Below are positions 1 to 42,432 of a stretch of DNA of 42,432 bases, piece by piece. The notes beneath the pieces were generated by a model. That model searched no databases and was not told the origin of the DNA. It worked only from the letters and a program-made list of their open reading frames with translations. This stretch comes from an uncultured Holdemania sp. (GTDB lineage: Bacteria; Bacillota_I; Bacilli_A; Erysipelotrichales; Erysipelotrichaceae): positions 1-42,432 of the forward strand of contig CAMQTJ010000012.1 in the NCBI GenBank assembly GCA_947037125.1, given 5' to 3'. The position numbers were made by a program, and so were the translations under genes. Within the stretch, counting starts at the first letter, position 1. The number at the start of each line of letters is the position of its first letter.

Positions 1-1
1 T

Positions 2-556
2 GGATTTGAAGTATTGTATTATCAAAATCATTATGATTTAAAAAGAGTTAATTTACCTTATTTTCTTGATGAAAGTGATATTCAAATAGGTGCACAAGCC
101 CAAGATATGCTTGCTTTATATATCGGGTTTGTTAAAAGATTTAATGGATATTTTATAAGAGATGTGGATTATTATCGCAATTTAATAGCTGATGTAAACG
201 AAATGAATCAAAAGATTATTAGTATTACAATTGACGGAAAATTAAAAGGGTACAGTATAGTTGATATTACAGAAAATAAAGTTATTATAAAGGAAATAAT
301 ATATTTTGATGCTTTGACACTAGTTAAAATATGTAACTATTTAATCAATCGTTATGATGATGTTGAATTAGTTGTTTCTTCACATGAAAATTTGGATAAA
401 ATCTTTAAAGATGCAAAATGTCTAAAAAAAGAATATACAATGGTAAGAGTTAATGACTTCGAATTATTTAATCGTTTATATAATTGTAGTATTGATAATA
501 TATTTGATGCAATGAATTTAAATAATTTACCATTATATTTAAATGATTGGCGTTAG
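2..556 (+). CDS. C-terminal part of an Eis-like GNAT acetyltransferase (5' end outside window)
   Basis: The reading frame is open to the left edge (it reads GFEVLYYQNHYDL from base 2), so the visible 185 residues are the C-terminal part of a larger protein; the TTG at base 14 is not a convincing start. The first residues resemble the end of a GNAT acetyltransferase domain (GFE.xYY). They are followed by a second domain with an RDxxYY motif and a GYSIVDI strand, as in the tandem-GNAT Eis family of acetyl-CoA-dependent N-acetyltransferases. The catalytic N-terminal domain is not visible, so the assignment rests on the pattern of the second domain. The gene stands alone, with an sRNA promoter starting about 10 bases after its stop. 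Substrate unknown. Confidence 0.5.
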   Translation, partial: GFEVLYYQNHYDLKRVNLPYFLDESDIQIGAQAQDMLALYIGFVKRFNGYFIRDVDYYRNLIADVNEMNQKIISITIDGKLKGYSIVDITENKVIIKEIIYFDALTLVKICNYLINRYDDVELVVSSHENLDKIFKDAKCLKKEYTMVRVNDFELFNRLYNCSIDNIFDAMNLNNLPLYLNDWR

Positions 557-567
557 ATAACATAAAT

Positions 568-611
568 TCACACAGTTAAACGATAAGTGTAATTAAATAT
601 ATTAGTATAGT
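568..611 (+). promoter_or_regulatory. Promoter and upstream box of sRNA copy 1
   Basis: A 12-nt box TCACACAGTTAA (568-579) lies 26 nt before a -10 element TATAGT (606-611). The same arrangement, with the same 26-nt gap, precedes the other two sRNA copies. No good -35 hexamer is seen, which suggests the box binds an activator or replaces the -35 contact. Confidence 0.5.
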
Positions 612-617
612 ATACTT

Positions 618-725
618 ATAAGAAATATAATAATTCTTATAAGTATGAATGCAAACCCCTAATGTAATTCATGCATATTCTATCCCTTATAAATATAAAA
701 TAAAAAAAGCCAAACGGCTTTTTTT
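618..725 (+). ncRNA. Repeated small RNA, copy 1
   Basis: This is a putative small RNA of about 108 nt and is the most diverged of three copies. Its 5' hairpin is a 13-bp perfect inverted repeat (612-624 with 634-646) that partly overlaps the -10 element. Hairpin two is ATGAAT (645-650) with ATTCAT (667-672) around the loop GCAAACCCCTAATGTA. A pyrimidine stretch TATCCCTTAT (681-690) follows, then a rho-independent terminator: seven A, GCC, AAAC, GGC, seven T (702-725). The core ATGAATGCAAACCCCTAATG is identical in all copies, while stem bases change in pairs. It converges on the reverse-strand gene ending at 809, and its terminator can serve both strands. Function is inferred only: C-rich loops in Firmicutes sRNAs such as LhrC and RsaE pair with Shine-Dalgarno regions. 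Confidence 0.65.
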
Positions 726-808
726 ATTTTATGTCATGATTATGTTTTAAAGAAACTTAAGATAAATGAATGTGATTAATTTTAAACAATGAATAAATTG
801 GATATAAT

Positions 809-1018
809 TTATTCAACTACTGAAATTATTTTTAATATAAATTCTTCAATTGTTGGTTTTTTATTTCCAAATAACTTAATAAAGTTATTTTTGATTTCTT
901 TATCATCGTTTAAATAAGCAATATCAATAGACTTTTGAATTTCAATACGAACATTATCAATTGTAGTGTTTTTTTGAATTGCGACTTGTTTAAGTAATAT
1001 ATTAATATCAAATTTCAT
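809..1018 (-). CDS. Small protein resembling 'Spo0A C-terminal domain' family proteins
   Basis: A 69-residue soluble protein. The pattern VRxEIQxxIDxAY (23-35), an acidic stretch, and GNKKPTIEEFI (51-61) match a family of short Firmicutes proteins often annotated as Spo0A C-terminal-domain proteins, whose real role is not established. A GAGGAT ribosome-binding site precedes the ATG. The gene is divergent from the XRE gene starting at 1145, with a shared 126-nt intergenic region that could carry back-to-back promoters, so the XRE protein may regulate it. It is much shorter than true Spo0A and lacks a receiver domain. Confidence 0.5.
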   Translation of the reverse strand: MKFDINILLKQVAIQKNTTIDNVRIEIQKSIDIAYLNDDKEIKNNFIKLFGNKKPTIEEFILKIISVVE

Positions 1019-1077
1019 AATAAATCCTCATATTCTAGAATAAAGGTATAAAAAGCTATAACAAGTAAATAATACAC

Positions 1078-1138
1078 CTGATAAGGTTTTGAGTCAACAC
1101 ATCTAATAAGGTTTAGTATATTGTTGAGTCTAGAGGTG
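1078..1138 (+). promoter_or_regulatory. Candidate promoter and direct-repeat operator of the XRE gene
   Basis: CTGATAAGGTTT (1078-1089) and CTAATAAGGTTT (1103-1114) form a 12-nt direct repeat with one mismatch, 25 bp apart. A TTGAGT -35 candidate (1089-1094) and a weak TAGTAT -10 lie across it. AGAGGTG (1132-1138) is the ribosome-binding site that selects the TTG start at 1145. The repeat may be an autoregulatory operator. Confidence 0.4.
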
Positions 1139-1144
1139 ATTAAA

Positions 1145-1354
1145 TTGTATTGTTATCCAAGATTGAAAGATTTAAGAGAAGATAATGACTTAACTCAAGC
1201 AAAGGTTGGCGAAATACTAGGGACAACGCAACAGCAATACTATAAATATGAAAAAGGAATTCAAGAAATACCTGTACATCATTTAATAACTATTGCGAAA
1301 GTTTATGAAGTTTCAGTTGATTATATAGTAGAAAAAAAAGTTAGAAAACAATGA
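1145..1354 (+). CDS. XRE-family HTH transcriptional regulator
   Basis: A 69-residue single-domain DNA-binding protein. The HTH_3 fold covers roughly residues 5-62, with RLKDLREDNDLTQAKVGEIL as helices 1-2 and TQQQYYKYEKG as the recognition region. The TTG at 1145 is chosen because AGAGGTG lies 6 nt upstream and because the protein then begins YCYPRLKDLRED, as in close relatives. An upstream in-frame TTG at 1121 has no ribosome-binding site. The gene sits between sRNA copies 1 and 2 and is divergent from the Spo0A-C-like gene, so it is a candidate local regulator. Nothing in the sequence proves its target. Confidence 0.85.
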   Translation: MYCYPRLKDLREDNDLTQAKVGEILGTTQQQYYKYEKGIQEIPVHHLITIAKVYEVSVDYIVEKKVRKQ

Positions 1355-1378
1355 AAATATTTTCAGCATAACTTAATA

Positions 1379-1422
1379 TCACATATTTAATCGATAAAAA
1401 AAATAAAATTTATTGTTATATT
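1379..1422 (+). promoter_or_regulatory. Promoter and upstream box of sRNA copy 2
   Basis: Box TCACATATTTAA (1379-1390) lies 26 nt before the -10 TATATT (1417-1422). The box begins 22 nt after the stop codon of the XRE gene. Confidence 0.5.
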
Positions 1423-1428
1423 AATAGT

Positions 1429-1528
1429 GTAAGAAAAATAATAGTCTTACACTCTATGAATGCAAACCCCTAATGTTATTCATAATTATTAAATCCCCTT
1501 ATAAATAAAAAAGCCTAAAGGCTTTTTT
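1429..1528 (+). ncRNA. Repeated small RNA, copy 2
   Basis: A putative small RNA of about 100 nt. Hairpin 1 pairs AGTGTAAGA (1426-1434) with TCTTACACT (1445-1453). Hairpin 2 pairs ATGAAT (1456-1461) with ATTCAT (1478-1483) and exposes CAAACCCCTAATG. A second C-rich stretch AAATCCCCTTAT follows (1491-1502), then a terminator of six A, GCCT, AA, AGGC, six T (1507-1528). Relative to copy 1, stem-1 A-T pairs are replaced by G-C pairs, which supports a folded RNA. The 5' loop AAAAATAATAG is shared with copy 3. There is no credible ORF apart from a conserved five-codon frame inside hairpin 2. Confidence 0.7.
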
Positions 1529-1589
1529 ATATTATTAATATTTCATGCAATCTGAAGTACATGATAATAATGATGAATTTAACATAATA

Positions 1590-1633
1590 TCACATAGTTA
1601 AAACACAAAAAAATTGAAAGTATTTGTTATAGT
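1590..1633 (+). promoter_or_regulatory. Promoter and upstream box of sRNA copy 3
   Basis: Box TCACATAGTTAA (1590-1601) lies 26 nt before the -10 TATAGT (1628-1633), matching the geometry of copies 1 and 2. Confidence 0.5.
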
Positions 1634-1639
1634 AAACGA

Positions 1640-1753
1640 GTAAGAAAAATAATAGTTCTTACATAGTATGAATGCAAACCCCTAATGTTATTCATACGAC
1701 TCCTCTTTCTTATAATATAGAAAACTAAAAAAAAAGCCAGAAGGCTTTTTTTT
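1640..1753 (+). ncRNA. Repeated small RNA, copy 3
   Basis: A putative small RNA of about 114 nt. Hairpin 1 pairs GTAAGAA (1640-1646) with TTCTTAC (1656-1662). Hairpin 2 pairs ATGAAT (1668-1673) with ATTCAT (1690-1695) around the same CAAACCCCTAATG loop. The following single strand is ACTCCTCTTTCTTATAA, which is complementary to strong Shine-Dalgarno sequences, so this copy may have its own target set. The terminator is nine A, GCC, AGAA, GGC, eight T (1727-1753). It overlaps the stop codon of the converging bactofilin gene and can terminate both strands. Confidence 0.7.
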
Positions 1754-2273
1754 ATGTTATAAACATTTCTACGTTACCAATAATCTTTGCACCATTTTTA
1801 ATTGAGATACTACCACAAGTAATATCACCAATGATTTGTGCAGTATTTGTGACTACAAGACTTTCATCACAATTTACCATACCACTAATTTTTCCTGATA
1901 ATAATCCAGACTTAGTAAGTACATTTCCGTTGATTGATGCATTTAAAGAAAGATTTAAACGATTCAGTGCAATAACATTTCCTGTAATATTACAATCAAT
2001 TAGATCAATATTATATGCTACAACATTTCCGACTATATCATTTGTAGCTACAAGATTATAAGGACATTTGACATCGCCATTTATTTTACATAAAACTTTT
2101 AAATGGGTATTACATTCAATACCACCATCTAATAACATATCATCATTCAAAATAGTTTCACTTATATTTGATAATTCATCAATAGTATAGCTGATAGCTT
2201 TTTCCGGCTTTTTTACTATATGATTATCTTCTTCTATATCGTTATCAAAACTAAAATTTCTTGGTTTAAACAT
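1752..2273 (-). CDS. Bactofilin family cytoskeletal protein
   Basis: A 173-residue protein with a charged, probably disordered N-terminus (1-45) followed by a beta-helical region (about 48-170). This region has repeating short hydrophobic strands and turns such as CKINGDV, NITGNV, ASINGNV, AQIIGDI and AKIIGNV, the signature of bactofilin (polymer-forming cytoskeletal) proteins. These polymerise without nucleotide and scaffold cell-shape or wall enzymes. The ATG at 2273 is chosen because AGAGG lies 5-6 nt upstream; the GTG two codons earlier overlaps that site. It follows clpP on the same strand after 46 nt, so the two are probably co-transcribed. The client protein is unknown. Confidence 0.8.
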   Translation of the reverse strand: MFKPRNFSFDNDIEEDNHIVKKPEKAISYTIDELSNISETILNDDMLLDGGIECNTHLKVLCKINGDVKCPYNLVATNDIVGNVVAYNIDLIDCNITGNVIALNRLNLSLNASINGNVLTKSGLLSGKISGMVNCDESLVVTNTAQIIGDITCGSISIKNGAKIIGNVEMFIT

Positions 2274-2319
2274 ATTCACCTCTTTACTTAATTACGGAAT
2301 CTTTTCCATTAAGCTTTTC

Positions 2320-2889
2320 TTATAATACTTTATCTATTATACCATAATCGACAGCTAAATGTGATGTTAGAAAATAATCTCTTTCAATATCTTTTGAGAT
2401 AGTATCAATATTATTGTTTGTATGATTACAAATAATTTGAATTAAATTGTTTTTAGTGTAAAGCAGTCGTTTGGTGTGAATGTTAATGTCGGTAGCTGTT
2501 CCTTGTAATTTAGTGAGCGGTTGATGAATCATAATTTCACTATTTTTTAATGCGAAGCGTTTATTTTTTGTTCCGGCCATTAATAATATTGCAGCCATTG
2601 AAGCACACATTCCCATACATATCGTTGATACATCTGATTTAATAAAATTCATAGTATCGTATATAGCTAAGCCACTACTTATAGATCCGCCACAAGAATT
2701 GATATATATTTGAATCGTATCTTCTGAAATAGAATCTAAGTATAATAGTTGTGCGCAAATACTCGATGACATATTATCCTCTATTTCTCCAGTACACATA
2801 ATAATTCTTTCCTTTAATAACAGTGAATAAATATCATAACTTTTTTCAGTATTGTTACTTAATTCAGTAATTGTTGGTACAAAATACAT
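2320..2889 (-). CDS. clpP: ATP-dependent Clp protease proteolytic subunit (ClpP family)
   Basis: A 189-residue serine peptidase of family S14, which forms a barrel and degrades proteins delivered by Clp ATPases. The catalytic triad is intact: Ser97 in GMCASMAA, His122 in MIHQPL and Asp171 in ERDYF. The substrate-binding strand INSCGGSISSGLAIYDTM (64-80) is present. The body is diverged from housekeeping ClpP (for example CTGEIEDNMSSS replaces the usual GGPIDD region), and the C-terminus is slightly short, so this may be a second ClpP paralogue. No Clp ATPase is adjacent. GGGTGTGA serves as the ribosome-binding site. It is transcribed leftward, divergent from gapA, and leads into the bactofilin gene. 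Confidence 0.9.
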   Translation of the reverse strand: MYFVPTITELSNNTEKSYDIYSLLLKERIIMCTGEIEDNMSSSICAQLLYLDSISEDTIQIYINSCGGSISSGLAIYDTMNFIKSDVSTICMGMCASMAAILLMAGTKNKRFALKNSEIMIHQPLTKLQGTATDINIHTKRLLYTKNNLIQIICNHTNNNIDTISKDIERDYFLTSHLAVDYGIIDKVL

Positions 2890-2968
2890 ATAATCACACC
2901 CTTCATTATATATTATGTCGTAAATAAGAAAAAAAATACAAATAAAAAATATATTAGTGTTTTCACAT

Positions 2969-2997
2969 TTGACATTTAGGCCATAAAAACTTATAAT
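2969..2997 (+). promoter_or_regulatory. Strong promoter of gapA
   Basis: TTGACA (2969-2974) and TATAAT (2992-2997) are both perfect consensus hexamers with a 17-nt spacer. Because the -10 lies at 2992, the ATG at 3000 cannot be the gapA start. Confidence 0.9.
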
Positions 2998-3026
2998 AAA
3001 TGTGTGTTCTAAGGAGGACTTTAAAA

Positions 3027-4034
3027 ATGACTGTAAGAGTAGCGATTAATGGTTTTGGACGTATTGGACGTTTAGCATTTAGACAAATGTTTGGAGCAGA
3101 GGGATATGATGTAGTTGCAATTAACGACTTAACTAACCCTAAGATGTTAGCTCACCTATTAAAATATGATTCAGCACAAGGTAGATATGATGGAGTTGTT
3201 GAAGCTAAAGAATCTAGTATCGTTGTAAACGGTAAAGAAATTCAAATTTATGCAAAAGCTGATGCAAATGAACTTCCATGGGGAGACCTTAATGTTGATG
3301 TAGTTTTAGAATGTACTGGATTTTATACTTCAAAAGCAAAAGCTGCTGCACATATTGCTGCAGGTGCTAAAAAAGTTGTTATCTCAGCGCCAGCTGGAAC
3401 TGATTTACCAACAGTAGTATTCGGAGTTAACGAATCTATTATTACTGCTGAAGATACAATTATCTCAGCTGCTTCATGTACAACTAACTGCTTAGCTCCT
3501 ATGGCTAATGCACTTAACAAATTAGCACCAATTCAATCAGGTATCATGACAACTGTTCATGCTTACACTGGTGACCAAATGATTCTTGATGGTCCTCACC
3601 GTGGTGGAGATCTTCGTCGTGCAAGAGCTGGAGCTGCTAATATCGTTCCAGGTTCAACTGGAGCTGCAAAAGCTATCGGTCTTGTTATCCCTGAATTAAA
3701 TGGTAAATTAGTTGGTTCTGCACAACGTGTACCTGTTATCACTGGTTCAACAACTATCTTAATTTCAGTTGTTAAAGGTAGTGACTTAACAGTTGAAAAA
3801 GTAAATGCTGCTATGGCATCAGCTGCTGATGCTTCATTTGGTTATACTGAAGAGCCTTTAGTATCTTCTGATATCGTTGGAATTAACTTCGGTTCATTAT
3901 TTGATGCTACTCAAACTTTAGTTGCTAAAATTGCTGAAGATACTTATCAAGTACAAACTGTTTCTTGGTATGATAATGAAAATTCATATACAAGCCAAAT
4001 GGTTAGAACTATCAAATATTTCGCAACAAAATAA
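3027..4034 (+). CDS. gapA: Glyceraldehyde-3-phosphate dehydrogenase
   Basis: A 335-residue glycolytic enzyme that converts glyceraldehyde-3-phosphate, NAD+ and phosphate to 1,3-bisphosphoglycerate in the cytoplasm. The N-terminal Rossmann fold begins [13 protein letters not shown], and an Asp in INDLT indicates NAD rather than NADP use. The catalytic Cys151 lies in SAASCTTNC. The start at 3027 is fixed by AGGAGG 9-10 nt upstream and by the family N-terminus. Its promoter is full consensus and it is followed at once by a terminator, so it is a monocistronic, highly expressed gene. Codon use is typical of the other highly expressed genes here. Confidence 0.97.
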
Positions 4035-4041
4035 TTTAATT

Positions 4042-4067
4042 GACATACTTCGGTATGTCTTTTTTTA
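4042..4067 (+). terminator. Terminator of gapA
   Basis: GACATAC and GTATGTC (7-bp stem) around a TTCG tetraloop, followed by eight T. Confidence 0.95.
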
Positions 4068-4162
4068 TGTTTTTTTGATGTGATAATGTACATAGTATAG
4101 GTATTAATCAATTATTGTGCTAAAATAGGGGTGCAATAAGCAATTGAAAAGGAAATACAAAT

Positions 4163-5944
4163 ATGAAATATAAATTAAGCGATAAAATCATAAATTGTAG
4201 AAAACATAAAAAATTATCACAGCAAAGATGTAGTGAAGTTTGTCAAATAGATTTAAACGAATATATCAATTGGGAAAATGCGTCAATGGTTCCAAGTGAA
4301 ACTGATTTAATTATCTTAGCTAGTTTATTTGAGGTAGAAATAGATAGTTTAACTGATGATGAAATAAATCTGGAGTATAATGATGTTATTGATTCTGAGT
4401 TAGTTATACCTTTTTTTAATAATAGTGATTTAGGAACTACAGTTCAAATGTCGTATATTACCGAGGAAATTAAAGAAGATTTTTTACAAGATGATAATGA
4501 AGAAATAATTACAACAAAATTTATATCTACTCTAAAAAAATATCTTACCAAGAAAAATATAATAATTTCTAGTATTATCTTAGCAGTTCTTATAATGGCA
4601 GTTGCTATAATTTCAAACGATAATGCTATAGAGCCTGAAAAAACAAATAACATTATGATAGATACAAATCGCCTTGCATCGGGTGATGGTTTTACATTAT
4701 CGATAAATGATGACTATACAGTTACTGGGCATGGGGATAATCAAGAAAAACAAATTGATGTAGCTAGTTGGAATAATGTAGTTCAAGTAACAGCGGGTTC
4801 AAACTTTAGTATTGGTTTGTTAAAAGACGGAAGTGTTGTAGCTGTTGGACAAAATAATTATGGACAACTAAATGTTGTTGAAGAAGTTAATGTTATTGAT
4901 ATTGATGCCGGGAAAAGTCATGGTGTTGTGTTAACTAATGATAATAAAGTTAAATGTTATGGTGATAATAGCGAAGGTCAATGTAATGTTGATGATTGGT
5001 CTGATGTCATTGCAATTAGTGCAAACGAAAATGTCACAGCAGGATTAACTAGTGATAATCAATTACTGATTACAGGGAAATATGATTTTAATAATGATTT
5101 AAAAGTATCAAATATTAAAGATTTTGAAGTGGCACAAGATTATCTTTTTGTTATTACTAATGATAATAAAGTTGAATATTCAAATGCATCAAAATATGAT
5201 TTTAGCGAAATCGATAATATCACTAATATCAAAGATATCGCTATTAGTAATAATCATGTCATGCTACTTTCAACAAGTGGTAGAGTCTATGCTTATGGTG
5301 ATGATAAAAATAACCAACTAGAGGTATTTGAATTTATAAATATTCTTGCAATAAGTGCATCTGATGATTTTAGTGCGATATTAACTCAAGAATTAGAGGT
5401 GCAAGGTGTAGGAAACAATCAGTTTAATCAATTTATCAAGATTGAACAAAAAGAAGTTGCGAAGTTAGGAAGTGTCAATAACATAATTATTGATATTGAT
5501 AAACAAGTAAAAATAACATGGGATGCAGTAGATAATGCAGGTTATTACTTAGTTGAAATTACAGAAATAGATTATTCTGTAAAGGTTGCAGACACAAATC
5601 TTATAGTGGCAAATAGCGAATTTATTGATTTAAATGACTATACTGTTAAAGTTACAGCATATAGTAGTAGTAGTGATGATTATACAGAATCAGAATCTGT
5701 TCAAGTTGTTTTCACCTTTTTATCTCCTATTATAGAGGAAACACAGCCACCTATAATTGAAATTATACCAACCGAAACACCGATTACGACCCCAGAGCCT
5801 ACTCCAACCCCAACGCTGACTCCAACTCCGACCCCAATCTCGACCCCAACCCCAACTCCGAGTCAGACTCCAATTCCAAGTGTTGTTCCTACACCAAGTT
5901 TAACTCCAGTTGTAACTGATGAACCTACTAAAAAGCCAGAGTAA
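4163..5944 (+). CDS. Membrane-anchored XRE protein with extracellular RCC1-like, FN3-like and Pro/Thr-rich regions
   Basis: A 593-residue protein with an unusual order of parts: an XRE-type helix-turn-helix (about 5-62), an acidic linker (63-125), one membrane segment IIISSIILAVLIMAVAII (133-150), and a long outer part. Residues about 170-425 hold RCC1/BLIP-II-like repeats of roughly 40 residues (VQVTAGSNFSIGLLKDGSVVAVGQ, next IDAGKSHGVVLTNDNKVKCYG). Residues about 435-520 look like a fibronectin type III domain (VKITWDAVDNAGYYLVEI). The tail 530-588 is Thr/Pro-rich. The topology predicts cytoplasmic DNA binding coupled to an external beta-propeller. AAAGGAAA precedes the ATG. No partner gene is evident; it lies between gapA and a VTT membrane protein. 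Ligand and DNA targets are unknown. Confidence 0.75.
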   Translation: MKYKLSDKIINCRKHKKLSQQRCSEVCQIDLNEYINWENASMVPSETDLIILASLFEVEIDSLTDDEINLEYNDVIDSELVIPFFNNSDLGTTVQMSYITEEIKEDFLQDDNEEIITTKFISTLKKYLTKKNIIISSIILAVLIMAVAIISNDNAIEPEKTNNIMIDTNRLASGDGFTLSINDDYTVTGHGDNQEKQIDVASWNNVVQVTAGSNFSIGLLKDGSVVAVGQNNYGQLNVVEEVNVIDIDAGKSHGVVLTNDNKVKCYGDNSEGQCNVDDWSDVIAISANENVTAGLTSDNQLLITGKYDFNNDLKVSNIKDFEVAQDYLFVITNDNKVEYSNASKYDFSEIDNITNIKDIAISNNHVMLLSTSGRVYAYGDDKNNQLEVFEFINILAISASDDFSAILTQELEVQGVGNNQFNQFIKIEQKEVAKLGSVNNIIIDIDKQVKITWDAVDNAGYYLVEITEIDYSVKVADTNLIVANSEFIDLNDYTVKVTAYSSSSDDYTESESVQVVFTFLSPIIEETQPPIIEIIPTETPITTPEPTPTPTLTPTPTPISTPTPTPSQTPIPSVVPTPSLTPVVTDEPTKKPE

Positions 5945-6011
5945 TCATCATAAAATAAAATGTTATTTGACTTTTTGAAATTGGCATTACAAATAGAATG
6001 GGAAATAATTA

Positions 6012-6683
6012 ATGAAAAAAAAACGCAGTAAATTTATAGCGCTTGTAATATTGTTAGGAGTAATAATAGTTTTAGGAGTTTATTTATGGCCGATGACTTC
6101 AGTTTTAGCAAGTGAAGTAGGAAGAAATCAATTAGTAGAATTCATTCGTTCAAAAGAAATATTGGGAGTATTTATCTTTGTATTGATTCAAGTAATTCAA
6201 GTAGTTATATTTATAATACCAGGTGAATTTATTGAAGTTGTAGCAGGGATGATATATGGTCCGATTTGGGGATTTATATTGTGTCAAATTGGAATGATAA
6301 TTGCAAGTGTCATAATTTTTTACAGTGTTAAGTTTTTAGGATATGATTTTATAGTAAATCTAATTGGAGAAAAAAAGTTCAATGAGTTCGACTTTTTAAA
6401 AAACAATAAAAAAGTAGGAAGCCTAATTGCTCTGCTTTACTTTATTCCAGGAACTCCAAAAGATGCACTAACATATTTTGTTCCGTTTACAAATATTTCG
6501 CTGACTAAATTTATTGTAATATCAAGTATTGCGCGATTTCCGTCAGTTATTTCATCAACACTTGCAGGATCAAGTTTTCAAAGAGGTGATTATAAGGAAA
6601 CAATTTTAATCTTTATTATCATTGGAATCTTTAGTTTAATTGGAATTATTGTTCATAATTTATTATTTAAAAACAAAAAATAA
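6012..6683 (+). CDS. TVP38/TMEM64 (VTT/DedA-type) membrane protein
   Basis: A 223-residue integral membrane protein with about six hydrophobic segments. Family marks are IPGEFIEVVAGMIYGPIWGF (74-93) with its re-entrant-loop pattern, and YFIPGTPKDALTYF followed by SIARFPSVISSTLAGS in the C-terminal half. These are typical of the VTT domain (TVP38/TMEM64, SNARE-associated Golgi protein family). Members of this superfamily are implicated in lipid scrambling or transport and membrane homeostasis; the substrate here is unknown. The ribosome-binding site is weak (TGGGAAA). The gene follows the RCC1-like protein after 67 nt without a clear terminator, so read-through is possible. Confidence 0.85.
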   Translation: MKKKRSKFIALVILLGVIIVLGVYLWPMTSVLASEVGRNQLVEFIRSKEILGVFIFVLIQVIQVVIFIIPGEFIEVVAGMIYGPIWGFILCQIGMIIASVIIFYSVKFLGYDFIVNLIGEKKFNEFDFLKNNKKVGSLIALLYFIPGTPKDALTYFVPFTNISLTKFIVISSIARFPSVISSTLAGSSFQRGDYKETILIFIIIGIFSLIGIIVHNLLFKNKK

Positions 6684-6684
6684 T

Positions 6685-6713
6685 TTTACAGTATAAATAA
6701 ATTATGATATATT
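6685..6713 (+). promoter_or_regulatory. Promoter of the gene at 6743
   Basis: TTTACA (6685-6690) and TATATT (6708-6713) with a 17-nt spacer. Confidence 0.6.
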
Positions 6714-6742
6714 ATGATTAGCAAGTAAGGAGAAAAGTTATT

Positions 6743-7450
6743 ATGAAAAAAGATAAACAGTATTATTTAAGCAAATTTGTGTTCTTTACACTTATTGTAT
6801 CAATAATATTTATAGGGGTTAAAATTTATTTTGCACCAGTACACATTGATCCAACGGCTCCTTATATAAATGTTAAAGGTGATTATGTATTAATGTTTAC
6901 TCAATGTATTTTAGGGATTATAGCAATGTTACTACCAAGTAAAATTGAACATAAGTTACAAATATCAATACCTTCAGGAATGATGGTGCTTTATGTTTTA
7001 TTTTTATACTGTGCTATATTTTTAGGTGAAGTGAGAAGTTTTTATTACACTGTTCCACATTGGGATACACTACTTCATGCATTTAGTGGAGGTATGTGTG
7101 GTGCGCTAGGATTTGCTTTTGTATCGTATTTAAATAAAACTGATAAAATTCCGATGATATTAAGTCCGTTTTTTGTTGCATTATTCGCGTTTTGTTTTGC
7201 TGTTACAATTGGAGTTGTATGGGAAATATATGAATTTACTTTCGACGGTTTATTGCAATTAAACATGCAGAAGTTTATGCTAGAAAATGGTGAACAATTT
7301 GTCGGTCGTGCTGCTTTGTATGACACAATGAAAGACTTAATAGTCGATTGTGTTGGAGCGTTCATTGTAACTTTTATTGGTTATATTAGTTTGAAAAAAG
7401 GCAATGGATGGGTGCAGTCATTACAATTCTTAAAAAAGAAGAAGGTTTAA
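6743..7450 (+). CDS. Multi-pass membrane protein, possibly YjdF/DUF2238-related
   Basis: A 235-residue protein with about six membrane segments. Conserved-looking polar positions lie near membrane ends: HWDTLLHAFSGGMCGALG (about 109-126), VVWEIYEFTFDG (about 156-167), and YDTMKDLIVDCVGA (about 193-206). This WDxxLH / WExxEF / DTxxDL layout resembles the YjdF (DUF2238) family of inner-membrane proteins of unknown function; the link is by pattern only. AAGGAG lies before the ATG and the gene has its own promoter. It is followed by the cysS promoter, which starts right at the stop codon. Confidence 0.6.
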   Translation: MKKDKQYYLSKFVFFTLIVSIIFIGVKIYFAPVHIDPTAPYINVKGDYVLMFTQCILGIIAMLLPSKIEHKLQISIPSGMMVLYVLFLYCAIFLGEVRSFYYTVPHWDTLLHAFSGGMCGALGFAFVSYLNKTDKIPMILSPFFVALFAFCFAVTIGVVWEIYEFTFDGLLQLNMQKFMLENGEQFVGRAALYDTMKDLIVDCVGAFIVTFIGYISLKKGNGWVQSLQFLKKKKV

Positions 7451-7480
7451 TTGTAAATAGATAACATAATAGGTTATAAT
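7451..7480 (+). promoter_or_regulatory. Promoter of the cysS operon
   Basis: TTGTAA (7451-7456) and TATAAT (7475-7480) with an 18-nt spacer. The predicted transcript has a leader of about 108 nt before cysS. Confidence 0.6.
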
Positions 7481-7533
7481 CTAAGTGAATGAATAATTTA
7501 GTTAGATAAATACATCAAGTAAGTATAATGTAT

Positions 7534-7556
7534 GCGTCTAGTTAATAGGCGCTTTT
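7534..7556 (+). other. Hairpin in the cysS leader, possible attenuator
   Basis: GCGTCTA (7534-7540) pairs with TAGGCGC (7546-7552), including one G-U, around GTTAA and is followed by TTTT. It lies inside the transcribed leader, 39 nt before cysS. It could be a weak terminator/attenuator, or a remnant terminator of upstream transcription. No T-box consensus is present. Confidence 0.4.
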
Positions 7557-7594
7557 ATTATGAAGTGCTAGATAAAAATAGAAAGAAGAATAAA

Positions 7595-8926
7595 ATGATT
7601 AAATTATACAATAGTAAATCAAATAAAGTTGAAGAATTTAAACCAATTGTAGAAAACAAGGTAAATATGTATGTGTGTGGACCAACAGTGTATAATCATG
7701 CACATATTGGTAATGCAAGACCAGTTATTGTATTTGATACTTTAAGACGACTATTTGAAAGTTGTGGATATGATGTGAAATACGCATCAAACTTTACAGA
7801 TGTAGACGATAAAATTATCAATAAAGCACAAGAAGAAAATGTCAGTGAATCAGTTATTTCACAACGTTATATTGATGCATATAGTAAACTTAGGGATGAA
7901 CTTAATACACTACCATTATATGCAACACCTAAAGTAACGCAGGTTATGGATAAAATTATTAGTTTCATCAATAGCCTTGTGGAAAGTGGAAATGCATATG
8001 AATCACAAGGGGATGTATACTTTAGTGTTACAAGTATTGATAACTATGGGGTCTTATCAAAACAAAAAATAGAAGATTTATTAGTCGGCGCAAGAATAGA
8101 TGAGAATACTAAAAAAGTTAATCCTTCAGATTTCACGCTGTGGAAAAAAACTGAAAAAGGATTAAAGTGGGATAGCCCATGGTCAACAGGTCGTCCGGGT
8201 TGGCATACTGAATGTGTTGTTATGATTAAGGATGTATTTGCTGATATGATTGATATACATGGTGGAGGTATGGATTTACGCTTTCCACATCATGATAATG
8301 AAATTGCGCAATCATGTGCTTTTCAAAAACATGAATTAGCAAACTTTTGGATGCATAATGCTATGATTAATATTGACGGTGAAAAAATGAGTAAGTCACT
8401 TGGAAATGTTCGTTGGGCAAAAGATATTGTAGATTTACTAGGTACTAATGTTGTGAGATGGTTAATGCTTGGAACACATTATCGTAGTGAATTAAACTTT
8501 AGCGATGAAACAATTGAAACTGCAAAAAAAGAATTAAGTAAAGTTGAAACTGCTCTAAAACTTGGACAGGTAAAATTAGCGATAAGTCGTTATAAGTTAG
8601 ATGATGAAATTAATGAAGATTATGATAAATTTATTAGCGAAATGTCTAATGACTTAAATACTGCAAATGCTTACGCACAAATATTTGATAGTGTTAAAAA
8701 AATTAATTCATTAATTAGAGCAAATGATGATGATTTAACTAGCCTTAAAGTTTATATCAATAGTGTCATTAAAATGCTTGATGTATTAGGAATCAGCGTG
8801 AAAAATATTTGTTTAAATGATGAAGAGATTTTAATGTATGAACAATGGGTAGCTTACAAAAAAGCTAAGGATTTTGACAATGCCGATAAACTTAGAAATA
8901 TTCTTGTAGAAAAGGGTGTGCTATAA
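7595..8926 (+). CDS. cysS: Cysteinyl-tRNA synthetase
   Basis: A 443-residue class I aminoacyl-tRNA synthetase that charges tRNA-Cys. The HIGH-type motif is HIGN (37-40) within MYVCGPTVYNHAHIGNAR, with zinc ligand Cys28. Further marks are TECVVM and HGGGMDLRFPHHDNEIAQS, and KMSKS at 264-268. The C-terminal part is the DALR-type helical domain. The ATG at 7595 is chosen over an in-frame ATG at 7532, because the latter adds 21 non-family residues and lies in the leader hairpin; GAAAGAAG precedes 7595. The protein is slightly shorter than Bacillus CysS. It overlaps mrnC by one base (TAATG). Confidence 0.95.
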   Translation: MIKLYNSKSNKVEEFKPIVENKVNMYVCGPTVYNHAHIGNARPVIVFDTLRRLFESCGYDVKYASNFTDVDDKIINKAQEENVSESVISQRYIDAYSKLRDELNTLPLYATPKVTQVMDKIISFINSLVESGNAYESQGDVYFSVTSIDNYGVLSKQKIEDLLVGARIDENTKKVNPSDFTLWKKTEKGLKWDSPWSTGRPGWHTECVVMIKDVFADMIDIHGGGMDLRFPHHDNEIAQSCAFQKHELANFWMHNAMINIDGEKMSKSLGNVRWAKDIVDLLGTNVVRWLMLGTHYRSELNFSDETIETAKKELSKVETALKLGQVKLAISRYKLDDEINEDYDKFISEMSNDLNTANAYAQIFDSVKKINSLIRANDDDLTSLKVYINSVIKMLDVLGISVKNICLNDEEILMYEQWVAYKKAKDFDNADKLRNILVEKGVL

Positions 8927-9309
8927 TGAAAGTATCAGAACTTACAGGGAGTACACTTGCTTATTTAGGTGATGCAGTTTGGTCACTTTTAGTAAGAGAA
9001 TATTTAATTGAACAAGGTTTAACAAAAGCTAAGGACTTACAAGTTAATAGTATTAATTATGTAAGTGCAAAGTCACAAGTTAGAATATTTAGACATTTTG
9101 AAGAATTGAATTATTTTGATGAAAAAGATTTAGAGATTTACAAGCGTGGTCGTAATTTTAAAAGTGATAGCATTCCAAAAAATACTGACGTAAAAACATA
9201 CCGTGCATCAACAGGCTTTGAAGCTTTGATTGGTTATTGGTATATTGAAAAAAAAGAAACTAAATTGACAGTATTTTGGGAAGATGTTAAGACTTGGATG
9301 GGAGAATAA
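8926..9309 (+). CDS. mrnC: Mini-ribonuclease III (23S rRNA maturation)
   Basis: A 127-residue RNase III catalytic domain without a double-stranded RNA-binding domain, as in Mini-III, which trims 23S rRNA precursor ends. The active-site helix is LAYLGDAVWSLLVREYL (12-28), whose Asp/Glu residues bind metal, and the second signature is STGFEALIGYWYIE (99-112). The start overlaps the cysS stop, indicating translational coupling. The position between cysS and rlmB is the same as in Bacillus. Confidence 0.93.
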   Translation: MKVSELTGSTLAYLGDAVWSLLVREYLIEQGLTKAKDLQVNSINYVSAKSQVRIFRHFEELNYFDEKDLEIYKRGRNFKSDSIPKNTDVKTYRASTGFEALIGYWYIEKKETKLTVFWEDVKTWMGE

Positions 9310-9310
9310 T

Positions 9311-10036
9311 ATGGCACAATATATCTATGGTAAAAACCTTATTGTTGAAAGAATAGGGCAAAGAAAAGCAATAACAAAAATATTTTTAATGAAGGATTTA
9401 AATGATCAAAAATTAAGTTATGTAGTTAAGGCTAGTAATATTAATTTTGAGATTTGTGAGCGTAAAGTATTAGATAAGTTAGCTAGTGGAAATAAGCACC
9501 AAGGAATTGTTGCGGAAATTGAAGATTATAAAACAGTATCTGTAGAAGAATTACTTGCGAAGTGTAAAAACAAAAAGCAACCATTAATTGTTATGCTTGA
9601 TCAATTAGAAGATCCTCATAATTTAGGTGCTATTTTAAGAACATGTGATGCAATTGATGCTGATGGAGTTATCTTTAAGAAAAATAATTCTGTAGGATTA
9701 AATGCAACAGTAGCTAAAGTATCTACAGGTGCTATTGAAACAGTTCCAGTATGTGAGGTAGTGAATTTATCTGCAACACTTGCCACACTTAAAAATGCAG
9801 GTTTTTGGGCTTATGGAACAGATGCGCAAAACTCAGTTGATTATCGTACTCCAAAATATGATACTCCTGTTGTTTTAGTTATAGGGTCTGAGGGGAATGG
9901 AATTTCTCAACTAGTTAAGAAAAACTGCGATCAAATGATCAACCTACCTATGAAAGGTAGTATATCTTCATTAAATGCATCAGTTGCTTGTGCAATTTGC
10001 TTGTATGAAATAAACAGCAAGCGTAATCCAGTATAG
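9311..10036 (+). CDS. rlmB: 23S rRNA (guanosine-2'-O-)-methyltransferase RlmB
   Basis: A 241-residue SpoU/TrmH-family SAM-dependent methyltransferase, expected to 2'-O-methylate the conserved P-loop guanosine of 23S rRNA. An N-terminal L30e-like substrate-binding domain (about 1-75) is followed by the knotted catalytic domain. That domain has motif 1 DQLEDPHNLGAILRTCDA, motif 2 VIGSEGNGIS, and motif 3 LPMKGSISSLNASVACAI. The ATG at 9311 has GGGAG 5 nt upstream. The gene starts one base after mrnC stops. In Bacillus yacP/rae1 follows; here the sigma factor follows directly. Confidence 0.92.
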   Translation: MAQYIYGKNLIVERIGQRKAITKIFLMKDLNDQKLSYVVKASNINFEICERKVLDKLASGNKHQGIVAEIEDYKTVSVEELLAKCKNKKQPLIVMLDQLEDPHNLGAILRTCDAIDADGVIFKKNNSVGLNATVAKVSTGAIETVPVCEVVNLSATLATLKNAGFWAYGTDAQNSVDYRTPKYDTPVVLVIGSEGNGISQLVKKNCDQMINLPMKGSISSLNASVACAICLYEINSKRNPV

Positions 10037-10046
10037 GAGAAAGCTT

Positions 10047-10667
10047 ATGGCTAAAAGAAATTATAAAGAATTAAACGATTATGAATTGTTATATTTAATT
10101 TATCAAAGTGATGATCTTGCTTTTAATGAGCTTAGTTGCAAGTATGAAGCATACATAGTTTATCTTGTTGATAGTATTTATCGTACAGATCCATGTGGTG
10201 TTTCTAAAGAAGACTGCATTCAAGAATGTAAATTAAGATTTTATGAGGCTGTAAAAAGTTTTCGGGATGATCAAGGATGTTCATTTCTTACTTACCTAAC
10301 AGTTTGTGTTAAGCGTAAGATGATGGGATTTCAAAGATACAAACACCAATATGTTCAAAGAGCTGTTGGGATGATGTCTTTAGATATGATGATTGGTGAA
10401 GACGAACAAAGCTATCTTGTTGACAATATTAGGTGTAAAGATAAAATGCTTGAGCCTGAATATCGTACAAGATATAATGATTCTGTAAGAAAAGTTAATT
10501 CGTTTATAATGGATTTAAGTGAACAAGATCAAAAAATATGGCAAATGATGAATGCGGATTTATCGTATCAACAAGCTGCCGATTTAATTGGAATTAGTAA
10601 AAAAACATATGATAATCGCTGTCAAAGTATAAAAAGACGAATTATTAGAAGTATTTATCAGGAATAA
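10047..10667 (+). CDS. RNA polymerase sigma-70 family factor (SigH position)
   Basis: A 206-residue sigma factor. Region 2 spans about 15-110 (AFNELSCKYEAYIVYLV, and CIQECKLRFYEAVKSFRDDQGCSFLTYL, the core- and -10-binding part). Region 4 spans about 150-205, with the helix-turn-helix LSYQQAADLIGISKKTYDNRCQSIKRRI. Its place between rlmB and rpmG-secE-nusG is that of sigH in Bacillus, which controls early sporulation and competence. The sequence is diverged enough that orthology rests on gene order. GGAGAAAGC precedes the ATG. Confidence 0.85.
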   Translation: MAKRNYKELNDYELLYLIYQSDDLAFNELSCKYEAYIVYLVDSIYRTDPCGVSKEDCIQECKLRFYEAVKSFRDDQGCSFLTYLTVCVKRKMMGFQRYKHQYVQRAVGMMSLDMMIGEDEQSYLVDNIRCKDKMLEPEYRTRYNDSVRKVNSFIMDLSEQDQKIWQMMNADLSYQQAADLIGISKKTYDNRCQSIKRRIIRSIYQE

Positions 10668-10679
10668 TGCATTAGTAGT

Positions 10680-10708
10680 TTGACTAAAATTTCTCGATAT
10701 GGTAAAGT
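10680..10708 (+). promoter_or_regulatory. Promoter of rpmG-secE-nusG
   Basis: TTGACT (10680-10685) and TAAAGT (10703-10708) with a 17-nt spacer. Confidence 0.7.
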
Positions 10709-10743
10709 GAATAAGCATAATTAGTGACGGAGGTGTTTTAATA

Positions 10744-10899
10744 ATGGCAAAAACAGATAGAGTAATTTTGACATGTACTATATGTCTATCACGTAATTAT
10801 ACGACTAGTCGTAATAAAAAGACTCAAACAGAGAGATTAGAACTTAATAAATTTTGTAAAAATTGTAACGAACATACAGTACATAAAGAAACAAAATAG
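10744..10899 (+). CDS. rpmG: 50S ribosomal protein L33
   Basis: A 51-residue zinc-ribbon L33. It has the two CxxC pairs (Cys11/Cys14 and Cys38/Cys41) and the family frame [20 protein letters not shown], ending [19 protein letters not shown] lies upstream of the ATG. The gene is short and precedes secE by 11 nt, whose ribosome-binding site (GGAGGG) overlaps its stop codon. Zn-containing L33 is the form used when zinc is sufficient. Confidence 0.95.
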
Positions 10900-10910
10900 G
10901 AGGGTATTAT

Positions 10911-11093
10911 ATGTTGAAATGGTTTAGTTTAAGTGGTATTGCAAAAGAAGTAAAACGTATTCGCTGGCCTAGAACAAAAGATTTAGTTGAACATTCAACA
11001 GAAGTAATCGCATTTACAGTTGCTTTTGGTGTGTTTTTTGTAGCTTGTGAATTTCTAATTTCATTCTTTTTAAAGATGATAGGAATAGGTTAG
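10911..11093 (+). CDS. secE: Preprotein translocase subunit SecE
   Basis: A 60-residue small translocon subunit. A cytoplasmic amphipathic helix contains the conserved EVKRIRWPRTKDL motif (13-25), followed by one membrane helix (about 32-56). It clamps the two halves of SecY in the SecYEG channel. Typical position between rpmG and nusG; GGAGGG is the ribosome-binding site. Confidence 0.95.
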   Translation: MLKWFSLSGIAKEVKRIRWPRTKDLVEHSTEVIAFTVAFGVFFVACEFLISFFLKMIGIG

Positions 11094-11103
11094 GTAAATA
11101 TAA

Positions 11104-11649
11104 ATGGAAGACAAACAGTGGTACGTTGTTAATACGTACGCAGGACATGAAAATCGTGTAAAAGAAAACTTACAAAGACGTGTTGATTCAATGGGTATTA
11201 GTGAGTTTATGTTTAAAATATTAGTTGCTGAAGAAACTGAAGTTGAGTATAAAAATGGTAAGCCTGTTGAAAAAGCGAAAAACTTATTTCCAGGGTATTT
11301 ATTCGTTCAAATGATTATGACGGATGAAGCTTGGTATGTAGTTCGTAATACACCAGGAGTTACAGGATTTATCGGATCATCAGGTGGTGGAGCTAAACCG
11401 TTCCCAGTATCTCCTGAAGAAATCGAATCAATTTTACGTAGAATTGGTGTTGGCGAGAAGAAAATTAATGTTGACTTCACTGTTGGAGATCGCGTTAAGG
11501 TTTTGACTGGTCCATTAATTAATATCGAAGGTGTAGTTGAGTCAATGAGCAATGAAAATTGTGAAGCTACAGTATTATGTGTTTTATTTGGTCGTGAAAC
11601 ACCAACAGAAATCTCATACGATGACTTACAAAAAATAGATTTTATCTAA
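11104..11649 (+). CDS. nusG: Transcription termination/antitermination factor NusG
   Basis: A 181-residue elongation factor that binds RNA polymerase. The NGN domain (about 4-110) starts WYVVNTYAGHENRVKENL and includes LFPGYLFVQM and VRNTPGVTGFIG. The KOW domain (about 125-175) has VGDRVKVLTGPLINIEGVV. It is followed by a terminator. In Bacillus rplK follows immediately, but here 4.7 kb of other genes intervene. Confidence 0.97.
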   Translation: MEDKQWYVVNTYAGHENRVKENLQRRVDSMGISEFMFKILVAEETEVEYKNGKPVEKAKNLFPGYLFVQMIMTDEAWYVVRNTPGVTGFIGSSGGGAKPFPVSPEEIESILRRIGVGEKKINVDFTVGDRVKVLTGPLINIEGVVESMSNENCEATVLCVLFGRETPTEISYDDLQKIDFI

Positions 11650-11655
11650 AAATTA

Positions 11656-11686
11656 ACTACTAGCATATAATATGTTAGTAGTTTTT
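11656..11686 (+). terminator. Terminator of rpmG-secE-nusG
   Basis: ACTACTAGCAT pairs with ATGTTAGTAGT (one G-U) around a short AT loop, followed by a T run. Confidence 0.88.
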
Positions 11687-11738
11687 ATTTATAATTTATG
11701 AAAAATAAGTTAAAATAGAATAAGAAAAGAGGATTATT

Positions 11739-13076
11739 ATGAAATATGTTGAAAGAGTAATAAGTGAATACGAAATAAAAGATAAAAGTATGCCAGAATT
11801 TATACAAGCTTTAAAAGAAGTTTTACTATCAACTTCAGTTATATTTGAAAAATATCCTGAATATGAAAAAATGGCTATCCTAGAAAGACTTTGCGAACCA
11901 GAAAAAATATTACAGTTCAAAGTACCTTGGATGGATGATCTTGGGACAATTCATGTAAACCGTGGATACCGAGTTCAGTTTAGTGGAGTATTAGGACCTT
12001 ATAAAGGTGGGTTAAGATTGCACCCATCTGTAAATCTTGGAGTATTGAAATTCTTAGGTTTTGAACAGGTATTTAAAAATGCCCTAACTACATTGCCTAT
12101 TGGTGGTGGTAAAGGTGGAAGCGATTTTAACCCTAAAGGAAAAAGCGATAATGAAATCATGAGATTTTGTCAAAGCTTTATGACAGAATTATATTCTCAC
12201 ATTGGACCTGATGTCGATGTTCCTGCTGGAGACATGGGTACAGGTGCACGTGAAATTGGATTTTTATTTGGGCAATATCGTCGTATCAAAAAAATGTCTG
12301 AACGTGGTGTAATAACAGGTAAAGGACTTAGCTATGGTGGTTCTTTAGCGAGAAAACAAGCTACAGGTTATGGATTAATTTATTTTGTTAAGGAAATCTG
12401 TGAATATCACAATATCGAAATGGCTAATAAAAAGGCAATTGTTTCAGGTAGTGGGAATGTTGCAATTTATGCTTGCGAAAAAGCGCAGGAATATGGTATT
12501 AAAGTTGTAGCAATGAGTGATTCGAAAGGCTATATCATTGATAATAATATTAATCTTGATGTAGTTAAAAATATAAAAGAGCAACTTAGAGTGTCTTTAA
12601 GTGAATATCCAACACTTGCAAATAGTGGAGAATATTTTGAAGGTTCAATATATGATGCAAATATTAAAGCAGAATTTATTTTACCTTGCGCTACACAAAA
12701 CGAAATTAATGAAACAAGAGCTAAGCAATTAGTTGATAATGGATGTATCTTAGTTGGTGAAGGCGCAAACATGCCAAATGATAATGAAGCAATTAAAGTA
12801 TATTTAGAAAATGGAGTAATCTTTGCGCCAGGTAAAGCTGCAAATGCTGGTGGTGTTGCAACTTCGGCATTAGAAATGACACAAAATTCAATGAGATTAA
12901 GTTGGACATTTGAAGAGGTTGATGAAAAATTACAACAAATTATGGCAAGTATTCATGAACAATGTTTAACTGCTATGCAACGTTATGATCTAGATAGTAA
13001 AAACTATGTAGCTTCAGCTAATATTGCTGGTATGGAAAAAGTAATAGAAGCAATGATTGCACAAGGCGATTACTAA
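11739..13076 (+). CDS. gdhA: Glutamate dehydrogenase (probably NADP-dependent)
   Basis: A 445-residue enzyme of the hexameric class that interconverts 2-oxoglutarate plus ammonia and glutamate. The substrate-binding region has YKGGLRLHPSVN and the catalytic-lysine motif LPIGGGKGGSDF. PAGDMGTGAREIGFLFGQYRRI is characteristic of the roughly 450-residue NADP-type enzymes. The Rossmann domain contains VSGSGNVAIYA. GAGGA precedes the ATG, and a terminator on each side makes it a single-gene unit. It interrupts the usual nusG-rplK junction. Confidence 0.95.
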   Translation: MKYVERVISEYEIKDKSMPEFIQALKEVLLSTSVIFEKYPEYEKMAILERLCEPEKILQFKVPWMDDLGTIHVNRGYRVQFSGVLGPYKGGLRLHPSVNLGVLKFLGFEQVFKNALTTLPIGGGKGGSDFNPKGKSDNEIMRFCQSFMTELYSHIGPDVDVPAGDMGTGAREIGFLFGQYRRIKKMSERGVITGKGLSYGGSLARKQATGYGLIYFVKEICEYHNIEMANKKAIVSGSGNVAIYACEKAQEYGIKVVAMSDSKGYIIDNNINLDVVKNIKEQLRVSLSEYPTLANSGEYFEGSIYDANIKAEFILPCATQNEINETRAKQLVDNGCILVGEGANMPNDNEAIKVYLENGVIFAPGKAANAGGVATSALEMTQNSMRLSWTFEEVDEKLQQIMASIHEQCLTAMQRYDLDSKNYVASANIAGMEKVIEAMIAQGDY

Positions 13077-13101
13077 AAATTAGCTATAAAAATTAAAAAA
13101 T

Positions 13102-13153
13102 AAGAATCCTATAAAGAATCAGTATTATGCTGAAATCTTTAGAGGATTCTTTT
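13102..13153 (+). terminator. Terminator of gdhA
   Basis: AAGAATCCT (13102-13110) pairs with AGGATTCTT (13143-13151). Further internal pairing (AAAGA/TCTTT, CAG/CTG) is present, and a short T run follows. The A-rich 5' flank could let it work on both strands. Confidence 0.85.
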
Positions 13154-13186
13154 ATTTGAAATATATATTAATAAACTTATAAATTA

Positions 13187-13237
13187 TTGATAAGCTAGCT
13201 TGGTATATGTTAATATTTAGATACCAAGTAAACTTGG
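13187..13237 (+). promoter_or_regulatory. Promoter with overlapping palindromes before the small membrane protein trio
   Basis: TTGATA (13187-13192) and TAATAT (13211-13216) form a promoter with an 18-nt spacer. CTTGGTAT (13199-13206) and ATACCAAG (13221-13228) are a perfect 8-bp inverted repeat flanking the -10. A third half-site CTTGG (13233-13237) forms a second palindrome with CCAAG. This is a strong candidate repressor operator. Confidence 0.55.
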
Positions 13238-13253
13238 CAAGGGCGGTGCTTAT

Positions 13254-13604
13254 ATGAATAAGGGTGAAATACTAAAAAGAAATATCAAAGATTGTAAAGA
13301 CAACGATGAATATTTAATGAAGGTAAAGATTAATGCATATAAATATTCATTATTTGCTATTTTATTTGTTAGTATATTTTTTACAATTGGTTTAAGTAAT
13401 CCAGAATTACCAACAATTATGTTTTTAAATATAAGTTGGGAAATTAATGAAATTGTTCAATTACCAATTTATATATTTTTTATAGTTTATTATTTGTATT
13501 ATTATTCAGTTTTAAAAGAAAAGAAAGATTTGTATATTGCTATATTTTTTATCACATGTATTAGTCTTATATTATTTGGTGTAGTTTTAGTAGATTTATT
13601 TTGA
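13254..13604 (+). CDS. Small membrane protein 1 of 3 (DUF6442-like)
   Basis: A 116-residue protein. The N-terminal signature is MNKGEILKRNIKDCKDNDEYLMKV, followed by about four hydrophobic helices (about 31-46, 56-66, 69-84, 94-114). The MNKxxIL...DEY head is shared with the next two genes and resembles the DUF6442 family of uncharacterised Firmicutes membrane proteins, commonly found beside an XRE regulator. AAGGGCGGTG is the ribosome-binding site. It is first in a run of three paralogues behind a palindromic promoter. The stop is TGA. Function unknown. Confidence 0.65.
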   Translation: MNKGEILKRNIKDCKDNDEYLMKVKINAYKYSLFAILFVSIFFTIGLSNPELPTIMFLNISWEINEIVQLPIYIFFIVYYLYYYSVLKEKKDLYIAIFFITCISLILFGVVLVDLF

Positions 13605-13648
13605 TGTTAGATAATATGGACGTTATAAACTAGAAAAGAGGATAAACA

Positions 13649-13972
13649 ATGAACAAAGATGATATTTTAAAAAGGAGTCAAAAAAATGATAAAAGCCAAG
13701 ATGAATATTTAATTAGTGTTGAATTGAAGGTTGCGCAGTATACACTTTATGCACTAGCGGTTGTTTTTGTTTTCTTAACATTTGCTGGAGCTGATGGAAC
13801 AATAAGCTTTCTAAATGTAACTTGTAGTTTAACTTCGTTCATCGTGTTTTTAATGGCATTGTGTGGAGTGGTTAAAGGAACTATTAGGTTTAAGATGTTG
13901 AAGAAAAAATCTAGCTTATTTCGGGTGGTTGTATGGAGTTTATTTATTTTAAGATTTTTATATCTACTTTAA
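13649..13972 (+). CDS. Small membrane protein 2 of 3 (DUF6442-like)
   Basis: A 107-residue paralogue of its neighbours. It begins MNKDDILKRSQKNDKSQDEYLISVELKVAQY, followed by three or four hydrophobic helices (about 31-48, 55-75, 88-106). AAGAGG precedes the ATG. It is 44 nt after the first copy and 29 nt before the third, so all three are probably one transcript. The head is well conserved while the membrane part is diverged, which points to an old duplication. Function unknown. Confidence 0.65.
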   Translation: MNKDDILKRSQKNDKSQDEYLISVELKVAQYTLYALAVVFVFLTFAGADGTISFLNVTCSLTSFIVFLMALCGVVKGTIRFKMLKKKSSLFRVVVWSLFILRFLYLL

Positions 13973-14001
13973 AACATAAATATAAAATAGGAGGTAATCA
14001 A

Positions 14002-14340
14002 ATGAATAAAGATGAAATCTTAAAAAGGAACATTAATGATTGTAAGAATAATGATGAATATAAAAGAAGTGTTGAAAAAAGAGCAAGTGAATTAGCGATT
14101 TATGCTATAACTTCATTAGCACTATTGTTTGGGTTTTTTCAGTATTTTGGTGTTGATGGTACTGTTTTATTTTTAGGAGAAACATATAAACTAAGCTCTT
14201 TTATGATGGTACCTTTAGTTTTATATCAAGCCGTATCAAGCGGGTATTATTTCTATGCCTATAGAAAACCTAAGAGTCTTGTTTGGTCATTATTTTGTAT
14301 GTTAGGGCTTATTGTGTTTTTTGTTAGAATATTTATATAG
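14002..14340 (+). CDS. Small membrane protein 3 of 3 (DUF6442-like)
   Basis: A 112-residue paralogue. It begins MNKDEILKRNINDCKNNDEYKRSVEKRASE, almost the same head as copy 1, followed by about four hydrophobic helices. The ATG at 14002 is chosen because AGGAGGT lies 8 nt upstream and because the conserved head starts there; an upstream in-frame ATG at 13933 lies within the preceding gene and lacks a ribosome-binding site. The XRE gene at 14505 is downstream on its own promoter, the usual company of this family. Function unknown. Confidence 0.65.
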   Translation: MNKDEILKRNINDCKNNDEYKRSVEKRASELAIYAITSLALLFGFFQYFGVDGTVLFLGETYKLSSFMMVPLVLYQAVSSGYYFYAYRKPKSLVWSLFCMLGLIVFFVRIFI

Positions 14341-14439
14341 TAATTATATATGATATCAATATAATGATGCGCTTGTCTAATAGATTAATAAGCATTATAA
14401 TAATTGTTAGGAAATGTGATTTATATATTTTCAATTGAG

Positions 14440-14492
14440 TTGATAATATAGATACAAAATAACTATAATTAGTTGGTACTTTATAATAAAGT
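14440..14492 (+). promoter_or_regulatory. Promoter and palindrome before the XRE gene
   Basis: TTGATA (14440-14445) and TATAAT (14464-14469) with an 18-nt spacer. ACTTTAT and ATAAAGT (14478-14484 and 14486-14492) form a perfect 15-bp palindrome between the -10 and the ribosome-binding site, well placed for autorepression. Confidence 0.55.
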
Positions 14493-14504
14493 AGTGGGAG
14501 CGAT

Positions 14505-14723
14505 ATGGAAAAAGATGAATTAGTTTTATACAATCGCTTAAAAGAAAGACGAGCGATATTGAAGATGTCACAAAGTGATTTAGCAAGCATGGTAGGAGTA
14601 TCAAGAAATACAATAAGTTCAATTGAGACGTTGCAATTTGTATGTAGTTCTAAACTTGCTTTAGTTTTATGTGCGGCATTAGATACTAAGTTTGAAGACT
14701 TATTTTATTTTAAAGAAGATTAA
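14505..14723 (+). CDS. XRE-family regulator of the YozG/YgzD type
   Basis: A 72-residue single-domain HTH protein. It starts at NRLKERRAILKMSQSDLASMVGVSRNTISSIE and ends with the family's LCAALDTKFEDLFYF, which corresponds to the common ALDVSIEDLFxF ending. GGGAG is the ribosome-binding site. Small regulators of this type usually sit beside membrane proteins like the three upstream here and are thought to repress them; that link is inferred from neighbourhood and from the palindromes in both promoters. Confidence 0.85.
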   Translation: MEKDELVLYNRLKERRAILKMSQSDLASMVGVSRNTISSIETLQFVCSSKLALVLCAALDTKFEDLFYFKED

Positions 14724-14771
14724 AATAAATGGTATTTATGTAGTTAGTTCAGTAAGTTGGACAAATAAATT

Positions 14772-14800
14772 AAGATATTGCCTAGGTAATATCTTTTCTT
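14772..14800 (+). terminator. Terminator of the XRE gene
   Basis: AAGATATTGCC pairs with GGTAATATCTT around a two- to four-base loop (one G-U), followed by TTCTT. The remaining DNA up to 14906 shows no gene. Confidence 0.75.
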
Positions 14801-14906
14801 ATATATAATTGGTTTATGGAATAAGTATAACTGAATATTCAATATTTAAATTGGTAATTTTTATAAATGATCAATCAATTCATTCTTTTAATTAAGAAAA
14901 ATAGCC

Positions 14907-14978
14907 ACTTAATTGTAAAATGATGTCACTTACATAAAATCTATTGTTTAATATAGTAACTTTGCGTAAAATGTAGTT
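14907..14978 (+). promoter_or_regulatory. Promoter of lytTR-liaF with three phased direct repeats
   Basis: Three related direct repeats, ACTTAATTGTAAAATGATGT (14907), ACTTACATAAAATCTATTG (14928) and ACTTTGCGTAAAATGTAGTT (14959), start 21 and 31 bp apart, i.e. two and three helical turns. A -10 TATAGT (14952-14957) and a weak -35 TTACAT (14930-14935) lie among them. LytTR proteins bind helically phased direct repeats, so these are candidate autoregulatory sites. Confidence 0.5.
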
Positions 14979-14997
14979 AAGTTATGGGGGTGATCAA

Positions 14998-15456
14998 ATG
15001 AAAGTTAAATTAGTGATAGATGAAACACTTGTGGAAGATGAAATTATTGTTAAATGTCGTGAACTTAGCGATGAAATTATTTTGTTGCAAAAGCATATTA
15101 AAAACTTGAAGCAAGAAAGTAATAAAATATGCTTGAGTAAAAATGATATGGAATACTACATCGATACTAAAGATATACTTTTCTTTGAAACAACAAATAC
15201 TGAGGTTTGTGCTCATACAGTCGATGATGTATATTATATTAAGATGAAGCTTTATGAATTAGAAGAAATGTTGAAAAACAATTTCACAAGAATATCAAAA
15301 TCAACGGTTATAAATATTGATCAAATATATGCAATTGAAAAAAATATTTATTCTAGTAACTTAGTAATATTTAAAAATTCTCATAAGAAAATATATGTAA
15401 CCAGAGTTTACTATAAAAGTATGAAAGAAAAACTACAAGAAAGTAGAGGAAGATAA
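14998..15456 (+). CDS. LytTR-domain DNA-binding regulator without receiver domain
   Basis: A 152-residue protein. An N-terminal segment (1-45) includes a possible coiled coil (SDEIILLQKHIKNLKQE). The LytTR DNA-binding domain spans about 50-148, with MEYYIDTKDILFFETTN, the YYIKMKLYELEEML stretch and FTRISKSTVINIDQIYAI, which is the family core. No phospho-receiver domain is present, as in the small LytTR regulators paired with membrane proteins. GGGGTG precedes the ATG. One base separates its stop from the LiaF-like gene, so the pair is translationally linked. Autoregulation through the upstream repeats is inferred. Confidence 0.85.
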   Translation: MKVKLVIDETLVEDEIIVKCRELSDEIILLQKHIKNLKQESNKICLSKNDMEYYIDTKDILFFETTNTEVCAHTVDDVYYIKMKLYELEEMLKNNFTRISKSTVINIDQIYAIEKNIYSSNLVIFKNSHKKIYVTRVYYKSMKEKLQESRGR

Positions 15457-15457
15457 A

Positions 15458-16204
15458 ATGAATAAAAGTAAAATATTTGGAGTTTTTTTGATAGTAGGTT
15501 CAATAATGATGTTGTTAAGTGGGATGGATATTATTGCGGATTTTAATATGTTTAAAGTATTTGGATCAATATTTTTGGTTTATATATTAATTGAAAGTAT
15601 CTTTAAAGGTAAGTATTCAATGATTGTATTTTCGATTGCATTTTTAGCGATAATGTTTGCAAGTGAACTTGAAATTGAAGCAATTTCACCATGGCCAATA
15701 TTTTTTGCAGCAGGAATGATATCGGTAGGAATGAATATTATTGGAGTTAAAGATAGAAAGTCTAAATTTAAAGGAAACTTTAATAATAGATGGGGATATA
15801 ATTGGGATAAAAGAAACAAATCATATTATAAAGATTCAAATGACTATGAAGATTATTCAAGTAATAGTGGTAGTGTAATTAATGAAACTGTTAGTTTTAC
15901 AGAAAGTGTACGATATATCAACTCTCAAGATTTCAAAACAGCAAATATAAAAACATCTTTTGCGAGTGCTATTTTATATTTTGATAATGCGATTATCAAA
16001 GAAAGTGCACATGTTAATTTAAATTTAAATTTTGGCGAGGTTAAAATGTATGTTCCAAAACATTGGAATGTAGTTGTGAATACAAGCCAATTTATGGCAG
16101 GTGTTGAAATTAATGATCGATATGCTAATCATAATGAAAATTCACCTACACTATATATCAATGGAAGTGTTGCTTTTGGCGGTCTTGAAATAAATTATGT
16201 ATAA
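15458..16204 (+). CDS. LiaF-like membrane protein (cell-envelope stress)
   Basis: A 248-residue protein. Four membrane helices (about 6-24, 30-46, 50-66, 72-94) form a LiaI/LiaF-type transmembrane region. A polar linker rich in N, Y and K (100-140) follows, then a C-terminal beta-rich domain (about 145-248) as in the 'cell wall-active antibiotics response' part of LiaF. LiaF in Bacillus inhibits the LiaRS system. Here the partner is a LytTR protein, suggesting that the membrane protein controls that regulator's activity. Few or no bases lie between the genes. Confidence 0.8.
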   Translation: MNKSKIFGVFLIVGSIMMLLSGMDIIADFNMFKVFGSIFLVYILIESIFKGKYSMIVFSIAFLAIMFASELEIEAISPWPIFFAAGMISVGMNIIGVKDRKSKFKGNFNNRWGYNWDKRNKSYYKDSNDYEDYSSNSGSVINETVSFTESVRYINSQDFKTANIKTSFASAILYFDNAIIKESAHVNLNLNFGEVKMYVPKHWNVVVNTSQFMAGVEINDRYANHNENSPTLYINGSVAFGGLEINYV

Positions 16205-16209
16205 AAGAC

Positions 16210-16238
16210 TTGCAGTATTGATATAACTGATGTATGAT
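16210..16238 (+). promoter_or_regulatory. Promoter of rplK-rplA
   Basis: TTGCAG (16210-16215) and TATGAT (16233-16238) with a 17-nt spacer. The -10 overlaps the hairpin at 16237-16269. Confidence 0.5.
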
Positions 16239-16269
16239 ATTAAAGCACTCGTGTAGTGCTTTTAATATT
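16237..16269 (+). terminator. Hairpin between liaF and rplK, probable terminator of liaF
   Basis: ATATTAAAGCACT pairs with AGTGCTTTTAATAT (one bulged T) around CGTGT. The A/T flanks could allow termination on either strand. It would also lie at the start of an rplK transcript made from the promoter just upstream. Confidence 0.6.
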
Positions 16270-16271
16270 GC

Positions 16272-16300
16272 GTGGTAGAATTGACTAATTCGTTTACCAC
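16272..16300 (+). promoter_or_regulatory. Candidate L1-binding hairpin in the rplK-rplA leader
   Basis: The outer stem is GTGGTA/TACCAC (6 bp). A 3-nt one-sided bulge (GTT, 16292-16294) follows, then the inner stem GAATT/AATTC with loop GACT. It lies 34 nt before rplK. L1 represses the L11-L1 operon in many bacteria through a leader hairpin with an asymmetric loop; the assignment here is by position and shape only. Confidence 0.35.
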
Positions 16301-16333
16301 TGCACAAGCAATCAAAATAAGGAGGTAAGTCTT

Positions 16334-16756
16334 GTGAGTAAAAGAGTCGCTAAAGTCGCTAAGTTGGTATTCCCAGCTGGTGGAGCTAAACCGGGACCAG
16401 CCCTAGCATCTGCTGGAATTAACATGCCTAAATTCTGTACTGCATTTAACGATGCAACTCGTGACAGAATGGGGGACAATGTACCTGTAATTATTACAGC
16501 GTTTGAAGATAAATCATTTACATTTATCCTTAAAACATCACCTGCATCAGATTTAATTAAAAAAGCTGCTGGAATCAAATCTGGTTCTGGAAGTCCTAAA
16601 ACAACAAAAGTTGGTACTATAACTGCTGATCAATGTAGAGAAATCGCTACATATAAATTACCAGATTTAAATGCTAATGATGTTGAAGCTGCAATGCGTA
16701 TCGTTGCAGGAACTGCACGCAACATGGGTGTAGTTGTTGAAGGGATGGATAATTAA
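16334..16756 (+). CDS. rplK: 50S ribosomal protein L11
   Basis: A 140-residue L11. The N-terminal domain has [33 protein letters not shown] and the RNA-binding C-terminal domain has [17 protein letters not shown] and [15 protein letters not shown]. It starts with GTG, preceded by AAGGAGG. It supports the GTPase-associated centre used by EF-G and RelA. It is followed immediately by rplA; rplJ and rplL are not nearby. Confidence 0.96.
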
Positions 16757-17440
16757 ATGGCTAAACATGGTAAAAAATATTTAGAGGCTGCTAAACTTGT
16801 AGACAGCACAAAAACATATAGTGTTGAAGAAGCAATTGCTTTAGCACAAAAAACAAATGTTGCTAATTTTGATGCTTCTGTTGAACTTGCAATTAATTTG
16901 AATGTTGATCCTCGTCATGCTGATCAACAAATTCGTGGAGCTATGGTTCTTCCAAACGGAACTGGACGTTCTCAAAAAGTTCTTGTAGTAACTCAAGGTG
17001 CTAAAGAGCAAGAAGCAAAAGATGCTGGAGCAGATTTTGTTGGTGGTAAAGAAATTCTTGAAGACATCAAAAAAGGTTGGTTTGATTTCGATATTATCGT
17101 TGCAACTCCAGACATGATGGCTCAACTTGGTAAATTAGGTAAGATTTTAGGACCTAAAGGTTTAATGCCTAATCCAAAAACAGGAACTGTTACAATGAAT
17201 GTTGCTAACGCTGTTTCTGAAATCAAAAAAGGTAAAGTAGAATACCGTGTTGACAAAGAAGGAAACATTAACTGTTTAATCGGAAAATGTTCATTCACAA
17301 CTGAAGCTTTAGTTGAGAACTTTAATGCTATTCATGGTGTTATTGCAAAAGCTAGACCATCAGCTGTAAAAGGTACTTACATGACAAGTGTAACTGTATC
17401 TACAACAATGGGGCCTGGAATTGCTGTATCTGCTGATTAA
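16757..17440 (+). CDS. rplA: 50S ribosomal protein L1
   Basis: A 227-residue L1 of the usual length. Signatures are [32 protein letters not shown] near the N-terminus, and [15 protein letters not shown] (about 133-147). It forms the L1 stalk of the ribosome and is a likely translational repressor of its own operon. The ATG directly follows the rplK stop, so translation is coupled. A terminator follows, ending the two-gene operon. Confidence 0.96.
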
Positions 17441-17449
17441 TTAATCTAT

Positions 17450-17485
17450 AAAACTTCTGTCGAGAAATCGTTAGAAGTTTTTTTT
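17450..17485 (+). terminator. Terminator of rplK-rplA
   Basis: AAAACTTCT pairs with AGAAGTTTT. The loop can form a small inner CGA/TCG pairing around GAAA. A run of eight T follows. Confidence 0.9.
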
Positions 17486-17539
17486 ATGTTAATTATAAAA
17501 TAAAACTATAATGATAGGTTATGCAATAAATATCATTTG

Positions 17540-17568
17540 TTGTAAAAGCGATATAGGCGTGTTATAGT
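17540..17568 (+). promoter_or_regulatory. Promoter of the sodium symporter gene
   Basis: TTGTAA (17540-17545) and TATAGT (17563-17568) with a 17-nt spacer. Confidence 0.5.
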
Positions 17569-17596
17569 TATAATCATTACTTGAAAGGGGAAAAGT

Positions 17597-18904
17597 ATGG
17601 AAAAAACTAAATTTTCATCAAAGTTTACATTTGTTTTAGCTGCTGTTGGATCGGCTGTGGGGATGGGTAATATCTGGATGTTCCCATATCGTGTTGGACA
17701 ATACGGTGGTGCGGCGTTTTTGTTGCCATATTTTTTGTTTGTGGCACTATTCGCCTATGTAGGTCTTTCTAGTGAGTTTGCATTTGGTAGATTAACGTCT
17801 ACAGGACCTGTTGGTTCATTTGATTTTGCATTTAAAGAAAAAGGTAAAAAACATGGAGCCATTGTTGGATGTATTCCTATGGTTGGTACTGTTGGGATTG
17901 CTATAGGTTATGCAGTAATTGTAGGTTGGGTTTTTAGGTATTTATTGGGTTCTATAGATGGAAGTATGTTCTTAGTGGAATCAGATATCTTTTTCTCACA
18001 AATTTCAAACTCTTTTGGTAGTATTCCTTTTCACTTAATTGCAATTGTGGCTACAATGCTTATCATTGGAAGTGGTGTTTTAAAAGGTATCGAAAAGATT
18101 TCAAAGTTTATGATGCCGACATTTTTTATATTGTTTTTAATTATAGCAATTAGAGTTGCGTTTTTGCCAGGTGCAATTGAAGGATATAAATATTTGTTCA
18201 TACCTAAATGGGAGTTTTTACTTAATCCAATGACATGGATTATGGCGATGGGGCAAGCGTTCTTTTCTCTATCGATTGCTGCATCTGGAATGATAATTTA
18301 TGGAAGTTATTTAAGTAAAAAAGAAGATGTTGTGAAATTATCAATAGTAACAGCAATTTTAGATACTTCTGCAGCACTTTTAGCTAGTTTTGTAATTATA
18401 CCTGCAATTTTTGCGTTTGGTATGGATCCGACAGCGGGGCCGAGTTTAATGTTTATAACAATGCCTAAAGTATTTGCTCAAATGCCTATGGGAGAATTGT
18501 TTGCTATTGTCTTTTTTACCTCAGTATTATTTGCAGGAATTACATCTTTAGTTAATATGCTAGAAGTGGCGAGTGAGGCTTGTATTACTCAACTTAATAT
18601 TAGTCGTAAAAAAGCAGTAATAATAATTGGTATTTTAACTTTTGGTGTTGGTATATTTATTGAAAATGTTGATGTGCTAGGTCTTTGGATGGATTTGGTT
18701 ACAATATATATTGTTCCGTTTGGTGCGTTATTAGGGGCGGTTGTTATTTTTTATATTTTGCCTAAAAATAAATTAATGTGTGAAATCAATTTAAATGCAA
18801 AAAAGGCTAAAGGTAACTTATATTATAATACAGGTAAATATATTTATGTTGCAATAACATTGATTGTTTTAATTTTAGGGATTATTTTAGGTGGTATTGG
18901 TTAG
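17597..18904 (+). CDS. Sodium-dependent transporter, NSS/SNF family
   Basis: A 435-residue membrane protein with about 11 helices. Helix 1 carries the NSS sodium-site signature VGSAVGMGNIWMFPYRVGQY (17-36), followed by GGAAFLLPY. The later FFSLSIAASGMIIYGSYL (helix 6 region) and FAGITSLVNMLE (helix 8) also belong to the family. These transporters import amino acids or similar compounds with Na+ (LeuT and MhsT are models); the substrate cannot be told from sequence. AAAGGGG is the ribosome-binding site. It is transcribed alone, between rplA and an MgtC gene. Confidence 0.93.
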   Translation: MEKTKFSSKFTFVLAAVGSAVGMGNIWMFPYRVGQYGGAAFLLPYFLFVALFAYVGLSSEFAFGRLTSTGPVGSFDFAFKEKGKKHGAIVGCIPMVGTVGIAIGYAVIVGWVFRYLLGSIDGSMFLVESDIFFSQISNSFGSIPFHLIAIVATMLIIGSGVLKGIEKISKFMMPTFFILFLIIAIRVAFLPGAIEGYKYLFIPKWEFLLNPMTWIMAMGQAFFSLSIAASGMIIYGSYLSKKEDVVKLSIVTAILDTSAALLASFVIIPAIFAFGMDPTAGPSLMFITMPKVFAQMPMGELFAIVFFTSVLFAGITSLVNMLEVASEACITQLNISRKKAVIIIGILTFGVGIFIENVDVLGLWMDLVTIYIVPFGALLGAVVIFYILPKNKLMCEINLNAKKAKGNLYYNTGKYIYVAITLIVLILGIILGGIG

Positions 18905-19073
18905 TAGCTAATGAGACAGTTATATATAACATTGTTTTTTATAGGTAATATTAATGATAATAGATTTATTTAAGAAAAATTATTGTTATGTTTAAAGTTT
19001 TGTATTTCTGTGAATATATAATTAAAAAAAATAGCGAACATATAATATATATATATAGAATAGAGGGGTTTTT

Positions 19074-19757
19074 GTGAAAGTTATAGATATATTACAGAAC
19101 TATAATTTATACTCTGTAATGTTTAGGTTGTTTTCTTCTTTGATTATCGGTGTAATAATTGGGTATGACAGATCAAAAAAAGGAAGTCCTGCCGGAGTTA
19201 AGACTCATTCTTTAGTGTGTATTGGCGCTTCACTAGTGATGCTTACTGGGGAATTTTGCAATATTAAATACGGACAGAGTGATATAACAAGGATGGCTGC
19301 TCAAGTAATAAGTGGGATTGGGTTTTTAGGTGCTGGAACAATATTAGTTACAGGGAAGAATCAAATAAAAGGATTGACATCTGCTGCAGGTATTTGGTTT
19401 AGTGCATGTGTTGGTATTGCGATAGGTGCAGGTTTTTATGTTGGGGCATTTGTTGCTGCTTTAATGGAAGTTGTAATTATGAATTTATTTACTAAATTAA
19501 AGATCGATGATGCAAGTGATACGATAAAATTTAATCTAGGATACAATAACCATTTAAATTTAGGCGAACTTATCAAAGTAATAAAAGAAAGTAATGCTGA
19601 AGTGATATGTGTAGATCATGATCTATTCTCAGGGTTTGATGTAGATGCTAATAAATATGCCGTTATAACAATACAAATGGAAGATAAAGATAAAACTAAT
19701 CAATTATTTAATGATTTAACTAAGGCTAAAGGGATTATTTATGTTAGTGTTGTGTAA
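19074..19757 (+). CDS. MgtC/SapB family membrane protein
   Basis: A 227-residue protein. The N-terminal membrane domain has IIGYDRSKKGSPAGVKTHSLVCIGASLVM, VISGIGFLGAGTIL and GLTSAAGIWFSACVGIAIGAG, which are MgtC signatures. A cytoplasmic C-terminal region (about 145-227) is probably ACT-like. MgtC proteins act in magnesium limitation and virulence in some bacteria; most paralogues are uncharacterised. It starts with GTG after GAGGGG with a 5-nt spacer. That ribosome-binding site (AGGGGTTT, 19064-19071) is an exact 8-nt complement of the shared sRNA loop. An AT-dinucleotide tract lies just upstream. Confidence 0.9.
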   Translation: MKVIDILQNYNLYSVMFRLFSSLIIGVIIGYDRSKKGSPAGVKTHSLVCIGASLVMLTGEFCNIKYGQSDITRMAAQVISGIGFLGAGTILVTGKNQIKGLTSAAGIWFSACVGIAIGAGFYVGAFVAALMEVVIMNLFTKLKIDDASDTIKFNLGYNNHLNLGELIKVIKESNAEVICVDHDLFSGFDVDANKYAVITIQMEDKDKTNQLFNDLTKAKGIIYVSVV

Positions 19758-19781
19758 TAGTGTAATTTTGGTTATTGGATA

Positions 19782-19827
19782 AAATAAGGGGATAAAAGCG
19801 ATAATAATTTCTTTTATCCCCTTATTT
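19782..19827 (+). terminator. Long perfect hairpin after mgtC
   Basis: A 17-bp perfect stem (19782-19798 with 19811-19827) around a 12-nt loop. It ends in an AT-rich stretch rather than a plain T run. It probably terminates or stabilises the mgtC transcript and also isolates the str operon. Confidence 0.75.
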
Positions 19828-19878
19828 ATATATATAATAAATAAAAATAAAAAAAGTTGTAATATTTATTGAAAAAGA

Positions 19879-19907
19879 TTGACTTTAAAAATCAATAGTG
19901 ATATTAT
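19879..19907 (+). promoter_or_regulatory. Promoter of rpsL-rpsG-fusA
   Basis: TTGACT (19879-19884) and TATTAT (19902-19907) with a 17-nt spacer. Confidence 0.8.
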
Positions 19908-19915
19908 GTTAAAGC

Positions 19916-19983
19916 TTAGCGATACTAGGGTTCCGTAAGGGAACTTATTATTAGGCTAAAGTATGACACACTTGGATGTGTGT
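19916..19983 (+). promoter_or_regulatory. Structured leader of the str operon
   Basis: The predicted transcript begins near 19914. TTAGC (19916-19920) pairs with GCTAA (19955-19959), enclosing a hairpin of GGTTCC with GGAACT-type pairing around GTAAG. A second hairpin ACACAC/GTGTGT (19966-19971 with 19978-19983) stands before the rpsL ribosome-binding site. This is a candidate ribosomal-protein autoregulatory leader; the binding protein is unknown. Confidence 0.45.
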
Positions 19984-20009
19984 GCACAAATCTTGAAAGG
20001 AGAAACAGT

Positions 20010-20429
20010 ATGCCAACAATTAATCAATTAGTTCGTCAAGGTCGTACAAATAAAGTTTGGAAATCAAAATCACCAGCTTTAAATAGAGGATATAACTCTA
20101 AGAAACGTGTAGTAACAGAAATCTCTTCACCACAAAAAAGAGGAGTTTGTACACGTGTAGGAACAATGACACCTAAGAAACCAAACTCAGCACTTCGTAA
20201 ATACGCTCGTGTTCGTTTAAGTAATGGTATGGAAGTTACAGCTTACATTCCTGGAATCGGACACAATTTACAAGAACATAGTGTTGTTTTAATTCGTGGA
20301 GGTCGTGTTAAAGACTTACCAGGAGTTAGATATCACATTATCCGTGGAACACTTGACTGCGCAGGTGTTAGCGAACGTAGACAATCTCGTTCTTTATACG
20401 GAACAAAAAGACCAAAAGCAGCTAAGTAA
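20010..20429 (+). CDS. rpsL: 30S ribosomal protein S12
   Basis: A 139-residue S12 of the decoding centre. Signatures are [11 protein letters not shown] at the N-terminus and [24 protein letters not shown]. The streptomycin-region lysines are the wild-type form (TPKKPNS and [12 protein letters not shown]). The ATG at 20010 follows AAAGGAG; an in-frame GTG at 19980 is in the leader hairpin and adds non-family residues. First gene of the str operon. Confidence 0.97.
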
Positions 20430-20454
20430 CTAACTAAGTAAGGAGGAAAATAAA

Positions 20455-20925
20455 ATGCCAAGAAAAGGTTATATTGCGAAAAGAGATGTACTTATAGATC
20501 CAATTTACAATTCAAAACTTGTTACTCGTTTAATCAACAAAGTAATGATTGACGGAAAACGTGGAATTGCACAAACTATACTTTACAATGCTTTCGATAT
20601 CATAGAAGAAAAAACTGGTCGTGAACCAATGGAAGTATTCGAAAAAGCTTTAGAAAATATTATGCCACTTTTAGAGCTTAAAGCTCGTCGTGTAGGTGGA
20701 ACAAACTATCAAGTTCCTGTTGAAGTTTCTAAGGAAAGACGTTTAACTTTAGGGTTACGTTGGTTAGTAAACTATTCAAGACTTCGTAATGAAAAAACAA
20801 TGGAGTTAAGATTAGCTAATGAAATTATTGATGCAGCTAATGGTTCTGGAGCATCTGTTAAGAAAAAAGATGATATTCACAGAATGGCTGAAGCAAATAA
20901 AGCATTTGCTCACTACCGCTGGTAG
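20455..20925 (+). CDS. rpsG: 30S ribosomal protein S7
   Basis: A 156-residue S7 of standard length, a primary binder of the 16S 3' domain. It has [13 protein letters not shown], the helix [27 protein letters not shown], and the C-terminal [25 protein letters not shown] precedes the ATG. It follows rpsL by 25 nt and precedes fusA. S7 is the usual repressor of this operon in E. coli; whether that applies here is unknown. Confidence 0.97.
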
Positions 20926-20942
20926 GAAAGGGGACACCATAG

Positions 20943-23018
20943 ATGGAACGCGAATTCGCACTAGCAAATACACGTAATATCGGTATCATGGCTCATATTG
21001 ATGCTGGTAAAACTACTACTACTGAGCGTATTCTTTTCTATACAGGGAAAACTCACAAAATTGGGGAAACTCATGATGGAGCTTCTCAAATGGACTGGAT
21101 GGCTCAAGAGCAAGAACGTGGTATTACAATAACATCAGCTGCAACAACAGCTGCATGGAAGGGTCACCGCATCAACATTATCGATACTCCAGGTCACGTT
21201 GACTTCACTGTTGAAGTTGAACGTTCACTACGTGTATTAGATGGTGCTGTTACAGTATTAGACTCTAAAGCTGGAGTTGAACCTCAAACTGAAACAGTTT
21301 GGCGCCAAGCTACAACTTATAAAGTTCCTCGTATCGTATTTTGTAATAAAATGGATGCAACAGGAGCTGATTTCCAAATGGCAGTTGATACTATTGGAGA
21401 TCGTTTAGGGGCAAAAGCTTGTCCAATTCAATTACCAATTGGTGCTGAAAATACTTTTAGCGCAATTATCGATGTATTGGAAAGAAAATGTCACGTTTAT
21501 AAAGATGATTTAGGAAATGAAGTTACTATAACTGAAGTTCCTGAAGATATGAAAGAACTTGTAGAAAAAACACGTTATGAACTAATCGAAATGGTTGCTG
21601 ACTTCAATGAAGAATTGATGATGAAAGTTCTTGACGGAGAAGAGCCAACAGTAGAAGACATCAAAACTGCTATCAGAAATGGTGTTATCGAATGTGAATT
21701 CTTCCCAGTATTATGTGGTTCTGCATACAAAAATAAAGGTGTTAAATTAATGCTTGATGCAGTAATTGATTACCTTCCATCACCTTTAGATGTACCAGCT
21801 ATTGAGGGTACACTTGAAGATGGTACAATAGAAACTAGACCTTCTGATGATAAAGCTCCATTTGCTGCTTTAGCATTTAAAGTTATGACTGACCCATTTG
21901 TAGGAAGATTAACTTTCTTCCGCGTGTACTCAGGTACTGCAAAATCAGGTAGTTATATTACTAATGCTACAAAAGATACTCGTGAACGTTTCGGGCGTCT
22001 TGTACAAATGCATGCTAATCACCGTGTAGAAATTGAAGAAGTACATGCTGGAGACATCGCTGCTGCTGTTGGACTTAAGGTTACAACAACTGGTGATACT
22101 CTTTGTGAAGAAAAATCTCCAATTATCTTAGAATCTATGAATTTCCCAGATCCTGTTATTCAGATGTCAGTTGAGCCTAAAACAAAAGCTGACTCAGATA
22201 AAATGGGTCTTGCATTATCTAAACTTGCAGAAGAAGATCCAACTTTTAAAACATATACAGATGATGAAACTGGTCAAACAATCATCGCAGGAATGGGTGA
22301 ACTTCACCTAGACATCCTTGTTGATCGTATGAGACGTGAATTCAAAGTTGAAGCTAATGTTGGTGCCCCTCAAGTTGCTTACCGTGAAACAATCAGAGAA
22401 TCTGCTGAGTGTGAAGGTAAATTTGTACGTCAATCTGGTGGACGTGGACAATATGGACATGTTTGGATCAAATTCGAGCCTAATGAAGAAGGTAAAGGAT
22501 TTGAATGGGTTGATGCAGTTGTTGGTGGAACAGTTCCTCGTGAATATATTAAACCAGCATACGAAGGTTTAAAAGCTGCTTTAAACAACGGACTTCAATT
22601 CGGATTCCCTGTTGTTGATATTAAAGCTACTTTATTTGACGGTTCTTATCATGATGTCGATTCAAGTGAAATGGCATATAAAATTGCTGCTTCAATGGCA
22701 TTAAAAGTTGCTGCTAAAAAATGTAAAGCTGTATTATTAGAACCAATTATGAGTGTTGAAGTTACGGCTCCAACTGATTACTTAGGTTCAGTAATGGGTG
22801 ATATTACAAAACGTCGTGGACAAATCAGAGATCAAGAAGAAAGAGCAAATGCTATCGTTGTTAGATCATTTGTACCACTTTCAGAAATGTTCGGATATTC
22901 TACAGACTTACGTTCATTCACACAAGGTCGTGGTAACTATACTATGACTATGGACCATTATTCAGAAGTGCCTAAGAGCATCGCTGAAAAAGTTGCAAAA
23001 AAATCATCTGAAGAATAA
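20943..23018 (+). CDS. fusA: Elongation factor G
   Basis: A 691-residue translational GTPase that drives translocation and, with RRF, ribosome recycling. The P-loop is [19 protein letters not shown] (17-35), switch II is DTPGHVDF, and [10 protein letters not shown] gives the NKxD motif. Domains II-V follow, with [18 protein letters not shown] and [14 protein letters not shown]. The ribosome-binding site GGAAAGGGG overlaps the end of rpsG, so the two are coupled. It is followed by tuf, which also has its own promoter. Confidence 0.98.
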
Positions 23019-23025
23019 AAAAATA

Positions 23026-23054
23026 TTGATTTTATCTGTTATTTGATTTAAAAT
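23026..23054 (+). promoter_or_regulatory. Internal promoter of tuf
   Basis: TTGATT (23026-23031) and TAAAAT (23049-23054) with a 17-nt spacer, in the 83-nt gap between fusA and tuf. It would allow extra EF-Tu expression. Confidence 0.6.
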
Positions 23055-23101
23055 GTAAGTGCATATTGCACAAAATATAAACTAATAGGAGGAATTACAA
23101 A

Positions 23102-24286
23102 ATGGCAAAAGTTAAATTTGACAGAACTAAAACGCATGTTAACGTTGGTACTATTGGTCACGTAGACCACGGTAAAACAACATTAACTGCAGCAATCACT
23201 AATCACCTTGCAAAATCAGGTATGGCTGAAGCAAGAGCTTACGACCAAATCGATGGAGCACCTGAAGAAAAAGCTCGTGGTATCACTATTAATACTGCTC
23301 ACGTTGAGTACGAAACAGAAGCTCGTCACTATGCTCATGTTGACTGCCCAGGACATGCCGATTATATCAAAAATATGATCACGGGAGCTGCACAAATGGA
23401 TGGTTCAATCATCGTTGTTGCTGCTACTGATGGACCTATGCCTCAAACACGTGAACATATCTTACTTTCTCGTCAAGTAGGTGTTCCATTCATCGTTGTA
23501 TTCTTAAACAAATGCGACATGGTTGATGATGAAGAATTAATCGATCTTGTTGAGATGGAAGTACGTGAATTATTATCTGAATATGGATTTGATGGAGATA
23601 ATGCTCCAGTTATCCGTGGATCAGCTCTTAAAGCTCTTGAAGGAGACCCTGAGTGGACTCCAAGAATTGATGAATTAATGGAAGCTGTTGATACATATAT
23701 TCCTTCACCAGCTCGTGAAGACGACAAGCCTTTCTTAATGTCAATTGAAGATGTTTTCACAATTACTGGACGTGGAACTGTTGCTACAGGACGTGTTGAA
23801 CGTGGATTATTAAAACTTTCTGAAGAAGTTGAAATCATCGGTATTCATGACACTAAAAAGACTGTTGTTACAGGAATCGAAATGTTCCGTAAATTATTAG
23901 ACTTTGCTAACGCTGGAGACAACATCGGAGCTTTACTTCGTGGTGTTAACCGTGAAGAAGTTGAACGTGGACAAGTATTAGCTAAACCTGGTTCAGTTAC
24001 TCCTCATACTTTATTTAAAGCTGCAGTTTATGTTTTATCTAAAGAAGAAGGTGGACGTCATACTCCATTCGTAACTAACTACCGCCCACAATTCTATTTC
24101 CGTACTACTGACGTAACTGGAGTAATCCGTTTACCAGAAGGAACTGAAATGGTTATGCCTGGGGACCACATTGAAATGGAAGTTGAATTAATTTGTCCAA
24201 TCGCTGTTGAGCTTGGAACAAAATTTTCTATCCGTGAAGGTGGACGTACTGTAGGTTCTGGTAACGTTACAGAAATCATTAAATAA
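23102..24286 (+). CDS. tuf: Elongation factor Tu
   Basis: A 394-residue GTPase that carries aminoacyl-tRNA to the ribosome. [11 protein letters not shown] (19-29), DCPGHADY and [10 protein letters not shown] are the GTP-binding motifs, and [14 protein letters not shown] is switch I. Domains II and III are intact, ending [17 protein letters not shown] precedes the ATG. A UUCG-loop terminator follows. One copy is seen in this window. Confidence 0.98.
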
Positions 24287-24306
24287 TTTATATTTAATAA
24301 ATAATT

Positions 24307-24330
24307 AGAAGACTTCGGTCTTCTTTTTTT
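24307..24330 (+). terminator. Terminator of tuf / str operon
   Basis: AGAAGAC and GTCTTCT around a TTCG tetraloop, followed by seven T. Confidence 0.95.
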
Positions 24331-24484
24331 ATATTTGAACATATATTGTATTTTAGTGTGTGAAATGCAGTCCATTTTGTTTTTTAATTATAAAGGTACA
24401 TAAGATATCAGCGATATATTAAAAATGTGTATTAGAATATTTAGAGTTAATATGTTACAATGATATGCAAACGGAGGAATTATC

Positions 24485-25186
24485 ATGTGGGAAAGAAGTG
24501 AATTAAAGGCAAGTGCAAAAGTTGTTTTGAAAAACAAATATTTTGTGCTGTTGTCAGCGGCAATAATTATGTGGTTTTTTGGCATTTTCAATTTTTCAAT
24601 TGATTATGAGACATTCGTTGCTAGTGTGACGGTTTTTGGAATGAATTTCAATGTAGATTATCAAAAAGCTTTAGATATAGCACCAATTATTTTAATCATT
24701 ACTTTTCTGTGGTCTACTTTTATTTATGCGCCATTAGTGGTGGGTGTAGTGAATATTCATATGAATGCAAAAAACGGAAAATGTGTATTAAAAGATGTTT
24801 TTTTGCCTTTTAAGAATAATTATATGAATAATTGTATGGTTATGCTTCGGATGACGATTAAAATTTTTCTATGGTCGCTATTATTGCTTTTTCCGGGATT
24901 TATTAAGGCGTATGCTTATTACTTTGTCCCATATATTATTTTAGAAAATCCAAATTTAAATTCTAAAGAAGCGCTAAAACTTTCAGAAGAAATGACAAAA
25001 GGCTACAAATTTGAGTTGTTTGTATTGAATATTTCATTTTTTGGTTGGATATTACTAGCGACAATTGCTGTGCCGTTCACATTTGGGTTGTCGTTCATCC
25101 TTGTTCAACCATATATTTCCGCAACTGATGTGCAAGCTTATTATTATATAAAAGATAGGTTTAATAGTAAAAATAGTGAAATATAA
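24485..25186 (+). CDS. DUF975 family membrane protein
   Basis: A 233-residue integral membrane protein. Three to five hydrophobic segments include about 18-34, 70-94 and 184-205. The middle stretch FPGFIKAYAYYFVPYIILEN followed by NSKEALKLSEEMTKGYKFELFVL, then SFFGWILLA and a PY motif near the end, is the DUF975 pattern. The family has no established function. CGGAGG is the ribosome-binding site. It precedes a HAD hydrolase by 47 nt and could share a transcript with it. Confidence 0.85.
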   Translation: MWERSELKASAKVVLKNKYFVLLSAAIIMWFFGIFNFSIDYETFVASVTVFGMNFNVDYQKALDIAPIILIITFLWSTFIYAPLVVGVVNIHMNAKNGKCVLKDVFLPFKNNYMNNCMVMLRMTIKIFLWSLLLLFPGFIKAYAYYFVPYIILENPNLNSKEALKLSEEMTKGYKFELFVLNISFFGWILLATIAVPFTFGLSFILVQPYISATDVQAYYYIKDRFNSKNSEI

Positions 25187-25233
25187 TACATTTTCATTAT
25201 AATGGAAAGACAAATAGATGAGGGATTAATTAC

Positions 25234-25884
25234 ATGGAGAATATAAAAGCAGTAATTTTTGATTTAGATAATACATTAATAAATAGACAAAAGGCATTTG
25301 TTGAAATGCTTAATGAAAAAATAATCGAAACATTACCAACAGATAAGAAAGATTTAATAAATGATGCAATTAGAGATATATTGATTTGGGATGATAACGG
25401 AATTGTTTCACGTAGTGTAACTTTTGCGAATTATTGCGAAAAATATCAGGTAACTTCAATGACATCTGATGAATTAAATGAATATTGGTCTAGTATTAGT
25501 GGTAATGATGTTTATTTATTTGATGACGTTTTAGAAATTGTTGCATATCTTAAACCAAAATATCGTTTGGCGATATTATCGAACGGTAATGCTGTTTCTC
25601 AAAGAAGAAAGTTAAGTGCAACAAATATATTACATAATTTTGAATTTAGTTTAGTGTCTGGAGAGGTTGGTATTCATAAGCCAGACTTAAGAATATATGA
25701 TTATGTTGTAAAAAAACTGAATCTTAAGCCAAATGAATGTGTTTATATTGGAGATAATTACGCGTTTGATATAGAAGCATCAAAAAAAGCCGGTTTAAGC
25801 GCGATTTTTGTAAATAGAAACAATAAAAAAGATGTCCCGGGATTATCCGTTGAACATCTAATTGAATTAAAGGAATTTTTATAG
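25234..25884 (+). CDS. HAD-superfamily hydrolase (YjjG/PGP-like)
   Basis: A 216-residue phosphatase of the haloacid dehalogenase superfamily. Motif I is IFDLDNTLI with nucleophile Asp10 and acid/base Asp12. Motif II is LAILSNGN, the motif III Lys lies in GIHKPDLRIY, and motif IV is YIGDNYAFDIEASKKAGL. A helical C1 cap spans about 20-85. Such enzymes dephosphorylate small molecules (nucleotides, phosphoglycolate and others); the substrate is not predictable here. The stop codon region overlaps the converging alpha/beta hydrolase by 6 nt. Confidence 0.88.
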   Translation: MENIKAVIFDLDNTLINRQKAFVEMLNEKIIETLPTDKKDLINDAIRDILIWDDNGIVSRSVTFANYCEKYQVTSMTSDELNEYWSSISGNDVYLFDDVLEIVAYLKPKYRLAILSNGNAVSQRRKLSATNILHNFEFSLVSGEVGIHKPDLRIYDYVVKKLNLKPNECVYIGDNYAFDIEASKKAGLSAIFVNRNNKKDVPGLSVEHLIELKEFL

Positions 25885-26559
25885 TTTATTATTAATAAAT
25901 AGATTGATGTTTTCCAATGCTAATCTACTGTATTTTTGATCATCAAGAACTCTATGCTTGCAACTGTCTAAAATAATTAGATGTGCATTTGAGTTTTTGA
26001 TTTTTTTTATGACCTTGCATGATGAATTATATGGTATAACTTCATCCTCAATACCGTGAATAATTAAACATGGAGATATAATGTTGTTTATTTTATCTTT
26101 GTATGTATCAACGATTGTGGTAAAAGTTTTAAAGAAAGTAGATGGTATTTCAGATTGCTTGTTTTTGCTATCCTGTAAATTGACTGACTTTGACAAAAAG
26201 TTAACGGCGTTATTGAATGTTAAATAAGTAAAAGCGGGTGCAATTAGTATAAGTTTTTTGATGTGCTTTTCTGCAGCAATTTTACTAGCAATAACGCCAC
26301 CCATAGAAAATCCTACTAAAATAACTTGTTTATTATCTTTTAATAGATTATCAACTACTTCCTCGCAACGAAAAATCCATGAATTCATATCATTATCATC
26401 TTCGTTTGTTAAATCAAAAATAACGGGACAAATGACATTATAGCCAAGTTTTTCGAAATAATCTACCAAAGGGCTTAATTCTGTTGTTCTTCTTATGCCG
26501 AAACCGTGTATTCCGACAATAGTTGGCAACTCGGTTTTCTTTTTAAATATATTAAACAT
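25879..26559 (-). CDS. Alpha/beta hydrolase
   Basis: A 226-residue serine hydrolase. The nucleophile elbow is GFSMGG with Ser85, the likely catalytic Asp172 lies in HGIEDEVIP, and His202 in SCKHRVL. The oxyanion region is GIHGFGIRR. There is no signal peptide, so it is probably cytoplasmic. GAGGTGATG supplies the ribosome-binding site before the ATG. It is read opposite to its neighbours and ends tail-to-tail with the HAD gene, sharing 6 nt. Substrate unknown: esterase or acylglycerol lipase are possible. Confidence 0.87.
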   Translation of the reverse strand: MFNIFKKKTELPTIVGIHGFGIRRTTELSPLVDYFEKLGYNVICPVIFDLTNEDDNDMNSWIFRCEEVVDNLLKDNKQVILVGFSMGGVIASKIAAEKHIKKLILIAPAFTYLTFNNAVNFLSKSVNLQDSKNKQSEIPSTFFKTFTTIVDTYKDKINNIISPCLIIHGIEDEVIPYNSSCKVIKKIKNSNAHLIILDSCKHRVLDDQKYSRLALENINLFINNKL

Positions 26560-26643
26560 TTCATCACCTCAATAAGATTATATACTAATAAAACCTATAT
26601 TTCTAGGGCTTTGTAAAGAAAAAAACAAAATATAAAAAAACAC

Positions 26644-26672
26644 TTGCGCACTACTCTTGTAAGTGATATAAT
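26644..26672 (+). promoter_or_regulatory. Promoter of the S10 ribosomal superoperon
   Basis: TTGCGC (26644-26649) and TATAAT (26667-26672) with a 17-nt spacer. The predicted start is near 26679, giving a leader of about 120 nt. Confidence 0.8.
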
Positions 26673-26680
26673 ACATAGGC

Positions 26681-26760
26681 ATTCGCATGGATGTGGGAGG
26701 TTGCTGACACACCGAAAGACGTTGTCATAGGTAAAGTTAGGTAATTTCCATTGAGCGAAT
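26681..26760 (+). promoter_or_regulatory. Structured leader of the S10 operon
   Basis: A long-range stem closes the leader: ATTCGC (26681-26686) with GCGAAT (26755-26760) and ATGG (26687-26690) with CCAT (26748-26751), separated by a TGA bulge. Inside, TGACA (26705-26709) pairs with TGTCA (26723-26727). The closed multi-stem shape just upstream of rpsJ fits a ribosomal-protein autoregulatory leader; the ligand protein is not identified. Confidence 0.5.
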
Positions 26761-26799
26761 CTGTCGCAAGATAGAAATGAAATGAAGGAGGATGATTTC

Positions 26800-27111
26800 A
26801 TGGCAAAAAATAGTGTAAAGATCCGCCTAAAGGCATATGATAGCAGATCATTAGATCAAGCAAGCGAGAAAATCGTTGCTGCTGCAAATGCACATGGGGC
26901 AAAAAAGATTGTTGGGCCAGTACCACTACCAACTGAAAGACAAGTGGTTACAGTATTACGTGCAGTACATAAATATAAAGACTCACGTGAACAATTTGAA
27001 ATTAGAACTCATAAAAGATTGATCGAAATCGTAGGACCAACTGCTGAAACTATCGACTCACTAAGTCGCTTAGAATTACCAAGTGGTGTCGATATCGAAA
27101 TCAAACTTTAG
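26800..27111 (+). CDS. rpsJ: 30S ribosomal protein S10
   Basis: A 103-residue S10 (NusE), also a transcription antitermination partner. It begins [19 protein letters not shown], and [30 protein letters not shown] is the family core. The ATG at 26800 follows AAGGAGG. First gene of a superoperon that continues without a visible terminator to rplQ. Confidence 0.97.
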
Positions 27112-27129
27112 AGTGATGGAGGTGACATT

Positions 27130-27828
27130 ATGAAAGGAATCTTAGGAAGAAAGCTTGGTATGACTCAAGTGTTTACAACTGAAGGAGTATTAATTCCTGT
27201 ATCAGTTGTTGAAGTAACACCAAACGTAGTTATGCAAAAGAAAACAAAAGCAACAGACGGTTATGAAGCTGTACAAATAGGTTTTGATGATATTAGCGAA
27301 AGACGTGCTAATAAACCACAACTAGGACACGCTTCAAAAGCTAACACTGCTCCAAAAAGATATATTAGAGAAGTTCGTGGAAATGAGTTCTCAAATCTTG
27401 AAATTGGAAGCGAAATTAAGATTGATATCTTTTCCGCTGGTGATATCGTAGACGTAACTGGAATCAGTAAAGGTCACGGTTTCAACGGTACAATCGTGCG
27501 TAACAACGCAAAAATCGGGCCAAAGTCTCACGGTTCAGGACATCACAGACATATAGGGTCACTTGCTACTACTGGACGTAACAACGGTGTTATCGACAAA
27601 GGTACAATGATGGCTGGTCAACATGGTGGTTTCACAACTACTAATCAAAATTTAGAAGTTATAAAAGTTGATGCAACAAACAATTATGTTTTAATTAAAG
27701 GAAACATCCCAGGTCCTAGACGTGGTTTGGTAACTATTAAAACAACTGTTAAGAGAGTTAAAAATGTTCCTGCAAAAGAACTAATAAGTTACTCTGTTGA
27801 AGATGTTGCTTCTAACGAGGAGGTATAG
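27130..27828 (+). CDS. rplC: 50S ribosomal protein L3
   Basis: A 232-residue L3, which nucleates early 50S assembly. It begins MKGILGRKLGMTQVF, and GISKGHGFNGTIVRNN and GSGHHRHIGS are the conserved loop near the peptidyl transferase centre. Slightly longer than E. coli L3 at the C-terminus. The rplD ribosome-binding site (GAGGAGG) lies in its last codons. Confidence 0.97.
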   Translation: MKGILGRKLGMTQVFTTEGVLIPVSVVEVTPNVVMQKKTKATDGYEAVQIGFDDISERRANKPQLGHASKANTAPKRYIREVRGNEFSNLEIGSEIKIDIFSAGDIVDVTGISKGHGFNGTIVRNNAKIGPKSHGSGHHRHIGSLATTGRNNGVIDKGTMMAGQHGGFTTTNQNLEVIKVDATNNYVLIKGNIPGPRRGLVTIKTTVKRVKNVPAKELISYSVEDVASNEEV

Positions 27829-27830
27829 AC

Positions 27831-28460
27831 ATGGCACAATTTGATTTATATAACCAACAAGCTCAAAAAATAAGCGAAATTGAAATTGCTGACTTAGTTT
27901 TTGGTATCACACCAAACAAACAAGTAATGTTTGATTCTATCGTAATGCAACAAGCTGGATTAAGACAAGGTACACACTCTACTAAAACTCGTATGGAGGT
28001 TAGAGGTGGAGGACGTAAACCTTGGCGTCAAAAAGGAACTGGTCGTGCAAGACAAGGTAGTACTCGTGCCCCTCAATGGGTTGGTGGAGGACGTGCATTT
28101 GGTCCTAAGCCTCGTGATTACGCATACAGACTTAATCGTAAAGTTCGTCGTTTAGCACTTAGATCATTACTATCTTGTAAAGTATTAGATAATAGTATGA
28201 TTGTTGTTGATAAATTAAACTTTGATGCAATCAAAACTAAAGAATTCGTTAATGTTATGAATGCTTTCAAATTTGAAAGAAAAACATTATTCGTAGTTGA
28301 TATTACAGAAGATTTCGACAATGCTTTCTTATCAATGAGAAATATTCCTAACGCAATGATGCTTACAGTTGAAGGATTAAATTCATTTGATATTGCAAAT
28401 GCTGATAAAATCGTATTTACTGAAGCTGCGGCACAAAAAGCTGGGGAGGTATTTGCATAA
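27831..28460 (+). CDS. rplD: 50S ribosomal protein L4
   Basis: A 209-residue L4. The extended loop that reaches the exit tunnel is GGGRKPWRQKGTGRARQGSTRAPQWVGGGRAFGP. In some bacteria L4 represses the S10 operon. Its stop overlaps the rplW start by one base (TAATG). Confidence 0.97.
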   Translation: MAQFDLYNQQAQKISEIEIADLVFGITPNKQVMFDSIVMQQAGLRQGTHSTKTRMEVRGGGRKPWRQKGTGRARQGSTRAPQWVGGGRAFGPKPRDYAYRLNRKVRRLALRSLLSCKVLDNSMIVVDKLNFDAIKTKEFVNVMNAFKFERKTLFVVDITEDFDNAFLSMRNIPNAMMLTVEGLNSFDIANADKIVFTEAAAQKAGEVFA

Positions 28461-28747
28461 TGAGTAACGCTAGAGATATTATTGTACGTCCTATCATCAC
28501 TGAGAAATCAATGATGCTTATGGATAAAGATAACAAAATTACATTTGAAGTTGCAAAAGGAACTAATAAAACTCAAGTTCGTCAAGCAATTGAACAAATA
28601 TTCAGTGTAAAAGTTGAAAAAATTAACATCATGAACTGTCGTCCTAAAGACAAGCGTGTTGGAAAATACGCTGGTAAAACTAAAGCGATTCGTAAAGCTA
28701 TCGTTAAGTTACCTGAAGGTCAAGACATCAAATTATTTGAAGACTAG
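28460..28747 (+). CDS. rplW: 50S ribosomal protein L23
   Basis: A 95-residue L23, located at the tunnel exit where SRP and trigger factor dock. It begins RDIIVRPIITEKSM, followed by FEVAKGTNKTQVRQAIEQIF. Translationally coupled to rplD. A 70-nt gap with a small bulged hairpin separates it from rplB. Confidence 0.96.
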   Translation: MSNARDIIVRPIITEKSMMLMDKDNKITFEVAKGTNKTQVRQAIEQIFSVKVEKINIMNCRPKDKRVGKYAGKTKAIRKAIVKLPEGQDIKLFED

Positions 28748-28765
28748 TCTTTAATAAAAAAATAT

Positions 28766-28788
28766 CGGGAGAATCTACGCTATTCCCG
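28766..28788 (+). other. Small hairpin between rplW and rplB
   Basis: CGGGA plus AAT can pair with ATTCCCG (28782-28788), leaving a bulge. No T run follows, so it is not a terminator. It may be an RNA processing or stability element in the only wider gap of the early S10 operon. Confidence 0.3.
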
Positions 28789-28817
28789 GAATAAATGCGT
28801 AAGGAGGAAAAGATCCA

Positions 28818-29651
28818 ATGGCAATTAAGAAATATAAACCAACGACACCAGGTCGTCGTGGCATGTCAGTGTTGGTTTTTGATGAAATTACTACATCAAC
28901 ACCATTAAAAGCACTTACTAAAGGTATTACTAAAACTGGTGGACGTAATAATAACGGTCGTATCACTACTCGTCATATCGGTGGTGGACACAAACGTTTA
29001 TATCGTATTATCGATTTCAAACGTAATAAAGATAACGTTCCTGCAACAGTTGCAACAATTGAGTATGATCCAAATAGAACAGCTAACATCGCGTTGTTAC
29101 ACTATGCAGATGGTGAAAAACGTTATATCTTAGCTCCTAAAGGATTAACGGTTGGTACAACAGTTATTTCTGGCACTACTACTGACGTTAAAGTTGGTAA
29201 CTGCTGTGAAATGAGAAACTTACCTGAAGGTACAACAATTCATAATATTGAATTAAAACCTTTAAAAGGTGGACAACTTGCACGTAGTGCTGGTGTTTCT
29301 GCACAAATTCTTGGTATTGAAGAAAAATATGTAACTATCCGCTTAGGATCAGGTGAAGTAAGAAAAATCTTAGGAAACTGCCGTGCCACTGTTGGTGTTG
29401 TAGGAAATGAAGATCATAGCTTAGTTAACCTTGGTAAAGCTGGACGTTCACGTAATATGGGTATCAGACCTACTGTTCGTGGATCAGTTATGAATCCAAA
29501 CGATCACCCTCATGGTGGTGGTGAAGGTAAAACTCCAATCGGACGTAAAGCACCAATGACTCCTTGGGGTAAAAAAGCTATGGGTGTTAAAACTCGTAAG
29601 CACAAGAAAGCGTCTAACAAATTAATCGTAAGACGTTGTAACAGCAAGTAG
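28818..29651 (+). CDS. rplB: 50S ribosomal protein L2
   Basis: A 277-residue L2, needed for subunit joining and peptidyl transfer. It begins [16 protein letters not shown], and the conserved C-terminal region [24 protein letters not shown] carries the essential His. AAGGAGG precedes the ATG. Confidence 0.97.
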
Positions 29652-29674
29652 ACGAAAGGAAAAGGAAATATAAT

Positions 29675-29944
29675 ATGAGTCGTAGTTTAAAAAAAGGCGC
29701 ATTTTGTGATGATCACTTAATGAAAAAAGTGGAAGCACTAGATGTAGCAGGTAAGAAAACAGTAATCAAGACTTGGTCTCGTCGTTCAACTATTTTCCCA
29801 AATTTCGTTGAACACACATTCGCAGTACACAATGGTAAAGAACATGTTCCAGTTTATGTAACAGAAGATATGGTTGGTCATAAACTTGGTGAATTCGTCC
29901 CTACACGCAAAAACGGTGGTCATGGCGACGATAAGAGAGCTTAG
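29675..29944 (+). CDS. rpsS: 30S ribosomal protein S19
   Basis: An 89-residue S19 that binds S13 in the 30S head. It begins [19 protein letters not shown], with [42 protein letters not shown] as the conserved core. Standard place between rplB and rplV. The AGGAGG of rplV overlaps its stop codon. Confidence 0.96.
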
Positions 29945-29956
29945 GAGGAAAAAAAC

Positions 29957-30289
29957 GTGGAAGTTAAAGCAGTAGCAAAAACAGTACGTATCGCTCCTCG
30001 TAAAGTTAGACTTGTTCTAGATTTAGTACGCGGAAAAAACGTAGAAGAAGCAAAAGGGATTTTAAAATTTACACCAAATCGTTCAGCTGATACAATCGCT
30101 AAAGTTTTGGGTTCAGCAGTAGCAAACGCTACAAACAATCATGCACAAGATGCTTCAAAATTATTTATTAAAGCATGTTATGCTGATGAAGGTGTTACAA
30201 TGAAACGTTTCATGCCTCGTGCAAAAGGAAACGCTTCTCAAATATTAAAACGCACTAGCCACATTACTATCGTGGTTGAAGAGCGCTAG
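29957..30289 (+). CDS. rplV: 50S ribosomal protein L22
   Basis: A 110-residue L22 lining the exit tunnel. It shows [23 protein letters not shown] and the C-terminal beta-hairpin region [25 protein letters not shown]. It starts with GTG, preceded by AGGAGG; no nearby ATG gives a better start. Confidence 0.96.
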
Positions 30290-30304
30290 AAGGGAGATTA
30301 CAAT

Positions 30305-31081
30305 ATGGGTCAAAAAGTTAGTCCAATTGGAATGCGTGTTGGGATTATCCGTGATTGGGAATCTCGTTGGTATGCAGAAAAAGATTATGGTACTTATTTA
30401 ATAGAAGATAACACTATCCGTGTTTTCTTAAAGAAAGAATTACGTGACGCTTATATCTCAAGAATTGAGATTGAACGTTTTAAAAACCGTGTTGAAATCA
30501 TCATTCGCGCTGCAAGACCAGGTGTAATCGTTGGTACAAACGGAGATAACGTAACAGCATTAAAAGCTAAATTAGACAAAATCTGTAAAGGTAAAGCAAT
30601 TAACATTCGAGTAATCGAAGTTGCTAATCCTGATCTAGATGCTCATTTAGTTGCAAGAAAAATTGCTGAGCAATTAGAGCAACGTGCAAGTTTTAGAACA
30701 GCTCAAAAAAGAGCTATTCAACAATCTATGCGTTGTGGTGCAAAAGGAATTAAAACTCAAGTTTCTGGCCGCTTAGGTGGTGCAGATATAGCTCGTAGCG
30801 AAGGGTATAATGAAGGAATTGTTCCTCTACATACTTTACGTAGCGACATCGATTATGCAATCGTTGAAGCAAATACGACATTTGGTAAATTAGGTGTTAA
30901 GGTTTGGATTTGTCGTGGTGAAGTATTACCAGGTCAAATGGTTAAAGAACCTGAAGCTTCTAAAATGCCTACAGGACGTAACGATCGTCGTCGTCCTCGT
31001 CAAGACCGCCGTCCTCGCCCTGAAACAAAAGGTGCATCAGCACCTGCTACTTCAGCAGCAAACGGTAATGGAGGTAAATAG
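30305..31081 (+). CDS. rpsC: 30S ribosomal protein S3
   Basis: A 258-residue S3 at the mRNA entry channel. The KH domain is around 60-110, with [13 protein letters not shown] in place of the usual GxxGxx loop. The C-terminal domain has [19 protein letters not shown] and [17 protein letters not shown]. An Arg/Pro then Ala-rich tail (about 225-258) makes it longer than the common form. It is followed by rplP after 2 nt. Confidence 0.96.
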
Positions 31082-31083
31082 TT

Positions 31084-31500
31084 ATGTTGATGCCTAATAG
31101 AACAAAATATAGAAAACCTTTCAGATTAAGTTATGAAGGTCGTGCAAAAGCTGGACGCGAAATCATATTTGGTGAATTTGGATTAGTTGCTGATTCTGGT
31201 TGTTACGTAAGTAACCGTCAAATCGAATCTGCACGTATTGCAATGACACGTTATATGAAACGTGGTGGTAGTGTTTGGATTAAAATATTCCCACATTTAG
31301 CTGTAACAAAAAAACCAATGGAAGTTCGTATGGGATCTGGTAAAGGTGCACCTGAAGGTTGGGTAGCGGTAGTTCAACCAGGACGCGTTATGTTCGAAAT
31401 TGGTGGAGTATCAGAAGAAATTGCGCGTGAAGCTCTTCGTTTAGCTTCTCACAAATTACCTGTTAAATGTAAATTTGTACGCAAAGGTGAGGAGGAATAG
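31084..31500 (+). CDS. rplP: 50S ribosomal protein L16
   Basis: A 138-residue L16 near the A-site tRNA. It starts [15 protein letters not shown], matching the family MLxPKRxKYR. GGAGG lies 9 nt before the ATG at 31084, better spaced than the second ATG two codons later. [21 protein letters not shown] is conserved. Confidence 0.96.
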
Positions 31501-31502
31501 TC

Positions 31503-31703
31503 ATGAACATTAAAGAAATTAGAGAAAAAAGTAATAGTGAATTACTAAAAGATATAGATTCTTTAAAAGAGGAACTATTCAACTTACGTTTTCAACAAGC
31601 TACTGGCCAATTAGAAAATCCTTCTCGTATGAAGGAAATCAAAAAGTCAATTGCTCGTATTAAAACTATTATCACTGAGCGTGAGCTTAGTGAGGTTAAG
31701 TAA
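31503..31703 (+). CDS. rpmC: 50S ribosomal protein L29
   Basis: A 66-residue L29 at the tunnel exit. Two helices with [54 protein letters not shown] are typical. It starts 2 nt after rplP with GAGGAGG overlapping the rplP end. Confidence 0.96.
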
Positions 31704-31717
31704 GGAGGAGCAAGTTA

Positions 31718-31978
31718 ATGGAAAGATCTAATCGTAAAGTATTACGTGGTAAAGTTGTTTCAGATAAAATGGATAAGTCAATTGTTGTAGAAGTATTCTC
31801 TAACAAAGCACACCCACTTTATAAAAAACGTGTAAAATATTCTAAAAAATATAAAGCTCACGACGAAAATAACGAAGCTAGAATTGGTGATGTTGTAGAA
31901 ATTATGGAAACTCGTCCATTATCTGCTACTAAGCATTTCCGTTTAGTTACAATCGTTGAAAAAGCTATAGTACTTTAG
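31718..31978 (+). CDS. rpsQ: 30S ribosomal protein S17
   Basis: An 86-residue S17, an OB-fold protein of the 30S body. [17 protein letters not shown] and [27 protein letters not shown] are the signatures. AAGGAGG precedes the ATG. Confidence 0.96.
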
Positions 31979-31997
31979 GCCAAAGGAGGATAAATCA

Positions 31998-32366
31998 ATG
32001 ATTTCTAATGAAAGTAGATTAAAAATTGCTGACAACACTGGTGCTAAAGAGGTTCTTGTTATTAGATGTTTAGGTGGTTCAGTCCGCAAAACTGCAAGAA
32101 TCGGTGACATTATTGTTTGTACAGTAAAAGATGCAGCTCCAGGTGGATCTGTTAAAAAAGGTGACGTAGTTAAATGCGTTATCGTAAGAACTAAATATGG
32201 TGCAAGACGTGAAAACGGATCTTATATCAAATTCGATGACAACGCAGCTGTTGTTATTAAAGATGATAACACACCTAAAGGAACAAGAATTTTTGGTCCA
32301 GTAGCAAGAGAACTTCGTGATAAAGACTTTATGAAAATTGTGTCTTTAGCACCAGAAGTGTTATAG
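31998..32366 (+). CDS. rplN: 50S ribosomal protein L14
   Basis: A 122-residue L14 at the subunit interface. It has [28 protein letters not shown] and [28 protein letters not shown], the family start and end. Confidence 0.97.
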
Positions 32367-32381
32367 GAGGTTGACCTTAGC

Positions 32382-32717
32382 ATGAAAATCAAAAAGAATG
32401 ATACAGTTAAAGTCATCACAGGACATTACAAAGGAACTATCGCTGAAGTAACAGCTGTATTCCCTAAGAGTGAAAAAGTTATAGTTGAAGGTGTGAATAT
32501 GATCAAAAAACACATCAAACCAACACAAGCTAATCCTGAAGGTGGTATTGTTGAGAAAGAAGCTCCAATACATGTTTCTAATGTAATGGCTTATGACTCA
32601 AAGAATAAAACTACAAGTAGAGTTGGATTCAAAAATGAAACAAATAAAAAAGGCGAAGAAAATAAAATTCGCGTTTATAAAAAAAGTGGTAACGAAGTAA
32701 AAGGGGGTAAGAAATAG
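32382..32717 (+). CDS. rplX: 50S ribosomal protein L24
   Basis: A 111-residue L24 that initiates 50S assembly. The KOW motif is [18 protein letters not shown], followed by [36 protein letters not shown] lysine-rich C-terminal tail is slightly extended. The rplE ATG follows its stop with no gap. Confidence 0.96.
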
Positions 32718-33257
32718 ATGAACCGCCTACATGATAAATACAATACGGTTATCGTTGGTAACCTTGTTAAACAATTCGATTACTCTTCAGTAATGCAAGC
32801 ACCTAAAGTTGTTAAGGTAGTACTTAATATTGGTGTTGGTGATGCTATTGCTAATCCTAAATTATTAGATGAAGCTGTAAATGAACTTGCTCAAATTACT
32901 GGTCAAAAGCCAGTAGTTACTAAAGCAAAAAAATCAATCGCGAACTTCAAACTTCGTGAGGGTATGCCTATCGGATGTAAAGTAACTTTACGTGGTGAAA
33001 AAATGTATGAATTTATTGATAAATTATTCAACATTTCACTACCTCGTGTACGTGACTTCCGTGGTGTTAGTAACACTGCATTCGATGGTCGTGGTAACTA
33101 CACTTTAGGTGTTAAAGAACAAATCATTTTCCCTGAAATCAATTACGATAAAGTAAACAAACTTCGTGGAATGGATATTGTTATAGTTACAACAGCAAAT
33201 ACAAATGAAGAAGCTAAGGCACTACTTACTGAAATGGGTATGCCGTTTGCTAAATAG
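32718..33257 (+). CDS. rplE: 50S ribosomal protein L5
   Basis: A 179-residue L5, which binds 5S rRNA. It shows [49 protein letters not shown], and [34 protein letters not shown]. Directly adjacent to rplX, so translation is coupled. Confidence 0.97.
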
Positions 33258-33269
33258 GAGGACTTTATA

Positions 33270-33455
33270 ATGGCAAAGCAAGCAATGATCAATAAGCAAC
33301 AACGTCCTCAAAAATTCAAAGTTCGTGAATACACTCGTTGTGAACGTTGTGGACGTCCGCACTCAGTTTTACGTAAATATAAAGTTTGTCGTATCTGCTT
33401 CCGTGAATTAGCTTATGAAGGGCAAATTCCTGGAGTTGTTAAGGCAAGCTGGTAG
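33270..33455 (+). CDS. rpsZ: 30S ribosomal protein S14, zinc-type
   Basis: A 61-residue short S14 with a four-Cys zinc site ([20 protein letters not shown]) and the ending [13 protein letters not shown]. This is the C+ form, found in Gram-positives as the zinc-replete copy. AGGAGG precedes the ATG. Confidence 0.97.
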
Positions 33456-33470
33456 AGAGGATATATAGTT

Positions 33471-33875
33471 ATGATGAATATGACTGATCCAATTGCAGAT
33501 ATGCTTACTAGAATTCGTAATGGGGTTCAAGCCCGTCACGAAGAAGTAGCAATTCCTGCAAGTAAGGTAAAAATCGAAATCGCTAAAATTTTAAAAGAAG
33601 AAGGATATATTACTTCTTATGCAGTAAGTGGAGATACTCCAGTTACTAAAATGATTAGTGTTGTATTAAAGTATGGAGCTAACAACGAAAAAGTTATTAG
33701 TGGAATCAAACGTATTTCTAAACCAGGTCTTCGCGTTTATGCTAAAAGCGATGCAGTACCTCGCGTACTTAACGGTTTAGGGATAGCAATTATCTCAACA
33801 TCTAATGGAATTATGACAGACAAAAAAGCTAGAGCAAACCATGTTGGTGGAGAAGTTGTTGCCTACGTTTGGTAA
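33471..33875 (+). CDS. rpsH: 30S ribosomal protein S8
   Basis: A 134-residue S8 that binds 16S helix 21. [23 protein letters not shown] and the C-terminal [33 protein letters not shown] are diagnostic. Several ATGs lie at the start (33471, 33474, 33480); 33471 is best spaced from GAGAGG but the choice is uncertain by a few residues. In E. coli S8 represses the spc operon. Confidence 0.95.
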
Positions 33876-33897
33876 TTAACTGAAAGGAAAATACAAA

Positions 33898-34443
33898 ATG
33901 TCACGTATCGGAAATAAAGCGATTACCGTTCCTGCTGAAGTAGAAATTACTATCGGAGCAGGTAATGAGGTGGCTGTTAAAGGTCCTAAGGGAACACTAA
34001 CACGTCAGTTTAATGAAAAATTAACAATTAATTTGGAAGATTCAGTATTAACTGTTGCTCGTCCAAATGAAACTAAGCAAATGAAACAATTACACGGGAC
34101 TACTCGTGCATTAATCTTCAACATGGTTGAAGGAGTTACAACTGGTTATAAAATTGAATTAGAAATCGTTGGTATCGGATATAAAGCTGCAGTTGTAGGA
34201 ACTATCTTAACATTAAATGTTGGTTATTCTCATCCTGTAATCTTCGATGTTGAAACTGGATTAACAGTTGCTTGTCCTACAAATACAAGTATTGTTATTG
34301 ATGGAATTGATAAACAACGAGTTGGTGAAATGGCAGCAGTCATTCGTGCTACTAGAAAACCAGAACCTTATAAAGGAAAAGGTATCCGTTATAAAGGGGA
34401 AATCGTACGCCGTAAAGAAGGAAAAACGGCTTCTAAGAAATAG
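33898..34443 (+). CDS. rplF: 50S ribosomal protein L6
   Basis: A 181-residue L6 of two repeated domains. It begins MSRIGNKAITVPAEVEI, with VKGPKGTLTRQF. The C-terminal RNA-binding region has RKPEPYKGKGIRYKGEIVRRKEGKTASKK. GAAAGGA precedes the ATG. Confidence 0.97.
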   Translation: MSRIGNKAITVPAEVEITIGAGNEVAVKGPKGTLTRQFNEKLTINLEDSVLTVARPNETKQMKQLHGTTRALIFNMVEGVTTGYKIELEIVGIGYKAAVVGTILTLNVGYSHPVIFDVETGLTVACPTNTSIVIDGIDKQRVGEMAAVIRATRKPEPYKGKGIRYKGEIVRRKEGKTASKK

Positions 34444-34464
34444 TGGGAAAGGAGAAAAAATATT

Positions 34465-34821
34465 ATGCTTAAGAAAATTAGTAAAAACTTACAAAGAACT
34501 CGTAGACACATCAGAGTTCGTACTAAAATCAGCGGTACTCCAGAATGCCCACGCTTGAATGTATTCCGCTCGAATGCTCATATCCATGCTCAATTAATTG
34601 ATGATGTTAACGGTAAAACTATCGTTGCAGCTTCAAGTGTTGAAATGAAATTGACAAACGGTGGTAACATTGAAGCTGCAAAAGCAGTTGGTAGTGAAAT
34701 CGCTAAACGTGCAGTAGAAGCAAAAGTTTCAAAAGTTGTATTTGATCGTGGTGGTTATGTTTACCACGGACGTGTCCAAGCTTTAGCAGAAGCTGCTAGA
34801 GAAGCTGGACTAGAATTCTAG
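34465..34821 (+). CDS. rplR: 50S ribosomal protein L18
   Basis: A 118-residue L18 that binds 5S rRNA. It shows [37 protein letters not shown] and the ending [35 protein letters not shown] precedes the ATG. Confidence 0.96.
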
Positions 34822-34833
34822 GAGGGCATGAAC

Positions 34834-35346
34834 ATGGAACGTAGACCAAGAAGAGTAGAACGCGAAAAAGAGTTTGAAGAACGCGTAGTTGTTATTAACC
34901 GTGTTACTAAAGTTGTTAAAGGGGGACGTCGTTTCCGTTTTGCTGCATTAGTAGTTGTTGGTGACAAAAAAGGACGTGTAGGTTTTGGAACAGGTAAAGC
35001 AAATGAAGTACCTGATGCTATTAAAAAAGCTATCGAATCTGCAAAGAAAAATGTATTTAGAGTACCTTTAGTTAATGGTGGATCAACTATCCCTCACGCA
35101 ATTACAGGACGTTATGGAGCTGGTGAAGTATTCTTAAAACCTGCATCAGAAGGTACTGGAGTTATCGCTGGTGGATCAGTTCGTGCAGTACTTGAACTTG
35201 CTGGTATTTCAGACGTATTATCAAAATGTATTGGATCACGCACACCTATTAATATGGTACGTGCTACTATAACTGGATTACAATCACTTAAAACTGTACA
35301 AAGTGTAGCTATTTTACGTGAAAAGAAAGTGGAAGAAATCCGCTAG
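34834..35346 (+). CDS. rpsE: 30S ribosomal protein S5
   Basis: A 170-residue S5 involved in fidelity. The double-stranded RNA-binding-like N-domain has [31 protein letters not shown], followed by [20 protein letters not shown] and [23 protein letters not shown]. The ATG at 34834 is chosen because AGGAGG is 8 nt away; the ATG at 34828 is too close to it. rplO follows after 21 nt, with no rpmD between. Confidence 0.95.
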
Positions 35347-35367
35347 ATTGTCGGGAGGTAAACTTAT

Positions 35368-35808
35368 ATGAAATTACATGAATTAAAATATACAGAAGGT
35401 GCTCGACGTAATTCTAAAAGAATTGGTAGAGGACACGGATCAGGAACTGGTAAAACTTCGGGTAAAGGTAACAAAGGACAAAATGCACGTAGTGGTGGTG
35501 GAGTTTCTATGGGATTTGAGGGTGGTCAAACACCTTTGTACCTACGTTTACCAAAACGTGGATTTACAAATTACACTCGTAAAGTAATGGGAACTGTAAA
35601 TGTTGAAGCATTAAATGCTTTCGAAGACGGAACAGTAGTTACTGTACAAATGTTATTAGCTACACGTCTTGTTCGTAAAGAATTAGACGGAATTAAAATC
35701 TTAGGTGTTGGAGAACTTACTAAAAAACTTACTGTGCAAGTAAATGCTTTTTCAAAAACTGCACAAGAAGCTATTGAAAAAGTAGGCGGAAAAGCAGAGG
35801 TAATCTAA
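35368..35808 (+). CDS. rplO: 50S ribosomal protein L15
   Basis: A 146-residue L15 of the central 50S. The Gly/Lys-rich N-terminus is conserved ([47 protein letters not shown]). The last part has [36 protein letters not shown]. The secY ATG follows its stop after a single base. Confidence 0.96.
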
Positions 35809-35809
35809 T

Positions 35810-37108
35810 ATGATTCAAACTTGTATTAGCTTATTCAAAAATAAGGACATACGTAACAAAATTTACTTTACTCTTGCAATGTTATTTGTATTTAGACTTG
35901 GTGCAGCAATTCCTGCTCCTCGTGTAGATACTAACGCTTTAATTGGTGTTGCTGATAATTCAATTTTAGGTATGATGAACTTATTAGGTGGTGGGGCTTT
36001 ACAAAAACTTTCAGTTTTTGCACTGGGAGTTGGACCATATATTACTGCATCAATTATTATTCAACTACTTGCAATGGATGTTATACCATCACTTAGCGAA
36101 ATGGCTAAATCTGGTCAACAAGGTAGAGTTAAAATGGATAAAATCACACGTTACTTAGCTGTTATTTTATCATTTATACAAGCCTTCACTATGGTTTATG
36201 CTTTCGATAATGGTGCATTAAATGTCCCTAGCGTTTTAGTTGATAGTGGTTTAGGTAGCTATTTATACGTTGCTACAGTTTTAACGGCAGGAACAATGTT
36301 CTTACTGTGGATTGGTGATCGTATTACACAATTTGGTATTGGTAATGGTATGTCTATTATTATCTTTGCAGGTATTGTATCTAGCATGCCTTTTACATTT
36401 ACTCAAGTATTCAAAACTTTGGTTGATACTTCAAGTAGTGCTGCTACTTTTAGTGGAGTACTTTCGTTTGGTATGTATATACTTATGTATTTAGTTATTA
36501 TTGTTCTAGTTGTTTTTATGCAAACAGCTGTAAGAAAAATTCCAATTCAATATACATCAAGTAATATGCAAAAAGGTAAAAGTGATATAAACTATTTACC
36601 ATTGAAAATAAATTCAGCAAGTGTTATTCCAGTTATCTTTGCTTCTGCAATTATGACTGCTCCACTTACTATATTAAGTTTTTTTCCAGAAACGGAGTTC
36701 AGCATTTTCTTAAATAGTATATTAAACCTTAGTGAACCAATGGGATTATGCATTTATGCATTATTGATCGTTGCACTTACATTTTTCTACACAAACTTAC
36801 AAGTTGATCCTGCAAAAATAGCAGAAAACTTAAATAAGTCAGGTACATACATTCCGGGGATAAGACCTGGGAATGAAACTAAAGAATATTTATCTAAAGT
36901 TCTTAACCGTATTACGGTTTTGGGTGCAGGATTCCTATTATTTATTGCTGTGTTACCTTACATTTTAACAATGTTTACAAATTTATCTACAGCAGCAGCT
37001 ATGGGTGGAACTGGTATTATCATTGTTGTAGGTGTTGCAATGGAAACGTTCGGCAATTTAAAAGGTCAATTAACGCAAAAGCAATATCGCGGATTTATTA
37101 ATAAGTAG
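35810..37108 (+). CDS. secY: Preprotein translocase subunit SecY
   Basis: A 432-residue channel protein with ten membrane helices. SecY signatures include RLGAAIPAPRVD, the plug-region GGGALQKLSVFALGVGPYITASIIIQLL, RKIPIQYTSS, and the C-terminal loop RPGNETKEYLSKVLNRITVLGAGFL. It pairs with SecE, encoded at 10911. It lies directly after rplO and is followed by adk. Confidence 0.97.
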   Translation: MIQTCISLFKNKDIRNKIYFTLAMLFVFRLGAAIPAPRVDTNALIGVADNSILGMMNLLGGGALQKLSVFALGVGPYITASIIIQLLAMDVIPSLSEMAKSGQQGRVKMDKITRYLAVILSFIQAFTMVYAFDNGALNVPSVLVDSGLGSYLYVATVLTAGTMFLLWIGDRITQFGIGNGMSIIIFAGIVSSMPFTFTQVFKTLVDTSSSAATFSGVLSFGMYILMYLVIIVLVVFMQTAVRKIPIQYTSSNMQKGKSDINYLPLKINSASVIPVIFASAIMTAPLTILSFFPETEFSIFLNSILNLSEPMGLCIYALLIVALTFFYTNLQVDPAKIAENLNKSGTYIPGIRPGNETKEYLSKVLNRITVLGAGFLLFIAVLPYILTMFTNLSTAAAMGGTGIIIVVGVAMETFGNLKGQLTQKQYRGFINK

Positions 37109-37117
37109 GAGTTAAAG

Positions 37118-37765
37118 ATGAATATATTGATCATGGGTCCAGCCGGTAGCGGTAAAGGGACAATGTCAGCAAAAATTGTTGATAAATATCAAATACCTCA
37201 TATATCAACTGGGGATATGTTTCGTGAAAATATCAGTAACGGAACATTCCTTGGTTTAACTGCGAAAAAATATATGGATCAAGGATTATTAGTTCCAGAT
37301 GAAATAACTATTCAAATGGTTGAGAAGAGGCTGTTAAAGGCTGATTGTCGCATAGGATATCTACTAGATGGTTTTCCAAGAACTTTAGCTCAAGCTAAGG
37401 CACTTGATGAAATTACTAAAAATATCGGACGTCCAGTTGAATCTGTAATAAATCTTACTATTGATTTTGATCAACTTGCACAAAGAATTACAGGTAGAAG
37501 ACTTTGTAAAGGGTGTGATAGTATATATCATATTAAAAATAATCCTTCAAAAGTATCGAATATCTGTGATGTATGTGGCTCACAATTATATCAACGTAGT
37601 GATGATACTGTAGAGCAACTTACAGTTCGTATTGAAGAATATGAGCGTAGTACTAAACTTGTTTTGGAATATTTTTCATCGGAAGGATTAGTATTTGATG
37701 TCAATGCATCACAAGCAATGAATGATGTATTTAATGATATCGATAAAGCTTTGGTGAAAATTTAA
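37118..37765 (+). CDS. adk: Adenylate kinase
   Basis: A 215-residue enzyme that interconverts ATP + AMP and 2 ADP. The P-loop is GPAGSGKGT (7-15), the AMP-binding region has STGDMFREN, and LLDGFPRTLAQA is conserved. The LID domain carries four cysteines (RLCKGC and CDVC), so it is the zinc-binding long form typical of Gram-positives. Its stop overlaps the map start by one base. Confidence 0.97.
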   Translation: MNILIMGPAGSGKGTMSAKIVDKYQIPHISTGDMFRENISNGTFLGLTAKKYMDQGLLVPDEITIQMVEKRLLKADCRIGYLLDGFPRTLAQAKALDEITKNIGRPVESVINLTIDFDQLAQRITGRRLCKGCDSIYHIKNNPSKVSNICDVCGSQLYQRSDDTVEQLTVRIEEYERSTKLVLEYFSSEGLVFDVNASQAMNDVFNDIDKALVKI

Positions 37766-38535
37766 TGATCTCTATTAAATCGAATTTTGAAATTGAAGTA
37801 ATGCGTGAAGCTGGATTAATTGTAGGTAAGGCTCATAGAGCTGTCGCTGATGCAATTAAAGTTGGTGTAACAACTAACGAGCTAAATGCAGTTGCAGAAA
37901 AGGTAATTCGTGATAGTGGAGCAATTCCTTCTTTCTTAGGTTATGGTGGTTTTCCAGCATCAATATGTGCTTCAATTAATGAAGTATTAGTGCATGGAAT
38001 ACCTGATAATACTAAATTAAAAGATGGAGACATTATTTCTATTGATATTGGTGCTTGCTATAAAGGCTATCATGGAGATGCTGCTTGGACTCATAGTGTC
38101 GGCGAAATAAGCGAAAATGCAAAAAAACTGATGCAAGTTACAAGAGAATCACTATTTATAGGTTTACAACAAGCAAAACCTGGTAATCGTTTAGGTGACA
38201 TATGTCATGCAATCGGCTGTTATGTCGAATCACATGGTTATGGAGTACCTGTCGATTATACTGGACATGGTATTGGAACTTCGATGCATGAAGATCCAGC
38301 CATCCCAAATTATGGTGTTGCCGGTCGTGGTGTTGTTTTGAAACAAGGGATGACATTAGCGATTGAGCCTATGGTTCATATAGGCAAACCTCATACAAAA
38401 GTGTTGAAAGATAATTGGACTGTTGTATCAAAAGACAAAAGTCTAACGGCACATTATGAACATACTATTGTAATTACGAGTACAGGGTACGAAATACTTA
38501 CGATAAATGACTTCGAAGGAGGAGACAAACTATAA
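37765..38535 (+). CDS. map: Methionine aminopeptidase, type I
   Basis: A 256-residue metalloprotease that removes the N-terminal Met from new proteins. The metal ligands are visible in [22 protein letters not shown] (two Asp), [12 protein letters not shown] (His), the later AIEPM (Glu) and YEHTIVIT (Glu). [24 protein letters not shown] is the substrate-binding region. It overlaps adk and infA by one base each. The KOW-protein gene found here in Bacillus is absent. Confidence 0.97.
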
Positions 38536-38753
38536 TGGGTAAACAAGATGTAATTGAAATTGATGGAATCATAGAGGATACACTTCCCAACGCAATGTTT
38601 AAAGTGAAATTATCAAATGGGCACGTAATACTTGCTCACGTTTCTGGTAAAATCCGTATGCACTACATTCGCATTTTACCGGGTGATCGTGTAACTGTAG
38701 AAATTTCGCCTTATGATTTAACACGTGGGCGTATAACATTTAGACACAAATAA
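38535..38753 (+). CDS. infA: Translation initiation factor IF-1
   Basis: A 72-residue S1-like OB-fold protein that occupies the A site during initiation. It shows [66 protein letters not shown], the full-length family pattern. GGAGGAGA overlaps the end of map and the start overlaps its stop (TAATG). rpmJ follows after a 65-nt AT-rich gap. Confidence 0.97.
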
Positions 38754-38818
38754 AAAATAAAATATCAAAAAAATAAAATTTTAATCAAATAAAATGAAAT
38801 TCTTAGGAGGGAAAACGC

Positions 38819-38935
38819 ATGAAAGTAAGACCATCTGTTAAACCAATATGCGATAAATGCCGCATCATTAAGCGCAAAGGACGTGTAATGGTAATTTGTG
38901 AAAACCCTAAACACAAACAACGTCAAGGAAATTAG
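38819..38935 (+). CDS. rpmJ: 50S ribosomal protein L36
   Basis: A 38-residue zinc-type L36. It has [21 protein letters not shown] with Cys11 and Cys14, then Cys27 and His32 as the remaining zinc ligands, ending [15 protein letters not shown] precedes the ATG. It is very short and sits between infA and rpsM, its standard place. Confidence 0.96.
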
Positions 38936-38949
38936 GAGGAAAGACAAAT

Positions 38950-39315
38950 ATGGCTCGTATTGCTGGAGTAGATATACCACGTGACAAACGTGTAGTAATA
39001 TCTCTAACTTATATTTATGGAATCGGTTCAGTAACTGCTTCTTCAATTCTTCAAAAATGTGGTATCAGTGAAGATATCCGCGTTAAAGACTTATCAGACG
39101 AACAAATCAATGAAATCCGTTTAGCAATGGATGGAATCAAAGTTGAGGGTGATTTACGTCGTGAAAAATCATTAAACATCAAACGTTTAATGGAAATCGG
39201 TTGTTACCGTGGAATCCGTCATAGAAGAGGATTACCAGTTAGAGGACAACGTACTAAAACAAATGCACGTACGCGCAAAGGACCACGTCGTACAGTTGCT
39301 AATAAAAAGAAATAG
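38950..39315 (+). CDS. rpsM: 30S ribosomal protein S13
   Basis: A 121-residue S13 of the 30S head. It starts [26 protein letters not shown] and ends with the basic tail [32 protein letters not shown] that contacts the P-site tRNA. AGGAGG precedes the ATG. Confidence 0.97.
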
Positions 39316-39337
39316 AACGATAGGAGGATAAATTACA

Positions 39338-39730
39338 ATGGCAAAAGTTAAAACTGCTGGACGCAAAAAACGCGTCCGTAAGAATATAGCTAAAGGTGTT
39401 GCTCATATTCACTCAACATTCAATAACACTATCGTAACAATCACAGATGAAAGTGGAAATGCAATTGCTTGGTCTAGTGCAGGAGCACTAGGTTACAAGG
39501 GTTCACGTAAATCTACTCCATTTGCAGCACAAATGTGCGGTGAAGCAGCTGCTAAAGCTGCTATCGATAATGGTATGAAATTAATCGAAGTTAACGTTAA
39601 AGGTCCAGGACCTGGACGTGAAGCGGCTGTAAGATCTCTTCAAACAGCTGGTTTGGAAATTACAGTAATTAATGATGTGACTCCAATCCCTCACAACGGA
39701 TGTCGTCCACCAAAAAGACCACGTGGCTAA
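39338..39730 (+). CDS. rpsK: 30S ribosomal protein S11
   Basis: A 130-residue S11 of the platform. It shows [46 protein letters not shown] and ends [22 protein letters not shown] precedes the ATG. In Bacillus-type order it leads to rpoA, as here. Confidence 0.97.
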
Positions 39731-39755
39731 AATTAAATAAAGGAGGCTTTAGTAA

Positions 39756-40718
39756 ATGCAAAAATTTGAACGCGCCAATTTTGAAGTTAAAGAATATGTT
39801 GAATCAAATAATTATGGTAAATTTGTTATTGAACCACTTGAAAGAGGGTTTGGTACAACTGTTGGTAACGCATTAAGACGTGTTTTACTATCGTCTTTAC
39901 CAGGTGCTGCTGTTTACTCAATAAAAGTAGACGGGGTATATCATGAATTTACATCTATTCCAGGTGTTCAAGAAGATGTATCTATGATTATTTTAAATTT
40001 AAAAAACCTTATCATGACTGTAGAGGATGATGATGTTTATACATTAAGAATATCAGAAAAGGGACCAAAAGTTATTACAGGAAAAGACATTATTTGTCCA
40101 GCTGGAGTTGCAATTTTAAGTGATGATTTAGTAATAGCTAATCTTTCTGAAGGTGCAAGTTTAGATATGGAAATGAAATGTCGTAACGGACGCGGATACA
40201 TTAGTGCTGATGGAAACAAATCACTATACCAAAGTTCGTCTTCTCAAGGAATTGGAACTGTTTATACAGATTCAATTTATACGCCAATCGAAAGAGTTTC
40301 ATATGAAGTTGAACCTGCACGTGTAGGTCAAGATGCAAGATATGATCGTTTGATTATGGAAATTTGGACTAATGGTTCAATCACTCCACAGATGTCAATT
40401 GCACTTGGTTCAAAAATTTTAATTGATCACTTAGATATTTTAACAACGGTGCATGATGCAGTAGCTGATATGTCATCTTGTATGAAAGAAGCTACAGGTG
40501 AAGTTGAAAAACGTGGACTAGTAATGATGATTGAAGACTTAGATTTATCTGTACGTTCATACAATTGTTTGAAACGTGCTGGTATTCAAAGTGTTGATGA
40601 ATTAACACAAAAAACTGAAGATGAAATGATGAGAGTCCGTAACTTGGGTAAAAAATCATTAAAAGAAGTTAAAGATAAGATTTATGAATTAGGTCTTAAC
40701 TTTAAATCATATGAATAG
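39756..40718 (+). CDS. rpoA: RNA polymerase alpha subunit
   Basis: A 320-residue subunit. The N-terminal dimerisation domain (about 1-230) has [31 protein letters not shown]. After a linker, the C-terminal domain (about 250-315) shows [48 protein letters not shown] and binds UP elements and activators. AAGGAGG precedes the ATG. The gene for the other core subunits (rpoB, rpoC) is not in this window. Confidence 0.97.
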
Positions 40719-40738
40719 GAATTAAGGAGAATAAACCT

Positions 40739-41101
40739 ATGTGGAATCGTAAATTAGGGCGTACTGCTGATCACAGAAAAGCAATGTTACGCAATTTAGC
40801 TACAGAAGTTATTATGCGTGGAAAAATCGAAACAACAGAAATGAAAGCAAAAGAATTGCGTTCAGTTGTTGATGAAATGATCACTTTAGGTAAACGTGGA
40901 GATTTGCATGCACGCCGTCAAGCTGCTGCTTATATCCGTAACGTAGTTGCAAATGAAGAAACAGGACAAACAGTACTTCAAAAATTATTTGATGATGTTG
41001 CTCCTAAGTATGCAACACGTAATGGTGGTTATACTCGTGTATTAAAAACAACGAATCGTCGTGGAGATAATGCTCCAATGGCAATCATTGAATTAGTATA
41101 G
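40739..41101 (+). CDS. rplQ: 50S ribosomal protein L17
   Basis: A 120-residue L17, last gene of the superoperon. It begins [41 protein letters not shown] and ends [19 protein letters not shown] terminator follows. The ECF transporter genes that follow rplQ in Bacillus are replaced by mobile-element remnants. Confidence 0.97.
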
Positions 41102-41123
41102 TAGTAAAATACTAAGTTAAAAG

Positions 41124-41168
41124 AAGTTATATTAGTTAAGTAATCACTTAATTAATATACTTTTTTTT
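41124..41168 (+). terminator. Terminator of the ribosomal superoperon
   Basis: A long AT-rich stem (41124-41141 with 41146-41162, with a G-U pair and a bulge) around a four-base loop, followed by eight T. Confidence 0.85.
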
Positions 41169-41173
41169 ATAGA

Positions 41174-41279
41174 TGCCCCAAACTTAACTGAGGTTTCTAC
41201 TAATTAAGCAACAAACTAACTTGGTTGGAGTAATTTCAACCCCAACCAAGTTGGAAGTTTCTAAAAAGTGTATAGGGCA
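41174..41279. repeat. Nested inverted repeats at the left end of an IS remnant
   Basis: AACTTGGTTGG (41218-41228) and CCAACCAAGTT (41242-41252) are a perfect 11-bp inverted repeat. Outside it AAACTT/AAGTTT (41180-41185, 41255-41260) and TGCCC/GGGCA (41174-41178, 41275-41279) also pair. They lie just past the 3' end of the reverse-strand transposase remnant, so they may be its terminator and end sequence. Confidence 0.5.
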
Positions 41280-41455
41280 CAATATTTGGTGAAAATCATA
41301 TACCGTGCTTTTATCATGGTGAATACGGTAATTTACGTCATCATTAAGTACATATTAATAACGATTTCTAAATCTATCCAAATTCGTATAACCATTACCA
41401 TTGTTCTTTAGGTGTTTAATGGTTTTATTTCGAGTTTCATGATTACATTATTCAT
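41186..41455 (-). pseudogene. Decayed ISL3-like transposase, C-terminal remnant
   Basis: On the reverse strand, one frame reads KTIKHLKNNGNGYTNLDRFRNR, which resembles the ISL3-family C-terminal pattern xNKIKxIKRxxxGYRNFxxFRNR. A stop codon (41355-41357) follows directly, and the frame then resumes as YVLNDDVNYRIHHDKSTVYDF. Upstream, NNVIMKLEIK in a neighbouring frame looks like the preceding NGxxEGxNNKIK stretch, so a frameshift is likely. There is no start and no catalytic region; the gene is dead. The assignment is by pattern and not by alignment. Confidence 0.5.
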
Positions 41456-41466
41456 ATTAAACTGTA

Positions 41467-41516
41467 CCTTGTAAGATAGACGCGAAAATAAATCGTGCAT
41501 ATCTTACAGGGTTTTT
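41467..41516 (+). terminator. Terminator-like hairpin in the mobile region
   Basis: CCTTGTAAGATA (41467-41478) pairs with TATCTTACAGGG (41500-41511), one G-U, followed by five T. Its stem shares GTAAGATA/TATCTTAC with the hairpin at 41645. Confidence 0.75.
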
Positions 41517-41529
41517 ATATAATTATAGA

Positions 41530-41640
41530 AAAGAAGCAACATTATGGGGAAAATTATTTTACACCAGAACAAATAGAATTATTTTCTAAGAATACTGGTT
41601 CTTATAATTCTGGTGTGGTTTTGGTAAAATCCCGTTAGAA
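41530..41640 (+). pseudogene. Fragment resembling an IS orfA-type HTH transposase N-terminus
   Basis: One frame reads KKQHYGENYFTPEQIELFSKN and then loses similarity (TGSYNSGVVLVKSR, stop at 41636-41638). YFTPEQIExLSKN is a familiar start of helix-turn-helix orfA proteins of IS3/IS150-like elements. No proper start codon and only about 20 recognisable residues remain. A remnant; low certainty. Confidence 0.35.
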
Positions 41641-41644
41641 CTTC

Positions 41645-41677
41645 AAAAGGTAAGATATTAATTTATCTTACCTTTTT
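41645..41677 (+). terminator. Terminator immediately upstream of the group II intron
   Basis: AAAAGGTAAGATA (41645-41657) and TATCTTACCTTTT (41664-41676) form a perfect 13-bp stem around a 6-nt loop. The intron begins 4 nt beyond it. This is the kind of site used by class C group II introns. Confidence 0.9.
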
Positions 41678-41680
41678 GTT

Positions 41681-42317
41681 GTGTGCCAGGCATGGCATTT
41701 ATCTTACTTGTGTAAGTCCAGTGGCAGGAGCTACCATCCAAGCATAGGTAAGCGCAAGTTATTAACCGTACGGTTGATGATGAAGGAATCGTGAAACAAA
41801 ACTTTGAGCTAACGAACAGAAACTTAATAATAAGGCTATTAGGTGGATAAGGTGCCAGCTGATATCGAAGTCCAAAAGTGTAGACGTATAACCGAGGTAG
41901 TAAATCAAGTAGTTTAAAGTGAAAGAAAAATGTCTTACCCTGGCATATCCTATGTACACAAAATGTGGTCGAAAAATGTTTGTCATAGGAAGTCAGCCGA
42001 GGTCATATCAGGTTATAGCTAAAATAACTGAAGGACTGAACGTTATAAATCGTATCGATTTATGAAGTAAATGTAACTATATCAGAAAATTAGATATCTT
42101 TAGTAATTGAGAACGTAATTCAAAATGAAGAAGATTAGTACTAATGGGATAAAGGTTACATATCTATTAAATGAAAGATAGAGATGCAAGTATGAAATTA
42201 ATTGAAGAAATTCTAAGCAAAACTAATTTAAATTTAGCCTACAAGAAAGTCGTATCAAACAAAGGTGCTGAAGGTATTGATGGAGTAAGCGTTAGCGAAC
42301 TAAAAGAGTACATAAAG
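41681..42317 (+). mobile_element. 3'-truncated group II intron (class C-like)
   Basis: The 5' end GTGTGCCAGGCATGGC matches the GUGYG boundary and resembles the start of class C introns such as that of Oceanobacillus iheyensis. Later pieces also agree: AAGCGCAAG (about 41750) and AATAAGGCTATTAGGTGGAT (about 41831). AACAAAA (41795-41801) is complementary to the last seven exon bases TTTTGTT (41674-41680) and is a candidate EBS1-IBS1 pair. The 490 bases before the ORF would be domains I-IV. The RT/maturase ORF stops matching at about 42317, and domains V and VI are missing, so the element cannot splice or move unaided. Ordinary genes are absent from 41681-42170; a 74-codon reverse-strand frame there is not a gene. 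Confidence 0.8.
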
Positions 42318-42374
42318 TGTTATATCGGAATTTCAATACGTTCAAAGAGTTCGTTTAACCGCACAATAAAATAG
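42171..42374 (+). pseudogene. Truncated group II intron reverse transcriptase/maturase
   Basis: The first 49 residues (KLIEEILSKTNLNLAYKKVV, then SNKGAEGIDGVSVSELKEYIK) are the N-terminal RT-0 region of group II intron-encoded proteins. The complete protein is usually above 400 residues with seven RT blocks including YADD, none of which is present. After residue 49 the frame continues for 18 unrelated residues to a TAG. The break is abrupt, consistent with deletion or insertion of other DNA. Confidence 0.8.
42320..42358 (+). pseudogene. Possible transposase C-terminal scrap
   Basis: In a frame different from the maturase, the DNA right after the break reads LYRNFNTFKEFV and then stop. YRNFxxFK resembles the GYRNFxxFRxR ending of ISL3-type transposases. 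Twelve residues are too few for certainty, but the fragment sits at the intron break point and is followed by a terminator, as the end of an IS gene would be. Confidence 0.25.
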
Positions 42375-42377
42375 TTG

Positions 42378-42424
42378 AAAAGGTATAACAAATGCCGTTA
42401 CAAACCGCATTTGTTATACCTTTT
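42378..42424 (+). terminator. Strong terminator at the right edge
   Basis: AAAAGGTATAACAAATGC (42378-42395) and its exact complement (42407-42424) form an 18-bp perfect stem around 11 nt, with A and T flanks that would work on both strands. Confidence 0.85.
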
Positions 42425-42432
42425 ATATTTAG

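Follow-up and report, generated by a model that had tools for sequence, protein, structure and literature searches.

Near the start of the window (the whole stretch of DNA analysed here, 42,432 nucleotides) three similar non-coding units lie close together on the forward strand, which raises the question of what kind of RNA they encode, what switches them on and what they act upon. They had been described in an initial annotation as structured small RNAs, and each of the parts listed there was found in the sequence.

Three units and their promoters

Each unit begins with a 5′ hairpin, which is followed by a second hairpin (hairpin 2) whose loop is C-rich, by a C-rich linker that stays unpaired and by a terminator hairpin of its own. 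The core ATGAATGCAAACCCCTAATG, said to be invariant, has the same letters in all three copies and is closed by ATGAAT/ATTCAT, and stem 1 shows the reported pair swap, with A-T in copy 1 replaced by G-C in the other two. Copy 1 (618–728; covariance model match at 614–728, 112.6 bits) has a stem at 612–624/634–646, a CCCC loop at 656–659 within 644–673, the linker UUCUAUCCCUUAUAA at 678–692 and the terminator at 695–728. In copy 2 (1428–1531; match at 1425–1532, 94.0 bits) the 5′ hairpin is followed by a CCCC loop at 1467–1470, the linker AAAUCCCCUUAUAA with CCCC at 1495–1498 and the terminator at 1505–1530, while copy 3 (1640–1753; match at 1636–1755, 103.3 bits) has its 5′ hairpin, a CCCC loop at 1679–1682, the CU-rich linker CUCCUCUUUCUUAUAA and the terminator at 1728–1753. 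Measured from the predicted start sites the units are approximately 111, 104 and 114 nt long, in agreement with the lengths first proposed. Compared with 200 dinucleotide shuffles they are much more stable, with folding z scores of −7.1, −6.6 and −5.3.

The similarity between the copies extends to approximately 60 nt 5′ of the units, into a promoter block with a direct-repeat box that the initial annotation had missed. This conserved block, at 558, 1369 and 1580, shows 71–81% identity across 77 nt. The boxes, all on the forward strand, are TAACATAAAT-TCACACAGTT at 558–577 for copy 1, TAACTTAATA-TCACATATTT at 1369–1388 for copy 2 and TAACATAATA-TCACATAGTT at 1580–1599 for copy 3, with PWM scores of 20.2, 16.7 and 22.3, respectively. 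Downstream of these on the same strand are the −10 elements, TATAGT at 606–611 for copy 1, and extended −10 elements for copy 2 (TATATT, 1417–1422) and copy 3 (TATAGT, 1628–1633); none of the copies has a −35 element. The −10 positions would put transcription starts near 618, 1428 and 1640, and so the box at approximately −60 to −41.

On the other strand a bactofilin-like ORF (1752–2279), convergent to copy 3, ends within its terminator; a second bactofilin-like paralogue is found at L262:9139–9687 (+). Just past the array, also on the reverse strand, is a ClpP-type protease gene (2320–2889), perhaps a paralogue, the product of which reaches the cut-off for the general ClpP subfamily and misses that for the ClpP equivalog.

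A structured RNA family in 39 genera

Even with two mismatches allowed, the 18-mer core has no site in this genome other than the three in the window, and an exact search for the core in genome and viral collections gave no match beyond the genome itself. A covariance model built from the three window copies (R1), the check that the initial annotation had proposed, found both further copies and matches in related genomes when run on this genome and its relatives. Three additional copies are located at C74:10940–11061, C10:50320–50427 and C10:50526–50606, so that the three copies of the window are real but the description of a three-copy family was too narrow. Both of these contigs (L020 for C74, L021 for C10) end in or beside an sRNA copy, and the end of C74 carries part of one more. 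It would seem probable that the genome has at least seven copies and that the assembly is broken at the array.

With a second covariance model (R2, cut-off E ≤ 0.001) matches were obtained in 94 of 273 genomes of the bacterial family, representing 39 of 60 genera. None was seen in 43 other genomes of the order, and among 395 Bacilli genomes sampled from the class the matches were confined to the same family. This family is probably the Erysipelotrichaceae, because the named proteins most closely related to the candidate regulator discussed below are from Erysipelotrichaceae MAGs (71–84% identity). Tandem arrays of two or three members were present at 17 loci. In the sister family R1 gave matches (L011, L012 and L014) of identical layout but with the linker UUCCCUUCCCAAUU, and at L012 a box-like TCACATAATTAACAGTAATT is positioned upstream of the match.

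The covariation that the initial annotation anticipated in related genomes is almost absent from three sequences and overwhelming with 114 members. In the alignment of these members, which was fitted to the model and hence favours the structure, 96.0% of the paired cells hold standard pairs, and sliding the partner by one to three columns as a control lowers this to 44–54%. Cells in which both partners have changed number 809, against 203.7 in shuffles, and every pair of the three helices shows changes in both of its partners. From one genus to another the hairpin 2 stems can be entirely different in sequence and nevertheless pair. The units belong to a structured RNA family with conserved base pairing across approximately 39 genera.

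These comparisons also bear on two other ways of reading the units. The first is that they encode short peptides or are a mobile repeat, as might be suggested by the copy number and by a possible ATG frame (MQTPNVIH) common to copies 1–3. In relatives, though, the stems are rewritten throughout with compensation and the frame is not kept, the flanks and terminators vary, and no phage or plasmid match was found; both forms of this idea were rejected on the lost frame, the differing flanks and the missing phage or plasmid match, and are very improbable. The second is that they are cis-acting leaders or attenuators of the gene that follows. The next ORF is indeed on the same strand for 62 members, but it is on the opposite strand for 44, the terminators are full, and copies 1 and 3 of the window precede convergent ORFs. 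A role as leader, largely refuted by the orientation of these ORFs, is hardly to be credited. It would appear instead that every unit is an independent gene for one trans-acting antisense sRNA.

The promoter box and its candidate regulator

Over the relatives the consensus of the box is TCACATAATT-TCACATAATT, a direct repeat with a 10-bp period at approximately −60 to −41. It is located 56–58 nt ahead of the model start in 96 of the 114 members, and in 107 a consensus-like −10 element lies within the 16 nt that precede that start. The family is an RNA of approximately 105–120 nt bounded by a conserved promoter, with the direct-repeat box and the −10 element and no −35 element, and by a terminator. 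The highest-scoring box matches in 847 kb of this genome are mostly those of the sRNA genes themselves. This arrangement argues fairly strongly for a weak core promoter that would be turned on by an activator at the 10-bp direct repeat.

Searching relatives for the box brought up more terminator-ended C-rich RNAs that are too divergent for the model. At five loci in other genera (L125, L128, L135, L138 and L139) the box precedes terminator-ended C/U-rich RNAs, with CUUCCUUCCUUG as an example, that are absent from the R2 matches there and are likely to be divergent members. In the sister family a terminator-ended RNA (L121:1501–1700 (+) and L122 (−)) lies behind the same promoter box and carries four UUCCCAA motifs; in the folded RNA two of these are in hairpin 1, one is in the loop of hairpin 2 and one in the terminator loop. 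This RNA would represent a parallel type of sRNA.

The same search also led to one gene for an OmpR-family response regulator (L140), of which 52 of 58 genomes of the family have a single orthologue. In this genome it is encoded at C3:65987–66643 with a histidine kinase gene adjoining, and it shares 66% identity with the protein of Faecalibacillus, which probably belongs to the sister family. The box precedes the regulator gene, with scores of 20.5 and 18.8, in both genomes examined from the sister family; of these two only Faecalibacillus is an independent test, since it was the other genome that first led the box search to the gene. Among 30 loci of the family itself a box lies within 110 bp of the regulator gene at three, where approximately 0.1 would be expected from a background of about three matches per 100 kb. 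The presence of the box ahead of its gene in some genomes is suggestive of this regulator, with its sensor kinase, as the best candidate for the activator. The link is not proven, because a scan of the regulator operon in this genome found no box.

That the sRNA genes are real and the box is bound by a different regulator has a considerable probability, if somewhat below one half. The operon without a box in this genome and the small number of family loci with one are in its favour, as are the approximately 15 paralogous response regulators that the genome contains; the high-scoring box before the gene in both sister-family genomes, together with the near universality of the proposed regulator in the family, speaks for the OmpR-family protein. 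The CssR octamer was also followed as a lead from the literature, and nothing usable came of it.

Probable antisense pairing, related systems and implications

The linker UUCUAUCCCCUUA is conserved at 1.3–1.9 bits per position over 13 nt in 113 members and its motif is present in nearly all. A C-rich motif is found within the hairpin 2 region in 113 of the 114 members, and CCC in the terminator region in 80. The C-tracts are mostly unpaired (252 of 284) and GGG is absent from 98 of 113 members, which bears out the likeness to LhrC and RsaE that was first noticed in the C-rich loops. Unpaired C-rich motifs with complementarity to the Shine-Dalgarno sequence are in this way carried by an independent terminator-ended RNA. 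Taken together with the avoidance of G and the Shine-Dalgarno complementarity, the unpaired C-tracts point to an antisense action. We consider it probable that these are trans-acting sRNAs that a response regulator activates and that block Shine-Dalgarno sequences through their UCCCC motifs. The 5′ hairpin would protect the RNA and keep the active parts single-stranded, and the C-rich loop of hairpin 2 and the linker UUCUAUCCCCUUAUAA would pair with G-rich Shine-Dalgarno sequences so that the start of translation is blocked. In most members a further C-tract, within or close to the terminator loop, may pair as well, and several copies may provide dose and slightly differing ranges of targets.

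The conservation of 13 linker positions exceeds what a short seed needs, and the loop AAUAAUAG of the 5′ hairpin recurs in several genera. Both could be explained if the RNAs mainly bound a protein or small molecule, acting as a sponge, a decoy or a 6S-like RNA; a protein would then bind the C-rich linker, which would not be an antisense seed. This is improbable, since the positions of the C-tracts, in loops, in the linker and often in the terminator region, are those seen in known antisense sRNAs, and the avoidance of G and the complementarity to Shine-Dalgarno sequences fit pairing.

With antisense pairing as the preferred reading, candidate targets were sought. For linker fragments, sites at ≤ −14 kcal/mol were more numerous in translation-initiation regions than in coding controls (24 against 7, 18 against 3, 69 against 15 and 38 against 5), while the hairpin 2 loop alone showed little preference (17 against 12 and 23 against 17); pairing of a C-rich RNA to Shine-Dalgarno regions is partly trivial. 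The best predicted targets, named by eye from the N-terminal sequence, are a potA-like ABC ATPase, oppD, livH, a Na+-dependent transporter (window position 17597) and metN. In the case of oppD a long unbroken duplex is predicted with the loop of the C10 and C74 copies. A search of the genome for 10-nt sequences perfectly complementary to the linker (TAAGGGGATA) gave sites mostly distant from start codons, and so no single conserved target.

Among genes with GGGG ahead of the start codon, those for membrane, ABC or lipoproteins are more frequent (24 of 48, 50%) than among the others (179 of 706, 25%; p = 6e-4). In G068 the bias is a trend only (p 0.058), in G198 it is absent, and in the control genome G037 it is absent for the same motif and a similar bias is given by a different motif, GGAG, so that such associations can arise otherwise. 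With replicates and control mixed, the bias is not accepted as shown. A skew of the targets towards transporters, observed in this genome and not firmly replicated, is a hypothesis, in which the uptake systems opp, liv, met, the potA-like transporter and the Na+ symporter would tentatively be the enriched targets.

The family appears to be undescribed, as the initial annotation had suspected. At gathering score Rfam gave no sRNA match in the window, only pieces of a group II intron far away, and none for 20 loci, nearly all of them from relatives. These intron pieces, domains RF02001 and RF01998, are at 41762–42036 (+), at the window end and adjoining the ribosomal protein operon. The Rfam family of LhrC was likewise without a gathering-score match in the window and the 20 loci. 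LhrC1–5 of Listeria are LisRK-dependent, multi-copy RNAs of 111–114 nt that are poor in G (PMC4132741); the new family is likewise multi-copy, of comparable length and poor in G. They have a response-regulator element upstream of −53, comparable in position to the direct-repeat box, to which the candidate regulator would bind, and UCCC motifs in the hairpin loop, a single-stranded stretch and the terminator loop, a placement also seen here (PMC4132741). LhrC acts by blocking the Shine-Dalgarno sequence, as the new RNAs would, and has two stem-loops per RNA (PMC4132741); the new family differs in its additional 5′ hairpin, its distinct linker motif, its taxon, and its candidate regulator and predicted targets.

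The CiaR-dependent csRNAs of streptococci (RF02379; PMC8186281) also have several related copies per genome, a direct repeat for a response regulator and a C-rich loop and linker. RF02379, with a gathering score of 57 bits, is the best Rfam match below threshold; it aligns end to end at L037 with 34.4 bits, which would allow a remote common descent, and scores 22.3 bits in the window. Unlike the new family the csRNA model has no 5′ hairpin, and the exact CiaR repeat TTTAAG-N5-TTTAAG was found in none of the promoters of the 114 members. RoxS/RsaE (RF01820; PMC4409812) has comparable parts in its C-rich regions, a ResD-type site at approximately −65 and an extended −10 element, but differs in the sequence of the box and in that the new family is multi-copy; its score was 17–22 bits against a gathering score of 79. 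In plan the family resembles LhrC, csRNA and RoxS/RsaE, and membership in any of them is not shown.

The sRNA family is new in that it is in neither Rfam nor the literature searched. According to these sources no sRNA regulation is known in this large family of gut bacteria, a survey of non-coding RNAs in 50 genomes that mentions Erysipelotrichaceae reporting only the unrelated idnO motif there. The sRNAs, found in approximately two thirds of the sampled genera, come with a promoter box of their own and a two-component system as candidate regulator, and provide a ready entry point. It is possible, though rather doubtful, that they belong to an order-wide circuit in which a near-universal OmpR-type two-component system of the Erysipelotrichales would drive fast-evolving multi-copy C-rich sRNAs, of the UCCCC type here and UUCCCAA in the sister family, as a Gram-positive counterpart of GcvB that lowers nutrient-uptake transporters. 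With the new family the C-rich, response-regulator-driven, multi-copy design of Listeria and streptococci extends to a third lineage, so that convergence can be tested against deep homology.
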